Below are positions 1 through 64,000 of a stretch of DNA of 64,000 bases, in pieces. A program made the translations under genes and the position numbers. The stretch spans positions 1 through 64,000 of the forward strand of contig NZ_JACESE010000006.1 of assembly GCF_013911965.1 (NCBI RefSeq), written 5' to 3'. The stretch's first letter is position 1, and each line of letters opens with the position of its first letter. The DNA is from Phenylobacterium sp. GTDB taxonomy: Bacteria; Pseudomonadota; Alphaproteobacteria; Caulobacterales; Caulobacteraceae. The notes beneath the pieces were generated by a model. The model saw only the letters and a list, made by a program, of their open reading frames with translations. It did no database searches and had not been told where the DNA came from.

Positions 1-2
1 GC

Positions 3-68
3 TTGCCGCTCAATCCCGAACGCGCCCAGTTCGACGCCCAGGCCTATGAGGTCACGGTCACCGACTGA
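3..68 (+). CDS. 3' end of an unidentified gene (5' end outside window)
   Basis: An open frame enters from the left edge and ends at a TGA. The visible 21 residues include FDAQAYEVTVTD at the C-terminus. This could be the tail of another outer-membrane or secreted protein, but it is too short to assign. Its last codons lie on sequence that is antisense to the OmpA-type gene on the other strand, and the two ends overlap tail to tail. The frame may be the product of a rearrangement or assembly join rather than a natural gene end. Confidence 0.25.
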   Translation: MPLNPERAQFDAQAYEVTVTD

Positions 69-796
69 TCGCGGTAGTCGCCCGAGAAGACGCCCGGCTG
101 CAGCGAGGCGGCGCCGGTCGAGGCGAAGTCCAGATCCGAACCGCCGAGGTAGCGGTAGGTCAGGTCGACGTCCAGACGGTCGGTCGCCGCCCAGGCGAGA
201 CCGGCCAGCACCTGATAGGCCAGGGCCGTGTCTTCGTCGTCGATGGTCAGGTTCTGGATGGCGGGGTTGGCCGCCGTGAACGGGCCGCCCACGGTGGCGA
301 ACTGGCCGACCACGTCCATCTTGACGTGGTTCACGCCGACGCCGACGCCGACGAACGGATTGAGCGCCGCACCCGGAGCGATGTCGTAGATGACATTGCC
401 CATCAGGGTCCAGGCTTCGATGTCGCCGCTCGGCGGACCGCAATCCGGGGCCGCAGCGGTGCGCACCACGCCGGGCGTGCAGAGGCCCGGATGCGAGCCG
501 GGGGCGCCGCGGACCGAGTCGATGTCGCCGGGGCGGTAGCCGCCCTCGAGCTCAACGCGCCAGTTGGGGTTCAGCTGGTAGCCGAGACGGGCGAAGCCGG
601 CCCAGTCGTCGCTTTGGCTGAAGTCCCAGTTGTAGGGGACGCCGCCGGGGCCGTCGTTCGAGGAACCGGCCTCGATGCCTTCCGGCCAGTGGTAGCCGAG
701 ATCCAGAGCGCCGTACCAGCCGGCCTCTTGCGCGGAGGCGCCGGACGCGGCGACGACCGCCGCGAAGGCGGCGCCCGCCAGGAGTTTAAACTTCAT
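44..796 (-). CDS. OmpA-type outer-membrane beta-barrel protein, C-terminally truncated
   Basis: The 250-residue product starts with a Sec signal peptide ending near GASAQ (about residue 23). It is followed by an eight-stranded OmpA N-terminal barrel, with phrases such as WYGALDLGYHWPEG, LGYQLNPNWRVELEGGYRPG and LDVDLTYRYLGGSDL. In the Caulobacteraceae family I know, the barrel ends with SVTVGLRYSF, then a proline-rich linker and an OmpA peptidoglycan-binding domain. Here the text runs to DQSVTV and then TS and a stop. The last strand's aromatic end, the linker and the whole C-terminal domain are therefore missing. The start is clear: ATG followed by a charged MKFK signal sequence. A TATAAA box lies about 50 bases upstream. 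Whether the truncation is real or an assembly effect at the repetitive linker cannot be told from the window. Confidence 0.85.
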   Translation of the reverse strand: MKFKLLAGAAFAAVVAASGASAQEAGWYGALDLGYHWPEGIEAGSSNDGPGGVPYNWDFSQSDDWAGFARLGYQLNPNWRVELEGGYRPGDIDSVRGAPGSHPGLCTPGVVRTAAAPDCGPPSGDIEAWTLMGNVIYDIAPGAALNPFVGVGVGVNHVKMDVVGQFATVGGPFTAANPAIQNLTIDDEDTALAYQVLAGLAWAATDRLDVDLTYRYLGGSDLDFASTGAASLQPGVFSGDYRDQSVTVTS

Positions 797-844
797 AATT
801 GAGCCCTCTCATGCCCTCTGCTGCGGCCATTTGACCCAGCAGCG

Positions 845-850
845 TTTATA
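845..850 (-). promoter_or_regulatory. Likely -10 box of the OmpA-type gene
   Basis: Read on the minus strand, the sequence GCTATAAAC occurs about 50 bases before the ATG. It fits the Caulobacter housekeeping -10 pattern (GCTANAWC) except at one base. No convincing TTGACG-like -35 is seen at the right distance. It would give a 5' leader of roughly 40 bases. Confidence 0.4.
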
Positions 851-1347
851 GCAAGGCCGAACCGCTGCGAAAGTGTCGCCGACGCAACACCCCGGCGCAA
901 ACGCCCGGCCAAATCGTGGAACTTGGCGAGAAATCCTAAGGTCGCTCCCCTCCCTTGTATCCCGGAATGAAGGCCTTTCGCCCCTGCCGGCCCGCGCTCT
1001 CGCGGCGCGACCGGCCGTTCCGGCTGACGTTCTCGAACTACGCGACTTAGACGAGGACTCACCCCCCCGACTGCAAGCCGGACGCTTCGGGACGTCGGGA
1101 TGGGCTGGTCTTTCCGGAGAGCGGCGGATGCTCCGGCTCGGGACCGGCCTGTCGCCTGCCCTCCTCCGTCGCTGCGCCGCCTCACCCTCAGCCCAGACAA
1201 TCCTTCGCCCTGAGGCGCCGCGGCCAAGAACGCCGACATCGCCCGTGAGTTCCCACCTCGGATCATCCGTCGCAGGAATTTTTCTCTGTCTGCTCATCGC
1301 AGATGACGCAAATGGTGCAGCTATGCAGCGAGGAACGCAATGCCGAT
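851..1347. other. Long non-coding gap upstream of the OmpA-type gene
   Basis: Open frames here are composition-driven and none has a credible start, ribosome site or recognisable product. The stretch contains one exact EcfG-type promoter on the minus strand and an AT-richer patch around 1270-1365. Otherwise I see only short hairpins without T-tracts. Confidence 0.4.
1229..1253 (-). promoter_or_regulatory. Exact EcfG-type promoter motif with no nearby start codon
   Basis: On the minus strand this reads GGAAC, 16 bases, CGTT. Transcription would begin near 1222 and run towards the OmpA-type gene, whose start codon is about 425 bases further on. It could make a long leader for that gene or a small RNA. 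It may also be a chance match, because roughly one exact match would be expected by chance in 64 kb at this composition. Confidence 0.4.
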
Positions 1348-1374
1348 CTCGCCACAGTGGAAAGTTGTGGCGAG
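1348..1374 (-). terminator. Hairpin just downstream of the antiporter gene
   Basis: A perfect 9-bp stem (CTCGCCACA with its complement) closes a 9-base loop a few bases beyond the antiporter stop codon. No T-tract follows on the minus strand, so this may be a 3' stability hairpin rather than an intrinsic terminator. Confidence 0.35.
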
Positions 1375-1381
1375 GTCGCGG

Positions 1382-3160
1382 TCACGCCGCATCGCCCGCC
1401 CGCGCCCGTCTCGTCCTGCCGCCCAGGGCGTCGGGGCGGTTGAGCTCCTGGCGATACTCGTCGCGCCGTTCGTGGATCGAGGCGATGACCAAACCCATCG
1501 GCACGCCGATCTCCACCAGAACCGTCTCCGAAAGCTGCAGGCTGGCCTCCACCGTCTCCGGCACGGCGTCGGTGGCCCCGAGCTCGTACAGCCGCTTGGC
1601 GTGGCGGGAGTCGCGGGCGCGCGCGACGATGGCGAGGTCGGGGCGCAGCTGGCGGGCCACGGCCACGACGGTCTCCACCGCCTCGGGACTGTCCATGGTG
1701 ACGACCAGGGCGTGGGCCTCGCCGAGGCCGCAGCGCCGGAGAAACTCCGCCCGGGTGGCGTCGCCGAAATAGCAGAGCTTGCCCGCCCGTCGTCCCTGTT
1801 CGACCAGCTTGGGGTCGAGTTCGGCGGCGACCCAGGGCGCCCCGTGCCGGCTCAACATGTCGCCCACCAGCTGGCCGACGCGGCCATAGCCGACCACCAG
1901 CACGCGCGCCTCCTCCCCCAGGTCCAGCGGCGGCGCCTCGTCGAGCGGCGGAGGAGGCTCTCGGCGCGCCAGGCGCTCGCTCAGCCAGCCGAGGGCGGGG
2001 ATCGTGGCCATGGTCAGGGTCGCGGCGACGACCACCAGTTCGCCGGTCGCCCGCGGCACGACGCCGAGGCGCATGGCCTGATCGATGATGACGAAGGCGA
2101 ACTCCCCGCCCGCCGCCAGCGGCAGGGCGATCTCGGCGGCGGCCAGCGCCGGCAGTTTCAGGAACCGCGAGATGGCGAAGATCACCGCCCCCTTGGCGAT
2201 CAGCAGGCCGGCCGCCAGGCCCATCACCTCCAGCGGCCGCGCCGCCACCATCGACAGGTTCAGGCTGATCCCGACGGAGAGGAAGAAGAGGCCGAGCAGG
2301 AGGCCCTTGAAGGGCTCGATGGTGACCTCGACCTCGTGCCGGAACTCCGTCTCGGCCAGCAGCAGGCCCGCGACGAAGGCCCCCAGCGCCATGGAGAGGC
2401 CGGTGACGGCGCTGATCAGACCGGCCCCGATGACCACCAGCAGGCAGGCGGCCATGAAGAGCTCCTCGCTCTTGGCGCGGGCGACCGAGCGGAGGAGCGG
2501 GCGAAGGAAGAGCCGTCCGAAGGCGACCAGGGCGACCATGCCCATGGCCGCCGGCGCGAAGGCCAGCAGCAGGCGGGGCGAGAACTCCTCGCCGCCCCGG
2601 CTGCCGAGCACGGCCAGGGTGATGAGGATCGGGGCCACGGCCAGGTCCTGAAACAGCAGGATGGCGAAGGTGGCGCGGCCGGCCTGGGAATGGTGGCGCC
2701 GCTGCTCGATCAGAACGGGCATGACGATGGCGGTGGAGGACAGGGCCAGCGCCGCGGCGATGGCCGCGGCCGGGGCGACCTCCAGCCCGAAGAGCATGCC
2801 GAGCCCCGCCAGGGCCAGGGTGCTGATCCCCACCTGGGCCGCGCCGAGGCCGAAGACGAGCCGCCGCATCAGCCGCAGCCGCTCCCACGACAGCTCCAGG
2901 CCGATCATGAAGAGCAGGAAGACGACGCCGAGTTCGGCCAGCTGGGCGATCTCGCGCGGATTGTCGACGGTGAAGGAGGAGACCCAGGGCGCGAACTCGC
3001 CGAGGCGCGCCAGGCCATAGGGGCCGAGCGCCACGCCGGCGCACAGGAAACCGAGGATCGGGCTGATCCGCCAGCGGCGGAAGAGGGGCACCACCACGCC
3101 GGCCGTGGCGAGGAAGAGGACGACGTCCTTGTAGCCGCCAGCCGATACGTGACTTTCCAT
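1382..3160 (-). CDS. CPA2 monovalent cation:proton antiporter (KefB/KefC type)
   Basis: This 592-residue inner-membrane protein has about twelve hydrophobic segments in its first 380 residues (Na+/H+ exchanger fold). A cytoplasmic TrkA-N nucleotide-binding domain follows. The Rossmann motif GYGRVG is at residues 424-429, with the acidic residue of the second strand in the following AAELDP. Such proteins exchange K+ or Na+ for protons and are gated by nucleotide or glutathione adducts. The start at MESHVSAGG is preferred over an upstream in-frame ATG. It directly precedes the first membrane helix and has a GGGAGC ribosome site, whereas the upstream extension is low-complexity. No KefF/KefG partner is adjacent. 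It diverges from the acyl-CoA synthetase gene. The substrate ion cannot be read from the sequence. Confidence 0.9.
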   Translation of the reverse strand: MESHVSAGGYKDVVLFLATAGVVVPLFRRWRISPILGFLCAGVALGPYGLARLGEFAPWVSSFTVDNPREIAQLAELGVVFLLFMIGLELSWERLRLMRRLVFGLGAAQVGISTLALAGLGMLFGLEVAPAAAIAAALALSSTAIVMPVLIEQRRHHSQAGRATFAILLFQDLAVAPILITLAVLGSRGGEEFSPRLLLAFAPAAMGMVALVAFGRLFLRPLLRSVARAKSEELFMAACLLVVIGAGLISAVTGLSMALGAFVAGLLLAETEFRHEVEVTIEPFKGLLLGLFFLSVGISLNLSMVAARPLEVMGLAAGLLIAKGAVIFAISRFLKLPALAAAEIALPLAAGGEFAFVIIDQAMRLGVVPRATGELVVVAATLTMATIPALGWLSERLARREPPPPLDEAPPLDLGEEARVLVVGYGRVGQLVGDMLSRHGAPWVAAELDPKLVEQGRRAGKLCYFGDATRAEFLRRCGLGEAHALVVTMDSPEAVETVVAVARQLRPDLAIVARARDSRHAKRLYELGATDAVPETVEASLQLSETVLVEIGVPMGLVIASIHERRDEYRQELNRPDALGGRTRRARAGDAA

Positions 3161-3366
3161 GCCTGCTCCCTGCCCGTTCGTCCCGAGTATGGCAGGCGCA
3201 GCCGCAAGTGCGAAAGCATCTGGCGCGGCGGGCGGGCCTGTGCGCCGCCTGCCCGGCGCATCGGCCCGCGCCTTGCGCAGACAGGGTTTGCGCCATGCGC
3301 CGCCGTTGACTCGCCTCCCGCCGGCGCCCCTTATGCGCCGCATATTTTAAACATGGAGGACGTCTT

Positions 3367-5001
3367 ATGGAGGTTTGGAATTACGCCAACCTGTGGGAAG
3401 CGGTCGCGAGCGCCACGCCCGACCGCCCGGCCCTGATCCACGGCGAGCGCGTGGTCGACTGGGCGCAGTTCGACGCCCGCGCCAACGCCCTGGCGGCCCA
3501 CCTGGTCGAGGCCGGGCTGACCCGCCAGTCGAAGGTGGCGGCCTACCTCTACAACGCGCCGGAATACCTCGAGACCTACTTCGCCGCCTTCAAGGCCGGC
3601 CTCGTCCCGTTCAACACCAACTATCGCTACAGCGGCGACGAGCTGGTCTATCTGTTCGACAACGCCGACGCCGAGGCGGTGGTCTTCCACGCCTCCTTCG
3701 CCGAAACCGCAGCGTCCGTGCGCGACCGGCTGCCGAAGGTGAAGACCTGGATCGCCGTGGCCGAAGACGGCCATCCCGCGCCGGACTGGGCGGTCGACTA
3801 CGAGACGGTCGCGGGGGCCGGCGCCTCGCGTTTCGAAGCGTCCTGGGGCCGTTCGGCCGACGACCTGCTCTTCATGTACACCGGCGGCACCACCGGCATG
3901 CCCAAGGGCGTGATGTGGCGCCAGGAGGACCTGTTCAAGGGCCTCGGCGGCGGCGCCAACCTGCTGCTCGGCCTGCCCCCGCTGGAGACCTGCGCCGAGG
4001 CCGGCGCGCGGGCCAAGGCCAACGCCGAGAACGGCGTGGAACAGGCGATCACCATTCCGGTGGCGCCCCTGATGCACGCCACCGGCCAGTTCATCTCGTT
4101 CGGTCAGCTGGTCGCCGGCGGCGCCATCGCCACCCTGCCCCAGCGCAAGTTCGACCCCGCCCTGCTGTTCGACGAGGTCGAGCGCCTGGGCGTCAGCGGC
4201 CTGATCATCGTCGGCCTGGCCTTCGCCGCCCCGATGCTGGAGTGCCTGGAGGCGAACCCCGGCCGCTGGACCCTCCCCAGCCTGAAGCGGATCATCTCCT
4301 CCGGCACCATGTGGTCGGCGGAGAACAAGCAGGGCCTGCTCAAGCACCTGCCCCATGTGATGCTGATGGACAGTCTGGGCTCTTCGGAGGCGCTGGGCCT
4401 CGCCTCCTCGGCCTCCGGCGGCGGCGCCGCTGCGGCCACGGCCAAGTTCACCGCCGGACCCAATGCGGCCGTCTTCACTGAGGACGGACGTCGCGTCGAG
4501 CCCGGCTCCGGCGAGCGCGGCCTGGTCGCGGTCGGCGGCAATGTGCCGCTCGGCTACTACAAGGACGAAGAGAAGTCGGCCAAGACCTTCCGCGTCTTCG
4601 AGGGCAAGCGGTGGTCGGTGCCCGGCGACTGGGCGACCGTCGAGGCCGACGGCGCCATCACCCTGCTGGGCCGCGGCAGCCAGGTGATCAACACCGGCGG
4701 CGAGAAGGTCTTCCCGGAAGAGGTGGAGGAGGCCCTGAAGCGCTTCCCCGGCGTGCGCGACGCCGCCGTGGTCGGCCTGCCCGACCCGCGTTTCGGCGAG
4801 CGGATCTGCGCCGTGGTCGACTTCGCTGGCGCGGAGCCGCCGGGCCTGGCCGACCTGCAGGGGCACGTGAAGCAGCACCTGGCCGACTACAAGGTGCCGC
4901 GGGACCTCGTCTTCGCGCCGGTCGTGCGGGCGCCGAACGGCAAGCTCGATTACAAGGGGGTGCGCGCCCAGGCCCAGGAGGCCCTCGGCGCCAAGGCCTG
5001 A
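3367..5001 (+). CDS. Acyl-CoA synthetase (AMP-forming, ANL superfamily)
   Basis: The 544-residue protein would activate a carboxylic acid to its acyl-adenylate and then to the CoA thioester. The ATP-binding P-loop YTGGTTGMPKG starts at about residue 171. Later conserved blocks include a GSSE-type region (MDSLGSSEALG), GYYKDEEKSAKTF, the hinge with GDWATV, and NTGGEKVFPEEVEE. The C-terminal catalytic lysine block is PNGKLDYKG. Length and motif order fit medium/long-chain fatty acyl-CoA synthetases. The side chain of the substrate is not readable. The start has a strong GGAGGA site six bases upstream. A TTGACT box lies about 60 bases upstream but its -10 partner is unclear. The gene stands alone, divergent from the antiporter. 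Confidence 0.9.
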   Translation: MEVWNYANLWEAVASATPDRPALIHGERVVDWAQFDARANALAAHLVEAGLTRQSKVAAYLYNAPEYLETYFAAFKAGLVPFNTNYRYSGDELVYLFDNADAEAVVFHASFAETAASVRDRLPKVKTWIAVAEDGHPAPDWAVDYETVAGAGASRFEASWGRSADDLLFMYTGGTTGMPKGVMWRQEDLFKGLGGGANLLLGLPPLETCAEAGARAKANAENGVEQAITIPVAPLMHATGQFISFGQLVAGGAIATLPQRKFDPALLFDEVERLGVSGLIIVGLAFAAPMLECLEANPGRWTLPSLKRIISSGTMWSAENKQGLLKHLPHVMLMDSLGSSEALGLASSASGGGAAAATAKFTAGPNAAVFTEDGRRVEPGSGERGLVAVGGNVPLGYYKDEEKSAKTFRVFEGKRWSVPGDWATVEADGAITLLGRGSQVINTGGEKVFPEEVEEALKRFPGVRDAAVVGLPDPRFGERICAVVDFAGAEPPGLADLQGHVKQHLADYKVPRDLVFAPVVRAPNGKLDYKGVRAQAQEALGAKA

Positions 5002-5035
5002 GGCCGGCCCTAACAAAAATGTAATGAGTCATCGA

Positions 5036-5073
5036 CGGTCTGGGCGGGGCATGGTCGCGCCCATCCCAGACCG
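5036..5073 (+). terminator. Hairpin between acyl-CoA synthetase and M13 peptidase
   Basis: CGGTCTGGG and its exact complement form a 9-bp stem around a 20-base loop, followed only by TTTG. It lies 35 bases after the synthetase stop and just before the peptidase start. It could be a weak terminator or a leader hairpin of the peptidase. Confidence 0.3.
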
Positions 5074-5093
5074 TTTGAAGGCTGATCTTGCTA

Positions 5094-7187
5094 ATGAAGA
5101 CCCTTTGGTTCGGCGCCGTCGCCGCCGCAGCCCTGGTCGCCGCCGCCGCACCGGCCACGGCCTCCGACTTCCGCCCCCTCCACATGCTGAGCGTCGCGCC
5201 CGCCGCAGAGGCCGCCGGCGGCGACGTCTCGAAGGCCCAGCGCATGGGCGAGTGGGGCTTCGACGCCTCGGGCATGAAGACCAACGTCCGGCCGGGCGCC
5301 GACTTCTTCGACTATGCCAACGGGACCTATGTCGATGCGCTCGTCATCCCGTCGGACCGCTCGCGCTACGGCACGTTCGATGCGCTGAACGAACTGTCGG
5401 TCAACCGCATGCGCGCGGTGCTGGAGGAGTCCGCCGCCGATGCGGCCGCCACCGGCGACGAGGCCCTGATCGGGACCTTCTACAGGAGCTTCATGGACAA
5501 GGCCGCCGTGGACGCCAAGGGCGCGGCCCCGCTGGCGGCGGACCTGGCCCAGATCCGCGCGGCCGACACCAAGGACGACCTGGCGCGCCTGATGGGCGAC
5601 ACCATGAAGGGCTTCGGCGGCTCGATCTTCAGCGCCTATGTCTATGACGACGCCAAGAACCCCGAGCGCTACACCGTCTATCTCGGCCAGGCGGGCCTCG
5701 GCATGCCCGACCGGGACTATTACCTGAAGGAGAACTTCGCCGAGCAGAAGGCGAAGTACGAGGCCTATGTCGCCCAGCTTCTGACGCTGGCGGGCTGGCC
5801 GGAGCCTGCGGCCAACGCCAAGGCCATCGTCGAGATGGAGACCAGGATCGCCGAGGCCTCCTGGACCCGCGCCGAGCGCCGCGACGACGACAAGACCTAC
5901 AATCCCTACACGATCGCCGAACTGAAGGCCTTCGCCCCCGGCTTTCCGTGGGAAGCCTTCATCGAAGGCGCGGACCTGACGGCGGCCGAGCGGGTGATCG
6001 CCTCGGAAAACACGGCCTTCCCGAAGATCGCCCAGGTGTTCGCCGAGACGCCGGTCGAGGTGCAGAAGGCCTGGGCCGCCTACACCCTGACCGATCAGGC
6101 CGCGCCCTATCTGGCCGAGCCCTTCGTCCAGGCCCACTACGAGTTCCGCGAGAAGACCCTGTCGGGCCAGCCGGAGCAGAAGCCCCGCTGGAAGCGCGGC
6201 GTGGCCCTGGTGGACAATTCCGCCGGCGAGGCGCTCGGCAAGCTCTATGTCGCCCGCTACTTCCCGCCCGAGAGCAAGGCCAAGATGGAAGCCCTGGTGG
6301 CCGACATCAAGACGGCCATGAAGGGGCGCATCGAACGCCTGACCTGGATGGGCGAGGACACCAAGGCCAAGGCCCTGGAGAAGCTCTCCAAGTTCACGGT
6401 GAAGATCGGCTATCCGGAGGAGTGGCGCGACTATTCCGGCCTCGAGGTCTCGGCCGACGATCTCTACGGCAATGTCGAGCGGGCCTCGGCCTTCGAATGG
6501 GCCTACCGCGTCGGCCGGCTGGACGAGCCGGTGGACGATAAGGAATGGGGCATGACGCCCCCGACCGTGAACGCCTATTACAGCCCGACCAAGAACCAGA
6601 TCGTCTTCCCCGCGGCCATCCTGCAGCCGCCCTTCTTCGACCCCGACGCCGATCCGGCGATCAACTATGGCGGCATCGGCGGCGTGATCGGCCATGAGAT
6701 CACCCACGGCTTCGACGACCAGGGGCGCAAGTCCGACGGCGACGGCAAGCTGACCGACTGGTGGACGGCCGAGGACGCCGAGAAGTTCATGGCCCAGGCC
6801 GCCAAGCTCGGCGCCCAGTACTCGGCCATCGAGCCCCTGCCCGGCCACAACATCAATGGCGAGCTGACCATGGGCGAGAACATCGCCGACCTGGGCGGCC
6901 TGCTGCTGGGCCTGGACGCCTACCACCTGTCACTGGACGGCGAGCCCGCGCCCGTCATCGACGGCTTCACCGGCGACCAGCGCGTCTTCCTCGGCTGGGC
7001 CCAGGTCTGGCGCGGCAAGTACCGCGAGGACGCCCTGCGCCGGCAGCTGGTCACCGACCCGCACTCGCCGCCGCACTATCGGGTGAACGTGCCGACCACC
7101 AATATCGACGCCTGGTACGACGCCTTCGAGGTGACGCCGCAGGACCAGATGTTCGTGGCGCCGGAGGATCGGGTCCGCATCTGGTGA
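5094..7187 (+). CDS. M13 family zinc metallopeptidase (neprilysin/PepO-like), exported
   Basis: The product of about 697 residues has a signal peptide (MKTLWFGAVAAAALVAAAA, cleavage near ATAS). It matches the full M13 architecture: a helical N-terminal lobe beginning NVRPGADFFDYANG, then the catalytic lobe. The zinc site HEITH is at residues 534-538 and the third ligand lies in GENIADLGG (E595, with D599 supporting). The C-terminal VRIW matches the family's usual CRIW-type ending. It likely degrades short peptides in the periplasm. The start is uncertain: ATG is used here, but a TTG six bases earlier has better spacing to a GAAGG site and only adds two residues. A strong terminator follows the stop codon. 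Confidence 0.93.
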   Translation: MKTLWFGAVAAAALVAAAAPATASDFRPLHMLSVAPAAEAAGGDVSKAQRMGEWGFDASGMKTNVRPGADFFDYANGTYVDALVIPSDRSRYGTFDALNELSVNRMRAVLEESAADAAATGDEALIGTFYRSFMDKAAVDAKGAAPLAADLAQIRAADTKDDLARLMGDTMKGFGGSIFSAYVYDDAKNPERYTVYLGQAGLGMPDRDYYLKENFAEQKAKYEAYVAQLLTLAGWPEPAANAKAIVEMETRIAEASWTRAERRDDDKTYNPYTIAELKAFAPGFPWEAFIEGADLTAAERVIASENTAFPKIAQVFAETPVEVQKAWAAYTLTDQAAPYLAEPFVQAHYEFREKTLSGQPEQKPRWKRGVALVDNSAGEALGKLYVARYFPPESKAKMEALVADIKTAMKGRIERLTWMGEDTKAKALEKLSKFTVKIGYPEEWRDYSGLEVSADDLYGNVERASAFEWAYRVGRLDEPVDDKEWGMTPPTVNAYYSPTKNQIVFPAAILQPPFFDPDADPAINYGGIGGVIGHEITHGFDDQGRKSDGDGKLTDWWTAEDAEKFMAQAAKLGAQYSAIEPLPGHNINGELTMGENIADLGGLLLGLDAYHLSLDGEPAPVIDGFTGDQRVFLGWAQVWRGKYREDALRRQLVTDPHSPPHYRVNVPTTNIDAWYDAFEVTPQDQMFVAPEDRVRIW

Positions 7188-7209
7188 CGCCGGCCGCCGA
7201 CCGATGAAG

Positions 7210-7249
7210 ATGACGCCGCCGGCCGCAAACCGGCGGCGTCATTGTTTTT
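7210..7249 (+). terminator. Intrinsic terminator of the M13 peptidase gene
   Basis: A perfect 13-bp stem (ATGACGCCGCCGG with its complement) with a 7-base loop is followed by TGTTTTT. It lies 22 bases after the peptidase stop codon. Confidence 0.9.
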
Positions 7250-7281
7250 GACTCAAGAGTCAGAAAATCAGTTCGCAGCCA

Positions 7282-7321
7282 CAAAAGAAAAAGCCCGCTG
7301 CGGGGGATAATCGCAGCGGGC
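7282..7321 (-). terminator. Strong intrinsic terminator reading leftwards
   Basis: On the minus strand a perfect 10-bp stem (GCCCGCTGCG with its complement, 9-base loop) is followed by TTTTTCTTTT. It ends any transcript that leaves hisG or starts in the gap after hisG. The other strand also has a short T-run, so it may work both ways. Confidence 0.85.
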
Positions 7322-7535
7322 CGGTTCTTTTGAGCTGTCGCTCTTATCAGACGGGCGTTTCCTCCCCGAAACGCCGGAGACTTCTGGACTTTGTGTCGCC
7401 GTCTTGTCTCTCGCCCATTGAGAAAACGGCAATTCCGGCCCCGAGTCAATCTCGCAAATCGGCGGAAAAGCGCAGTTTTCCAGCACTTTCCCGGAATCGT
7501 GCCGAATCCGGGGTCACGAAACCGCTATATTTGAA
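7322..7535 (-). ncRNA. Candidate small RNA or structured 3' leader between hisG and a terminator
   Basis: These 214 bases are visibly AT-richer than the flanking genes and hold no convincing gene; a 72-codon frame here looks like no family I know. They contain a perfect 8-bp hairpin (GGCGTTTC and complement) whose loop reads GGGGAG on the minus strand and CTCCCC on the plus strand. A second hairpin is formed by GGAAAA and TTTTCC. They end in the strong leftward terminator. This could be an independent sRNA, or a long hisG 3' end from which one is processed. No clear promoter was found. Confidence 0.35.
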
Positions 7536-8498
7536 CTATCCGTCAATTTTAAGCGCCGCCGCCCGCAGCCGCTCGAATCCCGCCGACCCCGTTTCGAAGA
7601 CGAAATCCGGCTGAAGGGCGGTGACCGGGCCAAGACCAGCCGCCGCCAGGGCCTGTCCGGCGCCTGCGGCCTCGGTCTGCGCCACCAGGAGTCCGTTCGG
7701 GCGCCGCGAAGCGCCGCGGGCGAGGAGATCCTCGATCACCTTCGCCGCCGCGCCCTGATCTTCCGGCCAGGAGAGCGCGGCGCTGGAACGCGCCGCGGCC
7801 CGGGCCTCGACCACGCGCAGCAGACGTTCGGCCACGGCCAGGGCCGCCTCCGACCAGCGGGCCTGCAGGCTGGCGGCCAGGTGCGCCTGGCTGCGCAGCA
7901 TGACGCCGTCGGCCAGCACCTTCAGGCCGTTCGCCTCCAGGGTCGCGCCGGTCGTGGTGATGTCGACGACGATCTCCGCCGCGCCGGCGGCCGGCGCGCC
8001 CTCCGTCGCCCCGCCCGATTCCACGATGCGGTAGTCGACCAGGCCGTGGCGGGCGAAGAAGGCCCGGGTCTGCAGGATGTACTTGGTGGCCACGCGCAGA
8101 CGGCGGCCGGTGCGGGCCAGGATGTCGTGGGCGACCTCCTCCAGGTCGGCCATGGTCTCGACGTCCAGCCAGCTCTTGGGCGTGGCGACGACGAGATCCG
8201 CGCGGCCGAAGCCCAGGGGACGCAGCAGCAGGGCCCGCTGGGCGAGATCGCCGGGCCGCTCGCGCATCAGGTCTTCGCCGGTCACGCCGAGATGCGCTTC
8301 GCCGGCGTCGAGGGCCTCGGCGATGTCGCCGGCCGACAGCAGGCGGACCTGGGCGCCCTCCAGCCCTTTGAGGCTCGCCATGTAGCCGCGGTCGCCGCCG
8401 ACGGCCTCGAGCTTCAGCGCGCAGTCGGCGAGCCAGGCCTCGACCTGTTCCTTCAGGCGTCCCTTGGAAGGAATGGCGATGATCAGGGGCGCGTCCAT
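7536..8498 (-). CDS. hisG: ATP phosphoribosyltransferase
   Basis: HisG joins ATP and PRPP in the first step of histidine synthesis, in the cytoplasm. The 320-residue protein starts with the typical MDAPLIIAIPSKGRLKEQ. It has the GVTGEDLMRE and VATKYILQTRAFF segments and the PRPP-binding stretch AEIVVDITTTGATLEANGLKVL. It is longer than the short-form HisG that usually works with HisZ, as is common in this family of alphaproteobacteria. Its ATG overlaps the hisZ stop in a TGATG junction, so the two subunits are translationally coupled. It is the last gene of the hisS-hisZ-hisG unit. Confidence 0.95.
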   Translation of the reverse strand: MDAPLIIAIPSKGRLKEQVEAWLADCALKLEAVGGDRGYMASLKGLEGAQVRLLSAGDIAEALDAGEAHLGVTGEDLMRERPGDLAQRALLLRPLGFGRADLVVATPKSWLDVETMADLEEVAHDILARTGRRLRVATKYILQTRAFFARHGLVDYRIVESGGATEGAPAAGAAEIVVDITTTGATLEANGLKVLADGVMLRSQAHLAASLQARWSEAALAVAERLLRVVEARAAARSSAALSWPEDQGAAAKVIEDLLARGASRRPNGLLVAQTEAAGAGQALAAAGLGPVTALQPDFVFETGSAGFERLRAAALKIDG

Positions 8499-9637
8499 CA
8501 GGCTTCTCCCTGCGCAAAGGCCCGCCAGGGCCGCACCATGCAGCCCACGGCGCGGGCGCGTTCGGGGCCGCCCAGCCGGGCGAGCAGGCCGTCGTACCGG
8601 CCGCCGGCCGCGACGGGGCGCTCGGGCCCGAGGGCGGCGCTGCGCACCTCGAAGCTCAGGCCGTCATAATAGTCGAAGGCGTAGCCAAGGCCGGCGGCGA
8701 AGCGCAGCGGCTCGGACGGCACGCCGGCGGCGAGGAGCCGTCCAAGCCGGTCCTGCCAGCCGGACAGCGCCGCCTTCAGCGCCCCGTCATTCGGCCCGGC
8801 CAGGTTCTCGATCGCCTCAAAGGCCGCCTGCGGCGCAGCCTCGACCGCGAGGAAGCCGGCCACCGACGCCGCCTGCTCCCGGGTCAGGGCCGGCGCACGG
8901 CGGGCCTCGGCCTTGCGCACGAGCCGTTCGGCGATTTCGCCCGGCCCGCGGCCGCCCACCGGCGCGATGCCCGCCAGCTGCCAGACCTCGCGCAGCAGGC
9001 TCGAGGCGGCCTCGCTCGGAAGGTCGGCCAGCAGATCGGCCAGCCCGCCCTCCGCCGCCGCCTCGGCCGCCTGACCGGCCCGGGCCAGTTCGCTGCGCAG
9101 GAGGCGCGGCCGCCCGACGATGCGGACCAGCCGGGAGGCCAGAGCCGGCGCGAGATCCAGGCTCTCGACAAAGGCCGCGAAGAGCCCCGCGTCCCCGAGC
9201 CAGAGCGAGAGATCGCCCCGCCCGCCCGCCTTGGCCGAGGCCCAGGCCAGCGCCAGGGTCTCGACCTCGGCCTCCAGCATGGGCGCCTCGGCGTCTTCGA
9301 AGCGTTCCAGACCGATCTGCAGGAATTCCTCCGGACGTCCCGGATGATCGGCGGCCGAGCGGAAGGCCTTGCCCTGGTAGAAGTAGCGCCCCGAGGCCGT
9401 CCCGCCCTCCAGGTGGCGGCGCGCCACCGGCGCGGTGAAATCCGGGCGCAGACAGAATTCCGGACCGCCCTCGGCCTGGACGATGAAGAGGCGGGCGCGC
9501 AGCGCCTCGCCCACCAGGTCCAGCACCAGGTTCAGCGGCTGGACCAGCGGCACGTCCACAGGCGCGGCGTCCGCAGCGTCGAACGGCGCGCGCACGGCGG
9601 CCAGGACCTCGGCGGGAATGGCGGGCTCGACACGCAT
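8498..9637 (-). CDS. hisZ: ATP phosphoribosyltransferase regulatory subunit
   Basis: HisZ is a catalytically inactive paralogue of histidyl-tRNA synthetase that binds HisG and confers histidine feedback control. The product has 380 residues. It shows the class II synthetase-like N-terminus (FCLRPDFTAPVARRHL, then RYFYQGKAFR) and a late GLGYAFDYYDGLSFEV segment, but is shorter than HisS. The start at MRVEPAIPAEV is chosen because its ATG overlaps the hisS stop as TGATG, and the upstream in-frame extension is antisense-like filler. Together with hisS and hisG it forms an uninterrupted operon. Confidence 0.92.
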   Translation of the reverse strand: MRVEPAIPAEVLAAVRAPFDAADAAPVDVPLVQPLNLVLDLVGEALRARLFIVQAEGGPEFCLRPDFTAPVARRHLEGGTASGRYFYQGKAFRSAADHPGRPEEFLQIGLERFEDAEAPMLEAEVETLALAWASAKAGGRGDLSLWLGDAGLFAAFVESLDLAPALASRLVRIVGRPRLLRSELARAGQAAEAAAEGGLADLLADLPSEAASSLLREVWQLAGIAPVGGRGPGEIAERLVRKAEARRAPALTREQAASVAGFLAVEAAPQAAFEAIENLAGPNDGALKAALSGWQDRLGRLLAAGVPSEPLRFAAGLGYAFDYYDGLSFEVRSAALGPERPVAAGGRYDGLLARLGGPERARAVGCMVRPWRAFAQGEA

Positions 9638-11121
9638 CAGCCGCCCCTCACGATACGGCTGATGGTGGCCACCAGCTCGGCGCGCGGGACGGTGACCTGG
9701 CCCGGGCGCTCCTCGCGCCACTGGGCGTTGTCGGTGACCCCGGCGGCGAGCTCGCGGCCGAGATCGAGGTCCTTGATCGTCACCACGCCCGCGGCGATCT
9801 CGTCGCCGCCCAGGATGACGGCGGCCGGCGCGAGGCGGCGATCGGCGTACTTCATCTGCGCCTTCATGCCCGACGACCCGAGATAGACCTCCGCGGCGAT
9901 GCCGGCGGCCCGCAGCTCGCCCGCGACGGCGAAGTAATGGGCCATGTCGTCCTGGGAGAAGGCGATGACCACGACAGGCCCGCGGACCTCGGCGGCCTGG
10001 TCGCGTCCGGCGGCGCGCAGGGCCGCCGCCAGGCGCGAGACGCCGAAGGAGAAGCCGGTGGCCGGCACCGGCTGGCCGGTGAAACGCGCCACCAGGTCGT
10101 CGTAGCGGCCGCCGCCGCCGATGGAGCCGAAGCGCACCGGCTGGCCCTTCTCGTCCTTGGTGTCGAGCAGCAGCTCGGCCTCGAAGACGGGGCCCGTATA
10201 GTATTCCAGGCCGCGCACGACCGAGGGGTCGAACAGGGCCTGGCCTTCGGCGACGCCGAGGCTCTTCAGGGCCGCGTCGATGGCGGCGAGTTCGGCCAGC
10301 CCCGCATCGCCCTCCGCCGAGCCGCCGATGACCTCGGCGATGCGGTCGAGCGTGCCGGCCCGGTCATGGCCCCCGCCGGCGGCGGTGAAGGCGAGCACGG
10401 CCTCGGCGGCCTTGGCCGACAGTCCCGCCCCCTTGGTGAAGGCGCCGGACTCGTCCTTGCGGCCTTCGCCCAGCAGCAGGCGGACCCCGTCGGGGCCCAG
10501 GCGGTCGAGCTTGTCGACCGCGCGCAGCACGCCGAGCTTCTGACCCTCGTCGGTGACGCCGACGGCCGAGAGCAGGCCGTTGAGGAGCTTGCGGTTGTTG
10601 ATCTTGATGGCCGCCGAGCCCTGCGGCAGGCCCGCCGCGGTCAGCCCTTCCACCGCCATGGCGATGATCTCGGCGTCGGCTTCGGGCCGGGCGGAGCCGA
10701 CCGTGTCGGCGTCGCACTGGGTGAATTCCCGGAAGCGTCCCGGGCCGGGCTTCTCGTTGCGCCAGACCGGGCCGAAGGCGTAGCGCCGGAACGGCTTGGG
10801 CAGGGTCTCCCAGTTTTGGGCGGCGAACCGGGCCAGCGGCGCCGTGAGGTCGTAGCGCAGGGCCATCCACTGCTCGTCGTCGTCCTGCAGGGCGAAGACG
10901 CCCTCGTTCGGCCGGTCAGCGTCGGGCAGGAACTTGCCGAGCGCGTCGGCATATTCGAAGGCGCCGGTGTCCAGAGCCTCGAAGCCGTAGCGCTCGTAGA
11001 CGGCGGCCACGGCCGTCAGGATGGCGCGCTCGGCGGCAAGGTCGCGGGCGCGACGGTCCTGGAAGCCGCGCGGACTGCGCGCCTCGGGCCGGGCGGGGGC
11101 GGAAGGGGTCTGGTCGGTCAT
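9637..11121 (-). CDS. hisS: Histidine--tRNA ligase
   Basis: HisRS charges tRNA-His. The 494-residue protein has class II motifs: ALRYDLTAPLARF, then RRYAFGPVWRNEKPGPGRFREFTQCDAD, and later LEYYTGPVFEAEL with GGGGRYDDL. The C-terminal anticodon-binding domain includes VVVIAFSQDDMAHYFAV and VYLGSSGMKAQMKYADRR. It is longer than the E. coli enzyme and of the alphaproteobacterial type. MTDQTPSAP is taken as the start; an ATG twelve codons upstream adds no conserved sequence. No strong ribosome site is visible. It heads the hisS-hisZ-hisG unit. Confidence 0.95.
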   Translation of the reverse strand: MTDQTPSAPARPEARSPRGFQDRRARDLAAERAILTAVAAVYERYGFEALDTGAFEYADALGKFLPDADRPNEGVFALQDDDEQWMALRYDLTAPLARFAAQNWETLPKPFRRYAFGPVWRNEKPGPGRFREFTQCDADTVGSARPEADAEIIAMAVEGLTAAGLPQGSAAIKINNRKLLNGLLSAVGVTDEGQKLGVLRAVDKLDRLGPDGVRLLLGEGRKDESGAFTKGAGLSAKAAEAVLAFTAAGGGHDRAGTLDRIAEVIGGSAEGDAGLAELAAIDAALKSLGVAEGQALFDPSVVRGLEYYTGPVFEAELLLDTKDEKGQPVRFGSIGGGGRYDDLVARFTGQPVPATGFSFGVSRLAAALRAAGRDQAAEVRGPVVVIAFSQDDMAHYFAVAGELRAAGIAAEVYLGSSGMKAQMKYADRRLAPAAVILGGDEIAAGVVTIKDLDLGRELAAGVTDNAQWREERPGQVTVPRAELVATISRIVRGG

Positions 11122-11245
11122 GTCGGGGCGCTTAATCCATGGCGCCGGGCGCCACAAGGACGCAGCCGGTCGGAAGAACTGGGATGTCGGTTCGGGTCAT
11201 TCGTCGCTCCTGAAGGGGTCGCGACGGACGGGATGCTGATCGCGG

Positions 11246-11270
11246 CGAGCCCCGTCCGCTGCGGGGCTCG
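11246..11270 (-). other. 9-bp hairpin between pgi and hisS
   Basis: CGAGCCCCG and its complement form a perfect stem with a 7-base loop in the 296-base gap between pgi and hisS. There is no T-tract. It may be a weak pgi terminator or part of the hisS leader; nothing else is evident in this gap. Confidence 0.3.
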
Positions 11271-11417
11271 AGCCGGGGTCGTCGCCTGCGCCTTAAGCCG
11301 CGCGACCCCGCCCGATCCCCCGGGAGATCGGATGGTGATGGCGGCCATGATGGACGGCGACGAAGGTCATGGGTCGGGCCTATAGCCGAGCCGGCGGCGC
11401 AAGGCGAGTCCCGCCGC

Positions 11418-13034
11418 TCACCCCTTCAGCCGCTCGATCAGGGCCGCGGTCGAGGGATCGTGCAGGCGCGCCTCCCCGCCCTCGAGATCCTGCAGGATGC
11501 GGCCGGCCAGGGTCTTGCCGAGCTCGACGCCCCACTGGTCGAAGCTGTTGACGCCCCAGAGCACGCCCTCGACGAAGGTCTTGTGCTCGTAGAGGGCGAT
11601 GAGGGCGCCCAGCACCTGCGGCGTCAGGGCCTCCATCAGGATGAAGCTGCTCGGGCGATCGCCGGGGAAGGTCTTCTGCGGCGCGAGGACGTCGATCTGC
11701 GCCTGATCGAGGCCGTCGGCGCGCAGGGCCGCGCGCACCTCGGCCTCGCTGCGCCCGACCATCAGGGCCTCGGCCTGGGCCAGCGCATTGGCCAGCAGCT
11801 TGCGCTGGGAGTCCGCATGGCCGTCGGCGCTGTTCCGAACCGCCAGGATGTCGGCCGGGATGACGTCGGTCCCCTGGTGCATCAGCTGGAAGAAGGCGTG
11901 CTGGACGTTGGTGCCGGCGTCGCCGAACACGGCCGTCGCCGTCGCCTGGGTCACCGGACGGCCGTCGGCGCGGGTCCGCTTGCCGTTCGACTCCATCTCC
12001 AGCTGCTGCAGGAAGTTGGACAGCAGGCGCAGGCGCTGGGCGTAGGGCACCACCGCACGCACGGGGCGGTCCATGGCGTTGCGGTTGAAGACGTGGGCCA
12101 GGGCCAGCATCACCGGGGCGTTGGCCTCCAGCGGGGCCTCGAGGAAGTGGGCGTCCATGGCCGCGCCGCCGGCGAGCAGGGCCTTGAAGACGTCCGGCCC
12201 CAGCGCGATGGCGCACGAAAGCCCCACCGAGGACCACACCGAGTAGCGGCCGCCGACCCAGTCGCGGAAGCCGAAGATCTGGTCGGCCGGGACCCCGAAC
12301 GCCTGGGCCTTGTCCAGCGCCGTCGAGACGGCGACCAGGTGCGAATCCGCGCCTTCGCCCAGGCCCTGGCGCAGCCAGTCGCGGGCGATCACCGCGTTGG
12401 CCATGGTTTCCTGGGTGGTGAAGGTCTTGGAGACCACGATGACCAGGGTCTCGGCCGGGTCGAGGCCGGCCAGCGCCTGGGCGATCTCGGCCGGATCGAC
12501 ATTGGCCACGAAGCGCAGCTCGATCGCAGGCGCCGGCGCCCTCAGGGCCTCCCAGACCAGGCGCGGACCGAAGTCCGAGCCGCCGATGCCGATATGGACG
12601 AGGGCGCGGATCGGCCGGCCCGTCGCACCCCGGCGCTCGCCGGAGCCGACGGCGCGGGCGAAGTCGAACACCGCCTTTCGGGTCGCCTCCACCTCCGCCG
12701 AGACAGGTTCGCCCAGGGCGTGGAAATCGGCGCCGTCCGGCGCCCGCAGGGCCATGTGCAGGGCCGCCCGGCCTTCGGAGCCGTTCACCGCCGCTCCGCC
12801 GAAGAGGCGGGCCCGCGCGCCCTCGACATCGGCCGCTCGGGCGAGGTCCAGGGCCATGGCCACGTCCTTGGCCGACCAGGGCTGCTTGGAAAGGTCGAGA
12901 TAGAGACCGGCGGCCTCCACGGTCAGCCGGTCGAGCCGATCGGGCTCGCCGTCGAACAGGCCGGAAATCGAGCGCGCCGCGGCCGCGGCCCCGGCGGCGC
13001 GAAGCCGCCTCCAGGCGGCGTCGAGATCAGACAT
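11418..13034 (-). CDS. pgi: Glucose-6-phosphate isomerase
   Basis: The enzyme interconverts glucose-6-phosphate and fructose-6-phosphate in the cytoplasm. The 538-residue protein has both family signatures: DWVGGRYSVWSSVGLS and GVLWGVNSFDQWGVELGK. It also has the phosphate-binding VHIGIGGSDFGPR and VSKTFTTQETMAN segments and the catalytic QLEMESNGK. The start MSDLDAAWRR is preferred over an ATG 18 codons upstream because similarity begins there. It diverges from a small secreted-protein gene and is followed by the his genes on the same strand after a 296-base gap. Confidence 0.96.
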   Translation of the reverse strand: MSDLDAAWRRLRAAGAAAAARSISGLFDGEPDRLDRLTVEAAGLYLDLSKQPWSAKDVAMALDLARAADVEGARARLFGGAAVNGSEGRAALHMALRAPDGADFHALGEPVSAEVEATRKAVFDFARAVGSGERRGATGRPIRALVHIGIGGSDFGPRLVWEALRAPAPAIELRFVANVDPAEIAQALAGLDPAETLVIVVSKTFTTQETMANAVIARDWLRQGLGEGADSHLVAVSTALDKAQAFGVPADQIFGFRDWVGGRYSVWSSVGLSCAIALGPDVFKALLAGGAAMDAHFLEAPLEANAPVMLALAHVFNRNAMDRPVRAVVPYAQRLRLLSNFLQQLEMESNGKRTRADGRPVTQATATAVFGDAGTNVQHAFFQLMHQGTDVIPADILAVRNSADGHADSQRKLLANALAQAEALMVGRSEAEVRAALRADGLDQAQIDVLAPQKTFPGDRPSSFILMEALTPQVLGALIALYEHKTFVEGVLWGVNSFDQWGVELGKTLAGRILQDLEGGEARLHDPSTAALIERLKG

Positions 13035-13166
13035 GGTTAAGCCCCCGTTCAACCGGACTATGCGACCCTGGCCAAAGCCGGTTAGCAAAAGTCTGCGCCG
13101 TCGTCTTCGTTCCCGCCGTCACGTTGGGCGAGCGCCCGCCCCTCCGCGTCCCACAAGGTCAGCTTC

Positions 13167-13628
13167 ATGTCCTGTTCCGCCGTCGCCGCTTCCGCCCTGC
13201 TCTGGCTCGCCGCCGCCCCCGCCGGCGCGTCCCCCGAAGCGGCCACGCCGCCGCCGGCCACCGCGCTGGAGCCCTTCTTCGCCGACATCGTGGGGCGCGC
13301 GCAGTCGCTGAAGGGCCGCGCCGAGGCCATGCGGAAGACGCAGGGCCCTGCGGACGCCGCCTTCAAGACCGACCTGGCCGACCTCGCCGAACTGGACATG
13401 CAGGCGCACCAGCGCCTGAAGGCGCGCGGCACGGACGGCGATCTCACCTGCATCCTGCGCGGCATCGCCGAGGACCTGCCGGTGAAGATGGCGGCCCTGC
13501 AGATGGCCGCCGACGAGGCCGCCCGCGACCTCGCCCTGCGCGAGATGATCTACCTGCTGAACGACAATATCGAAGTGATCGTCACGCCGCCCAGCGTCAC
13601 ATCCGACCTGGCGCCGGGCGGCGTCTAG
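13167..13628 (+). CDS. Small exported protein of unknown function
   Basis: The 153-residue product begins with a short signal peptide (SALLWLAAAPAGASPEA). A mostly helical, charged domain follows, with phrases such as ADIVGRAQSLKGRAEAMRK and DLPVKMAALQMAADEAARDLALREMIYLLNDN. I recognise no family. The codon-position GC bias and an AAGG ribosome site eight bases before the ATG support a real gene. It diverges from pgi and converges with the redoxin gene, whose stop lies three bases away. A periplasmic location is inferred from the signal peptide only. Confidence 0.7.
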   Translation: MSCSAVAASALLWLAAAPAGASPEAATPPPATALEPFFADIVGRAQSLKGRAEAMRKTQGPADAAFKTDLADLAELDMQAHQRLKARGTDGDLTCILRGIAEDLPVKMAALQMAADEAARDLALREMIYLLNDNIEVIVTPPSVTSDLAPGGV

Positions 13629-13631
13629 GGC

Positions 13632-14261
13632 TCAGTACTTCACGCTGCAGCCATAGGGCGCCGACACCGGCTGGGCCACGGCGCGGCCGGCCTTCACGTC
13701 GGCCAGGGCGGCGGCGACGTAGTTCTTGGCGCCCTTCAGGCTGGCCGGATCGGCGCTGTTCTTGTCGTCGATGCCGCCCATGTAGACGAGGGCGCCGGTC
13801 TTATCGACGACGTACATGTGCGGCGTGGTCTTGGCGGCGTAGGCGCGGCCGACCTCGCCCTTCGGGTCCAGCAGGACGGCGGTGGAGGCGGCGCCGGCCT
13901 CCGACTTCCAGGCGCGGGCCTCGTCGGCGGTCTTGTAGCCCTGCTTGCCGGGCGCCGAGGAGATGAGGGTCAGCCAGACCACGCCGTCGGCGACGGCGCT
14001 CTTCTGCAGGCCCTGCATGTTCCCGGACTTGTAGTGCTTCTGGACGTAGGGGCAGCCCTCGTTCGTCCATTCGAGCACCACGGTCTTGCCCTTGAACTCG
14101 GCCAGGGAGCGGGCCTTGCCGCTGGCGTCGACGGCGGTGAAGGCCGGCGCCGGCTGCCCGATCGTCGGCGCCGCCGCGGCGGGCGCGGCCAGAGCGGCGC
14201 AGGCCAGGCCGGCGGCGAGGCCGGCGAGGAGGGATCGGCGGGGGGCGGTCGAGGGGGTCAT
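13632..14261 (-). CDS. Exported thioredoxin-like redoxin with a single N-terminal cysteine
   Basis: The 209-residue protein has a signal peptide (LLAGLAAGLACAALAAPAAAAP) and an AhpC/TSA-type thioredoxin fold. The redox motif is GCPYVQKHY with C70 and no second CXXC cysteine. The family's conserved C-terminus GCSVKY supplies C205, which may act as a resolving or recycling cysteine. The TTPHMYVVDKTG segment supplies the cis-proline region. It follows the DsbD/ScsB-like gene by 57 bases on the same strand, which suggests that this membrane protein passes electrons to it in the periplasm. Its target is unknown; peroxide or protein-sulfenic acid reduction would fit. Confidence 0.85.
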   Translation of the reverse strand: MTPSTAPRRSLLAGLAAGLACAALAAPAAAAPTIGQPAPAFTAVDASGKARSLAEFKGKTVVLEWTNEGCPYVQKHYKSGNMQGLQKSAVADGVVWLTLISSAPGKQGYKTADEARAWKSEAGAASTAVLLDPKGEVGRAYAAKTTPHMYVVDKTGALVYMGGIDDKNSADPASLKGAKNYVAAALADVKAGRAVAQPVSAPYGCSVKY

Positions 14262-14318
14262 CGGCGTCTCCTGGGTTATCGTTGAGCACAGGCGCGGGGG
14301 TCACTCGGACATCGGGAC

Positions 14319-16454
14319 TCAGCCGGCCGCGGCCTCCAGGGCGCGGATGACCACGCCTTCGGTCAGCAGCTGAGGCAGGACCTGGGGCTCGGAGCCCTTG
14401 GCGTCATAGACCAGATAGAGCGGCACGCCGGCGCGGCCATGGCGGGCGAGCTCGGCGGCGATCACCTCGTCCTTCCGCGTCCAGTCGCCTTTCAGATAGA
14501 CCGCGCCGCTGTCGGCCAGGGCCTGGGCCACGCCCTGGCGGGCGAGCGCCACCTGCTCGTTGACCTGGCAGGTCACGCACCAGGCGGCGGTGAAGTTCAC
14601 GAAGACCGGGGTGCCGGCGGCGCGCAGCTCGGCCAGGCGCTCGGGGCTGTAGGGCTCGTAGGGCAGCTCGGCCTCGGCGCTGGCCTGGCCTTGCGACGCC
14701 GGGGCGGGGCCGCCATAGGCGGGCAGCACGGCCCCCACGAGGGCGGCCGCCGCCAGGGCCGCGCCGAGGGCCCGAAGGCCCCCGCCGCGCTCGCGCCTCT
14801 GGGCGAGGCCGAAGATCCAGGCCGCCGCCGCCAGCACCACGGCGGCGGCGAGCAGACGGGCGAGCCCCATGGGCCCGGCCTGCAGGCTGAGCACCCAGAG
14901 GAGCCAGGCGGCTGCGCCATACATGGGGAAGGCGAGCGCCTTCTTCAGAACGTCCATCCACGGTCCGGGGCGAGGCAGGCGGGCGAGCAGGCCCGGCGCG
15001 AAGGCCACCGCCACGAAGGGCGCCGCAAAGCCAAGGCCGAGGGCGGCGAACACGGCCAGGGCCGCCGCCGGGGTCTGGGTGAGCGCCCAGCCCAGGGCGG
15101 GGGCCATGAAGGGCGCCGTGCAGGGCGCGGCCACCACCACGGCCAGGACGCCGGTGAAGAAGGCGCCGGCATAGCCGCCGCGGCTGGCGAAACCCGAGCC
15201 GACGCCCTGCAGGGACGTGCCGATCTCGAACACGCCGGACAGATTCATGGCCACGGCCAGCATCAGCAGGGCGAGCCCCGCCACCACCGCCGGCGACTGC
15301 AGCTGGAAGCCCCAGCCGACGGCGGCGCCCGCCGCCTGGGCGGCGATCAGCGCCCCGGCCAGCGCCAGGAACGTCACCAGCACCCCGCCGAGGAAGGCGA
15401 TCCCCTGGCGGCGGGCGGCGGCCTGTTCGTGCGCATGGCCGGCGAGGCTGGCGGCCTTCATCGCCAGGATCGGGAAGACGCAGGGCATCAGGTTGAGGAT
15501 CAGCCCGCCCAGTATGGCGAAGGCGATGGCGAGCGGCAGGCCGAGCCCCGCTCCGCCGCCCGCTGCGCCCGGGTCCGGCGCCGCGGCGGGCGGGGGGCCA
15601 AGACCGGCGGCGCCGGCCGGCGGCTCGCCGGGCATGGCCGTGATCTCGTAATAGGCCTCGCCCACCTTTAGCACGCCCGCCAGGCTCTGCGGCGGCTCCG
15701 GGGCCTGGAAGACGAAGCCGGGCGTGATGGAAAGCGTCAGGCCCTGCGACCCCCGCTCGATGGGCTGAGGCGCGGCATGGTCGATCATGCCGCCCTCGAA
15801 CGGGAAGAAGTAGCTGTCGGCCTTGTCCGCCTCGGCGATCGCCGGACCGGTCACGGCCAGCTGCAGCACGCCGTCGGCCAGCCGGTAGGCGGCGGTCAGG
15901 TCCGCCGGCCGCGGCAGGGCCGCAAGCGCCTCGCCGATCGGGCCGGCCCAGCGTCCGGCGGGCTCGGCCGCCTGAGCCTGGACCGGCAGGGTCAGGGTCA
16001 GGTCGGCGTTCTCGGGAATGCAGATCTCTTCGCAGACCAGGAAGGTGGCGGCCGCCTTCAGCGTCACCGCCTGTCCCATCGCCGCGTCGGCCGGAGCCGT
16101 CAGCGTCATCGGCAGGAGCACTTCGCCCGAATAGCCGTAGTTCATCAGCGGCCCGGTGGGCTGACGGTGCGGCGGCGCCCAGGCGAAGTCTCCGACCTGC
16201 CAACCGGGGGGAGCGGACCATTCGATGCTGGTGGGCTCGCCGGAATCGCCGGCGTTGCGCCAGTAGGTGTGCCAGCCCTCGTCGATGTCCTGGCGCAGGG
16301 CGATATGGATGGTCTGGCCCGGCGCGATGGCGCGGGTCTCCGCCACCAGCTCGGCCATCAGGTGGCCGGTGTCGACCGGCGCGGCGACGGCGGACGGGAC
16401 GCCGGTCATGCCCGCCAGGGCGGCGACAAGGAGACCGGCGAGGCTGCGCATCAT
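14319..16454 (-). CDS. DsbD/ScsB-like protein-disulfide reductase
   Basis: The 711-residue inner-membrane protein carries reducing power from cytoplasmic thioredoxin to the periplasm. After a signal peptide comes a periplasmic domain of about 270 residues with HTYWRNAGDSGEPT and the cysteine pair VCEEIC. A membrane domain of about eight helices follows, with the redox cysteines in LMPCVFPIL and APCTAPFM. A C-terminal thioredoxin domain has the CVTC motif at residues 626-629. The N-terminal domain resembles ScsB-type proteins more than classical DsbD. It is the first gene of a pair with the redoxin. Two adjacent Met codons offer the start; the first is used. Confidence 0.9.
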   Translation of the reverse strand: MMRSLAGLLVAALAGMTGVPSAVAAPVDTGHLMAELVAETRAIAPGQTIHIALRQDIDEGWHTYWRNAGDSGEPTSIEWSAPPGWQVGDFAWAPPHRQPTGPLMNYGYSGEVLLPMTLTAPADAAMGQAVTLKAAATFLVCEEICIPENADLTLTLPVQAQAAEPAGRWAGPIGEALAALPRPADLTAAYRLADGVLQLAVTGPAIAEADKADSYFFPFEGGMIDHAAPQPIERGSQGLTLSITPGFVFQAPEPPQSLAGVLKVGEAYYEITAMPGEPPAGAAGLGPPPAAAPDPGAAGGGAGLGLPLAIAFAILGGLILNLMPCVFPILAMKAASLAGHAHEQAAARRQGIAFLGGVLVTFLALAGALIAAQAAGAAVGWGFQLQSPAVVAGLALLMLAVAMNLSGVFEIGTSLQGVGSGFASRGGYAGAFFTGVLAVVVAAPCTAPFMAPALGWALTQTPAAALAVFAALGLGFAAPFVAVAFAPGLLARLPRPGPWMDVLKKALAFPMYGAAAWLLWVLSLQAGPMGLARLLAAAVVLAAAAWIFGLAQRRERGGGLRALGAALAAAALVGAVLPAYGGPAPASQGQASAEAELPYEPYSPERLAELRAAGTPVFVNFTAAWCVTCQVNEQVALARQGVAQALADSGAVYLKGDWTRKDEVIAAELARHGRAGVPLYLVYDAKGSEPQVLPQLLTEGVVIRALEAAAG

Positions 16455-16607
16455 GCTTGATCTCGAACCTGGTTATGCAAGCGGCTATATGGCCCCATCG
16501 GCGGCGCGCATGAAAGCATCCGCGATTCGCCGAGGCGCGACCGCCGCTGTCATCCTTTACGGAAGCACGGTCGCGATGGTTTCAGCCCCGCCGCGAGGAG
16601 TCCACCG

Positions 16608-17000
16608 ATGCCCGCCCCCTTCGACGAGATCGAGATCGGCCAGGTCGTTCCCCTGGGCGCCGCAGCCGTCGATGCGCGGGCGCTGGAAGCCTTCATCGCC
16701 GCCTTCGCGCCGGGCTGGACGATCGAGCGGGGCGCGCCCGACGCCATGGTCTATGCGATCTGGACGCGGCTGGACGCCCAGGCGGTCGTCGGCTGGCCTC
16801 AGACCAAGCGGCTGGGCGTCGACGCCCTGCGCTGGGTCCGGAACCCGCCGCCGGGCGAGCTGCTGCGCGGGCGCATGACGGTGATGGGCAAGGATCCCGT
16901 CGGCGAGGGCAAGGGGATCGTCATCGCCCAGCACGACCTGCTGGACGAGGCGGGCCGGCTGGTCTTCTCCTGCCTGACCCGCAGCGTCTTCGCCCGCTGA
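16608..17000 (+). CDS. Small MaoC-like hotdog protein
   Basis: The 130-residue product has the layout of a single MaoC-type hotdog domain: FDEIEIGQVVPLG at the start, VYAIWTRLDAQ, the LRWVRNPPPGELLRGRMTV turn, and GKGIVIAQHDLLDEAGRLVFS. Such domains hydrate enoyl-CoA thioesters or are inactive partners. The usual catalytic Asp/His pair of hydratases is not evident here, so a binding or subunit role is possible. The ATG follows a weak site (GAGGAG about 10 bases upstream). It is separate from the larger MaoC gene 1 kb downstream. Confidence 0.7.
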   Translation: MPAPFDEIEIGQVVPLGAAAVDARALEAFIAAFAPGWTIERGAPDAMVYAIWTRLDAQAVVGWPQTKRLGVDALRWVRNPPPGELLRGRMTVMGKDPVGEGKGIVIAQHDLLDEAGRLVFSCLTRSVFAR

Positions 17001-17027
17001 CGCCGGCCCCGCGGGGGGGCGGGCGTC
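16999..17027 (+). terminator. GC-rich hairpin between convergent genes
   Basis: A 12-bp stem with one mismatch (GACGCCGGCCCC arm) begins at the stop codon of the hotdog gene and faces the end of the sapC gene. There is no T-tract, so termination strength is uncertain. Confidence 0.4.
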
Positions 17028-17040
17028 GCGAGGCGCCGCC

Positions 17041-17847
17041 TCAGCTGTTGGCGGCGACCAGACCCTGCTGCTGGGCCTGGCGGAACATGGTGATCGCCAC
17101 CAGCCGATCCCACTGCACCAGCGAGAAGAGGTGGGCGTAGATCTGGTCCAGCGCGCCCGACTGGCGCAGGTCGAGGAACTTGTCGGCCGGCAGTTCGCGC
17201 AGGCGCTCCGCCGAGACCCCGAAATAGTCGGCGATCTTCTGCGGCTCGCCGGGGGAGCCGTCCTCGTTGGTCGGGGTGTGGAAGGACTCCTTGGACTCGA
17301 ACAGGTCGAGCGCCTTGAGCAGCTGCACGAAGCTCTCGGTCTTCTGACGCTCGGCCTCGTAGTTGTTGCAGAAGGTCAGGCAGTTGCGCGTGTACTCGGT
17401 GGGCTCGCCCTTGTCGTCGAAGAAGGCCATCTCCGGGTCCTTCTCGGCGAAGAACGGCGCGGCGCGGTCGACGCACAGGATCGACTGGCCCGCCTTGCGG
17501 TCGTTGGCGAAGACGAACGGATAGCGGCGCACATAGGCCGGCACGTAGACGCCGGCGTCGAACAGACCATTGTCGCCCAGGAAGATGTTCTGGTCGTGGT
17601 TCAGACCCATGACCATCAGCGGCGTCTTCTCTTCGCCCACGAAGATGATCGGAGCGGTGGCCGCGGCCGGCTGGAACTCGCTGACCGTCAGCGGCACCAG
17701 GTTGTGCTTGGCGGCGAAGGCGAAGGGCCCGTCGATCCGCTTCACGCCCATCCCCTTGTGCGTCGTGGGGTTCAGGGGCTCGGGCTTGGAGTAGAACAGG
17801 ACGTTGCCGGTGATCTCGCCTTGGGCGGACGCGGGGGTCTCGGTCAT
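17041..17847 (-). CDS. SapC family protein
   Basis: The 268-residue protein matches the SapC family of alpha- and gammaproteobacteria: NVLFYSKPEPLNPTTHKGMGVK near the start, VPLTVSEFQPAAATAPIIFVG, NQNIF-type and YVPAYVRRYPFVFAND blocks, and FCNNYEAERQKTE. The family is named from surface-array gene clusters but its biochemical role is not established. There is no signal peptide or membrane segment. The start MTETPASAQG is chosen by its AAGG site and by where conservation begins; an ATG 19 codons upstream lies in low-complexity sequence. It stands alone, converging with the small hotdog gene. Confidence 0.85.
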   Translation of the reverse strand: MTETPASAQGEITGNVLFYSKPEPLNPTTHKGMGVKRIDGPFAFAAKHNLVPLTVSEFQPAAATAPIIFVGEEKTPLMVMGLNHDQNIFLGDNGLFDAGVYVPAYVRRYPFVFANDRKAGQSILCVDRAAPFFAEKDPEMAFFDDKGEPTEYTRNCLTFCNNYEAERQKTESFVQLLKALDLFESKESFHTPTNEDGSPGEPQKIADYFGVSAERLRELPADKFLDLRQSGALDQIYAHLFSLVQWDRLVAITMFRQAQQQGLVAANS

Positions 17848-18046
17848 CAGGAACCTTCGAGGACTTCTAGGGCCTCCGCCACGGCCGAAAAGGCCGGTGC
17901 GCAAGGCGATCGGGCGCTTCTAGCCGATCGCACCTGGAGCGGCAAATCCCCGGCGCGCGCTTGCGTCGCGACGCCTCTGCCGTTTCAATCCCGCGCCATA
18001 GAAGACCGTCCCGCACCAGGCGGGTTCGTGGAGGAACGATTTTCAG

Positions 18047-18934
18047 ATGCCCATCTATTATCCCGACATTCTCGACCAGCGGACGCCGGCCCGCACCTTC
18101 ACCTATGGGGACAAGGACGTGATGCTCTACGCGCTCGGCGTGGGCATGGGTCAGGACCCGATGAACGAGACGGAGCTGCCCTTCGTCTATGAAAAGAACC
18201 TCAAGGTCATTCCGACCGCGGCCACCGTCCTGGCGGCCGGCGCCCGGGCCTCGGCCAATGCCGGCCCGGCCCCGCAGATGCCCGAGGGCCACCGCCCCAG
18301 CCAGATCAACTTCCTGATGGTCGTCCATGGCGAGCAGAAGGTGGAGCTGCACAAGCCCCTGCCGACCAAGGGGACCTTCACCGTCGAGGGCCGCACGGTC
18401 GGCGCCTATGACAAGGGCAAGGACAAGGGCGCCGTCGTCATCAATGAATCGGTCTGGACCGACGAGAACGGCGAGAAGGTCGCCACCCTGACCTCCTCGA
18501 CCTTCGCCCGCGGCGACGGCGGTTTCGGCGGCCCCTCCGAAGGGGCGCCCGAGCCGCACAAGGTGCCCGACCGGGCGCCGGACATGTCGGTGGATTTCAC
18601 CACCCGCGAGGACCAGGCCCTGCTCTATCGCCTCAACGGCGACCGGAACCCCCTGCACTCCGATCCGGAATCGGCCAAGCGCTCGGGCTTCCCGCGGCCG
18701 ATCCTTCACGGCCTGTGCACCTACGGCATCACCTGCCGCGCCATCCTGCAGGCGGTGACCGACTTCGATCCCGACCAGATCAAGAGCCACCAGGCGCGCT
18801 TCTCCGCCCCCGTCTTCCCGGGCGACACCATCACGGTGGACATCTGGAAGGACGGCAAGGAGATCAGTTTTGAGGCGCGCGTGAAGGAGCGCAACGCCAC
18901 AGTGATCAAGAACGGGCTGACCGTCCTGCGTTAG
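18047..18934 (+). CDS. MaoC family enoyl-CoA hydratase (hydratase 2 type)
   Basis: The 295-residue protein is a double-hotdog (R)-specific 2-enoyl-CoA hydratase. The C-terminal domain holds the hydratase-2 motif LLYRLNGDRNPLHSDPESAKRSGF, with the catalytic Asp and His in GDRNPLH, followed by PILHGLCTYG. The N-terminal domain (FTYGDKDVMLYALGVGMGQDP) forms the substrate-binding half. The likely role is the hydration step of beta-oxidation of fatty or bile-acid-type side chains. GGAGGAACG upstream provides the ribosome site. The gene is divergent from sapC. Confidence 0.92.
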   Translation: MPIYYPDILDQRTPARTFTYGDKDVMLYALGVGMGQDPMNETELPFVYEKNLKVIPTAATVLAAGARASANAGPAPQMPEGHRPSQINFLMVVHGEQKVELHKPLPTKGTFTVEGRTVGAYDKGKDKGAVVINESVWTDENGEKVATLTSSTFARGDGGFGGPSEGAPEPHKVPDRAPDMSVDFTTREDQALLYRLNGDRNPLHSDPESAKRSGFPRPILHGLCTYGITCRAILQAVTDFDPDQIKSHQARFSAPVFPGDTITVDIWKDGKEISFEARVKERNATVIKNGLTVLR

Positions 18935-18950
18935 GCCTCTCCCGGCTCCG

Positions 18951-18979
18951 GAACGGTTCCCCTGCGGGGGGAGCCGTTC
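18951..18979 (+). terminator. Hairpin after the MaoC gene
   Basis: A 12-bp stem with one G-T wobble (GAACGGTTCCCC arm) and a 5-base loop sits 16 bases after the hydratase stop. It is followed by TAGG rather than a T-tract. Confidence 0.45.
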
Positions 18980-18991
18980 TAGGAGGGTGGG

Positions 18992-19783
18992 ATGATCCGT
19001 ATACATCCCTATCTGGCGGCCCTGGCCGCCGCCGCCGGCCTCGCCGCCTGCGCCGCGTCCGGCGTCTCCCAGGTCGCCGCGCCGGCGGACGCCGAAGCGG
19101 CCAGCTTCGTCCCGCCCGAGATTGAGGGCTATCTCACCGCCGCCGACCTGGACGGCGCGGCCCTCATCGGCCCCCCGCCCGCGCCCGACAGCCCCCGCGG
19201 CCGCTCCGACGCCGCCCGTTTCGCCGAAACCCGGGCGCTGGAGGGGCGCGCGCGCTGGAAGAAGGCCGCGGCCGACGCCGACCTCTGGGGCGGCAAGGCG
19301 CTGAAAGGCTATGCCTGCGCCGCGGGCCTGGACGTCAATCCGAAGACCACGCCCGTCACCGTCCATATCCTGGAGCGGGTCGAGCAGGACGTGCGCACCA
19401 TCGGCACGCCGGCCAAGGATCACTACGGCCGTCCCCGCCCGCTGATCGGCAACGATGCGCCCATCTGCGTCGCCCGCGCAGAGTGGATGAAGACCAACGC
19501 CTCCTATCCTTCGGGCCACGCCATGACGGGTTGGGCCTGGGCGCTGGTGCTGGCCGAACTGGCGCCGGCCAAGGCGAACGAACTGATGGCGGCGGGCAAG
19601 GAGATGGGAACCTCCCGCGTCATCTGCGGCGTCCACTATGAGAGCGACGTGGAAGCCGGCCGGGATCTCGCCGCGGCGATGGTGGCGCGCATGCACGCCG
19701 ATGCGGAGTTCCGCGCCGACATGGAGAAGGCCCGCCGCGAGGTGGCCCGGCTTTCGGCGCCGCCCTCGGGCTGCGGGGGCTAA
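18992..19783 (+). CDS. Class A acid phosphatase (PAP2 family), probable lipoprotein
   Basis: The 263-residue protein has a lipoprotein-type signal peptide with lipobox GLAAC near residue 20. The bacterial class A phosphatase signature follows in order: KDHYGRPRP, YPSGHAMTG with the nucleophile-activating His, and SRVICGVHYESDVEAG with the catalytic His and Asp. It should hydrolyse phosphomonoesters in the periplasm or at the outer membrane. GGAGGGTGGG gives a strong ribosome site. Its stop overlaps, tail to tail, the end of the interrupted acetyltransferase gene on the other strand. Confidence 0.92.
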   Translation: MIRIHPYLAALAAAAGLAACAASGVSQVAAPADAEAASFVPPEIEGYLTAADLDGAALIGPPPAPDSPRGRSDAARFAETRALEGRARWKKAAADADLWGGKALKGYACAAGLDVNPKTTPVTVHILERVEQDVRTIGTPAKDHYGRPRPLIGNDAPICVARAEWMKTNASYPSGHAMTGWAWALVLAELAPAKANELMAAGKEMGTSRVICGVHYESDVEAGRDLAAAMVARMHADAEFRADMEKARREVARLSAPPSGCGG

Positions 19784-20307
19784 GGTGTCGCCACCCAGAC
19801 CCAGGCCGGGCGGAAGGGATCTTCAGCCGGCACGTTGGGGTTCTCGAAGTCGAGATCCTCTCAGCGAGTCAGGCCCAGCCGCGTCATGACCGCCTGAGAC
19901 TTCAGATTGTGCGGACTGGTATAGGCCCACACCTCGGGCAGTCCGAGACGGTGGAAGGCGTCGGCAAGGACGGCGGCGGCGGCCTCGGTGGCGTAGCCCT
20001 GCCCCCAGGCTTCAGGGATCAGCCGCCAGCCGATCTCCGGCGTGCCGGCGATGGGCTGGCTCTCATGGGCGGGCATGACCCCGCACCAGCCCAGCACCCG
20101 CCCGTCGGCGCGACGCTCGACGCAGAACCGGCCATAGCCGAGGCGATCAAAGGTCTCCTCGACCCGCGCCAGCCGCAGGTCGGCTTCCCCGGGGGTCAGC
20201 ACGCCCCCCAGCCAGTCCATCACCTGCGGGTCGGCGCAGATGGCGTGGAAGGCTGGCCGGTCGTCTTCGCGCCACCGCCGCAGGATGAGCCGTTCGGTCT
20301 CGATCAT
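19780..20307 (-). pseudogene. GNAT N-acetyltransferase interrupted by an in-frame TGA
   Basis: The reading frame starts MIETERLILRRWREDDRPAF, has the acetyl-CoA site region (GWRLIPEAWGQGYATEAA) and runs to VMTRLGLTR, where a TGA (19861-19863) stops it at 148 residues. The same frame continues after the stop for 26 codons, EDLDFENPNVPAEDPFRPAW and on, ending at a TAG. That is exactly the tail expected of RimJ/RimL-like GNAT proteins, which normally have about 175 residues. A single base change is therefore likely to have truncated the gene. The shorter protein may still fold, or the stop may be a sequencing error. It lies 39 bases after aguB on the same strand. Confidence 0.75.
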
Positions 20308-20346
20308 GCGGAAAGCTTAGGCGGCGCGCGCACGCCGCGCCATGGC

Positions 20347-21225
20347 TCAGGCGGGACACGGCCCGGCGAGCGCCCCATAGAGGTCCGTCCGCCGGTCGCG
20401 GAAGAAGCCCCAGGCCGCGCGATGGGTGGCCAGGAAATCCAGGTCGAATTCGGCGGCCAGCACCCCTTCGTCGTCACGGCCGAACTCGGCCACCAGGTCG
20501 CCGCGGTGATCGGCGATGAAGGAGGAGCCGTAGAAGCGCTGGCCGCCGCCGGGATAGCCGTCCCAGGGCTCGAAGCCTGTGCGGTTGGCGCCGATCACGG
20601 GAATGACGTTGGAGACCGCGTGGCCCTGCATGGCCCGCCGCCAGGGGGCGGCGGTGTCCAGGGTCTCGTCATGCGGCTCCGAGCCGATGGCGGTGGGATA
20701 GAAGAGCGCTTCGGCCCCCATCAGGGCCATGGCGCGTGCGGCCTCCGGGTACCACTGGTCCCAGCAGATGCCGACGCCGATGCGCCCGAAGCGGGTGTCC
20801 CAGACGCGGAAGCCCGTGTCGCCAGGGCGGAAGTAGTACTTCTCCATATAGCCGGGGCCGTCCGGGATATGGCTCTTGCGATAGACGCCCATCAGCGAGC
20901 CGTCGGCGTCGACCATGACCAGGCTGTTGAAATAGTGCGGCCCTTCGCGCTCGAAGATCGAGATCGGCAGGACCACGCCCAGCTCGCCGGCCAGCGGCGC
21001 GAGCGCGGTGACGCAGGGATGCTCGCGCCAGGGATGGGCGGTGGCGAACCAGCGCTCCTCCTGGGCCACGCAGAAGTACGGTCCCTGGAACAGCTCCGAG
21101 GGCAGGATCACCTGGGCGCCGCCGTCGGCCGCCTGGCGGATGAAGTCGGCGGTCTTCCTGATGTTGGCGTCCAGGTCCATGCCGTAGCTGGTCTGGATGG
21201 CGGCGGTCTTCAGGATACGGGCCAT
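20347..21225 (-). CDS. aguB: N-carbamoylputrescine amidase
   Basis: This nitrilase-fold enzyme hydrolyses N-carbamoylputrescine to putrescine. The 292-residue protein has the Glu-Lys-Cys triad: E44 in LPSELF, K117 in YRKSHIP and C154 in GICWDQWYPE. The AguB-typical YFNSLVMVDADG and YYFRPGDTGF stretches are present. Its ATG shares a TGATG junction with the aguA stop, so the two enzymes are translationally coupled and form the agmatine-to-putrescine route. It is cytoplasmic. Confidence 0.95.
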   Translation of the reverse strand: MARILKTAAIQTSYGMDLDANIRKTADFIRQAADGGAQVILPSELFQGPYFCVAQEERWFATAHPWREHPCVTALAPLAGELGVVLPISIFEREGPHYFNSLVMVDADGSLMGVYRKSHIPDGPGYMEKYYFRPGDTGFRVWDTRFGRIGVGICWDQWYPEAARAMALMGAEALFYPTAIGSEPHDETLDTAAPWRRAMQGHAVSNVIPVIGANRTGFEPWDGYPGGGQRFYGSSFIADHRGDLVAEFGRDDEGVLAAEFDLDFLATHRAAWGFFRDRRTDLYGALAGPCPA

Positions 21226-22229
21226 CAGGCGGGCTCCTGCTGGGTGATGCAGTGGAAGGATCCGCCGCCGGTCAGGATGGCGGTGGACGGCAGGCCGATG
21301 ACGGCGCGGTCGGGGAAGACGGTCCTGAGCGCCTCGATGGCCATCTCGCCCGGGCGCTCCTCGTAGATCGGCACGATCACCGCCTTGTTGGCGATGATGA
21401 AGTTCATGTGCGAGGCCGGCACATAGACGCCGTCCTCGTCCTCCACCCAGCCGGGCGAAGGGATGCGGACCACCTTCAGCGGCCGCCCCTGCGCATCGGT
21501 CATGGCGGCCAGCCGGCGGGCGGCGTCGTCATAGGCGTCGAGGTTCGGATCGCCGCGGCCGAAGCCCACCGGGCAGACCGCCACGCCGGGCGCGACGAAG
21601 CGGGCCAGATTGTCGACATGGCCGTCGGTGTGGTCGTTCTGCAGGCCCTCGCCCAGCCAGAGCGTCTTGCGCACGCCGAGCGCATTCGCCAGCGCCTCTT
21701 CGGCCAGGTCCCGGGTCCAGCCGGGATTGCGGTTGGCGTTCAGCAGGCACTGGCCCGTGGTCAGCACCGTGCCGAAGCCGTCGTGGTCCAGCGCCCCGCC
21801 CTCCAGAACGAAATCGTGGCGGACGAGCGGCGTCAGCGCATGGGCTGCGATCTGGCCGGCGACGGTGTCGTCGTGCTCCAGCTCGTACTTGCCGCCCCAG
21901 CCGTTGAAGCGGAAGGCCCGCGCAGACAGCGTTTCGCCCTCCTTGGCGAAGATCGGTCCTGTGTCGCGCAGCCAGATGTCGCCGAAGGCGCCGGGCACGA
22001 TCTCCACGCCCTCGGCCCCGTCCAGCAGGCGCCGCGCGACGGCCTCGCCCTCGGGGCTGCCGGTCAGGAGGCGCACGCGTTCGCCGCCGGGTCCGCCCAG
22101 GGCGCGGGCGAGCGCGGCCACCTCGGCCTCGGCCGCGGGCAGGTCGTCCTCCCAGAGGTCTTCGTGGCTCGGAAAGCCCAGCCACATGGCGCGGTGCGGC
22201 GCCCATTCGGCAGGAACGACAAGGCTCAT
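21225..22229 (-). CDS. aguA: Agmatine deiminase
   Basis: The enzyme converts agmatine to N-carbamoylputrescine and ammonia. The 334-residue protein belongs to the guanidine-modifying superfamily. It has GDIWLRDTGP, NDHTDGHVDN with the catalytic His, and a C-terminal GGGSFHCIT with the nucleophilic Cys327. The start MSLVVPAEWAPHRAMWLGFP is preceded by GGAGGGGA at good spacing; an in-frame ATG 31 codons upstream is not supported. It is the first gene of the aguA-aguB pair. No arginine decarboxylase is in the window. Confidence 0.95.
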   Translation of the reverse strand: MSLVVPAEWAPHRAMWLGFPSHEDLWEDDLPAAEAEVAALARALGGPGGERVRLLTGSPEGEAVARRLLDGAEGVEIVPGAFGDIWLRDTGPIFAKEGETLSARAFRFNGWGGKYELEHDDTVAGQIAAHALTPLVRHDFVLEGGALDHDGFGTVLTTGQCLLNANRNPGWTRDLAEEALANALGVRKTLWLGEGLQNDHTDGHVDNLARFVAPGVAVCPVGFGRGDPNLDAYDDAARRLAAMTDAQGRPLKVVRIPSPGWVEDEDGVYVPASHMNFIIANKAVIVPIYEERPGEMAIEALRTVFPDRAVIGLPSTAILTGGGSFHCITQQEPA

Positions 22230-22349
22230 GGAAGCTCCCCTCCGGTTCGGCCCCGCGGCGGGCGGGCGCGGCCCCTGTAGCACAGGAGGCGCGCAGATGG
22301 GCGCACAGGGGGGCTGCGTCAAGCGCCGCCGCCCTGCGACCCTTCGCCC

Positions 22350-22380
22350 AAACGAAAAGGGGCGGCCGCAAGGCCGCCCC
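22350..22380 (-). terminator. Intrinsic terminator of the TonB receptor gene
   Basis: On the minus strand a perfect 9-bp stem (GGGGCGGCC with its complement, 4-base loop) is followed by TTTTCGTTT. It lies 30 bases beyond the receptor's stop codon. Confidence 0.9.
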
Positions 22381-22409
22381 TCCCGTTCGTTCGGACAGCG
22401 TCGTCCGGC

Positions 22410-25400
22410 TTAGAAGCGGTACTTCACGCCGAACTTGATCCGCCACAGCGAGCTTTCCGGCACCACGAACGGATCGATCGCGGTGGGGCTGCCCGAGTAG
22501 AGGTAGGTGGCGTTCGGCGCGCCGCAGTTGACGGCCGTGGTCGTGCCCGCGGCGACGCAGGAGACCGTGGCGACCGGCACCGAACGGTGGAAGTCGTACT
22601 GTTCGAGTTTGCCCCACTCGTCGTTGAGCAGGTTCCCGAGGTTTTCGACGTCCATATAGACCTGCAGCTTGGCGCCGCCCGGGAAGAAGGCCGGGAGCTC
22701 CTGGCTGATACGCAGGTCGACCGTGGTCACGTCCGGCGTGTTGAACGCGTTCCGCGGGGCGATGCCGCCGGCATAGGCCGACAGACCGCTCGACTTCACG
22801 AAGGCATCGAAGGCGCCGACGTCGAAGCCCGGCGCATAGCGCACGATCGGGTCGCTGGTCGCGGTGATCGAACCGCCGGCCATTTGCGGCACGTAGAACA
22901 GGGCGTTCGACGTCGCCTGACGGCCCGAATAGGAGGACACGTTGTAACCGAAGTCGTTATCGAAGCTGCCGGACCGGCTGCCCGCAAAGGTGTAGCTGAA
23001 CGGCAGGCCCGTGCGGTTCTCGGCGAACACCTGGATCGAGGTCTCGTTGTCACCGAAGAAGGCGCGGCTATAGCCGAAGTTCATCGTCCAGCGCTCGGCC
23101 ACCTCGTAGTCGGAGGTTTCCGCGGGCGGGTTCTGCGGGTTGGCGGTGCCGTACCGGGTATAGCTCGACTGAGCGATCGAGCTGGTCATCGGGTTGGCGT
23201 CTTCGGCGTCGGTATGGGTGTAGCCGAGGCTGAAGTTCAGACCGTCCCAGACACCTTCACGCCAGGCCTTGTCGACCACCAGGGCGATCGATTCCGAGCT
23301 GCCCTTCTTGGTGTTGGTCAGCAGGAAGTCGTTCTCGTTGCCGGCGGTCGCGCCCATGGTCGACTGCGAGAACACCGGACGGCCATCGGGGGCCACGCCG
23401 GTCTGGACCGAGCGCAAATTGTACCAGAGCAGGGCGTTCTCGTTGACGGACTTCAGGTAAGCCGCGGTGAAGCGCCAGTTGTCGCCGAAGCGGCCGAAGT
23501 CCGCATTGTAGACGGCCGTCAGATTGCCCTTCCAGGCGGTCGGGATCTTCAGCGCCGGGTCGATGGCGTTCACATTGCCCGCGCGCGGCGTGAAGGTGCA
23601 GCCGGCCGGCGCCTTCGTCAGATCGACGTTGGTGAAGGGCGCGGCGGGGCAGATGGCGTTGGTCTGGTTGACCCCGTTGTTGGCGAACGGGTTGGAGATC
23701 CAGACGTTCAGGCCGGTCGAGGAGAAGCGGCCGATGCCGCCCGAAAGGGTCAGGTTGCTGGTGGCGTCCCAGTTGAAGGAGACGCGCGGCAGGACCACGC
23801 TCTTGCCGTCCAGGTTCGCCGTATTCGTGAAGCCGTGGCGCGAGAAGAAGGCCGCGTTCTCGTTCGGCTGGTCATCCATGTCGTACCAGTCGTAGCGGAC
23901 GCCCGCGGTGATATCGAACACCGGGGTGACCTGCAGACGGTCTTCGGCATAGAGGCTCGACAGGCGATAATCGAAGTTCGCCGCGCCGAGACGCGCCGTG
24001 CCCAGGGTCGCCGGGACGGTGCCCGCCGTCGGATCGACCCCCCCCGTCAGGCTGAAGCCGGCCGCGCGCCGCGCCAGGAAGTCGGCGTAGCTGTTGAAGG
24101 TCCAGGTGCCGAGGGAGTTCGACACGAAGACGTTCAGGATGTCGTTGGTTTCCGTGCGGAAGCCGAACAGGGCGTCATGGTCGCCGTAGCTGTAGCGGCC
24201 GATGGCCTCGAACGTGTCGGTCTTCACGTTGAGATAGTTGTCGTGCCGGAAGGTGTCGGCGCCGAAGCGGATCTGCGGCGTGCCGGAGCCGGCGGAGACG
24301 CCCGGAAGGTCGGCGACGTTCACTTCCACCTGACCGACGCTCAGCCCGCTGAGCGGGATCTGGGTGGTCTCGGTTTCCTTGCTGGAGTAGCGCACCTCGG
24401 TCGAGAAGGCGTCGGTCCAGTCGGAATTGAGCTGAACGGTGTAGGTCGTGAGCTCTTCGGTCTTGTTGTACTGGTTCGACTCCAGGCCCACGCGAGGCTG
24501 GGTGGTCGAGTTGCCGTTGGCGAAGACCGAACCGACGGAGCCGTTCAGCGAGTTGCCGACGGTGTTCTGATAGATGAACGACGCGCGGTGGTCGTCGGTG
24601 ATGTTCCAGTCCAGCTTGCCGAGCCACTTCTCGTCTTCGACCGGGAAGGCGCCGCTGAGGTAGGAGCCCGGATCGTAGCCGTAGATGCGCTGCGTCGCTT
24701 CTCGGAAGGTCTCGACCGCGGTCGCGCTGATGCGCGGGATCTCAACGGCGGCGCCGGAGCCGACGGGACCGGTGTCGAAGCCGAGCTGGCCATCGAACTT
24801 TTCGTACGAGCCAAAGAAGAACAGACGGTCGCGGATGATCGGGCCGCCGAGCGTGGCGCCCCAGGTCTTCTCCTCGAAGACGCTGCTGTAGTCGACGCCG
24901 TCTACGGTGTCGCCGCGCAGGCTGTCGTCGCTGTACTCGTAGAAGAGCGAGCCCGAGAAGCTGTTGCCGCCCGACTTGGTGACCGCGTTGATCTGGCCGC
25001 CCAGGAAGCCATTGTTGATCACGCTATAGGGCGCCGAGGAGACGTTCACCGCTTCGATCGCGTCGAGCGAGATCGGCGAACGCTGGGTCGGGTAGCCGTT
25101 GTTGTTCAGACCGAAATCGTCGTTCTGGCGGATGCCGTTGACGGTCAGCTGGTTGAACCGGGTGTTCACGCCGCCGAAAGAGATCGCGTCCGAATTGGTC
25201 GGGTCGATCGTGGCGAACGGGTCGAGGCGGGCCACGTCCTTGAGGTCGCGGCTGATCGACGGCAGGGAGGCGATGTCGCCGGCCGTGAAGTTCGACGACG
25301 GACCGCCCTGGGCCGGGGCGGCGGCCGCGGCGGTGACAACCAGCTCGGCCACCTCGGCCTCACCAGCGGCGCCCAGGCGGACATCGACCACGGCGGCGTC

Positions 25401-25712
25401 GCCGACGCCCACCGCTTGCAGGGTCGTGGCCCCGGCGCCGAACTGCGGCGCACTGGCGGTGATGCGGTAGGGGCCGCCGACGCGCAGGCCGCGCGCGGAG
25501 TAGATGCCGTCCGCGCCCGTCATCGTGGTGGTCGCACCGCCCGTCGGGACGTGGGTGATCGTCACGGTCGCGCCGGCGACCGGAGCGCCCGCGCCATCGA
25601 CGATCTGGCCGCGGATCGCCGCGGTGGTTTCCTGCGCGTAGACCGCGCTGCCCATGGCGCAGACGAGCGCCGTGAGAGCCGCGCCGCCGGCGAGCCTCTT
25701 CATGGAAGTCAT
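22410..25712 (-). CDS. TonB-dependent outer-membrane receptor with carboxypeptidase-like N-terminal domain
   Basis: The product of about 1100 residues has a signal peptide ending GSAVYAQ. A carboxypeptidase-regulatory-like beta-sandwich follows (IRGQIVDGAGAPVAGATVTI to about residue 100), then a TonB plug domain (PSISRDLKDVARLDPF, FNQLTVNGIRQND). The rest is a 22-strand barrel ending in WRIKFGVKYRF with the terminal aromatic. This is the Oar-like class. It lacks a readable substrate, though Oar-like receptors are linked to peptide or protein uptake. The start MTSMKRLAGG follows AGGGGA; a second Met is three codons on. It has its own terminator and no adjacent TonB or regulator gene. Confidence 0.93.
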   Translation of the reverse strand: MTSMKRLAGGAALTALVCAMGSAVYAQETTAAIRGQIVDGAGAPVAGATVTITHVPTGGATTTMTGADGIYSARGLRVGGPYRITASAPQFGAGATTLQAVGVGDAAVVDVRLGAAGEAEVAELVVTAAAAAPAQGGPSSNFTAGDIASLPSISRDLKDVARLDPFATIDPTNSDAISFGGVNTRFNQLTVNGIRQNDDFGLNNNGYPTQRSPISLDAIEAVNVSSAPYSVINNGFLGGQINAVTKSGGNSFSGSLFYEYSDDSLRGDTVDGVDYSSVFEEKTWGATLGGPIIRDRLFFFGSYEKFDGQLGFDTGPVGSGAAVEIPRISATAVETFREATQRIYGYDPGSYLSGAFPVEDEKWLGKLDWNITDDHRASFIYQNTVGNSLNGSVGSVFANGNSTTQPRVGLESNQYNKTEELTTYTVQLNSDWTDAFSTEVRYSSKETETTQIPLSGLSVGQVEVNVADLPGVSAGSGTPQIRFGADTFRHDNYLNVKTDTFEAIGRYSYGDHDALFGFRTETNDILNVFVSNSLGTWTFNSYADFLARRAAGFSLTGGVDPTAGTVPATLGTARLGAANFDYRLSSLYAEDRLQVTPVFDITAGVRYDWYDMDDQPNENAAFFSRHGFTNTANLDGKSVVLPRVSFNWDATSNLTLSGGIGRFSSTGLNVWISNPFANNGVNQTNAICPAAPFTNVDLTKAPAGCTFTPRAGNVNAIDPALKIPTAWKGNLTAVYNADFGRFGDNWRFTAAYLKSVNENALLWYNLRSVQTGVAPDGRPVFSQSTMGATAGNENDFLLTNTKKGSSESIALVVDKAWREGVWDGLNFSLGYTHTDAEDANPMTSSIAQSSYTRYGTANPQNPPAETSDYEVAERWTMNFGYSRAFFGDNETSIQVFAENRTGLPFSYTFAGSRSGSFDNDFGYNVSSYSGRQATSNALFYVPQMAGGSITATSDPIVRYAPGFDVGAFDAFVKSSGLSAYAGGIAPRNAFNTPDVTTVDLRISQELPAFFPGGAKLQVYMDVENLGNLLNDEWGKLEQYDFHRSVPVATVSCVAAGTTTAVNCGAPNATYLYSGSPTAIDPFVVPESSLWRIKFGVKYRF

Positions 25713-25919
25713 TGTGAGATTCCCCTCTCCATCGAGAACCGGAGCGGGCATACGCACAGGCGCTCCGAGTCCGGCGCTCTATACCGTCAACTCTCCCGTT
25801 TGTTGGTGATGGATTTGTGACGCAGGCCGCCTGTTGTCACGGCGCCACAGTGACGGGCGCCGCGGCCTTTACATCGCCCTCCGGGCGAGCAACGGTCCGC
25901 GCGCTTTTGGAGCCCAAGC

Positions 25920-27455
25920 TTGTCGCAGACCGCCGATCCCGCCCGCGCCGCCTGGCGCGCCGCCCTGGCCATCACGCTCGCCCTGACGGTCGTGCGCCTG
26001 GTGGCGCTCTTCGTCACGCCGCTCGAGCTCTACCCCGACGAAGCCCAGTACTGGCTGTGGTCGAGGACGCTGGATTTCGGTTATTTTTCAAAGCCTCCCA
26101 TGGTCGCCTGGGGCATCTGGGCGACCACTGCGCTGGGGGGTGATTCCGAGCCCTTCGTGCGGCTTTCGGCGCCTCTGTTCCAGGCCGCGGCGGCCCTCTT
26201 CGTCTTCCTGATCGGCCGCCGGCTGTACGGTCCGCAGACGGGGCTGGCGGCCTGCGCCCTCTATCTGCTGACGCCCGGCGTGCAGCTCTCGGCGGCGGTG
26301 GTGGCCACCGACGCGGCGCTGCTCTGCTTCCTCTCCGGGGCCCTGGCCGCCTACGTTTTCCTTCCGCAGACGGACGGATCGCGACGCTTGGTCGCGGCCG
26401 CCGGGGCGGGCGCCCTGCTCGGCCTCGCCTTTCTCTCGAAATATGCCGCCGTGTACGCCCTGATCGGGGTGGCCCTGCACCTCGTCGCCGATCGCGAGGC
26501 GCGGAAGGTCTGGTCGCCGCCGACCGTCGCGGCGGCCCTGGGCGCCCTGCTGCTCGTGCTGGCCCCGAACCTCGTCTGGAACGCCGCCCACGGCTTCTCC
26601 ACGGTCCAGCACACCGCGGCCAACGCCAACTGGGCGGCGGCGGAGCTCTTCAATCCCGGCGAACTCCTCGACTATCTCGCCTCGCAGTTCGGCGTCTTCG
26701 GGCCCATCCCCTTCGCCGTCCTGGCCGGAGGCGGCGTCGTGATGGCGCTGCGCCGCCGACTGACGCGGCAGGACCTGCTGCTGCTGTGCTTCGCCGCCCC
26801 GCCGATGATCATCGTCGCGGTCCAGGCCCTGATCAGCCGGGCCAACGCCAACTGGGCGGCGGCCGGCTATGCCGCCGGCGTCGTGCTGGTCGCCGCCTGG
26901 CTGCTGCGCTGGCGCGCGCGCGGCTGGTTCATCGGGGCGCTGGCGACGCAAGGGGTCGTCGCAGCCCTCTTCCTGGCCTTCGTGCTCTCGCCGGAGCTCG
27001 CCGACCGCATGGGCATGGCCAACGCCTTCAAGCGCGCCAAGGGCTGGTCGCAGCTGACCGAGGCCCTGACCGACCGGGCCATGCACGACCTGTCGCTGGA
27101 CGCCGTCGCCGTCGACGACCGCTTCATGTTCAACGCCGCGGCCTATTACGGGCGGGACTATTTCGCCCGGCCGGACGCCGCGCCGCTGCGCATGTGGGTG
27201 CGCACCGCCCATCCACAGAACCAGGCCGAGGTCGAGGCGCCGCTCGCAGGGACCGAGGGCGGGCGGGTCCTGGCCATCAGCGTGGAGCCCGACTTCACCC
27301 CCGAGATGAAGGCCGACTTCCGCAGCGTGTCGGACACCGAGATCGTCAATGTCCGGCTGGACAGCGAACGCAGCCGCCGGGCGGAGCTGTTCCTGGCCGA
27401 GGGCTACGAGCGCCGGCCGCGCGATCCGCTCACCGGCCTCCCCACACCGCCTTGA
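25920..27455 (+). CDS. Family 39 glycosyltransferase (ArnT/PMT-like membrane protein)
   Basis: The 511-residue membrane protein has about ten hydrophobic segments. The first loop carries the acidic motif ELYPDEAQYWLWSRTLDFGYFSKPPMVAW, typical of GT39 enzymes that use a polyprenyl-phosphate sugar donor. A soluble C-terminal part of about 130 residues follows. Acceptor and sugar are not readable; lipid A or a surface glycan are possible. Translation starts at TTG (SQTADPARAAW), with a TGGAG site about eight bases upstream; no ATG fits. Its 3' end overlaps msrA on the other strand by 26 bases. Confidence 0.85.
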   Translation: MSQTADPARAAWRAALAITLALTVVRLVALFVTPLELYPDEAQYWLWSRTLDFGYFSKPPMVAWGIWATTALGGDSEPFVRLSAPLFQAAAALFVFLIGRRLYGPQTGLAACALYLLTPGVQLSAAVVATDAALLCFLSGALAAYVFLPQTDGSRRLVAAAGAGALLGLAFLSKYAAVYALIGVALHLVADREARKVWSPPTVAAALGALLLVLAPNLVWNAAHGFSTVQHTAANANWAAAELFNPGELLDYLASQFGVFGPIPFAVLAGGGVVMALRRRLTRQDLLLLCFAAPPMIIVAVQALISRANANWAAAGYAAGVVLVAAWLLRWRARGWFIGALATQGVVAALFLAFVLSPELADRMGMANAFKRAKGWSQLTEALTDRAMHDLSLDAVAVDDRFMFNAAAYYGRDYFARPDAAPLRMWVRTAHPQNQAEVEAPLAGTEGGRVLAISVEPDFTPEMKADFRSVSDTEIVNVRLDSERSRRAELFLAEGYERRPRDPLTGLPTPP

Positions 27456-28029
27456 GGGCCCGCTCGCGGCCGCAGCCGATCTTGTAGGCCTGATAGCGTC
27501 CGGGGTTCTTCTCGGCGAAGTCCTGGTGGCCGGCCTCGGCCAGCCAGAACTTCGCCGCCGGGCGGATCTCGGTGGCCACCGGCTTGCCGAGCGTCCTCGC
27601 CACCTGCGCCCTGACCTTCTCGGCCGCGGCGCGCTGCTGCGCGCCTTCGACGAAGACGGCGGTGCGATAGGAGGGCCCCTGATCGCAGAACTGGCCGTTC
27701 GGATCGGTCGGGTCGATGTGGCGGAAGAAGGCCTCGGTCAGCTTTTCGTAGCTGATCTTCGCCGGGTCATAGGTGACCTTTGCGGCCTCCAGGTGGCCCG
27801 CATGGTTGCGATAGGTGGGATTGGCCTTGGTCCCGCCGGTATAGCCGACGACCACGTCGCGGACGCCCGGGACCTTCTCCAGGTCGTTTTCGGTGGACCA
27901 GAAGCAGCCGCCGGCGAACACGGCGGTCGCGGTTCCGGCCTGGGCGGGCGCCGCCCCCGGCGCCGCCGAGGCGGCGGCCAGGGCCAGCGGCGCGAGCACC
28001 ATGGCGGCGAGGCTGTGGGTCTTCATCAC
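27430..28029 (-). CDS. msrA: Peptide-methionine (S)-S-oxide reductase, exported
   Basis: MsrA repairs the S form of methionine sulfoxide. The 199-residue protein has the signature GGCFWSTENDLEKVPGV with the catalytic C42, the VGYTGGTKANPTYRNHAGHLEA block and YQAYKIGCGRERALKAVWG. The cysteine in that tail may act in recycling. A signal peptide (SLAAMVLAPLALAAASA) indicates a periplasmic location. A 7-bp hairpin sits just before the AAAGGAC ribosome site. It is downstream of the CoA-transferase genes on the same strand. Confidence 0.93.
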   Translation of the reverse strand: MMKTHSLAAMVLAPLALAAASAAPGAAPAQAGTATAVFAGGCFWSTENDLEKVPGVRDVVVGYTGGTKANPTYRNHAGHLEAAKVTYDPAKISYEKLTEAFFRHIDPTDPNGQFCDQGPSYRTAVFVEGAQQRAAAEKVRAQVARTLGKPVATEIRPAAKFWLAEAGHQDFAEKNPGRYQAYKIGCGRERALKAVWGGR

Positions 28030-28093
28030 GGCGTCCTTTCGCTTGCGCGGCGCAAGCCCCCGGGGAGGACCTACGCGCCACGCCCTGGAAAGG

Positions 28094-28738
28094 TTACGCG
28101 CCGGCGGCCTCGAAGGACGCCTCGGTCTTGGCGCGGACCTCGTCCAGCGCGACGCCGGGGGCCAGTTCCAGGAGACGCAGCGGCGTACGCCCGCGGTTCA
28201 CCTCGAAGATCGCCAGGTCGGTGATCAGCAGGTCCACCACGCCCTGGCCGGTCAGAGGCAGGGTGCAGGCGTCCTTCAGCTTCGGGGCGCCGGACTTCTC
28301 CACATGCTCCATGACCACGACCACGCGCTTGACGCCGGCCACCAGGTCCATGGCGCCGCCCATGCCCTTCACCATCTTGCCCGGCACCATCCAGTTGGCG
28401 AGGTCGCCATTGGCGGCCACCTGCATGGCGCCCAGGATGGAGAGGTCGATATGGCCGCCGCGGATCATGGCGAAGGAGTCGGCCGAGGAGAAGAAGGCCG
28501 AGGTCGGCAGGGCCGTGATGGTCTGCTTGCCGGCGTTGATGAGGTCGGGATCCTCCTCCCCCTCGAAGGGGAAGGGTCCCATGCCCAGCATGCCGTTCTC
28601 GCTCTGCAGGGTCACCTCGACGCCCGGCGGGATGTAGTTGGCCACCAGCGTCGGAATGCCGATGCCCAGGTTCACGTAGAAGCCGTCCTTGAGCTCGCGC
28701 GCGGCGCGCTCGGCCATCTGTTCGCGGGTCCAGGCCAT
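28094..28738 (-). CDS. scoB: 3-oxoacid CoA-transferase subunit B
   Basis: With subunit A it moves CoA between succinyl-CoA and a 3-oxoacid such as acetoacetate, allowing ketone-body use. The 214-residue protein has the catalytic glutamate motif [11 protein letters not shown] (E47). It also has typical [32 protein letters not shown] and [19 protein letters not shown] blocks. Its ATG overlaps the scoA stop as TGATG. The exact acyl substrate cannot be told from sequence. Confidence 0.95.
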
Positions 28739-29472
28739 CAGACTTCCTCCCCCGCCGCGGCGCCTTCCGGCGCGCGGGCGCGCGTGGTGACGCGTTCGAT
28801 ACGCTTCTCGAAGGCGGTCCCTTCGAAGATCCGGTCCACATAGATGCCGGCGGTGTGGATGTGGTCGGGATCGATGGCGCCCGGCTCCACCAGGCGCTCC
28901 ACCTCGACCACCGTGGCCTTGCCGGCCGTGGCCATCATCGGGTTGAAGTTCCGGGCGGTCTTGCGGAAGACGAGGTTGCCGGCCGTATCGCCGATGTCGG
29001 CCTTCACGATCGACAGGTCGGCCGTGAGGCCCCGCTCCATGACGTAGAGCTCGCCGTCGAACTCCCGCACCTCCTTGCCCTCGGCCACCAGAGTGCCGAC
29101 GCCGGTCTTGGTGAAGAAGGCCGGAATGCCTGCGCCGCCGGCGCGGATGCGCTCGGCGAGCGTGCCCTGCGGATTGAACTCCAGCTCCAGCTCGCCGGAG
29201 AGATAGAGCTGCTCGAACAGCTTGTTCTCGCCCACATAGGAGCTGATCATCTTCCTGATCTGGCGGTTCTCCAGCAGGATGCCGAGGCCGAAGCCGTCGA
29301 CGCCGCAATTGTTGGAGATGACGGTGAGATCCTTCACCCCATGCGCGCGGATCGCCGCGATCAGGTGTTCGGGAATGCCGCACAGGCCGAAGCCGCCGGC
29401 CATGATGGTCATGCCGTCGAAAAGCAGGTCTTCCAGCGCTTCGGCGGCGTCTTTGCGAACCTTGTTTGCCAT
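28738..29472 (-). CDS. scoA: 3-oxoacid CoA-transferase subunit A
   Basis: The 244-residue protein carries the family's [13 protein letters not shown] glycine-rich region and [27 protein letters not shown] and [13 protein letters not shown]. It pairs with subunit B immediately downstream. Two in-frame ATGs lie at the start; the second ([13 protein letters not shown]) has the AAGGA site seven bases away and is preferred, while the first sits too close to it. The heterodimer is cytoplasmic. Confidence 0.95.
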
Positions 29473-29623
29473 ACCCATTTCCTTACGCCGCGGGGCGGGT
29501 TTTGAAAATCTCTACGCTCGGTGAATTTTTTCCAACTCATTCCGCGGGCCTGATCGGCGCGCGCCCGCCACACAGTGACGTCCGCGCGCCCGCAGGCGTC
29601 CGCCCCGCCACAGGAGAATGCAC

Positions 29624-31504
29624 ATGGACGGCCAGTCGCTGCTGATTCAGGCCCTGGTCTATCTGGCGGCCGGCGTCATCTCCGTTCCGATCGCCAAGCG
29701 GCTCGGCCTGGGGTCGGTGCTCGGCTACCTGATCGCCGGCGCTCTGATCGGGCCCTTTGTCCTCGACCTGGTGGGCGAGGCGGCCGACGTCATGGTCTTC
29801 GCCGAGTTCGGCGTCGTCATCATGCTCTTCCTGATCGGGCTGGAGGTGCGGCCGGCGCTGCTGTGGCGCATGCGGACGGCCATCTTCGGCCTGGGTCTCG
29901 CCCAGCTTCTCCTCACCGCCGCGGCCATCGGGGGCGTCGCCTTCGCCTTCGGCCTCGATCCGCGCATGGCGCTCGCCATCGGCCTTGTGCTGGCGCTCTC
30001 CTCCACCGCCATCGTCCTTCAGAGCCTGGAGGAGCGCGGCCTGCGGCGCGGGGCGGCGGGCGAAGGCGCCTTCGGCGTCCTGCTGCTGCAGGACCTGGCC
30101 GTCATCCCGATGTTCGCCTTCCTGCCCCTGCTGGCCAGCCTGCCGCCGGGCGAGGGCGGCGGACATCACGCGGTCAGCCTGGTGGGCGGCCTGCCGGCCT
30201 GGGCCCAGGCGCTGGCGAGCCTGGCGGCCATCTCGGCCGTGGTGTTCGGCGGGCGCTATCTCGTGCGGCCGATCTTCCGCTTCATCGCCGAGGCCCGGCT
30301 GCGCGAGATCTTCACCGCCTTCGCCCTGCTGCTGGTGGTGGCGGTGGCGGCGCTGATGCAGATGGTCGGCCTGTCGCCGGCCCTGGGGGCCTTCCTGGCC
30401 GGCGTCGTCCTGGCCGAGAGCGAGTTCCGGCGCGAGCTCGAGACCGACATCGAGCCCTTCCGCGGCCTGCTGCTCGGCCTCTTCTTCATCACGGTGGGGG
30501 CGGGCGTGAACTTCGCCGTCATCCTGGAGCGCCCCCTCCTTCTGGTCGGCCTGGTGCTCGGTCTCATGGTCCTGAAGGCGGCGCTGATGTTCGGGGTCGC
30601 GCGCGCCTTCCGCATCGGTCCGCGGGATTCGGCGACGACGGCCGTGGCCCTGGCCCAGGGCGGGGAGTTCGCCTTCGTCCTGCTTGGCCTGACGGTCGGC
30701 TCCGGCGTGCTGGAGCCGGAGATCGCCGAGCTGCTGACGGCGGTCGTCGCCGTGTCCATGGCGCTGACGCCGGTGGCGCTCGCCCTCCACGAACGCTTCG
30801 TCCTCGCCGGCGCCGGACGGCCGGAGGAGGAGCCGCAGGACGATCCGTTCGACGACGGCGCGCCCGATGTGATCCTGGCCGGGTTCGGGCGCTTTGGGCA
30901 GGTGGTCGAGCGGATGCTGACCAGCAACAATTTCAAGGTGGTGACCCTGGATTCCAGCATCACCCAGATCGACATGCTGCGACGGTTCGGCCGCGAGGTT
31001 CACTATGGCGACGCCGGCCGGCTCGACCTGCTGCGCACAGCGGGCGCCGAAAAGGCCAAGGTTCTCGTGGTGGCCATCGACGATCCGGACCGGGCCATCG
31101 ATCTCGTCCGCGACGCGCGCGAGGCCTTTCCGCACCTGACGGTGGTCGCCCGCGCCTGGGACCGGCCGCACGCCTACCAGCTCCTGAAGGCCGGGGCGCA
31201 CGGGGTGGAGCGCGAGACCTTCGAGGCCGGGGTGTCGGTCGGCCGGTCGGTTCTGGAGAAGCTCGGCTTCAGCGACCGGCGCGCGACCCGCGCGGCCGGC
31301 GTCTTCCGCCGGCACGACAACATCCTCTTCAAGAAGCTGATGCCGATGGCCGATCAGGAGGAGCGCTATATCCTCGCCGCCCGGGAATCGCGGGAGACCA
31401 TGGAGCGCCTGCTGCGGTCGGAAATGGCTCTGGCCGGCCAGGAGGAGGACGCGGCCGAAGCGGACGCCGCCGCCCCGACCCCGCGCGAGCGTCAGCCCGT
31501 ATAG
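29624..31504 (+). CDS. CPA2 cation:proton antiporter (KefB/KefC type), second copy
   Basis: The 626-residue protein has about twelve membrane segments up to residue 390, with conserved [24 protein letters not shown] and [13 protein letters not shown] TrkA-N domain begins with [17 protein letters not shown], where the Rossmann pattern is GFGRFG. The tail is acidic and unstructured. It resembles E. coli-type KefB/KefC more closely than the other antiporter in this window. An ATG two codons upstream is also possible, but AGGAGA is spaced best for this one. Its 3' end overlaps the OmpA-like lipoprotein gene on the other strand by 13 bases. Confidence 0.92.
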
Positions 31505-32166
31505 GGCCGCAGGATGATCTCCACCCGACGGTTCTCGGCCCGCCCCTCGGCCGTCTCGTTCGAGGCGACCGGCTGGCTCTCGCCGCGGCCGGCCACGTAG
31601 AGGCGGTCGGGCAGCACGCCGCCGCGGCTGACCAGATAGTTGGCCACCGAACCGGCGCGGCGTTCGGAGAGCGCCTGGTTGTAGCTGTCCGAGCCGGTGG
31701 AGTCGGCGTGGCCGATCACGTCCACCAGGGTCTGCGGATAGGCGTTCAGCGTCCGCGAGACGTCGTCGAGCACGGGATAGAAGCGCGGCTGGATGTCGGC
31801 CTGGTCGACGGCGAAGGTCACGTCGCTCGGCATGTTCAGGATGATGTTGTCGCCCTGACGGGTGACGTCCACGCCGGTGCCGGCGAGCTGGCGGCGCAGC
31901 TCGGCCTGCTGGCGGTCCATGTAGTTGCCGGCGGCGGCGCCGGCGAGCGCGCCGATGCCCGCGCCGATGAGGGCGTTCTTGCGGCCTTCGGAGCTCTTGT
32001 TGGTGTTGGTCAGGTAGCCGAGCGCGGCCCCGCCGAGCGCGCCGGCCAGGGCCCCGGTGCCGGTGTTGTTGCGGACCGTCTGGCCGGTATAGGGATCGAC
32101 GGTGGTGCAGGCGGCGAGGGCGAAGGCGCCCGCCAGGCTCGCCGAGACCGCGGTCAGATGACGCAT
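31492..32166 (-). CDS. OmpA-family lipoprotein with glycine-zipper segment
   Basis: The 224-residue protein has a lipoprotein signal with lipobox FALAAC. A glycine-zipper segment follows ([15 protein letters not shown] and [17 protein letters not shown]). The C-terminal OmpA domain is seen in [28 protein letters not shown] and [25 protein letters not shown], and binds peptidoglycan. It likely tethers the outer membrane to the wall. An exact EcfG stress promoter lies 33 bases before the start codon, so it is probably a member of the general stress regulon. Confidence 0.92.
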
Positions 32167-32198
32167 GACGCTTCTCCGTTGTTGATGTCGCTCAAGGC

Positions 32199-32224
32199 AA
32201 CGCTAGGCCAATCTTCGAAGTTCC
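32199..32224 (-). promoter_or_regulatory. EcfG-type stress promoter of the OmpA-family lipoprotein
   Basis: On the minus strand it reads GGAAC, 17 bases, CGTT. Transcription would start about 27 bases before the ATG. It is the only exact EcfG motif in the window that is close to a start codon but outside the 53-64 kb stress island. Confidence 0.75.
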
Positions 32225-32297
32225 GATAAGGCCGATTTGTGGCGGGCGCACAGCCCAAGGCCAAGCTTCGCCCGCCCGCAGCGAAAAAGAGTATTCC

Positions 32298-33233
32298 GTG
32301 ACGACCGAATCCATCCAGCCGGTCTCGTTCCGCCAGTTCGAGACCGACTTCGCCGCCTTCTCGCAGGCGCTCGGCGACTCCTTCGCCCGCTACGGCTTTG
32401 CGGTGATCAGCGACCACCCGCTGGCGCAGGCGGGCATTGACTCCGCCCTGGCCTCGGCCAAGGCCTTCTTCGCCCTGCCCGAGCCGGCCAAGCGCGCCTA
32501 TGTGGTCGGCCAGGGCGGCCAGCGCGGCTACACCCCCTTCGGCGTGGAGACGGCCAAGGGCGAAGCCCACCACGACCTTAAGGAATTCTGGCACATGGGC
32601 CGCGACCTGCCGGCCGGCCACCCCTATGCCGACGTCATGCCGCCGAACGTGTGGCCCGACGAGATTCCGGGCTTCCAACCCGGCGTGAGCTGGCTCTACC
32701 AGTCCCTCGACGCCATGGGGCTGAAGGTGCTGGAAGCCCTGGCCGTCTATCTGGGGCTCGACCGCCACTTCTTCGATGCGACGGTCAATGACGGCAACTC
32801 CGTTCTCCGCCTGCTGCACTATCCGCCGACGACCGGCGAGGGACCGCACATCCGCGCCGCCGCGCACGAGGACATCAATGTCATCACCCTGCTGCTGGGC
32901 GCCGAGGAGGCGGGGCTGGAGGTGCTGCGCCGCGACGGGACCTGGCTGGACATCAATCCCCCGCCCGGCTCGCTGGTCTGCAATATCGGCGACATGCTGC
33001 AGCGGCTGACCAACCACCGGCTGCCCTCGACCACCCACCGCGTGGTCAACCCGGCGCCGGAGCGGCGAGGCGTGGCGCGCTATTCGACCCCCTTCTTCCT
33101 GCACTTCAATCCGGACTACGAGATCCGCACCCTTCCGGGCTGCGTCGACGCCGAGCACCCGGACCGCTACCCGGAGCCGATCACCGCCGACGGCTACCTC
33201 CGCCAGCGGCTGAAGGAGATCAAACTGCTCTGA
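32298..33233 (+). CDS. Isopenicillin N synthase-like 2-oxoglutarate/Fe(II) oxygenase
   Basis: The 311-residue protein has the DIOX_N region (YGFAVISDHPLAQAGI) and the 2OG-Fe(II) jelly roll. The iron ligands are H190 and D192 in AAHEDIN and H247 in STTHRVVNP. The 2-oxoglutarate contact is the Arg-Ser pair in ARYSTPFF. It belongs to the plant-like non-haem oxygenases common in alphaproteobacteria; the substrate is not known. Translation starts at GTG (TTESIQPVSF) with an AAAGAG site. It is divergent from the OmpA-like lipoprotein and precedes a hybrid kinase by 86 bases. Confidence 0.88.
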   Translation: MTTESIQPVSFRQFETDFAAFSQALGDSFARYGFAVISDHPLAQAGIDSALASAKAFFALPEPAKRAYVVGQGGQRGYTPFGVETAKGEAHHDLKEFWHMGRDLPAGHPYADVMPPNVWPDEIPGFQPGVSWLYQSLDAMGLKVLEALAVYLGLDRHFFDATVNDGNSVLRLLHYPPTTGEGPHIRAAAHEDINVITLLLGAEEAGLEVLRRDGTWLDINPPPGSLVCNIGDMLQRLTNHRLPSTTHRVVNPAPERRGVARYSTPFFLHFNPDYEIRTLPGCVDAEHPDRYPEPITADGYLRQRLKEIKLL

Positions 33234-33319
33234 TCGGCGCCGCCTCGAATTGAGCGGCACGGAAATTTAACCGCCACGGGCAGACCTTTCTCGATCAGTT
33301 CGGGGGAGAGCAGACGTCC

Positions 33320-35776
<2,457 letters not shown>

Positions 35777-35783
35777 GAGCGAA

Positions 35784-35807
35784 GGCGGCGGCCTCCGAGC
35801 CGCCGCC
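35784..35807 (+). terminator. Hairpin between convergent kinase and TadG-like genes
   Basis: A perfect 9-bp GC stem (GGCGGCGGC and complement, 6-base loop) lies between two stop codons 37 bases apart. There is no T-tract, and it could serve both strands. Confidence 0.45.
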
Positions 35808-35813
35808 CCGCCC

Positions 35814-37424
35814 CTATTTCGTGATCCGCAGGTTGTCGATGGACCCGGCGATGGCGTCGAAGGCCGCGCCCAGCTGCGAGACGTACTGCACGTCGTAGAA
35901 TTTTTCGGGGTCGGTGGCGCAGTTGCGCAGGAGGGCGCTGTCGCCGGTCCTCACCTCGACGCGCACGGTGTAGAGGACGATGTCCTTGGCCTTGATGTTC
36001 TCGCAGAGCAGGGCGAGCCGGTTGTCCATCGCCTGGGTGCGCGCCGCGCCCGACGAGCCCTCATTGGCGCCGTCGAGCAGGCCCTGCCACAGATAGGCGC
36101 GGCCGCCGTAATACGAGCCGTTGTAGTTGTACCAGGCCGTCGTGTTGTTCACGTTGTCGCCGTCGGTCATCAGGATGATGATCTTCCGGTTGTTCTTGGC
36201 GCCATAGGCGGCGCCGTCCTCGAACGGGGCGTTCGGCGAGAGCGTATGCCAGCCCCAGACCAGCCCCATCGGGATGTCGGTGGTGCCGCTGGCCACCATG
36301 TCGTCGATGGCGTTCTTCAGGCCGTCCATGTCGGTGGTCAGGCGCTTGATCGGCTGCAGGTCGCAGCCCTCGTTCGGGCCGCCCCCGCTCGGCGTCTTGT
36401 TGCTGTACTTGGCGGTGCGATGCTGGCGGGTCTTCCAGTCCGACGAATTGGTGCCGTCGTTGAGATAGTCGTTGGCGAACGACCAGTAGCCTTCGTCGTC
36501 GTCCGGCTCGTCCGGCGCGAAATACGGGACGAAGTAGCTCGCCATGTCGCTCTTGAAGGGGGCGGTGTCCTTCACGTCATAGGGCGGGCGCCGGCTCTCC
36601 ACGCAGCCGCCCCAAACCTGGCCGCCCTTCATCGACTTCAGGACGCCGAAGCGGTCGGTGTGCTGCACATCGAAGATGTCGACCCCGGCCGCCCAGTGGG
36701 CCTTGGCCTGGGGGTCGATCCAGAGCGGGATGTCCGGCCCGGTGTGGGTCGAGGTGTTGTAGTTCTTGACGCTGACGTTGTGGGCCACGCGCACCGTGCT
36801 GGAGAAGGGCACCAGCGAGATCTTGATCGGGTCGTCCGCGGTGCTGCGGTTTCCCGCCGCCTCGAGCTTGTCGACCAGGTCCTTGGCCGCGGTCTTAAGC
36901 GTCGAGAGCTTCGTCCCGGCCATCGAGCCGGTGTTGTCGAGCACCAGGGCCACTTCCAGGCGGTCCATGGCGCGCAGCACTTCGGAGGTGGCGGTGACGT
37001 TGCCGTGCTGGAAGAAGCCCGCGGCGAGCGCCAGGGGCGTCATCTCCGCCGACCCGATCACCTTGGCCCCGTCGAGCTTGAAGCTGGAGGTGATCAGCGC
37101 CGAGCCGGTGAAGGACTGCAGGTTCGCCTTCAGCGCCCGCTGGCCGATCTCGTTGATGTCCGTCTCGGTCTGGGCGCTGGAGCGCGCCGCATAGAGCGCC
37201 GCGGCGTCGAGGGCGTCCTGCAGCTTCTGCCGCTGGTTGGAGGCGATGTAGATGTCGAAGACGCCGAGCGTCAGCGGCGCAAGGAGGACGAGCGCCATGG
37301 CGAAGATGATCGCCGCCGCGCCGCTTTCGTCGCGGGCGCCCGAGGTCAGTCGGGCCTTGATCGCCGTCAGGTCGAAGGTTCGCACGTCTGCGCCCCGCTC
37401 GTTTTGAATTCGAGCCGGCATCAT
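35814..37424 (-). CDS. TadG-like pilus/surface protein with von Willebrand A domain
   Basis: The 536-residue protein has one N-terminal membrane anchor (GAAAIIFAMALVLLAPLTLGVFDIYI, about residues 35-60) of the TadE/TadG prepilin type. A short pseudopilin stretch follows, then a vWA domain with the metal-binding DNTGSM at 163-168. A large acidic insert is DEPDDDEGYW. The second MIDAS part is GTTDIPMGLVWG and the third MTDGDN. TadG proteins are pseudopilins of Flp/Tad pilus systems, but no tad genes are nearby, so this is an orphan. Adjacent Met codons make the start ambiguous by one residue. Two 9-base repeats lie upstream. Confidence 0.87.
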   Translation of the reverse strand: MMPARIQNERGADVRTFDLTAIKARLTSGARDESGAAAIIFAMALVLLAPLTLGVFDIYIASNQRQKLQDALDAAALYAARSSAQTETDINEIGQRALKANLQSFTGSALITSSFKLDGAKVIGSAEMTPLALAAGFFQHGNVTATSEVLRAMDRLEVALVLDNTGSMAGTKLSTLKTAAKDLVDKLEAAGNRSTADDPIKISLVPFSSTVRVAHNVSVKNYNTSTHTGPDIPLWIDPQAKAHWAAGVDIFDVQHTDRFGVLKSMKGGQVWGGCVESRRPPYDVKDTAPFKSDMASYFVPYFAPDEPDDDEGYWSFANDYLNDGTNSSDWKTRQHRTAKYSNKTPSGGGPNEGCDLQPIKRLTTDMDGLKNAIDDMVASGTTDIPMGLVWGWHTLSPNAPFEDGAAYGAKNNRKIIILMTDGDNVNNTTAWYNYNGSYYGGRAYLWQGLLDGANEGSSGAARTQAMDNRLALLCENIKAKDIVLYTVRVEVRTGDSALLRNCATDPEKFYDVQYVSQLGAAFDAIAGSIDNLRITK

Positions 37425-37432
37425 GCGGGCCT

Positions 37433-37466
37433 AGGGTAAACGAAGCCTCCGCAGAACAGGGTAAAC
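37433..37466 (-). repeat. Two direct GTTTACCCT repeats upstream of the TadG-like gene
   Basis: On the minus strand GTTTACCCT occurs twice, with starts 25 bases apart. The nearer copy ends eight bases before the first ATG. Spacing of about two and a half helical turns fits a pair of operator half-sites, but no regulator is identified. Confidence 0.35.
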
Positions 37467-37475
37467 CAAAGACGA

Positions 37476-37501
37476 CCGCCCGGACCTCGCGGCCCGGGCG
37501 G
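37476..37501 (-). terminator. Hairpin downstream of the M2 peptidase gene
   Basis: An 8-bp GC stem (CCGCCCGG and its complement) with a 10-base loop is followed on the minus strand by TCGTCTTTGG. It lies 28 bases after the peptidase stop. Confidence 0.45.
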
Positions 37502-37529
37502 CGACCGTTTCGAAAGCGTCAGGCCGAGC

Positions 37530-39338
37530 CTACCAGCCGCACTGCTCGCCCTTGTTCTGAGCGGTCAGCCAGGTGTTGAGCGGCGCGAAGTAGTCGGCGA
37601 TGGCGCTGGCGTCGGTCTGGCGCTCGCCGGTGAACGCTTCCAGCGCGTCCGGCCAGGGCTTGGACTGGCCCATCTCCATCATGGCGTTGAACCGCCGGCC
37701 CATCTCGGCCTCGTCATAGACCGAGCAGCGATGCAGCGGTCCGTCCCAGCCGGCCTGGGCGCAGGCCGCACGGTGGAACTGGAACTGGTAAATGTGGGCC
37801 AGGAAGTAGCGCATGTAGGGCGTGTTGCCCGGCACGTGGTACTTCGCGCCCGGATCGAAGGCGTCGGCCGGCCGCGGACCGGGCGGGACGATCCCCTGAT
37901 ACCTGGTCCGCAGCGTCCACCAGGCGTCGTTGTACTCCGCCGGCGTGACTTCGCCGGAGAAGACCTCCCAGCGCCACTTGTCGACCAGCAGGCCGAACGG
38001 CAGGAAGGCGATCTTGTCGAGCGCCATCTTCAGCAGGAAGGGAATGTCCTCCTCCGCGCCCGGCGCCTGATCGAGCAGGCCGATCTGCTGGAGATAGGTC
38101 GGCGTGAGCGCCGACAGGCCGGCGAAGTCGCCGATGGCCTCGTGGAAGCCGTCATTGGCGCCGCCCTTGAACAGGTAGGGCTGATCGCCGTAGGCGCGCT
38201 GGTAATAGTTGTGACCGAGCTCGTGGTGGACGGTGTAGAAGTCCTCGCCGTTCACCTTGGTGCACATCTTGATGCGGATGTCGTCCTTGCCGTCCAGGTT
38301 CCAGGCTGAGGCGTGGCAGACCACCTCGCGGTCCTGCGGGCGGGTGATCTGCGAACGCTCCCAGAAGGTCTGCGGCAGGGGCGCGAAGCCGAGGGACGAG
38401 TAGAAGGCCTCGCCGGTCTTCACCATCTTCGTGGGGTCGTAGTTCGCCTTCACCAGCAGCTGGTCGAGGTCGTAGCTGGAACGCACCCGGGCCGGGGCGA
38501 CGATGTCGTAGATGTTGCCCCAGCTCTGGGCCCACATGTTGCCCAAGAGGTCGGCGCGGATCGGACCGGTGCGCGGCTGCACGCCGTCGCCGTACTTGTC
38601 GTTCAGCTTGGCCCGGACGTAGCAGTGCAGGTTCTTGTAGAAGGGCTCCACCTGCGCCCAGACGCGGTCGGTCTCGGCGGCGAAGGCGTCCGGCGCCATG
38701 TCGTACTTGGCCCGCCAGAGCGCGCCGGTGTCGGAATAGCCCAGCCCCTTGGAGCCTTCGTTGGCCAGGGCGACGAGCTGGGCGTAGTCGGCGCGCATGG
38801 GCGGCGAGACGGTGCGCCAGCCTTCCCAGACCGCCTTCAGCTCGGCCGGATCGCGGGACTCCCGCAGGATGTCCTCGGCGTCGTTGAGGGTGATTTGCCG
38901 GCCCTTGTAGTCGAACTTGCCCGTCGAATAGGTCGAGTCCAGCCCCGACTCGAGCGCCGCCAGTTCGGCCGCGGCCCCTTCGCGCGCCGGCGCCGGCAGC
39001 ACGAGGTAGAGCTTGAGCAGCATCAGCTTGCGCGCCGTGACCGGGTCGACCGCCACGCCGTCATAACGCGCGGCCTCCATGGCCAGCTTCGTGGCCAGGG
39101 CCTTCTCCTCGCCGACCGCCTTGGCCTCCAGCCACTGGGTGTCTTCGGTGATGTAGGTGGCGCGCACCCAGGCGGCCTTGGCGGTGTAGACGCTCAGGGC
39201 CTCGAGCTCGGCCTCGGCCTTGTCGACAAAGGCCTTGGCCTCCGCGGGCGTCGGACGCGCAGCCTGCGCCTGGGCGGCGGCGAGCGGCGTCATCGCCATC
39301 AGGGCGGCCGCTGAGGCGGCCATCAGATAAGATTTCAT
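37530..39338 (-). CDS. M2 family zinc metallopeptidase (ACE-like), exported
   Basis: This 602-residue protein resembles animal angiotensin-converting enzyme, a peptidyl-dipeptidase. It has a signal peptide (MKSYLMAASAAALMAMTPLAAA). The zinc site is VHHELGH, with H372, E373 and H376, and the third ligand is probably in DGFHEAIGD. The family's WAQSWGNIYDIV and late GEQCGW-type tail are present. It is likely a periplasmic peptidase. The start is the ATG with AAGGA about 12 bases upstream; upstream in-frame codons are antisense to the dehydrogenase leader. Confidence 0.93.
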   Translation of the reverse strand: MKSYLMAASAAALMAMTPLAAAQAQAARPTPAEAKAFVDKAEAELEALSVYTAKAAWVRATYITEDTQWLEAKAVGEEKALATKLAMEAARYDGVAVDPVTARKLMLLKLYLVLPAPAREGAAAELAALESGLDSTYSTGKFDYKGRQITLNDAEDILRESRDPAELKAVWEGWRTVSPPMRADYAQLVALANEGSKGLGYSDTGALWRAKYDMAPDAFAAETDRVWAQVEPFYKNLHCYVRAKLNDKYGDGVQPRTGPIRADLLGNMWAQSWGNIYDIVAPARVRSSYDLDQLLVKANYDPTKMVKTGEAFYSSLGFAPLPQTFWERSQITRPQDREVVCHASAWNLDGKDDIRIKMCTKVNGEDFYTVHHELGHNYYQRAYGDQPYLFKGGANDGFHEAIGDFAGLSALTPTYLQQIGLLDQAPGAEEDIPFLLKMALDKIAFLPFGLLVDKWRWEVFSGEVTPAEYNDAWWTLRTRYQGIVPPGPRPADAFDPGAKYHVPGNTPYMRYFLAHIYQFQFHRAACAQAGWDGPLHRCSVYDEAEMGRRFNAMMEMGQSKPWPDALEAFTGERQTDASAIADYFAPLNTWLTAQNKGEQCGW

Positions 39339-39486
39339 GCGAACATGCTTCCTTGGACGGGCGCGCTTGTCTCCGCGCCGATTGGGGCCGATGCAATCCG
39401 TCCGGCCCCGACGCGTCAAGGCGCAGGCGCCGCGGGCCGGACTTCCGCGTTGTGCAGGCGTCCGAACCTTCGCCAGGAGCCTCGAG

Positions 39487-40959
39487 ATGAGCCAGCAGCC
39501 CTCCCCGAACGACCTCATCGCCCAGGGCCGCGCCCTGATGATCGAGAAGGCGCTCGTCGCCGGCCGCTGGCGCGACGGCGAGGCCCCGCCCATCGCGGTC
39601 GAGGATCCCGCCGAAGAGACCGTCCTGGGTCATGTGCCGAGCCTGGGCGGCGCGGCGGTCGAGCAGGCGATCGAGGCCGCCGCCCGCGCTTTTCCCGACT
39701 GGGCGGCGCGCAAGGGCAAGGACCGGGGCGCCGTGCTCGCCCGCTGGGCGGCGCTGATCGAGGCGAACGAGAACGGACTGGCCGCGCTGATCTCCCTGGA
39801 GAACGGCAAGCCCTGGCCCGAGGCCCTGGGCGAGGTGCGCTACGCCAATTCCTTCATCACCTGGTTCGCCGGCATGGCCGAGCGGCTGGACGGCAGGACC
39901 ATCGAGAGCGCCAAGGACGAGGACCTCATCCTGGCCTTCCGCGAGCCGGTCGGGCCGGTGGCCGCCATCACGCCCTGGAACTTCCCCGCCGCCATGATCA
40001 CGCGCAAGGCGGCGGCGGCCTTCTGCGCCGGCTGCACCATGGTGCTCAAGCCCGCCTCGGCGACGCCCTTCACCGCGCTCGCCCTGGCCCGGCTGGCGCT
40101 GGAGGCGGGCCTGCCGGAGGGCTGCTTCTCCGTCGTCACCGGCGCCAACAGCGAGGTCGGCGGCCGGCTCACCGGCTCGCCCCTGATCCGCAAGCTCTCC
40201 TTCACCGGCTCGACCGAGGTCGGACGCAGGCTGGCCGAACAGTGCGCCCCGACGCTCAAGCGGCTGTCCATGGAGCTCGGCGGGGCCGCGCCGCTGATCG
40301 TCTTCGAGGACGCCGACATCGACCAGGCCGTGGAGGGCACGGTCGCCGGCAAGTTCCGCGCGGCGGGACAGACCTGCGTCTGCCCCAACCGCATCTATGT
40401 CCACGAGGCGGTGCGCGAGGACTATCTGGAGCGGCTGACGGCGCGGGTCTCGAAGCTGAAGGTCGGCAAGCCCTTCGAGGACGGCGTCGTGATCGGCCCC
40501 CTGATCGACGCCAAGGGGCTGGACAAGGTCGAGGACCACATCGCCCGCACCAAGGCCGCCGGCGGTCGGGTGCTGACCGGCGGCGGCCGGCACGAGCTGG
40601 GCGGCCGCTTCTTCCAGCCCACCGTGCTGGCCGGCGGCGACGACCGGCTGTTCGCGGCCGAGGAGACCTTCGGCCCAGTGGCCCCGGTGTTCGCCTTCCT
40701 GTCGGAGGAGGAGGCCCTGACGCGCGCCAACGCCTCGGAGTTCGGCCTGGCCGCCTTCCTCTTCACCCGCGACCTCGACCGCGCCATGCGCGCCGGCCGC
40801 GCGCTGGAGGCCGGCATCATCGGCGTGAACAGCGGCCTCGTCTCCAACGCCGCCAACCCCTTCGGCGGGGTCAAGCAGTCCGGCTACGGTCGCGAGGGCT
40901 CGGTCTACGGCCTGGACGACTATCTGCAGGTCAAGTCGCTGACGCTCGCGCTGGGCTAG
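39487..40959 (+). CDS. gabD: NAD(P)-dependent aldehyde dehydrogenase, succinate-semialdehyde type
   Basis: The 490-residue enzyme oxidises an aldehyde to an acid. It shows the ALDH order: PWNFPAAMITRKAAAAFCAGC (cofactor site), FTGSTEVGRRL, ELGGAAP with the general base E263, AGQTCVCPNR with the nucleophile C297, and EETFGPVAPVF. The CVCPNR block and overall pattern match GabD-type succinate-semialdehyde dehydrogenases, but glutarate semialdehyde is also possible. The start MSQQPSPND has CAGGAG nine bases upstream; an in-frame extension of 50 codons is not credible. No GABA transaminase gene is adjacent. Confidence 0.9.
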   Translation: MSQQPSPNDLIAQGRALMIEKALVAGRWRDGEAPPIAVEDPAEETVLGHVPSLGGAAVEQAIEAAARAFPDWAARKGKDRGAVLARWAALIEANENGLAALISLENGKPWPEALGEVRYANSFITWFAGMAERLDGRTIESAKDEDLILAFREPVGPVAAITPWNFPAAMITRKAAAAFCAGCTMVLKPASATPFTALALARLALEAGLPEGCFSVVTGANSEVGGRLTGSPLIRKLSFTGSTEVGRRLAEQCAPTLKRLSMELGGAAPLIVFEDADIDQAVEGTVAGKFRAAGQTCVCPNRIYVHEAVREDYLERLTARVSKLKVGKPFEDGVVIGPLIDAKGLDKVEDHIARTKAAGGRVLTGGGRHELGGRFFQPTVLAGGDDRLFAAEETFGPVAPVFAFLSEEEALTRANASEFGLAAFLFTRDLDRAMRAGRALEAGIIGVNSGLVSNAANPFGGVKQSGYGREGSVYGLDDYLQVKSLTLALG

Positions 40960-41052
40960 CCGCCTCCCCTGGTAGGCTTGCGAGATTGACGCAGGCCCGC
41001 CCGATGGGCTCCCCTTCGCGCGCAGGATGTGGCCTGCGCGGGGGGACTTGCG

Positions 41053-44000
41053 ATGACGCCGAGCGACGAGACGCCGACCGAGGGCCAGCCGGCGACGCCG
41101 GAGACCGCCGGCCCGTCCGAACCCGCGCCGCCGCGGCCGCCCTGGTGGCGCCGCCTGGGCGACAGGGTCACCCACGGCAAGACCCCCGCCATCCTCGCCG
41201 CCGTCCTGGTGGTGGCCGCCTTCGGGGGCGGCTTCCTGACCGCCAAGGGGGTCGACGGCATCCGCCTGCTGCCGCCCAATGTCGCGGGCGCCGACGGCGA
41301 CGGCGGCGGCTGGTCCCTGTTCGGCAAGCCGCGTTCGGCCGACGCCCCGCGGCGCGGCGCCCCCAAGCCCGAAGGCTTCGCCGTCTGGCGCACCCGGGTG
41401 GACACGAGCGGCCCCCAGCCGCGCGCCTGCGTGGAGATGACCCGGCCGCTGGACCCGTCCCGGTCCTATGCCGACTTCGTCCTCGTCTCGCCGGAGACCG
41501 AGGCCACCCCGGCCATCACGGTCGACGGGGCCGAGCTGTGCGTCGCCGGGACCGGCTTCGCCGAGCGTCGCCTCACCCTGCTGAAGGGCCTGCCCGCCCG
41601 CGGCGGCGAGACCCTGGCGGCCAACGCCGACATCGACTTCACCTTCGGGGAGAAGCCGCCGTTCGTCGGCTTCGTGGGCGAGGGCGTCGTCCTCCCCCGC
41701 GAGGAGTCCGACGGCGTCGGCATCGAGACGATCAACGTCACCCAGCTGGAGGTCGAGGTCTGGCGCGTCGTCGACCGCAACCTCGTGCGCACCCATGTCA
41801 GCGCGCCCGATCCGACGGCGGAGGGGGAATGGCCGAGCGACTATGGCGCGGACTCCCCCAATGACGAGGGCCAGAAGATCTGGTCCGGCACCGTCCCGGT
41901 CCGGGGCGAGGCGGGACAGCGGACCGTGACCGTCTTCCCCCTCGGCGCCGTGCTGCGCGAGATGAAGCCGGGCGGCTACGTCATCAAGGCCCGCGACGCC
42001 TCGGGCGGCCGCGCCCTGCGAGCGAGCGAGGACGACTACGACCCCAATCCGCCGGCCCAGGCGCGCCGCTGGATCATTTTCACCGACATGGCGCTCAGCG
42101 CCTATGACGGCGAGGACGGCGCCGACGTTGTGGTCCGCTCGCTGAAGAGCGCCCGCACGCTCTCCGGGATCCGCGTCGCCCTGGTGGCGGCCAATGGCGA
42201 GGACCTGGGCGAAGCCCGCACCGACGGCCAGGGCCGCGCCCGCTTCGCGGCCCCGCTTTTCGAGGGCGAGGGCGCCCTGCGGCCGAAGATGGTCATGGCC
42301 TATGGCCCTCAGGGCGATCTGGCCCTGCTCGACCTGGACCGGCCGCCGGTCGACCTCTCGCGCCTGGGCGTGGGCGGACGCACGCCGACCACCTCCGGCC
42401 GCGCCGCCGCCGGCCTGGTGGACGCCTATCTCTACACCGACCGCGGAATCTATCGGCCCGGCGAGACGGTGCGTCTGAACGCCCTGCTGCGGGACCGCGC
42501 GGCCCGCGCGGTGAAGGACCGCAAGGGCGCGATCGTCATCCGGCGGCCCTCCGGCGTCGAGTTCCGCCGCTTCGCCTTCGACGGCGCGCCGCTTGGGCAT
42601 GCGGCGGCCGACATCGCCCTGCCGAGGAGCGCGCCCCGGGGCCGCTGGCGCGCCACCCTGGAGATCGAAGGCGTCGAGGCGCCGGCCGGCGAGATCGCCT
42701 TCGCGGTCGAGGACTTCGCCCCGCAGCGGCTGGCCGTGACCCTCACCGGCCAGGAGTCGGTCCCGGTCCGCGCCGGCGAGACGCGCAATCTCGACGTCGC
42801 CGCCCGCTTCCTCTACGGCGCGCCGGGCTCGGGCCTGACCGCCGAGGGCGAGGCCCGCCTGCGCGTCGATCCGGACCCCTTCCCGGCCTATGAAGGCTAT
42901 GAATGGGGCGATGCGCGCGAGCCCTTCCAGGAGCAGTTCCTCGACCTCGGCCGCAGCGTCACCGACGGCGAAGGCCGCGCGACCATCGCCTTCGCGCCCG
43001 GCGAGGCGGCCGACACCGCCCAGCCGCTGATCGCGGCCACGGCGGTCAGCGTGTTCGAGCCCGGCGGGCGGCCGGTGCGCGAGAGCCTGGACCTGAAGGT
43101 CCGCTCGCGCCCCGTCTATCTCGGCGTGAAGACCAGCCAGTCGGAAGGTGACCGCGGCCGCGAGCCCACCGTCACGCTCGACCTCATCGCCGTCGACGCG
43201 CACGGCCGGCGAATCGCCGCCCCGGGCGTCACCTGGCGGCTCGTGTCCGAGAACTGGGACTATGACTGGTTCCAGCAGGACGGCCGCTGGCAATGGCGGC
43301 GCACCAGCCGGGACGTTCTGGTGGATCAGGGCCAGGTCAGCATCGCCGCCGGCGATCCTGCGCGCCTGTCGCGGCGTCTGGGCTGGGGCGACTACCGCAT
43401 CGAACTGACCGGCGCCGACGGGGTGGAAAGCGTCATCCGCTTCAACGCCGGCTGGGGCGCCTCGTCCGAGGACGCCGAGGCCCCCGACATCGTCCGCGTC
43501 AGCGCCGGCGACCGCACCTATGCGCAGGGCGACACGGTCGAGATCACCCTCAAGCCCCCCTATGCCGGCGAGGTGCAGGTGGCCGTGGCCACCGACCGGG
43601 TGCTGGACTTCCGCACCCTGACGGTGGGCGACAACGGCGCCACGGTGCGCTTCAAGAGCGACGCCTCCTGGGGCGGCGGGGCCTATGTGCTCGTCACCGT
43701 CATCCAGCCGCGCGACCCGGTGAAGACGCCCAGGCCGCGGCGGGCCATGGGCCTCGTCTATGTCCCGCTGGAGCCCGAGGGCCGCAAGCTGGAGGTGGAC
43801 CTGGGCACGCCGGAAAAGGTCGATTCGCGCGAGGTCCTCGCCGTGCCCCTGACCGTGCAGGGCGCGGGTCTCGGCCAGCGGGTGCGCGTCACCCTGGCGG
43901 CGGTGGACGAGGGCATCCTGCGCCTGACCCGCTTCGAGAGCCCCGATCCCGTGAAGTACTATTTCGGCAAGCGGGCGCTCACGGTCGAGTATCGCGACGA

Positions 44001-46137
44001 CTATGGCCGCCTGCTCGACCCGAACCTGGGCGCGCCGGCCAACGTCAACTTCGGCGCCGACGAGATCGGCGGCGAGGGTCTGACCGTCACCCCGATCAAG
44101 ACCGTCGCCCTGTGGTCGGGCGTGATCGAGACCGGCCGCGACGGCAAGGCGACCATCCGTTTGCCGGCGCCCGACTTCAACGGCGAACTGCGCCTGATGG
44201 CCGTGGCCTGGACCGACGACGCGGTCGGGGCGGCCTCCAAGCCGCTGGTCGTGCGCGAACCCGTGGTGGCCGAGCTGGCCCTGCCCCGTTTCCTGGCGCC
44301 GGGCGACAGCGCGCTTGCGACCCTGGAGCTGCACAACCTGGAAGGCCGGGCCGGCCAGTACGTGGCCGAACTGACCGGGGAAGGCGGGCTGCTCGCCCCC
44401 TTCCGCAAGGCCTTCGAGCTTGCGGTCGGACGGCGCATCGCCGAGCGCGTCCCCATCGAGGCGCCGCGGACGGCGGGCCTCGGCGAGGTGACGCTGAAGG
44501 TCAGCGGCCCGGGCTTCGCGACCAGCCGCGACTATCCGATTCAGACGCGGCTGGGCTGGGACAAGGTCACGCGCACCACCAGGACCCTGCAGCAGCCTGG
44601 CGCGGCGTTCACGCCCACGCCCGACCTGCTGGCCGGGCTGGCGGCCGGCGACGCCACCCTGCAGGTGAGCTATTCGCCCTTCCGCGGGTTCGATCCCGGA
44701 CCGATCGCGGTGTCCCTGCTGCGCTATCCCTATGGCTGCACCGAGCAGCTCGTTTCGGCGGCCTATCCGCTGCTCTACGCGCCGGACGTCACCGACGATC
44801 CCAAGACCCGGCGCGCCAGCGCGGGCCTCTCGCAGGCCGTCAGCCGCCTGCTGGACCGCCAGACGCTCGACGGCGCCTTCGGCCTCTGGCGGGTGGGCGA
44901 CGGCGAGGCCGATCCCTGGCTCGGGGCCTACGCCACCGACTTCCTGCTCGAGGCGCAGGCGGCCGGCGTGCCGGTGCCGCAGACGGCCCTCGACCGGGCG
45001 CTCTCGGCCATGCGTCAGGTCTCGCGGCCGGACGGCTGGGCCAGCGTCTCCTACCGGATGCAGTATCCGTCGTGGTGGGCGAGCTCGCCGGAGGCCTCGG
45101 AGCGGGCGACCGAGGCCATGCGCCGCCGCGCCTCGGCCTACGCCCTCTATGTCCTGGCCAAGGGCGGCAAGGGCGACCTCGCCCGCCTGCGCTGGTGGCA
45201 CGACGTGCAGATGAAGTCGGAGACCTCGCCGCTCGCCAAGGCGCACGTGGCCGCCGGCCTCTCCATGATGGGCGACAAGGCGCGCGCCCGCTCGGCCTTC
45301 CGCCAGGCGGTGCGGTCCCTCGGCTATCGCGAGGAGAGCGACTGGTACCAGAGCCCGCTGCGCGATCTGGCCGCCGTCATCGCGCTCGCCTACGAGGCCG
45401 GGGAGACGCAGATCGCCCGCGACCTTCAGGGTCGGCTGGAGAACGCCGTGGAGGATCCCGAGGCGCTCAACACCCAGGAGCAGGCGCGCCTGCTGCAGGC
45501 CGCCCACCACATGCTGGAAGCGGCCGGCCCCATCCGCATCGAGGCGAGCGGCGCCATTCCCCTGGCCTCGGTCGCCGGCGGCCCGCGCTGGGCGGTGGGC
45601 AGACTGGCGCAGGCGCGGTTCGTCAACACCGGCTCCGGCGCCATCTGGCGCACGGTGACCGTCAGCGGCGCGCCGGTCGCCGCGCCGGGCCCCGCCTCGA
45701 ACGGCCTGACCCTGGAAAAGCGGATCCTGAGCTTCACCGGCGGAGCCGTCGATCCGCGCGCCCTGACCCAGGGCGACCGGGTGATCGTCATCGTCTCCGG
45801 CCGCGCGCAGCAGGCGCGGACCACCGCGCTGGTCGTCGACGACCCGCTGCCGGCGGGCTTCGAGATCGAGACGGTGCTCGGCCCCGACGACGCCCAGAGC
45901 GGCCCCTTCCGCTTCCTGGGCGAGCTGTCGGTGGCCGACGTGCAGGAGGCGCGGGACGACCGCTATGTGGCGGCCATGGACCTGCCGGGCCGGGAGGACT
46001 TCGCCTTCGCCTATGTGGCCCGCGCGGTCACGCCGGGCGACTTCCTGTTCCCCGGCGCCCAGGCCCGCGACATGTACCGCCCGCAGGTCAACGCCCGCAC
46101 CGGCGTCGGCCGCACGGTCATCGCGCCGGGACAATAG
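41053..46137 (+). CDS. Bacterial alpha-2-macroglobulin, membrane-anchored, thioester type
   Basis: The 1694-residue protein is a bacterial alpha-2-macroglobulin, thought to trap proteases in the periplasm. A proline-rich cytoplasmic start of about 40 residues precedes one membrane helix (PAILAAVLVVAAFGGGFLTAK). MG-type beta domains follow, then the A2M block (DAYLYTDRGIYRPGETVRLNALLRD) and the family region ALWSGVIETGRDGKATI. The thioester motif GCTEQ has C1229 and Q1232, and a helical TED domain follows. Unlike E. coli YfhM it has no lipobox, so it is held by a signal anchor. An earlier GTG is possible but the GGGGGA site favours this ATG. It is directly followed by pbpC, the classic partner. 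Confidence 0.94.
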   Translation: MTPSDETPTEGQPATPETAGPSEPAPPRPPWWRRLGDRVTHGKTPAILAAVLVVAAFGGGFLTAKGVDGIRLLPPNVAGADGDGGGWSLFGKPRSADAPRRGAPKPEGFAVWRTRVDTSGPQPRACVEMTRPLDPSRSYADFVLVSPETEATPAITVDGAELCVAGTGFAERRLTLLKGLPARGGETLAANADIDFTFGEKPPFVGFVGEGVVLPREESDGVGIETINVTQLEVEVWRVVDRNLVRTHVSAPDPTAEGEWPSDYGADSPNDEGQKIWSGTVPVRGEAGQRTVTVFPLGAVLREMKPGGYVIKARDASGGRALRASEDDYDPNPPAQARRWIIFTDMALSAYDGEDGADVVVRSLKSARTLSGIRVALVAANGEDLGEARTDGQGRARFAAPLFEGEGALRPKMVMAYGPQGDLALLDLDRPPVDLSRLGVGGRTPTTSGRAAAGLVDAYLYTDRGIYRPGETVRLNALLRDRAARAVKDRKGAIVIRRPSGVEFRRFAFDGAPLGHAAADIALPRSAPRGRWRATLEIEGVEAPAGEIAFAVEDFAPQRLAVTLTGQESVPVRAGETRNLDVAARFLYGAPGSGLTAEGEARLRVDPDPFPAYEGYEWGDAREPFQEQFLDLGRSVTDGEGRATIAFAPGEAADTAQPLIAATAVSVFEPGGRPVRESLDLKVRSRPVYLGVKTSQSEGDRGREPTVTLDLIAVDAHGRRIAAPGVTWRLVSENWDYDWFQQDGRWQWRRTSRDVLVDQGQVSIAAGDPARLSRRLGWGDYRIELTGADGVESVIRFNAGWGASSEDAEAPDIVRVSAGDRTYAQGDTVEITLKPPYAGEVQVAVATDRVLDFRTLTVGDNGATVRFKSDASWGGGAYVLVTVIQPRDPVKTPRPRRAMGLVYVPLEPEGRKLEVDLGTPEKVDSREVLAVPLTVQGAGLGQRVRVTLAAVDEGILRLTRFESPDPVKYYFGKRALTVEYRDDYGRLLDPNLGAPANVNFGADEIGGEGLTVTPIKTVALWSGVIETGRDGKATIRLPAPDFNGELRLMAVAWTDDAVGAASKPLVVREPVVAELALPRFLAPGDSALATLELHNLEGRAGQYVAELTGEGGLLAPFRKAFELAVGRRIAERVPIEAPRTAGLGEVTLKVSGPGFATSRDYPIQTRLGWDKVTRTTRTLQQPGAAFTPTPDLLAGLAAGDATLQVSYSPFRGFDPGPIAVSLLRYPYGCTEQLVSAAYPLLYAPDVTDDPKTRRASAGLSQAVSRLLDRQTLDGAFGLWRVGDGEADPWLGAYATDFLLEAQAAGVPVPQTALDRALSAMRQVSRPDGWASVSYRMQYPSWWASSPEASERATEAMRRRASAYALYVLAKGGKGDLARLRWWHDVQMKSETSPLAKAHVAAGLSMMGDKARARSAFRQAVRSLGYREESDWYQSPLRDLAAVIALAYEAGETQIARDLQGRLENAVEDPEALNTQEQARLLQAAHHMLEAAGPIRIEASGAIPLASVAGGPRWAVGRLAQARFVNTGSGAIWRTVTVSGAPVAAPGPASNGLTLEKRILSFTGGAVDPRALTQGDRVIVIVSGRAQQARTTALVVDDPLPAGFEIETVLGPDDAQSGPFRFLGELSVADVQEARDDRYVAAMDLPGREDFAFAYVARAVTPGDFLFPGAQARDMYRPQVNARTGVGRTVIAPGQ

Positions 46138-46138
46138 G

Positions 46139-48229
46139 GTGAGGACGGCCGAGCTGAAGGCGAGGGTCGCGGCGGCGCGGACTTCGCCGCGCCTCGTGCG
46201 CCGCCTGACGCTTGGCCTGGTCGCGGCGATGGGCGTCCAGACGGCGGTCTTCGCCCTCGACGCCCTCTTCCCGCCGGACCTGTCGCGGGGCGAGCGGGCC
46301 TCGCCCGTGGCGCTGGACCGCCGCGGCGCCTGGCTGCGCGCCCTGCCGGTGGAGGACGGCCGCTGGCGCATCCGCGCCGACCTGGAGCGCACCGATCCGG
46401 CCTTCGTGAAGCGCCTGATCGCGGTGGAGGACGCCCGCTTCTGGATCCATCCGGGCGTCGATCCCCTGGCCGTGGCCCGCGCCACGGCCTCGGCGGCCGT
46501 CACAGGCCAGGTGACCTCCGGCGCCTCGACGCTCACCATGCAGACCTCGCGCCTGCTGACGCCGCGCCCGCGGACCGTGCCGAACAAGCTGGTCGAGATG
46601 GTCCGCGCCGTGCAGATCGAAGCCCGCCTGTCGAAGCGCGAGATCCTCGCCCTCTATCTGACGCTCGCCCCCTACGGCGGCAATCTCGAGGGGGTGCGCG
46701 CCGCCAGCCTTTCCTATTTCGGCCACGAGCCGAGCGCGTTGACGCCGGGCGAGCAGGCGCTTCTGATCGCCCTGCCCCAGTCGCCGGAGGCCCGCCGCCC
46801 CGACCGCAGGCCGGCCCAGGCGAAGACCGCCCGGCAGGAGGTGCTGGCCAAGATGGTGCGCGCCGGCGCGCTCTCGCCCCTGGAAGCCGAGGAGGCCGCG
46901 TCCGAACCTATTCCGGGGCGCAGCCCCTTTCCCGCGCTCGCCTGGCACGCGGCCGGCGAACTGGCGCGCCAGGCGCGGGCCGATGAGGCCTCGGTCGTCT
47001 CCACCCTGGATGCGAGCCTGCAGGCCAGGCTCGAGCCGCTGGTCCAGCGGGCGGCCGCCGCCCAGGGACCGGCGGCCTCGGCGGCGGTCCTGGTCGTGGC
47101 CCTGGACGGGCGGGCCGTGCGGGCCTCGGTGGGCTCGGGGGGACTCGACCGCCCCGGCGGGTGGATCGACATGACGCGGGCCCTGCGCTCGCCGGGTTCG
47201 GCGCTGAAGCCCTTCATCTACGCCATGGCCTTCGAGCGCGGGATCGCCGCCCCCGACACCCGCCTGGCCGACGCCCCCGCCCGGTTCGCCGACTACCAGC
47301 CGGAGAACTTCGACCGCGTCTTCCACGACGAGGTGACCGCCCGGGAGGCCCTGACCCATTCGCTGAACGTGCCGGCGGTGGACACTCTGGCGCGCCTGGG
47401 GCCTGAGGCCTTCGAGGCCCGGCTGGCCAACGCCGGCGTGACCCTGTGGCGGCCGCGCATGGAGACGCGGCAGGCGGGCCTCGCCATCGCCCTCGGCGGA
47501 GTCGGCCTCTCCCTGCGCGACCTCGCCGTCCTCTATGGCGCGCTCGCCGACGAGGGTCTGGCCAAGCCGCTGGCCTGGACCGAGGCCGACGCCGAGGCGC
47601 GTCGCCGCGAACGCGGGGTGCGCCTCGTCCCGGCCAAGGCCGCCGAGGAGGTGATGGCCATCCTGCGCGAGACCCCGCCGCCGGCCGGCGCCACGCCGGC
47701 GGCCCTGGTGCGCGGCCGGCCGCTGATGGCCTACAAGACCGGCACCTCCTACGGCTTCCGCGACGCCGTGGCCGCCGGCGTCGTCGGCGGGAACGTCATC
47801 GTCGTCTGGACCGGCCGGGCCGACGGCGGCGCTCGCGGCGGCCTGACCGGACGCGACGCCGCCCTGCCCCTGCTGTTCCAGGCCGCCGACCTGATCGATG
47901 CGCCGCCGGCCGCCCCGCCGCCGCTGGCCCCCAGGTCGGCGCCCCGCGCGCTGGACTCCCTGACGCGCACGGCCGAAGGCCCGCGGATGATCTTCCCGCC
48001 CGACGGCTCGGTGGTGCAGGTGGACGCGTTCGGACCGGCTTCGCGCGGGCTCGTCCTGGCCGCCAGCGGCGGCGAGACGCTGTCCTGGTACGTGGCCGGC
48101 CGGCCGCTGCAGGCCGATCCCGTCAGCGGCCAGGTGATCTGGCGCCCCTCCGGTCCCGGCTTCTACGATCTGTCGGTGGTGGACGAACGCGGGCGGGCGG
48201 CCCGGTCGAAGGTCCGCATCACCGGTTAG
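46139..48229 (+). CDS. pbpC: Penicillin-binding protein 1C
   Basis: PbpC is a bifunctional class A PBP thought to repair the wall. The 696-residue protein has one N-terminal membrane anchor (residues about 22-42). The glycosyltransferase domain has VEDARFWIHPGVDP with the catalytic Glu. The transpeptidase domain has S354 and K357 in SPGSALKPF, SLN in THSLNVPAV and KTG in YKTGTSYGF. A C-terminal beta domain follows. It starts at GTG one base after the macroglobulin stop, implying co-translation. The macroglobulin presumably guards the periplasm when this enzyme repairs breaches. Its end overlaps the carbonic anhydrase gene by 11 bases. Confidence 0.95.
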   Translation: MRTAELKARVAAARTSPRLVRRLTLGLVAAMGVQTAVFALDALFPPDLSRGERASPVALDRRGAWLRALPVEDGRWRIRADLERTDPAFVKRLIAVEDARFWIHPGVDPLAVARATASAAVTGQVTSGASTLTMQTSRLLTPRPRTVPNKLVEMVRAVQIEARLSKREILALYLTLAPYGGNLEGVRAASLSYFGHEPSALTPGEQALLIALPQSPEARRPDRRPAQAKTARQEVLAKMVRAGALSPLEAEEAASEPIPGRSPFPALAWHAAGELARQARADEASVVSTLDASLQARLEPLVQRAAAAQGPAASAAVLVVALDGRAVRASVGSGGLDRPGGWIDMTRALRSPGSALKPFIYAMAFERGIAAPDTRLADAPARFADYQPENFDRVFHDEVTAREALTHSLNVPAVDTLARLGPEAFEARLANAGVTLWRPRMETRQAGLAIALGGVGLSLRDLAVLYGALADEGLAKPLAWTEADAEARRRERGVRLVPAKAAEEVMAILRETPPPAGATPAALVRGRPLMAYKTGTSYGFRDAVAAGVVGGNVIVVWTGRADGGARGGLTGRDAALPLLFQAADLIDAPPAAPPPLAPRSAPRALDSLTRTAEGPRMIFPPDGSVVQVDAFGPASRGLVLAASGGETLSWYVAGRPLQADPVSGQVIWRPSGPGFYDLSVVDERGRAARSKVRITG

Positions 48230-48854
48230 CGAGCAGCGCCAGTTCCGCCGGGCCGCTGACCGTCACGTTCATGTCGTTCACCAGGCCGTTGGCGAGGGAG
48301 TAGACCCAGCCGTGGACGCTGAGCGGCTGGCCCCGCTTCCAGGCCTCGCCCACGAAGACGTCGGAGGCGACGTTGCGGACCTGCCGGATGACGTTCAGCT
48401 CGCAGAGCCGGTCGTTGCGCGCGTGCGGGTCCTCGATGGCCTCCAGCTCGGCCTTGTGCGCGGCGTAGACCTCGCGGATCGGATGCAGCCAGTGATCGAC
48501 CAGGCCGCGGCGCTCCCCGTCCACCGCCGCGGCGACGCCGCCGCAGCCATAGTGGCCGACCACCATGATGTGCTTCACCTTCAGCACGTCGACGGCGAAC
48601 TGCAGCACCGACAGGTAGTTGGCGTCCTGGGGCGGGGCGAGATTGGCCACGTTGCGGTGGACGAACAGCTCGCCCGGATCGAGGCCCACGATCTCGTTGG
48701 CCGGCACGCGGCTGTCGGCGCAGCCGATCCACAGATATTCGGGGCTCTGCTGGGCGACGAGGCGCTTGAAGAAGCCCGGATCGACGGCGAGCTTTCCTTC
48801 GGCCCAGGCGCGGTTCTTATCCTTCAGGTGGTCGAGGGCGTGGGATTCGGACAT
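48219..48854 (-). CDS. Beta-class carbonic anhydrase
   Basis: The enzyme interconverts CO2 and bicarbonate. The 211-residue protein has the zinc ligands C45 in CADSRVP, with the D47-R49 dyad, and H101 and C104 in HYGCGG. The length and the LWIGCADSRVPANEIVGL stretch fit the plant-like/E. coli Can clade. There is no signal peptide, so it is cytoplasmic. It lies 14 bases downstream of the maiA-like gene on the same strand and may be part of that transcript. Confidence 0.95.
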   Translation of the reverse strand: MSESHALDHLKDKNRAWAEGKLAVDPGFFKRLVAQQSPEYLWIGCADSRVPANEIVGLDPGELFVHRNVANLAPPQDANYLSVLQFAVDVLKVKHIMVVGHYGCGGVAAAVDGERRGLVDHWLHPIREVYAAHKAELEAIEDPHARNDRLCELNVIRQVRNVASDVFVGEAWKRGQPLSVHGWVYSLANGLVNDMNVTVSGPAELALLANR

Positions 48855-48868
48855 GGCGGCGCTCTCCC

Positions 48869-49510
48869 TCAGGCCTTGACCGCGTCGGGCTGGCGGTCGG
48901 GGTGGGCGGCCAGGAAGGCCGGATGGTTCTGGGCGTGCTCGGCCGCCGCCCGCAGGGCGGGATAGGGGGAGAGGTCCACCTCGTAGCGATGGGCCGAATA
49001 GACCTGGGGCACGAGGCAGCAGTCGGCGAGCGTCGGGGCCGCGCCGAAGGCGAAGCCGTCGCCGTGCCGGGCGATCATCGGTTCCAGGGCGGCGAAGCCC
49101 TCGGCCATCCAGCGTCCGATCCAGGTCTGCCGGTCGGCCTCGGAGACGCCCAGGGCCGCCAGCTGCTTCAGCACGCGCAGATTGTTCAGCGGATGGATGT
49201 CGCAGGCGATGATGGCCGCCATGGCGCGCACGACCTGGCGGCTGCGGGCGTCGCTCGGCAGGAGCGGCGGCTCGGGATGGGTTTCCTCCAGCCATTCGAG
49301 GATGGAGAGGCTCTGGGTCATCGGTCCGTCGCCGGCGTCGAGGCTCGGCGTCAGGCCCTGCGGATTGAGGCGCATATAGTCCGCCTCCCGCTGCTCGCCG
49401 GCGGCGAGGTTCACCGGCGCATAGTCGTAGGGCAGGCCCTTGAGCGCCAGGCCGATGCGGACGCGATAGGGCGCGGTGGCGCGCCAGTAGCCGTGGAAGG
49501 TGAGCGCCAT
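48869..49510 (-). CDS. maiA: Maleylacetoacetate isomerase-like zeta glutathione transferase
   Basis: The 213-residue protein is a zeta-class GST like the enzyme that turns maleylacetoacetate into fumarylacetoacetate in tyrosine breakdown. It shows YRVRIGLALKGLPYDYAPVNL, LNPQGLTPSLDAGD, TQSLSILEWLEETHP and DIHPLNNLRVLKQL. The family's SSC-X-(W/H)RVRIAL active-site motif is here ATAPYRVRIGL, so the usual serine and cysteine are absent. Activity or substrate may therefore differ. It starts two bases after the stop of an FAH-family gene, consistent with a shared catabolic unit. Confidence 0.85.
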   Translation of the reverse strand: MALTFHGYWRATAPYRVRIGLALKGLPYDYAPVNLAAGEQREADYMRLNPQGLTPSLDAGDGPMTQSLSILEWLEETHPEPPLLPSDARSRQVVRAMAAIIACDIHPLNNLRVLKQLAALGVSEADRQTWIGRWMAEGFAALEPMIARHGDGFAFGAAPTLADCCLVPQVYSAHRYEVDLSPYPALRAAAEHAQNHPAFLAAHPDRQPDAVKA

Positions 49511-49512
49511 GG

Positions 49513-50199
49513 TCAGACTACCTTGAAGTCCAGGGCGCCCACCCCTTCGATCTCGGCGTGGACGGACTGGCCGCGGCCGATGGCGCTGACGCCTTCAGGC
49601 GTGCCGGTGAAGATCAGGTCGCCGGGCGCCAGGCGCCACAGACGTGAGGCTTGGGCGATGATCTCGGGCACGTTCCAGATCATGTCGGAGAGGACGGCGT
49701 CCTGGCGCGTCTGGCCGTCGACTGAAAGCTGGATGCCTCCCTGCGGCGGCGCGCCCCGCCAGCGGCGGACGGCCGAGATGGGGGCGGAATCGTCGAAGGC
49801 TTTCGACGCCTCCCAGGGCTGCCCCTTGTCCTTGGCGCGGGCCTGCAGGTCGCGACGGGTCAGGTCGACGCCCACGGCGTAGCCGAAGACGGCGTCCAGG
49901 GCGCGCTCCACCGGGATGTCGGCGCCGCCGCCCGACAGGGCGACGACCAGTTCCACCTCGTGGTGAAGGTCCTGCGTCTGGGACGGATAGGCCACGTCGC
50001 GGCCCGGCGGCGCGAGGCCGTCGGCGGGCTTGGAGAAGAAGAAGGGCGGGTCGCGGTCGTCCCCGCCCATCTCGCGGCGGTGGGCGGCGTAGTTCCGCCC
50101 CACGCAAAGCACCCGACGGACGGGAAAGAGGACGGACTCCTCGACGATCGGCAGAGCCGGCGTCGGGGGCGGCTCGAAGGCGTAAGCGCTCATGGCCAT
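49513..50199 (-). CDS. Fumarylacetoacetate hydrolase family protein
   Basis: The 228-residue protein belongs to the FAH fold (YcgM/FAHD1-like C-C hydrolases and decarboxylases). It has VGRNYAAHRREMG, the metal-binding HHEVELVVALSG and GYAVGVDLTRRDLQARAKDKG, and the typical IFTGTPEGVSAI. It is shorter than true fumarylacetoacetase. It may hydrolyse fumarylacetoacetate or fumarylpyruvate made by the neighbouring isomerase. Two ATGs two codons apart are possible; the first is spaced seven bases from GAGGGG. Confidence 0.9.
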   Translation of the reverse strand: MAMSAYAFEPPPTPALPIVEESVLFPVRRVLCVGRNYAAHRREMGGDDRDPPFFFSKPADGLAPPGRDVAYPSQTQDLHHEVELVVALSGGGADIPVERALDAVFGYAVGVDLTRRDLQARAKDKGQPWEASKAFDDSAPISAVRRWRGAPPQGGIQLSVDGQTRQDAVLSDMIWNVPEIIAQASRLWRLAPGDLIFTGTPEGVSAIGRGQSVHAEIEGVGALDFKVV

Positions 50200-50221
50200 G
50201 CCCCTACCCCTCGGCGCGCGC

Positions 50222-50255
50222 AAAGAAAAGGCTCCCGCCACGTGAGGCGGGAGCC
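50222..50255 (-). terminator. Intrinsic terminator of the DUF4142 gene
   Basis: On the minus strand a perfect 10-bp stem (GGCTCCCGCC and complement, 6-base loop) is followed by TTTTCTTTG. It lies 27 bases past the DUF4142 stop and separates it from the FAH-family gene. Confidence 0.88.
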
Positions 50256-50282
50256 CATTCCGGTCGTAGCTGGGCGCTGGCC

Positions 50283-50888
50283 TTACATGGCCGAGCCGTC
50301 GTTCCCCAGCTGCTCCTGCAGGGCCTTGGCCCGATCGAGGTGCTGCTGGATCAACGGCGCGGTGGCGGCGGCGAAGGCCTGCAGCTCCGGCACGTCGCCG
50401 TCGCCGGCGTAACGCTGCATCAGGTTCAGCGCCTCCTGGTGAGCCTCGACCTGCTCGTCGATATAGGCCTGGTCGAACTCGCCGGCGGCGACTTCGCGCA
50501 GGTCGTTCAGTTCGTCGGCGACCTCTTCGCTGGGCTGGGTCGGCGGCGTGATCGCCTGACCGGAGGCCTGGACGGCCGCCTTCAGGTCGGCGGTCGACTG
50601 GTTGTGGGCCTCGATCATCATCTGGGCGAATTCCTTCACCTCGGCGTTCTGCGCCCGTTCCACCGCCATCTGCGAGGACTGGATCTCGAACATGTCGCTT
50701 TCGGCCGCCAGGCGCACGAAGTCGGGCGCGGAGGCTTCGTCGGCGGGCGTCGGCAGGGTCGCGGCGGGATTGGCGTCGGGCGTCACGCTTTCGGCCGGCG
50801 CAGTGGCGTTATCGTCGGCCGCCTGGCCGCATGCAGCAAGCGACAGCGCGGCGACAGCGGCGCCGGCGATGAGCAGGTGACGGGGCAT
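50283..50888 (-). CDS. DUF4142 lipoprotein
   Basis: The 201-residue protein has a lipoprotein signal (lipobox LSLAAC at about residue 20), then a linker rich in Ala, Pro and Thr. The ferritin-like helical DUF4142 domain follows: DFVRLAAESDMFEIQSSQMA, VKEFAQMMIEAHNQSTADLK and DQAYIDEQVEAHQEALNLMQ. The family's function is not established; members are often stress-linked and periplasmic. GAGGAG gives the ribosome site. A near-match to the EcfG promoter (AGTT in place of CGTT) lies 60 bases upstream. Confidence 0.9.
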   Translation of the reverse strand: MPRHLLIAGAAVAALSLAACGQAADDNATAPAESVTPDANPAATLPTPADEASAPDFVRLAAESDMFEIQSSQMAVERAQNAEVKEFAQMMIEAHNQSTADLKAAVQASGQAITPPTQPSEEVADELNDLREVAAGEFDQAYIDEQVEAHQEALNLMQRYAGDGDVPELQAFAAATAPLIQQHLDRAKALQEQLGNDGSAM

Positions 50889-50947
50889 GTGGACTCCTCG
50901 AGCATTGACAGTCGTAGCGCGCATCAGGTCGATGCGTCGGCTGTAAC

Positions 50948-50972
50948 AACTCACGCCGCCGTGATCTGTTCC
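50948..50972 (-). promoter_or_regulatory. Near-consensus EcfG promoter of the DUF4142 gene
   Basis: On the minus strand it reads GGAAC, 16 bases, AGTT; one base differs from CGTT. Position and strand fit the DUF4142 start, but the -10 mismatch makes this tentative. Confidence 0.35.
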
Positions 50973-50994
50973 GAGCAACCGGGAGACGACCGCC

Positions 50995-52203
50995 ATGGCC
51001 GAAACCACCGCCGAAGGACCCCTGGCGGGTCTGCGCGTCATCGAGATGGGAACCCTGATCGCCGGCCCGTTCTGCGGCCAGATCCTGGGCGACTTCGGCG
51101 CCGAGGTGATCAAGCTGGAGGACCCGAAGACGGGCGATCCCATGCGCCAGTGGGGCCGCAGCCTGCCCAAGGGGCTGTCCCCCTGGTGGCCGGTGATCGG
51201 CCGCAACAAGAAGTCCGTCGGCCTGGACCTGCGCAAGCCGGAAGGCCAGGCCCTGGCGCGCCGGCTGATCGCCAAGGCCGACGTGGTGATCGAGAATTTC
51301 CGCCCCGGGTCGATGGAGAAATGGGGCCTCTCCTATGAGAGCCTGGCCGCCGAGAACCCGCGGCTCGTCATGGCCCGGGTGTCCGGCTTCGGCCAGACGG
51401 GGCCGATGGCGAAGCGCGCCGGCTATGGCCTGATCGGCGAGGCGATGGGCGGGCTGCGACACGTCACCGGCGAGCCGGACCGTCCGCCAGCCCGCGCCGG
51501 CATCTCCATCGGCGACAGCCTGGCGGCCATGCACGCGGCCATGGGCGTCATGATGGCCCTGCACGCGCGCGAGCGCACCGGCCGCGGCCAGGTGGTGGAC
51601 GCGGCCCTCTATGAGAGCGTGCTGGCGGTGATGGAGAACCTGATCACCGAGTACGACCTGACCGGCTATGTCCGCGAGCGCTCCGGCTCCATCCTGCCCG
51701 GCATCGCCCCTTCCAACGTCTATCCCTGCGCGGGCGAGGCGATGATCCTGATCGGCGGCAACGGGGACACCGTCTTCGCCCGCCTCTGCGAGGCCATGGG
51801 CCGGCCGGAGCTGGCCGCCGATCCGCGCTTCGTCGATCATGCCAGCCGGGGGCGCAACCAGGCCGAGCTGGACGCCCTGATCGGCGCCTGGACGGCGGGT
51901 TTCGGCCTGGAGGACCTGCTCGACCTGCTGGAACGCCACGGCGTGCCGTCCGGACGGATCTTCCGGGCGCCCGACATGCTGGAGGATCCCCAGTACGTCG
52001 CGCGCGAGGCCATCGTCAGCGTCGACCATCCGGTCTTCGGGGCCGTGCGGATGCAGAACGCCTTCCCCAAGCTGTCCGAGACCCCGGGCCGGGTGCGCTG
52101 GCCGGGGCCGGAACTGGGAGCCCACACCGAGGAAGTGCTGCGCGAGATCGCCGGGCTCCAGCCCGCCGAGATCGCCGCGCTGCGGTCCGACGGCGTGGTC
52201 TGA
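50995..52203 (+). CDS. CaiB/BaiF family (class III) CoA-transferase
   Basis: The 402-residue protein has the class III opening LAGLRVIEMGTLIAGPFCGQILGDFGAEVIKLE. It has ENFRPGSMEKWGLSYESL and the catalytic aspartate D174 in ISIGDSLAAMHAAMG, then YESVLAVMENLITEYDL. It moves CoA between carboxylic acids, such as carnitine, oxalate/formate, bile acid or racemase-type substrates; the substrate is not readable. There is a good site (GGGAGAC) before the ATG. It converges with a PAS/HWE kinase gene, the stops being 10 bases apart. Confidence 0.92.
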   Translation: MAETTAEGPLAGLRVIEMGTLIAGPFCGQILGDFGAEVIKLEDPKTGDPMRQWGRSLPKGLSPWWPVIGRNKKSVGLDLRKPEGQALARRLIAKADVVIENFRPGSMEKWGLSYESLAAENPRLVMARVSGFGQTGPMAKRAGYGLIGEAMGGLRHVTGEPDRPPARAGISIGDSLAAMHAAMGVMMALHARERTGRGQVVDAALYESVLAVMENLITEYDLTGYVRERSGSILPGIAPSNVYPCAGEAMILIGGNGDTVFARLCEAMGRPELAADPRFVDHASRGRNQAELDALIGAWTAGFGLEDLLDLLERHGVPSGRIFRAPDMLEDPQYVAREAIVSVDHPVFGAVRMQNAFPKLSETPGRVRWPGPELGAHTEEVLREIAGLQPAEIAALRSDGVV

Positions 52204-52213
52204 GCGGCGTCGC

Positions 52214-53632
52214 TCAGCCCGCCGGGCGCAGCAGGTCGGAGACCGCGGCGGTGACCTGGGTCACGTCGTAGGGCTTGCGGATGATCGGGGCGTCGAAGCC
52301 GTTGGGCGCCCCGCCCGCCTCGCCGTAGCCGGTGGCGAAGACGAAGGGGACGCCGCGTCCGGCGAGGATCTCGGCCACCGGCCCCACCGACAGACCGTTC
52401 AGATTGGCGTCCAGCACCGCGGCGTCCACCGGCTGGTCCAGCAGGGCCAGGGCCTCCTCCAGTTCGTAGGCCGGCCCCAGCACCTGGGCGCCCGCCTCCG
52501 AAAGGCCCGTCTCCAGCTCCATGGCCAGGAGGACCGCATCCTCGACGATCAGAATGCGCTTGCCGGTCAGGTCCACAGGTCCGCCGGCCGCCAGAGCGGT
52601 CTCCGCCGTCCGGGGTTGAGGCGCCTCGGGCACGGTTTCGGGACGGGCGACCAGGGCGGACGGGCCGGCTTCCAGTCGGGCGCGCACGCCGTTCGGCCGG
52701 AATTCGAGCCCTGTGTGCCCGTTCAGCTCCCGGCCCGTGACCTGGCGGAGAAGGGTGGAGCCGAAGCCCGTGTGTTCCGGGGGCGCCACGACCGGACCGC
52801 CGGACTCCACCCAGTCCAGGACGAAGCCGCCGCCGGGCGCCTCGCGCCAGGTCACGTCCGCCCGCCCGGTCTCCACCGACAGGGCGCCGTATTTCAGAGC
52901 GTTCGTCGCCAGTTCGTGCAGGGCCAGCGAGACCGCGTTGGCGGCGCGCGGTGTGAGGAAGAGCTCGGGCCCGTCCCAGCGGGTCTGGCCCGGCGCCACG
53001 CCGCCCAGCTCGGCGGCGGCGAGATGGTCGATGGCCGCGCCCCGCCAGCGCGCCGCGGTGAGCAGTTCGTTGGCCGAGCCCATGGACTTCAGGCGGCCGA
53101 AGAAGGTCTGCAGGAAGGCCTCGACGGACGAGGTCCGGCGGGAGGTCTGCACGGCCAGCGCGCGCACCGTGGCCAGGACGTTCTTCACCCGATGGTCGAT
53201 CTCGGCCATCAGGGCCTGGCGCTGCTCCTCCTCCAGCCGGCGCGCGGTGATGTCCTCGACGATGCCGATGACGCCCTTGATCTCGCCGGCCTCGTCGCGG
53301 ATGCGCTGGCCCACGACCCGCAGCCAGGTGACCGGCCGCTCCGGCCGCGGCGCGGCGCGGCATTCGATCTCGTAGCGGTCCTCGGCGGCGAGGCCCGCCT
53401 GGATCCGCTCGAGCGCCGCGGGGAAGTCCTCCGGGTGGATTCTCGGCCACAGGGCCCGTCCCCCTTCGGCGGGGATGAAGCCGGCCGGACCGCCCGCGAT
53501 CGCGGCCATGCGCTCACTGACGATATAGAAGTCGCCGGGCACATCGTATTGGAACTCGCCGAGGCCCGCGGCCCCCAGCGCCAGCTCCAGATGCTCCATG
53601 TCCAGGCGCGCACGCCTTGTTTCTGCGGGCAT
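52214..53632 (-). CDS. HWE-family sensor kinase with PAS domain and C-terminal receiver
   Basis: The 472-residue soluble protein has a PAS/PAC domain (residues about 15-130, ending IKGVIGIVEDITARR). The HWE/HisKA2 phospho-acceptor is H147 in EIDHRVKNVLATVRALA. An ATPase with HELATNALKYGALS and the WVE triplet LDWVESGGP follows. A receiver begins ILIVEDAVLLAMELE with D408 in AAVLDANLNG. Kinases of this family feed the PhyR general stress pathway in alphaproteobacteria, and the gene borders the stress island, so such a role is possible. Its own target is not shown. Start codon support is weak; a Met twelve codons later is an alternative. Confidence 0.9.
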   Translation of the reverse strand: MPAETRRARLDMEHLELALGAAGLGEFQYDVPGDFYIVSERMAAIAGGPAGFIPAEGGRALWPRIHPEDFPAALERIQAGLAAEDRYEIECRAAPRPERPVTWLRVVGQRIRDEAGEIKGVIGIVEDITARRLEEEQRQALMAEIDHRVKNVLATVRALAVQTSRRTSSVEAFLQTFFGRLKSMGSANELLTAARWRGAAIDHLAAAELGGVAPGQTRWDGPELFLTPRAANAVSLALHELATNALKYGALSVETGRADVTWREAPGGGFVLDWVESGGPVVAPPEHTGFGSTLLRQVTGRELNGHTGLEFRPNGVRARLEAGPSALVARPETVPEAPQPRTAETALAAGGPVDLTGKRILIVEDAVLLAMELETGLSEAGAQVLGPAYELEEALALLDQPVDAAVLDANLNGLSVGPVAEILAGRGVPFVFATGYGEAGGAPNGFDAPIIRKPYDVTQVTAAVSDLLRPAG

Positions 53633-53708
53633 GGGATGACCATAGTTGCGTCGCCGCCGCGACGCGACAGGAACCTGCGAAGAAATGACGCACCTTCCAC
53701 TGGAACCC

Positions 53709-53734
53709 GGAACCGGGGTCGCCTATGTCACGTT
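53709..53734 (+). promoter_or_regulatory. EcfG-type stress promoter of the DUF883 gene
   Basis: It reads GGAAC, 17 bases, CGTT, with the start codon 56 bases downstream. It marks the left edge of the stress island. Confidence 0.8.
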
Positions 53735-53790
53735 GAGGCACAGCTCGGCGCGGAGCGCGCGCCGGGACATCGAACCTCTGGAGACCCGAC

Positions 53791-54108
53791 ATGTCGAACG
53801 CTGCTGACCAAGCCGCGAGCGAAGCCAAGGCTGCCGCCGCCTCCGCCAACAACTCCGCCCACCTTCTGGCGGAGGATGCGCAACGCACTTTCCGCGACGC
53901 GGCCAAGCACTTCGAACGCGCGATCCAGGAAGGGGTCGAGCAGCTGCGCGCCCAGTCGCGCGCCTATGCCGACACCGCCAGCGAACAGTTCGAGGAGGCG
54001 CAGCGCTATGTCGTCGACAACGTCCGTGAGCGTCCGCTGGCCGCCACCGGCGTGGCCGTCGGCATCGGCGTGGTGATCGGCCTCCTGCTGGCTGGCGGCC
54101 GCCGTTGA
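53791..54108 (+). CDS. DUF883 (ElaB/YqjD-like) membrane-anchored protein
   Basis: The 105-residue protein has a long charged amphipathic helix, probably a coiled coil (AEDAQRTFRDAAKHFERAIQEG, then QFEEAQRYVVDN). A C-terminal membrane segment follows: RPLAATGVAVGIGVVIGLLLAGGRR. E. coli relatives ElaB and YqjD are RpoS-controlled, bind ribosomes or protect under stress. Here control is by EcfG through an exact promoter 56 bases upstream. GGAG before the ATG gives the ribosome site. Its stop overlaps the next gene's TTG start as TTGA. Confidence 0.88.
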   Translation: MSNAADQAASEAKAAAASANNSAHLLAEDAQRTFRDAAKHFERAIQEGVEQLRAQSRAYADTASEQFEEAQRYVVDNVRERPLAATGVAVGIGVVIGLLLAGGRR

Positions 54109-54500
54109 TCGAAAAGGCGCTCCTGGCCGTCATCGGCCTGGCCGCGATCTGGGCTCTGACCCTGCTGTGCGTCTGCGCAGCGGGGTTCGCTCTGTTCGCC
54201 GGTCTCGCCGGCCCGCTGGGCCCCGCCTGGGCTGCGGCGCTCGTGGCGCTGGTCGCCGGGCTGCTCCTGGCCATCGTGGTTCTCGCCTCCCGGAACAAGC
54301 CCGCGACGCATGCGCCGCCGGCCGAAGAGGAAAGCCTCTCGGCGCGCGCCTTCGACCTCGCCCGCCGCTATCCGGTGGCTGCGGGGGCCGCCTCGATCCT
54401 GGCCCTCGTTGCGGCCGGCACGGTCGTGGTGAAGAATCCGAAGGTGATCGCCACGGCCATCAGCGCCTTCCTGGCGGGCCGGAGCGCCGGTCACCGCTAG
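54105..54500 (+). CDS. Small two-to-three-helix membrane protein, partner of the DUF883 protein
   Basis: The 131-residue product has a hydrophobic hairpin at the N-terminus (LLAVIGLAAIWALTLLCVCAAGFALFAGL and a second helix to about residue 62). A charged cytoplasmic stretch follows, then a C-terminal helix (AAGAASILALVAAGTVV). It resembles the small phage-holin-superfamily/YqjE-type proteins that accompany DUF883 proteins. It starts at TTG overlapping the DUF883 stop by four bases, so it is translationally coupled and presumably stress-induced. The molecular role is unknown. Confidence 0.8.
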   Translation: MIEKALLAVIGLAAIWALTLLCVCAAGFALFAGLAGPLGPAWAAALVALVAGLLLAIVVLASRNKPATHAPPAEEESLSARAFDLARRYPVAAGAASILALVAAGTVVVKNPKVIATAISAFLAGRSAGHR

Positions 54501-54593
54501 GTCGCCGGCGGCCGATATTGACAAGGCTTTTCGTGGCGCGTCCGGTCCGGGCGCGCCCTTCCGTTTGACCCACTTCAGCGTATAGGAAACGCC

Positions 54594-55232
54594 ATGTTCA
54601 AACTTCCCGACCTGCCCTACGCCTATGAGGCGCTGTCGCCGACCATCTCGGCCCAGACCCTGCACTTCCACCACGACAAGCACCACGCCAAGTACGTGGA
54701 CGTGCTGAACGACCTCCTCAAGACGCAGGGCCGCAACCCGTCGAGCCTGGAAGAGCTGGTCAAGGAAATCGCCGGCGACCCGAGCCAGAAGAAGCTCTTC
54801 AACAACGCCGCCCAGACCTACAACCACACCTTCTTCTGGACCTGCATGATCGGCGAGAAGCAGGAGCCGACCGGCGACCTGGCGGCCGCCATCGAGCGCG
54901 ACTTCGGCGGCATGGCCGGCCTGAAGGAAGCCTTCGTCAACGAGTCGGTGAACCACTTCGCCTCGGGCTGGGGCTGGCTCGCCGCCGACGGCGACAAGCT
55001 GGTGGTCACCTCCACCCACGACGCCGACGACCTGCTGCCGACCAACCTGACGCCGCTGCTGACCTGCGACGTCTGGGAGCACGCCTACTATCTCGACCAC
55101 CAGAACGACCGGAAGGCGTTCGTCGAGGCCTGGTTCGACAACCTGCCGCACTGGAAGTTCGCCGGCGCGCAGTACGACGCCGCCCGCGGCAAGGGCCAGG
55201 CCTGGAAGCATCCCGCGCCCGTCGCCGGCTAA
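54594..55232 (+). CDS. sodB: Superoxide dismutase (Fe/Mn type, most like Fe)
   Basis: The 212-residue cytoplasmic enzyme disproportionates superoxide. Metal ligands are H26 (LHFHHDKHH), H78 (TYNHTFFW), D159 and H163 (CDVWEHAYY). The SodB-like FKLPDLPYAYEALSP start and WLAADGDKL segment point to iron. There is a ribosome site in TAGGAAACGCC. No exact EcfG motif precedes it, so it may have its own promoter; TTGACA occurs about 75 bases upstream without a clear -10. A strong terminator follows, which also holds the start region of the next gene's stress promoter. Confidence 0.96.
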   Translation: MFKLPDLPYAYEALSPTISAQTLHFHHDKHHAKYVDVLNDLLKTQGRNPSSLEELVKEIAGDPSQKKLFNNAAQTYNHTFFWTCMIGEKQEPTGDLAAAIERDFGGMAGLKEAFVNESVNHFASGWGWLAADGDKLVVTSTHDADDLLPTNLTPLLTCDVWEHAYYLDHQNDRKAFVEAWFDNLPHWKFAGAQYDAARGKGQAWKHPAPVAG

Positions 55233-55251
55233 GCTTTCTAAGGCCGAGCCG

Positions 55252-55276
55252 GGAACAGCCGAGTTCTGAAGACGTT
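55252..55276 (+). promoter_or_regulatory. EcfG-type stress promoter of the first DUF1328 gene
   Basis: It reads GGAAC, 16 bases, CGTT. Predicted start of transcription (about 55282) falls in the first bases of the sodB terminator stem. The DUF1328 start codon is 76 bases downstream. Confidence 0.8.
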
Positions 55277-55280
55277 GAAG

Positions 55281-55315
55281 TCCCGTGAGCCCCTGGCTCG
55301 CGGGATTTCTTTTTT
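55281..55315 (+). terminator. Intrinsic terminator of sodB
   Basis: An 11-bp stem with one G-T wobble (TCCCGTGAGCC arm) and a 3-base loop is followed by TTTCTTTTTT. It lies 48 bases after the sodB stop, immediately after the EcfG -10 element. Confidence 0.9.
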
Positions 55316-55352
55316 CCTCTGGCGAAGTCTTCGCCTGCAAAGGAGAGTTCAG

Positions 55353-55523
55353 ATGCTCAGTTGGGCCCTTGTCTTCCTGGTGGTCGCTCTGATCGCCGGT
55401 CTTCTTGGCTTCACTTCGATCGCCGGCGCCGCGGTCGGCGTCGCCAAGATCCTGTTCTTTGTCTTCCTGGTGCTGTTCGTGGTCTCGGCCATCATGCACA
55501 TGGTGCGTGGCCGCAGCGTCTAG
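55353..55523 (+). CDS. DUF1328 small membrane protein, copy 1
   Basis: The 56-residue product [20 protein letters not shown] and on consists of two membrane helices ending MVRGRSV. It matches the DUF1328 (YtjA-like) family, small stress-inducible inner-membrane proteins of unknown role. AAGGAGAG nine bases before the ATG is a strong ribosome site; a longer in-frame reading crosses the terminator and is rejected. It is driven by an EcfG promoter. A second copy lies 4 kb away under the same control. Confidence 0.9.
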
Positions 55524-55589
55524 AGCGGCGTTCCGCTGTCCCTCGGCGCGTTTCGACCGGCGGTCGGTCTTCAGCCTGTCGGAACGCGC

Positions 55590-56372
55590 CTAGCGGCGGC
55601 GGTCCAGGGACCAGGTCCGGTACGCCTCGAAGTGCGAGCCGGACCAGGCCTGGGCTCGCACGCGGATTTCCCGGTCGTCGACCTCGATGATGTTGAACCC
55701 GGCCGGCACGCCCCGCTCCCTCACCGACAGGGTGCCGCAGCCGATGGCGTAGGTCCGCTCGTCGGCGAAGGGATAGGGCAGGGCGAAGGGGGCGTGCACA
55801 TGCCCCGAGATGACGATGTCGACGCCCGCTTCGCTGAAGTCGCGCGCCGCGTCGGTTCCGCCCCACACCTTCCCCGTCATCGGCCCCCCGATCATCTCCG
55901 TCAGCGGGTGATGCAGCGCGACGACCCGGAAGCGGTCCGACGGCGCGCCGGCGAACCAGGAGACCGCCTGCCGCGCCTGGTCGCGGGAGATCTGGCCCTT
56001 CGACCAGTTCATGCGCGGCTGCGCCCCGCGGGCGGTGTTGAGGCCGTGGACCGCCACCCGCTCGTCCAGATGGGTCTGGGACCAGGCCGGGCCGATGATC
56101 CGTTCGTAGCGGGCGAAGGGCCGGAACAGCCGGTCGAACCAGGCGAGATAGGGCGCGTCGTGATTGCCCGGCGTCACCATCAAGGGCGTCGGCAGGCGGG
56201 CCAGCCAGTCCCGCGCCGCCTCGAGTTCGTGCACCTCGGCGAAGCGGGTGACGTCGCCGGTGACGATCGTCATGTCCGGGGGATCGTCGCACACCATGCG
56301 GGTCGCCGCCTCCACGGCGGCCGCGTTCTCGTCCCCGAAATGGACATCGGAAAACTGCACCAGTCGGATCAT
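55590..56372 (-). CDS. Metallophosphoesterase (class III phosphodiesterase/CpdA-like)
   Basis: The 260-residue cytoplasmic protein has the calcineurin-like blocks in order: FSDVHFGDEN, VTGDVTRFAEVHE, TPGNHDAP, VVALHHPL and SGHVHAPF. Similar proteins cleave cyclic nucleotides, UDP-diacylglucosamine or phospholipid head groups. The ATG overlaps the stop of the lipid-kinase-like gene by four bases (ATGA), so the two products are coupled. This suggests a lipid or phospho-signalling substrate rather than cAMP. It is the last gene of a three-gene unit headed by an EcfG promoter. Confidence 0.9.
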   Translation of the reverse strand: MIRLVQFSDVHFGDENAAAVEAATRMVCDDPPDMTIVTGDVTRFAEVHELEAARDWLARLPTPLMVTPGNHDAPYLAWFDRLFRPFARYERIIGPAWSQTHLDERVAVHGLNTARGAQPRMNWSKGQISRDQARQAVSWFAGAPSDRFRVVALHHPLTEMIGGPMTGKVWGGTDAARDFSEAGVDIVISGHVHAPFALPYPFADERTYAIGCGTLSVRERGVPAGFNIIEVDDREIRVRAQAWSGSHFEAYRTWSLDRRR

Positions 56373-57286
56373 TCGTCTTCGGGCCTCAGAACGGAGGCGG
56401 CCACGTCGCGTTCGGCGCCCGCAGGCTCGTCGGGCGGCGCGTAGATCCGCGCCACCTGGGGCAGGAAACTGACCTCGGCCAGCGAACCGAGCTGCACGGA
56501 TTCGCCGTCGAGCAGGGCCGGTATCCCGCTCGCCGCCCAGATGCGCGCCTGCCGGCAGCGCGCCAGATCGACGGAGGGATCGTCGCGCCAGTCGCCCACG
56601 GCGGCCGTCAGACCCAGACGCACCGCTTCCAACGCGCCGTGCAGGTCGAGGCCGGCGGCCTCCAGCGCCTGGTCGTCGTCGCTGAGCCGGCGGGAAGCCG
56701 TCGGGCACATGAAGACGACCGCCTCCCCCTTCTCGCGGGGGCCGTCGTCGATGATGTAGCGCAGCCGGGCCGAGAAGGCCCGACGCCAGGCGGTGCGGGC
56801 GCGTTGCAGGGCGAGGCCGGCCTTGCCCTCCCGCACGGCCTCCCGCGCCGGCGCCCAAAGGGCCGGCGCGCCGAAGATGGCGGCGACCAGGAAGAGACGC
56901 CCCTCGACCATTCCCCCGGCCAGGGGATGGGTTTCGCCCCTCTCGAGCAGGTCCTCGAACGCCGCCTGCCAGGGGCGACGGCCATAGATGGCGTGGGGCA
57001 GCATGTTCATCGTCCCTCCGGCCAGCGGCGCCAGGAGAGGGCCGTCGGCGCCGCAGAGCTCCGCCGCCCGACGCGCCGTGCCGTCGCCGGCGACGACCGC
57101 CAGCAGATCGGGGCCCGCATCGATGGCCGCCCGCAGGCACCGGTCCAGATCTCCCGTCTCGGAGGCGCAGACGCGGGCCTCCACGCCGAAACGGCTGACG
57201 ATGGCTTCAGCTTCGGCGGCGGCGTCGGGCGAAACGCTGCCGGACGCCAGGTTGATCACCACTTCGACCTTGCGGACCCCCCCCAC
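56369..57286 (-). CDS. Diacylglycerol kinase-family (lipid kinase-like) protein
   Basis: The 305-residue protein has the DAGK catalytic fold: VEVVINLASGSVSPDAA, then VVAGDGTARRAAEL and APLAGGTMNMLPHAIYG. The usual GGDGT is AGDGT here. The second domain includes RLFLVAAIFGAPALWAP. It probably phosphorylates a diacylglycerol, sphingoid or similar lipid at the inner membrane. GTG is the likely start, with GGAG five bases upstream; no ATG fits. It lies 13 bases after a small membrane-protein gene and overlaps the metallophosphatase gene. Confidence 0.85.
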   Translation of the reverse strand: MGGVRKVEVVINLASGSVSPDAAAEAEAIVSRFGVEARVCASETGDLDRCLRAAIDAGPDLLAVVAGDGTARRAAELCGADGPLLAPLAGGTMNMLPHAIYGRRPWQAAFEDLLERGETHPLAGGMVEGRLFLVAAIFGAPALWAPAREAVREGKAGLALQRARTAWRRAFSARLRYIIDDGPREKGEAVVFMCPTASRRLSDDDQALEAAGLDLHGALEAVRLGLTAAVGDWRDDPSVDLARCRQARIWAASGIPALLDGESVQLGSLAEVSFLPQVARIYAPPDEPAGAERDVAASVLRPEDE

Positions 57287-57299
57287 ACGCGGCTCCTGA

Positions 57300-57680
57300 C
57301 TAGAGGTTCTGATCGTCGCCGCGGTCGCCGGGCGCCGTCTGCAGGTCGCGACCCGCCTCGCGCACGGCGACGCCCGCCTCGCCGATCGCCTCGCGGACGA
57401 CCGGTTCGGCCTGGTCGGCGGCCACGGCCAGCTGCTGATCGACCACCTCGCCGCCGCGGCCGAACGAACCATACCACGCGGCCACGGCCAGCACCGCGCC
57501 GCCGGCCACGGCCACGACCCCGACCATCAGATTGCGCACCGGGTGGCTGCGCCGGACCCGCTCCTCGCGCCGGCCGTCGGCGCGGCCGCGCTCATAGGCG
57601 GCCTCCAGCGCGCGGTCGCGCGCCGGATCGACGTCGGCCGGGCGGGCCTCGGGGTTTCTACGGAATCGACGCCACATCAT
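57300..57680 (-). CDS. Single-pass membrane protein of unknown function, first gene of stress operon
   Basis: The 126-residue product has a basic, arginine-rich N-terminus (MMWRRFRRNPEARPADVDPARDR begins it). One membrane helix follows (LMVGVVAVAGGAVLAVAAWYG, about residues 51-72), then an acidic helical periplasmic or cytoplasmic tail. I recognise no family. GGAGCC before two adjacent ATGs gives the site. An exact EcfG promoter lies 33 bases upstream. Its position suggests it may anchor or regulate the lipid kinase encoded next. Confidence 0.8.
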   Translation of the reverse strand: MMWRRFRRNPEARPADVDPARDRALEAAYERGRADGRREERVRRSHPVRNLMVGVVAVAGGAVLAVAAWYGSFGRGGEVVDQQLAVAADQAEPVVREAIGEAGVAVREAGRDLQTAPGDRGDDQNL

Positions 57681-57713
57681 CTTCGGGCTCCATTCTCCTC
57701 ATGCGGCTAAGCT

Positions 57714-57738
57714 AACGACATGTCCGCATGGGGGTTCC
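57714..57738 (-). promoter_or_regulatory. EcfG-type stress promoter of the lipid kinase/metallophosphatase operon
   Basis: On the minus strand it reads GGAAC, 16 bases, CGTT, with the first start codon about 34 bases downstream. Its -35 is only 27 bases from the -35 of a divergent EcfG promoter. Confidence 0.82.
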
Positions 57739-57764
57739 GCCGCGGCGAAAGCTGCGCAATGGCG

Positions 57765-57790
57765 GGAACCCGACGGAAAGGCGGGGCGTT
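57765..57790 (+). promoter_or_regulatory. EcfG-type stress promoter of the glycine-zipper lipoprotein
   Basis: It reads GGAAC, 17 bases, CGTT, with the start codon 33 bases downstream. It is back to back with the promoter of the leftward operon. Confidence 0.82.
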
Positions 57791-57823
57791 TGGCCGGGGG
57801 CACAAGCTCAAGGAGAGCGCGAA

Positions 57824-58168
57824 ATGAACAAGTCTTGGATCGCTATCGCCGGGGCCGGCCTGCTGGCTGCCGCCTGCACCTCCACCGGCACGGTCGAGCG
57901 TAACGCCGCCGGCGGCGCGGCGCTGGGCGCCCTGGCCGGCGCCGTGATCGGCAACAATGTCGGCGACGGCGACGCGGGCACCGGCGCGGCCATCGGCGCG
58001 ATCGCCGGCGGCGCGGCGGGCGCCTACCGCGGCTGCCGCCAGGAAGGCGGCTGCGGCACTCAGGAGCCGAACCGCCGCCAGTATTATGACGAACGCGCGG
58101 GCCGCTACTACTTCTACGACCCGCAGTCCCAGCGCTACTACTGGGAGAATGGTCAGCCCCGCTACTGA
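57824..58168 (+). CDS. Glycine-zipper outer-membrane lipoprotein
   Basis: The 114-residue protein has a lipoprotein signal with lipobox LLAAAC. A glycine-zipper segment follows (AAGGAALGALAGAVIGNNVG and AAIGAIAGGAAGAYRG). The tail is rich in Tyr, Arg and Gln (RRQYYDERAGRYYFYDPQSQRYYW). It resembles the SlyB/YMGG-like zipper lipoproteins of the envelope. AAGGAGAG precedes the ATG. It is driven by an EcfG promoter and ends at its own terminator, so it is a monocistronic stress gene. Confidence 0.9.
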   Translation: MNKSWIAIAGAGLLAAACTSTGTVERNAAGGAALGALAGAVIGNNVGDGDAGTGAAIGAIAGGAAGAYRGCRQEGGCGTQEPNRRQYYDERAGRYYFYDPQSQRYYWENGQPRY

Positions 58169-58190
58169 GGCGGCCGACAATCGGATGTGC

Positions 58191-58223
58191 AAGGGCGGTC
58201 AGCACGGCGCTGGCCGCCCTTTT
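58191..58223 (+). terminator. Intrinsic terminator of the glycine-zipper lipoprotein gene
   Basis: An AAGGGCGG arm continues through one G-T pair into a CAGC/GCTG stem, 13 pairs in all with a 5-base loop. The stem runs into TTTT. It lies 22 bases after the stop codon. Confidence 0.85.
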
Positions 58224-58264
58224 CATGGCCGGAAGGCGGAACGAGGGACCGGAGGAGAGACCGA

Positions 58265-58720
58265 ATGGCGAGTTTTGCGACGGCGGGGCGGCTGACGCCC
58301 CTGGTGCTGGCCCTCGGCCTGGCGGGCTGCCAGAGCTGGGCCGAGATGCGCGGACGTCTGGTCGACGAGCCCGGCTGCGAACCGGTGCGGGCGGAGATCT
58401 ATTTCGAGCCGGATTCGGCGGCGATCGGGCCGGAGGCCCAGGCCCTGATCGCCGAGGCCGCGCGCCAGGCGGAGGGATGCCGCCTGCAGCATGTCGAAGT
58501 GCTGGGTCTGGCCGATGCGGCCGGCGCGCCCCAGGCCAATCTGGCGCTCTCCAAGGCGCGGGCCGAGGCGGTCACCGCGGCCCTGGCGGCCGAACGGCTG
58601 GCGGTGAGCGACGTGCGGCTGCTGGCCGCCGGCGAGGCCGGGGCGGTGACCCCGCAGGGCGAGCTGCAGCCCATGCGGCGTCGGGCGGAGATCGTCCTGC
58701 GCCTCGCCGACCCCGACTGA
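58265..58720 (+). CDS. OmpA-domain lipoprotein
   Basis: The 151-residue protein has a lipoprotein signal (lipobox LGLAGC, about residue 20) and a compact OmpA C-terminal domain: AEIYFEPDSAAIGPEAQALIAEAARQ, NLALSKARAEAVTAALAAERL and MRRRAEIVLRL. It likely binds peptidoglycan from the outer membrane. GGAGGAGAG gives a strong ribosome site. No EcfG motif of its own is seen, although it sits between stress genes; weak read-through from upstream is possible. Downstream lies an antisense-oriented candidate sRNA. Confidence 0.88.
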   Translation: MASFATAGRLTPLVLALGLAGCQSWAEMRGRLVDEPGCEPVRAEIYFEPDSAAIGPEAQALIAEAARQAEGCRLQHVEVLGLADAAGAPQANLALSKARAEAVTAALAAERLAVSDVRLLAAGEAGAVTPQGELQPMRRRAEIVLRLADPD

Positions 58721-58744
58721 GGGCCCGGGCGGAAGGCCAGGCGG

Positions 58745-58871
58745 AAAGAAAGACGGCGGGCCTTTTGGGGCCCGCCGAGTTTGCATCATCGAGAAAAGGG
58801 GGTGCGGAGACGGCAGACCGGCATAAGGGGGCCGGTCTCAAGTCGGGGGGGGCGTCGCCGCCTCCGCAAGG
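58745..58871 (-). ncRNA. Candidate GsrN-like stress sRNA with C-rich loops
   Basis: A near-consensus EcfG promoter (GGAAC, 16 bases, TGTT) points leftwards and predicts a start near 58871. The roughly 125-base transcript folds well. An outer 7-bp stem (58862-58868 with 58803-58809) encloses a run of eight C (58845-58852) and a 7-bp hairpin (58832-58838 with 58815-58821) whose loop reads CCCCCTTATG. A further CCCCC tract (58798-58802) follows, then a 9-bp terminator stem and TCTTTCTTT. Stress control, size, C-rich loops and terminator match what is known of GsrN of Caulobacter. Homology is inferred from these features, not shown. Confidence 0.6.
58754..58777 (-). terminator. Terminator hairpin of the candidate sRNA (also ends the OmpA lipoprotein gene)
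   Basis: A perfect 9-bp stem (CGGCGGGCC and complement, 6-base loop) is followed on the minus strand by TCTTTCTTTCC and on the plus strand only by AGTTTG. The stronger T-tract is on the minus strand. Confidence 0.75.
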
Positions 58872-58876
58872 ACATA

Positions 58877-58901
58877 AACACCGGCCGCCCCCCTGCGTTC
58901 C
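58877..58901 (-). promoter_or_regulatory. Near-consensus EcfG promoter of the candidate sRNA
   Basis: On the minus strand it reads GGAAC, 16 bases, TGTT. The -35 is exact and the -10 keeps the GTT core. It directs transcription away from the neighbouring small-protein gene and towards the C-rich structured segment. Confidence 0.5.
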
Positions 58902-58953
58902 CGCCGGCGCGAGATTTTTTGGGATTTCTCGCCCCAGACGTGGTCCTTGATTG

Positions 58954-58974
58954 AATTCGTTGGCGAATTTTTTT
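58954..58974 (+). terminator. Small terminator-like hairpin upstream of a stress promoter
   Basis: AATTCG and its complement form a 6-bp stem with loop TTGG, followed by seven T. It insulates the EcfG promoter 25 bases downstream from rightward transcription. The rest of the 58721-59076 gap holds the sRNA region and a GCGAGA/TCTCGC hairpin at about 58909-58932. Confidence 0.55.
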
Positions 58975-58998
58975 GTGGCCGCGCTTCCGGCCCTTGGG

Positions 58999-59023
58999 GG
59001 AACGCCCGCCCCGCCCCGACGTT
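58999..59023 (+). promoter_or_regulatory. EcfG-type stress promoter of two small membrane-protein genes
   Basis: It reads GGAAC, 16 bases, CGTT, with the next start codon 53 bases downstream. Confidence 0.8.
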
Positions 59024-59076
59024 CAGTTCCCGAGCGGGGCCATTCCCGCGACCTCCAGCCGGGACAGGGGCGAAGC

Positions 59077-59289
59077 ATGATCCGAGGCTATATGACGGCC
59101 CATGGCGGCCTGGCCTATGTGGAAGGCCCCACCCGGCGCCAGAGGCTGGCGCGGCGTCGCCTGACGGCCGTCACCTCCATCGCCGCCATGGCCTCGGCGG
59201 CGGCCCTGCTGGGCGCGATGGCGCCTGCGGAACGGCCCCCGCCGGAGGCGCCGCCCGCGCCGAGCCTTCTGAGCTATTTCACCTTCTAG
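59077..59289 (+). CDS. 70-residue membrane protein of unknown function
   Basis: The product starts MIRGYMTAHGGLAYVEGPTR, has an arginine-rich stretch (RRQRLARRRL) and one membrane helix (TSIAAMASAAALLGAMA). A proline-rich tail ends LLSYFTF. I recognise no family. The site is AGGGGCGAAG. An exact EcfG promoter lies 53 bases upstream, so it is a predicted general stress protein. The following gene starts 19 bases after its stop and is probably co-transcribed. Confidence 0.7.
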   Translation: MIRGYMTAHGGLAYVEGPTRRQRLARRRLTAVTSIAAMASAAALLGAMAPAERPPPEAPPAPSLLSYFTF

Positions 59290-59308
59290 AAGAAAGGAGA
59301 GCGCCGTC

Positions 59309-59611
59309 ATGGCCGACTCCAACGATCCGCATCCCAAGGTCCCGGCCACGCCCGCCCGCCAGGGCGCCCTGGGCAAGCCCGTCCTGGCGATCCTGGTGGT
59401 GTCCGTCACCCTGGCCTTCCTCGGCCTGCTCGGCAGCTGGCTTCTGCGCTCCGACGATCTCGCCGAGACCGCGCCCCACGCCGCCCAGCAGCCGTCGGAC
59501 GCGGCGGTGTTCGACGAGCCCGAACCCTCGCCGATCGAGCCCACCATGGCCGACAAGCGCCAGGAGCAGGTCCCCACCCCGGCCAATCCGACGCGGCCCG
59601 ACGCCCCCTGA
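59309..59611 (+). CDS. 100-residue single-pass membrane protein of unknown function
   Basis: The product has a soluble N-terminus (MADSNDPHPKVPATPARQG) and one membrane helix (PVLAILVVSVTLAFLGLLGSWLL, about residues 24-46). A low-complexity acidic and proline-rich tail follows, probably periplasmic. No family is recognised. AAAGGAGAG upstream is a strong ribosome site. It is the second gene after an EcfG promoter and ends at a good terminator. Confidence 0.78.
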   Translation: MADSNDPHPKVPATPARQGALGKPVLAILVVSVTLAFLGLLGSWLLRSDDLAETAPHAAQQPSDAAVFDEPEPSPIEPTMADKRQEQVPTPANPTRPDAP

Positions 59612-59638
59612 TCGAAGCCTGCACGCCGACACGAAAGA

Positions 59639-59663
59639 GGCCGCCGGAGACCGGCGGCCTTTT
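59639..59663 (+). terminator. Intrinsic terminator of the two-gene small membrane-protein unit
   Basis: A perfect 9-bp stem (GGCCGCCGG and complement) with loop AGA is followed by TTTTC. It lies 27 bases after the stop codon. Confidence 0.88.
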
Positions 59664-59698
59664 CTATTGTCCGGACCGCCGGGACGGGATGTCCGAGG

Positions 59699-59872
59699 TC
59701 AGACCACCGACTGGCCGCGCAACGCGCGGACGACGAAGCTGGCGACGAGCAGGACCAGGAAGACCACGAAGAGGATCTTGGCGATGGTGGCGGCGAGACC
59801 CGCCAGGCCCATGAAGCCGAGATAGCCCGCGACCAAGGCGAGAACCGCAAAGACGATCGCCCAACCGAGCAT
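59699..59872 (-). CDS. DUF1328 small membrane protein, copy 2
   Basis: The 57-residue product begins [20 protein letters not shown] and has two membrane helices ending RALRGQSVV. It is a clear paralogue of the copy 4 kb upstream. GAAGGAG gives the ribosome site; a longer in-frame reading runs through the phyR terminator and is rejected. It lies downstream of phyR on the same strand but has its own EcfG promoter between the phyR stop and the phyR terminator. A 7-bp leader hairpin (59893-59909) precedes the ribosome site. Confidence 0.9.
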
Positions 59873-59916
59873 GCCGACGCTCCTTCGATCTGGGCGGAGT
59901 TGCTCCGCCGCGCATG

Positions 59917-59947
59917 AAAAGGGCGGCCGAGCTTGGCCCGGCCGCCC
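59917..59947 (-). terminator. Intrinsic terminator of phyR
   Basis: On the minus strand an 8-bp GC stem (GGGCGGCC and complement, 11-base loop) is followed by TTTTC. It lies 37 bases after the phyR stop, immediately after the EcfG -10 of the second DUF1328 gene. Confidence 0.82.
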
Positions 59948-59952
59948 CTTCA

Positions 59953-59977
59953 AACGTCTGGCGAGGTCGCCCGTTCC
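59953..59977 (-). promoter_or_regulatory. EcfG-type stress promoter of the second DUF1328 gene
   Basis: On the minus strand it reads GGAAC, 16 bases, CGTT. Predicted transcription start (about 59947) coincides with the first base of the phyR terminator stem. The start codon is about 80 bases downstream. Confidence 0.8.
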
Positions 59978-59983
59978 GGCGGC

Positions 59984-60784
59984 TCAGGCCGCGGCCTTGG
60001 CCGCCCGTCGCGGATGGAAGAACAGCGCCTGGCCGATGGCCGCCTTCACCGTTTCCGGCTGGAAGGGCTTGGTGATCAGGAAGGTCGGCTCGGGCCGCTC
60101 CCCGGTCAGGAGGCGCTCGGGGAAGGCGGTGATGAAGATCACCGGCACGTCGTGGTCGCTGAGGATGTCCTTGACCGCGTCGATGCCCGAGGAGCCGTCC
60201 GCCAGCTGGATGTCGGCCAGCACCAGGCCCGGCCGGTTGCGGCTGACCGCCTCCACCGCCTCGGTGCGGGTGGCGGCGATGTCGACCACCGTATGGCCGA
60301 GCTCCTTCACCAGCGCCTCGATGTCGGCGGCGATCACCGGCTCGTCCTCGATGATCAGCACATCGGTGGCCAGTTCGGCGTCGATCTCGGCCTGGGCCTC
60401 GGCGATCAGGGCCTCGACCTCCTCGAAGCTGGCGCCGAGGATCTGGGCCGTCTCGCTGGGGGTGAAGCCCTCCAGGGCCGTCAGCAGGAAGGCCTGGCGC
60501 GAGCGCGGGGCGATCCGCATGAGGCGGGAATTGGCGTCTTCGCCGCCGGCGTCCTCGCCGGCGGGCGCTTCCAGTTGCGCGCCGCTCGAGAGCCAGATGG
60601 CGTGAAAGACATGATAGAGCGCCACACGGGGCGTCAGATTGGCCTCCAGGACCCGTTCGCCCGCGGCAAGCGCCTCAAGCGCGACGCGGACATAGTGGTC
60701 CCCCGTCGTCTGATCTCCAGTGAGCGCGCGCGCATAGCGCCGGACATAAGGCAGATGCGGCGCCAATCGGGCTAGAAGACTCAC
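59984..60784 (-). CDS. phyR: General stress response anti-anti-sigma regulator PhyR
   Basis: PhyR is the response regulator that, once phosphorylated, pulls the anti-sigma factor NepR off EcfG. The 266-residue protein has an N-terminal EcfG-like sigma mimic: MSLLARLAPHLPYVRRYARALTGDQTTGDHYV, then FLLTALEGFTPSETAQILG. A C-terminal receiver begins DVLIIEDEPVIAADIEAL. The phospho-acceptor is D191 in LVLADIQLADGSSG, with ITAFPERLL and the lysine in LITKPF. It is divergent from nepR-ecfG-phyK, the usual arrangement in this group. An exact EcfG promoter gives positive feedback. Confidence 0.97.
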   Translation of the reverse strand: MSLLARLAPHLPYVRRYARALTGDQTTGDHYVRVALEALAAGERVLEANLTPRVALYHVFHAIWLSSGAQLEAPAGEDAGGEDANSRLMRIAPRSRQAFLLTALEGFTPSETAQILGASFEEVEALIAEAQAEIDAELATDVLIIEDEPVIAADIEALVKELGHTVVDIAATRTEAVEAVSRNRPGLVLADIQLADGSSGIDAVKDILSDHDVPVIFITAFPERLLTGERPEPTFLITKPFQPETVKAAIGQALFFHPRRAAKAAA

Positions 60785-60859
60785 GAACCCCTCCCGTTCA
60801 GGACAACGATCGACGCGCGCCGGCGTCCAAGCGAGCGCGCGAGATCAACTAAGACCGAA

Positions 60860-60884
60860 AACGCCATTTGTGGGAACCGGTTCC
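60860..60884 (-). promoter_or_regulatory. EcfG-type stress promoter of phyR
   Basis: On the minus strand it reads GGAAC, 16 bases, CGTT; the phyR start codon is about 75 bases downstream. Its -35 lies in the right half of an 18-bp palindrome. Confidence 0.85.
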
Positions 60885-60887
60885 CAC
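60870..60887. repeat. 18-bp perfect palindrome in the phyR-nepR gap
   Basis: GTGGGAACCGGTTCCCAC is its own complement and holds two opposed GGAAC boxes. One is the phyR -35. The other faces nepR but has only TGTT at 17 bases, so it is at best a weak promoter. The palindrome could also be an operator. Confidence 0.6.
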
Positions 60888-60927
60888 CGGGCGGTGTTTT
60901 CGTCATCCTGACAACAGGTTGCATAAT

Positions 60928-60952
60928 GGAACCCGGCAGGGGGCGGGGCGTT
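60928..60952 (+). promoter_or_regulatory. EcfG-type stress promoter of nepR-ecfG
   Basis: It reads GGAAC, 16 bases, CGTT, with the nepR start codon 59 bases downstream. It implies autoregulation of the sigma factor, as known in other alphaproteobacteria. Confidence 0.85.
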
Positions 60953-61011
60953 TGAGCGATCAGAATGACAATGCGAGGGGGCGATCTCCGCGTGAGCGGA
61001 GCGCCGAAGGT

Positions 61012-61209
61012 ATGATCGAACAGCAGCAGCAGCCACAGAAACCGCCGGGTCCCGAAAACCGTTCGGCGGCGCTCGACGAGGCGCGGTTGCGCCAGCAGGC
61101 CATCGGGGTGCGCCTCCGTCAGATGTTCGACGAGGTGGTCAACGAGCCGGTCCCGGATGAGTTTCTCGACATCCTGCGCCGCGCCGACAAGTCGGCGGAG
61201 GGCAAGTAA
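61012..61209 (+). CDS. nepR: Anti-sigma factor NepR
   Basis: NepR binds and inhibits EcfG until phosphorylated PhyR captures it. The 65-residue protein has a disordered Gln/Pro-rich start and the family core LRQQAIGVRLRQMFDEVVNEPVPDEFLDILRRAD. The start MIEQQQQPQK has GAAGG close upstream; longer in-frame readings cross the promoter and are rejected. Its stop overlaps the ecfG ATG (TAATG), coupling the pair. Confidence 0.95.
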   Translation: MIEQQQQPQKPPGPENRSAALDEARLRQQAIGVRLRQMFDEVVNEPVPDEFLDILRRADKSAEGK

Positions 61210-61805
61210 TGGTCGATGCTGACGCCCGAGACGCCGCCACGGACGAAGCGTTCAAGAAGGAGCTGGTCGGTCTGATCCCGCACCTTCGCGCCTTTGCGCG
61301 GACCCTGTGCGGCGACGCCACCGCCGCCGACGACCTGGCCCAGGACGCCATGATGAAGGCCTGGGATGCGCGCGCCAGCTTCCAGATGGGGACCAACATG
61401 AAGGCCTGGACCTTCATGATCCTGCGCAATCAGTTCTATTCCGAGAAGCGTCGCTCGTGGCGCCAGAGCCAGCTCGACCAGGAAGCGGCCGAGCGGACCC
61501 TGGTGGCCGTGGACGATCCGGAGGCGCCCGTCGCCCTGGACGAACTGCGGCTCAGCCTGATCATGCTGCCGCCCGAGCAGCGCGAGGCGCTGATCCTGGT
61601 CGGCGCCGGCGGCTTCGCCTACGAGGAAGCCGCCGAGATCTGCGGCGTGGCCGTCGGCACGGTGAAGAGCCGCGTCAGCCGGGCGCGGCGCGCCCTGCAG
61701 GCCATCCTCGACGAAGGCGCGTACGAACGGGACGGCGGCGCGGCGGGCGACGCCATGCGCTCCATCCTTGCAGACGCCGAGCGTCTCAGCTCCACCGTTC
61801 GCTGA
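61209..61805 (+). CDS. ecfG: General stress ECF sigma factor EcfG (SigT-like)
   Basis: The 198-residue sigma factor has region 2 (LIPHLRAFARTLCGDATAADDLAQDAMMKAWDARASFQ, with WTFMILRNQFYSEKRR). Region 4 has LIMLPPEQREALILVGAGGFAYEEAAEICGVAVGTVKSRVSRARRAL. It belongs to the EcfG group, which recognises GGAAC and CGTT boxes. Many such boxes surround this locus. It lies between nepR, which overlaps it, and the kinase gene 18 bases downstream. Confidence 0.96.
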   Translation: MVDADARDAATDEAFKKELVGLIPHLRAFARTLCGDATAADDLAQDAMMKAWDARASFQMGTNMKAWTFMILRNQFYSEKRRSWRQSQLDQEAAERTLVAVDDPEAPVALDELRLSLIMLPPEQREALILVGAGGFAYEEAAEICGVAVGTVKSRVSRARRALQAILDEGAYERDGGAAGDAMRSILADAERLSSTVR

Positions 61806-61823
61806 AGCCTGAGGGCCTGGGCG

Positions 61824-63533
61824 ATGACCGGGGGAGCCTGGGCCTCTCTGAGCACCATCCGGGTGCGGCTGATCGCGGCCCTGGCGGCCGCGCTCCTGCC
61901 CGTGCTCGTCCTGGGCGCGGTGCAGACGGCGGTGGCCTTCAATCGGGAAGCCGCCCTTCTGCGCGAAAACCTGGGTTCGGCGGCCGAGCGAAGCGCCGCC
62001 GACGCCCGGGCCCGGATGGAGTCGGCCGACATCCTGCTGGAGACCTTGGCCCCGGGCTCGGTGGGCTTCCAGTGCGCCCAGCGCCTGGCCCAGGTGACCG
62101 AGCGCATACCCGGCTATGACAACCTGATCCGGTTCGACCGCTCGGGACGCGTGGCCTGTGCGGCCGGCGACGTGCCGGCCGATCCGGGACGGCGGGAGCG
62201 GCCCTGGTTCCAGCAGCTGCGGGCCGGCGAGGACCTCGTCATCACCCGCGATCCCGGCGCCGCCTATTCGGCGGAGCCGGCCCTGATGGCCGTGGTCCGG
62301 GCGGAAACCGCCCGCGGCGACTTCGACGGCGCCCTGGCGGCGATCATTCCGCTCTCCAGCCTGCGGCCCGACCGGGCGGTGGCCCTGCCGCGGGGATCGG
62401 AGGTGGCCCTGCTCGACGGCGAAGGGCGCTATCTGAGCATGACGAACGCCCAGGCTTTCGCGCCGCCCCCGCGCGACTGGCTGGAGCGGACGCGGGCGCA
62501 GGGCTCCTTCGTCTGGTACGCGCGGGCCGGGGGCGAGCGACGGGTGCACATCGCCGCGCCGCTGGTGGGCGAAAGCCTCTTCGTGATGCTGTCGGCGCGC
62601 TCTCCCGGCCTGTTCTCCTGGGCGCGGCTCAACCCGCTGACCGCGCTCGTCTTCCCGCTGCTCACCTTCGCCCTGGCCCTGCTCACCGTCTTCGTGGCGG
62701 CCGAACGGGTGGTCGTGCGGTGGATCGTCTATCTGCAGCGCATCGCCGCCCTCTACGCCCGCGGCCGGCTCAGCGTCAGGCCGGTGCGCGCCGACGACAT
62801 GCCCGCCGAGATCCGCGACCTGGCCGAGACGCTCGAGGACATGGCCGACGCCATCGTCGGCCGCGACGCCTCCCTGCGCGACTCCCTGGCGCAGAAGGAC
62901 GGGCTGATGCGCGAGATCCACCACCGGGTGAAGAACAACCTGCAGGTCATCTCCAGCCTGCTGTCGATGCAGCAGCGGGCGCTCACCGACCCCGGCGCCC
63001 GGGCGGCCATGTCCGACACGCGGCAGCGCATCTCCGCCCTCGCCCTGGTCTATCGCGCCCTCTACCAGGGGCCGGACCTGAAACGCGTGGACCTGCGGCC
63101 CTTCCTCGAGGAGCTGACGGCGCAGCTGGTGGCCGGCGACGCGGCGCATGGGCCGGCGGTGCGGACGGAGCTGCACGCCGACGCCCTGGTCATCGATCCG
63201 GATCGCCTCGCGCCGCTCGCCCTCTTCGCCGTCGAGGCGATCACCAACGCCCAGAAGCACGCCTTCGCCGAGCGCGGCGGGCTGCTGAGCGTGAATTTCC
63301 AGGTGCAGGACGGCGAGGGAATCCTGGAGATTTCCGACGACGGTCAGCCCACCGACGAGGCGCTGAACGCCAGCGGGGTCGGCCGCACCCTGATGACGGC
63401 CTTCGCCCGGCAGCTTCGCGGCCGCAACGAGGTCCTCCGCAACGCCTCGGGAGGCATGACCGTGCGCCTCGTCTTCCCCATCCCCGCGTCGGAGCACGCC
63501 GCGCCGCACGCCGGGAACCAGGCCGCAGCCTGA
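61824..63533 (+). CDS. phyK: Membrane sensor histidine kinase, PhyK-like
   Basis: The 569-residue kinase has an N-terminal membrane helix (LIAALAAALLPVLVLGAVQTAVA), then a periplasmic Cache-like sensor of about 230 residues. A second helix (LTALVFPLLTFALALLTVFVAA, about residues 273-294) and a HAMP-like linker follow. The HisKA2 box has the phospho-acceptor H367 in EIHHRVKNNLQVISSLLSMQ. The ATPase domain has VEAITNAQKHAF and SGVGRTLMTAFARQL. In Caulobacter the kinase beside phyR-nepR-sigT is PhyK, the activator of PhyR, and position and family here match. The stimulus is unknown. Confidence 0.92.
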   Translation: MTGGAWASLSTIRVRLIAALAAALLPVLVLGAVQTAVAFNREAALLRENLGSAAERSAADARARMESADILLETLAPGSVGFQCAQRLAQVTERIPGYDNLIRFDRSGRVACAAGDVPADPGRRERPWFQQLRAGEDLVITRDPGAAYSAEPALMAVVRAETARGDFDGALAAIIPLSSLRPDRAVALPRGSEVALLDGEGRYLSMTNAQAFAPPPRDWLERTRAQGSFVWYARAGGERRVHIAAPLVGESLFVMLSARSPGLFSWARLNPLTALVFPLLTFALALLTVFVAAERVVVRWIVYLQRIAALYARGRLSVRPVRADDMPAEIRDLAETLEDMADAIVGRDASLRDSLAQKDGLMREIHHRVKNNLQVISSLLSMQQRALTDPGARAAMSDTRQRISALALVYRALYQGPDLKRVDLRPFLEELTAQLVAGDAAHGPAVRTELHADALVIDPDRLAPLALFAVEAITNAQKHAFAERGGLLSVNFQVQDGEGILEISDDGQPTDEALNASGVGRTLMTAFARQLRGRNEVLRNASGGMTVRLVFPIPASEHAAPHAGNQAAA

Positions 63534-63538
63534 CCGTT
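63514..63538 (+). promoter_or_regulatory. EcfG-type stress promoter of the entericidin gene
   Basis: It reads GGAAC, 16 bases, CGTT. The -35 lies inside the last codons of phyK and the -10 just past its stop. The entericidin ATG is 34 bases downstream. Confidence 0.8.
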
Positions 63539-63572
63539 TGGCTGGCGACACCCCCAAGAGGAGATCAGGTGC

Positions 63573-63710
63573 ATGCGTAAGGTTCTCATCCTGGCGGCCA
63601 TGGCCGCCACCTTCGCCACGGCTGCGTGCAACACGGTCGCGGGCGCGGGCCAAGACGTGGAAGCCGCCGGCGAGGCCGTTCAGGACACCGCCCGCGACGT
63701 CGCCAACTAA
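63573..63710 (+). CDS. Entericidin A/B family small lipoprotein
   Basis: The 45-residue product is MRKVLILAAMAATFATAAC followed by NTVAGAGQDVEAAGEAVQD and a short tail. It has a lipoprotein signal with lipobox TAAC, and the mature peptide matches entericidins. Entericidins are envelope lipopeptides induced in stress or stationary phase; E. coli EcnB is a bacteriolytic toxin, with EcnA as antidote. Only one such gene is seen here. AGAGGAGAT precedes the ATG. It has its own EcfG promoter and a strong terminator, making it a single-gene stress unit. Confidence 0.92.
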   Translation: MRKVLILAAMAATFATAACNTVAGAGQDVEAAGEAVQDTARDVAN

Positions 63711-63744
63711 GGCGCGCGTTTCGACGAAAACGGTCTCCGTTTCA

Positions 63745-63771
63745 CCCCGCCGGTCCGCCGGCGGGGTTTTT
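63745..63771 (+). terminator. Intrinsic terminator of the entericidin gene
   Basis: A perfect 9-bp stem (CCCCGCCGG and complement, loop TCCG) is followed by TTTTT, 34 bases after the stop codon. Confidence 0.93.
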
Positions 63772-63795
63772 CGTCGGCGCGACGCCGGTGAGGAT

Positions 63796-64000
63796 CTAGG
63801 CGGCCGCCCGCCGATGGCCCGTGAAGACGCCCGCGCCGACGCCGGGCTTCAGGGCCTCGGAAAGAAGGGTCGGATCCTCGCCCGCCGCGAACAGAACCGC
63901 GCCGCCGGGATTGAGGGCCGCGGCCAGGTTCTCCGCCACGCGGGCCCGGGCGGGTTCGATCATGCACTCGATGACGTGAGGGCAGAAGATCACGTCGAAG
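63796..64000 (-). CDS. C-terminal part of a CheR-like methyltransferase (5' end outside window)
   Basis: The last 67 residues of a protein are visible, from FDVIFCPHVIECMIEPARARV through AENLAAALNPGGAVLFAAGEDP to a TAG. The layout matches the end of the catalytic domain of CheR protein-glutamate methyltransferases, where the family usually reads F-D-x-I-F-C-R-N and L-x-P-G-G. Here C-R-N is C-P-H, so it may be a divergent paralogue or another SAM-dependent methyltransferase. It converges on the entericidin gene. Confidence 0.6.
   Translation of the reverse strand, partial: FDVIFCPHVIECMIEPARARVAENLAAALNPGGAVLFAAGEDPTLLSEALKPGVGAGVFTGHRRAAA

Follow-up and report, generated by a model that had tools for sequence, protein, structure and literature searches.

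The closest described relative of the RNA examined here is GsrN of Caulobacter crescentus (ccna_R0081). In the sections of PMC5869019 drawn on here, the RNA is numbered up to position 106, its cleavage ends are placed at C53 and T54, and cleavage yields a stable 5′ isoform of 51–54 nt, with Hfq affecting the full-length form; a passage of a later paper (PMC11005374) states that no involvement of Hfq in the activity of GsrN has been observed. The same sections of PMC5869019 name katG, with the site GUCGGGG, as the one proven target in C. crescentus, and the predicted target sites in Table 1 include UCAAGUCGGGG and GUCGGGGGGCGUC. They also place GsrN homologs near phyR-nepR-ecfG in Caulobacteraceae, including Phenylobacterium, and describe GsrN-like RNAs in Rhizobiaceae that were proposed from expression, position, and promoter.

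We analysed a stretch of 64,000 nucleotides of Phenylobacterium DNA (the window), in which a minus-strand segment closely resembles this RNA. As far as those sections describe C. crescentus GsrN, both have an EcfG/sigT promoter, a C-rich 5′ loop with complementarity to target sites of the same kind, a 3′ exposed region, and a terminator within about 100 to 120 nt. In contrast, six C are reported in the C. crescentus loop and eight occur in the window RNA, the C. crescentus gene lies far from the general stress response locus while that of the window adjoins phyR, and the katG site GUCGGGG is absent from the katG leader of the window genome. The Rhizobiaceae RNAs, set beside the window RNA by the paper's description only, likewise combine an EcfG site, proximity to phyR, and an exposed C-rich 5′ loop.

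The Rfam covariance model RF01529 (CC3552) matches the minus strand at 58865–58754 over its full length (model positions 1–106) with 75.1 bits, above the gathering score of 50 (E 3.8e-10), and no second match was found in the genome. The window RNA differs from the model by an apical part that is 4 bases longer and by small indels in the linker. Neither Rfam name was found in the GsrN literature searched; we take RF01529 to be GsrN because it has 106 positions, because C53-U54 of the model falls, by our own count, at the same place as the published cleavage ends, and because its loop is complementary to the published sites. Our own model R1, built from 44 sequences that include the gsrN of the window, scores 102.2 bits at 58865–58749. 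We thus read the segment, with a probability of about 96%, as gsrN, the general stress response sRNA of Caulobacteraceae, which EcfG would control and whose loop would act on mRNA sites. The preliminary description had proposed a GsrN-like RNA and a covariance-model search as its check; the family match, the promoter type, the loop, the architecture, and the neighbouring genes all bear this identity out. The sRNA is of an already published kind and had been reported from the genus before; a real regulator was recognised from the anatomy of the raw sequence alone.

Table 1. Features of the gsrN locus and its surroundings (window coordinates).
Feature	Position	Strand	Remarks
EcfG-type promoter GGAAC-N16-TGTT	58877..58901	−	sequence motif
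gsrN (RF01529) transcript	58746..58865	−	predicted 5′ end 58865; 3′ end in T-rich tail
Outer stem, 5′ arm	58857..58865	−	pairs with 58814–58806; helix 1
5′ recognition loop GACGCCCCCCCCGACUUGAG	58837..58856	−	C8 at 58852–58845; complementary to published GsrN target sites
Inner hairpin	58816..58837	−	stem conserved (helix 2); apical loop CCCCUUAU specific to this genome
Outer stem, 3′ arm	58806..58814	−	covariation; putative cleavage near 58809/58808
Single-stranded linker	58783..58802	−	C5 58802–58798; UCUCGAUGAUGC 58794–58783
Intrinsic terminator	58746..58777	−	stem 58777–58769 with 58762–58754, tail UCUUUCUU; helix 3
OmpA-family lipoprotein, convergent neighbour	58265..58720	+	PF00691, 47.4 bits
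phyR, general stress response regulator	59984..60784	− (gsrN strand)	PF22029, PF22233, PF00072
nepR anti-sigma factor	60868..61209	+	PF18557; open frame whose actual start is probably more internal
ecfG/sigT-type sigma factor	61209..61805	+	PF04542, PF08281

On the minus strand, the promoter is separated by eleven bases, counted on the sequence, from the predicted 5′ end of the RNA, which reads GGAGGCGGCGACGCCCCCCCCGACUUGAGACCGGCCCCCUUAUGCCGGUCUGCCGUCUCCGCACCCCCUUUUCUCGAUGAUGCAAACUCGGCGGGCCCCAAAAGGCCCGCCG and runs into a T-rich tail. The fold of the 123-base strand has an energy of −58.6 kcal/mol (z −6.08), and none of 200 shuffles is as stable. In order, the predicted fold comprises the outer stem, the unpaired C8, the inner hairpin, an unpaired linker with the C5 tract, and a terminator hairpin of 9 pairs followed by UCUUUCUU; the last G of the loop GACGCCCCCCCCGACUUGAG pairs within the inner hairpin. 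The previously claimed length of about 125 bases comes near the roughly 120 bases predicted (58865–58746). By analogy with C53/T54, the RNA may be cleaved near 58809/58808. Mechanically called frames of at least 80 aa do cross the segment (58225–58950 on the plus strand, 58223–58789 and 58572–59078 on the minus strand). By eye, however, the alignment of relatives shows indels across the segment that are not multiples of three, with the C-run varying from 6 to 10 and the apical loops from 3 to 8 bases. These non-triplet indels speak against a protein, in line with the earlier statement that no protein frame explains the segment.

Two sources supplied the relatives: the 30 highest-scoring RF01529 matches among 299 family genomes, 208 of which have a match, and 69 named contigs in which a loop pattern occurs. 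Four pattern loci (L049 Cellulomonas, L058 Shimia, L072 Bradyrhizobium, and L090 Thermoguttaceae) were taken as chance matches, since they have no promoter, and dropped, as were the window, which duplicates L001, identical sequences, and L030, which lacks a regex match. This left 80 distinct RNAs, the window's included, of which 44 at 90% identity form alignment A1, in which the 5′ end of L082 is misaligned. Over the three helices of these 44 sequences, 97.7% of cells are paired and 15 of 24 pairs show double-sided changes, and none of 500 shuffles reaches this pairing and covariation. Double changes occur in all three helices; in the terminator (helix 3), 93.7% of cells are paired, and 7 of the 8 pairs counted show them. 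This covariation support for every gsrN helix is a useful by-product of the analysis.

While the outer stem, the C8 run, the C5 tract, and the terminator of the preliminary description are all present in the fold, its CCCCC hairpin loop exists here without being a family feature: it occurs in 1 of the 80 distinct sequences, the window's own, the commonest inner-hairpin loops being GAAA (19/80) and GCAA (10/80). Likewise, a loss of C-tracts and terminator in close relatives, named there as a refuting observation, was not seen for the 5′ C-tract or the terminator, both of which are kept, and applies to the private CCCCC loop. The invariance of the recognition loop is partly produced by selection, because L032–L100 were chosen by the loop pattern and L002–L031 are the best model scores; the weaker members L142–L145 have altered loops. 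The linker UCUCGAUGAUGC is also conserved, with TCTCGATGATGC in 64 of the 80 sequences, and may correspond to the second exposed region described in the sections of PMC5869019 cited above.

The promoter played no part in choosing the relatives. GGAAC-N16/17-NGTT occupies the same position in all 79 distinct upstream regions, the window's included (L063, with 41 bases upstream, was left out), compared with 10 of 79,000 letter shuffles, and 61 of the 79 carry the stricter YGTT form. In 19 of 20 same-genus matches fetched by coordinates, not all of them new relative to the named loci, the promoter lies 10 or 11 bases from the RNA start; L199 is the one that missed the search pattern. The GGAAC-N16-TGTT promoter first noted from the sequence holds at 58901–58877. 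Within the window, 13 EcfG-type sites (GGAAC-N16/17-YGTT) compare with a shuffle mean of 0.80, and 10 of them cluster at 53709–60952 around the general stress response genes. Sites in this cluster precede, among others, a glycine-zipper protein, a DUF1328 protein, phyR, and nepR. Divergently from gsrN, at 58999–59289 (+), another EcfG-type promoter precedes a 70-aa frame (59077–59289), which has no Pfam match and a tblastn match in 3 of 65 named loci (1e-5).

The genomic setting agrees with a stress-response RNA. PhyR, NepR, EcfG, and a HisKA_2 kinase together span 59984–63533, and the end of phyR lies 1.1 kb from the gsrN 5′ end. PhyR is found beside gsrN in 51 of the 65 named loci, always on the gsrN strand and with its centre 0.5 to 1.8 kb away; among the 14 loci without it, the upstream sequence is shorter than 1.3 kb in 11 and exceeds 2 kb in L040, L057, and L062. 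The window PhyR shares 86–91% identity with that of named Phenylobacterium loci, 84–86% with three labelled Caulobacter, and 78–88% with Brevundimonas, where the highest values come from cut matches; these identities point to Phenylobacterium as the genus of the window. The OmpA-family lipoprotein, correctly named beforehand as the neighbour, has a tblastn match in 30 of the 65 loci.

Across the 299 family genomes, the presence of gsrN follows PhyR: 206 have both, 2 gsrN only, 35 PhyR only, and 56 neither, counts that depend on the cut-offs (RF01529 E 0.001, PhyR 1e-40) and ignore kinship. Hence 35 of 241 PhyR-bearing genomes lack an RF01529 match, which, like the three loci with long upstream sequence but no PhyR, weighs against the gsrN reading. 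For the 73 genomes of the window's genus the corresponding numbers are 55, 0, 4, and 14. This tight link is a further useful by-product. The 14 same-genus genomes that match neither PhyR (1e-40) nor gsrN, among them G051, G067, G079, and G084, suggest that the general stress response was lost in part of the genus. R1 had matches in 3 genomes of the class set of 385 and in 45 of the order set of 249, all in the window's own family, and found no gsrN outside Caulobacteraceae in these two sets, for which the filters were stricter than for small sets. Applied to 24 genomes, it left the 20 without an RF01529 match unmatched and matched the 4 whose RF01529 match is weak. In genus g3, four genomes (G151, G155, G159, G204) have two RF01529 matches each, perhaps a duplication of gsrN. 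In G181, a genome of the window's genus, an EcfG-type promoter downstream of phyR is followed by an apparent 3′ half of gsrN (L159, about 2313–2430 of the reoriented locus), comprising linker and terminator without the C-rich loop.

Could gsrN be a relic in this species, still transcribed but stripped of its function? We consider this very improbable, for although the window's RF01529 score of 75.1 is below every match among the matches listed (the last at 75.3), its inner hairpin loop is unusual, and G181 apparently retains just the 3′ half, the window has every part of the gene, from promoter through loop, stems, and linker to terminator, in intact form, and PhyR, NepR, and EcfG are present. 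Least probable of all is a chance GC-rich fold or a mere bidirectional terminator of the OmpA gene, whose convergent end lies just upstream of a hairpin that could serve both strands, a reading already refuted by the covariance model match at E 3.8e-10, the double changes in all three helices, and the conserved promoter.

As gsrN, the RNA, whose promoter sequence, structure, and conservation are shown above, would be transcribed from this EcfG promoter. PhyR would free EcfG from NepR, and EcfG would then read GGAAC-N16-TGTT to give the RNA of 120 bases. The outer stem would present the unpaired loop GACGCCCCCCCCGACUUGAG, which, on the model of C. crescentus GsrN as described in the cited sections, could pair with G-rich mRNA sites and change their translation or stability, while linker and terminator would make up the 3′ half.

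The katG target mentioned in the preliminary description is not supported in this genome, although the test is weak. The window genome has one katG match, and GUCGGGG was not found in the 300 bases before it. UCAAGUC, at −86 of this katG, is a complement of a length also reached in 7% of shuffles, and neither motif occurs in nine other katG upstream regions (five from the same genus, four from another). GTCGGGG is present in the katG leader of L114, which comes from a genus that we assign to Caulobacter, since the RNAs of that genus are similar to the one of L051, a Caulobacter-labelled contig. A duplex-energy test on katG leaders gave a lowest p of 0.12 in the 25 rows with a start; five rows (L125, L126, L128, L129, L130) are invalid as no start codon was found, and the starts of L104 and L108 are doubtful. 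The test has little power, since it misses even the GUCGGGG-bearing L114 (p 0.27), and its katG result therefore amounts to an absence of evidence. In a set of 99 family genomes, both gsrN and katG occur in 36, gsrN only in 20, katG only in 15, and neither in 28; the two genes co-occur above chance (Fisher p 0.005), which argues against a clean split, and a katG match is missing in 20 of the 56 gsrN-bearing genomes. In the window genome, katG is probably not a direct target, or not by the same site.

Since the Phenylobacterium loop is kept nearly letter for letter, the katG site is missing, and many gsrN-bearing genomes show no katG match, the conserved task of GsrN may be other than katG. We put forward this reading tentatively and at rather less than even odds: pairing with katG would be an elaboration of Caulobacter, and ancient targets would lie elsewhere, perhaps behind the still undefined hyperosmotic protection. 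The missing site and the missing katG matches are a sign, and another useful by-product, that the best-studied target alone does not explain the conservation of gsrN. One candidate, a 12-base perfect loop complement (CTCAAGTCGGGG) about 134 bases upstream of a gene for a small, probably secreted protein (L134/L137), was rejected because it is missing from all 4 orthologs that a search of 39 other genomes of the genus yielded. The 10-mer CAAGTCGGGG shows no enrichment in the genome, with 6 occurrences, one of them the gsrN antisense strand, whereas the reversed control occurs 20 times. When one mismatch is allowed, TCAAGTCGGG has 7 matches in the window, where 4.57 are expected. A separate sRNA match lies at 7279–7412 (−), where RF01527 (CrfA), a carbon-starvation sRNA of Caulobacter according to the title of a reference, exceeds its gathering score of 38 with 64.3 bits.
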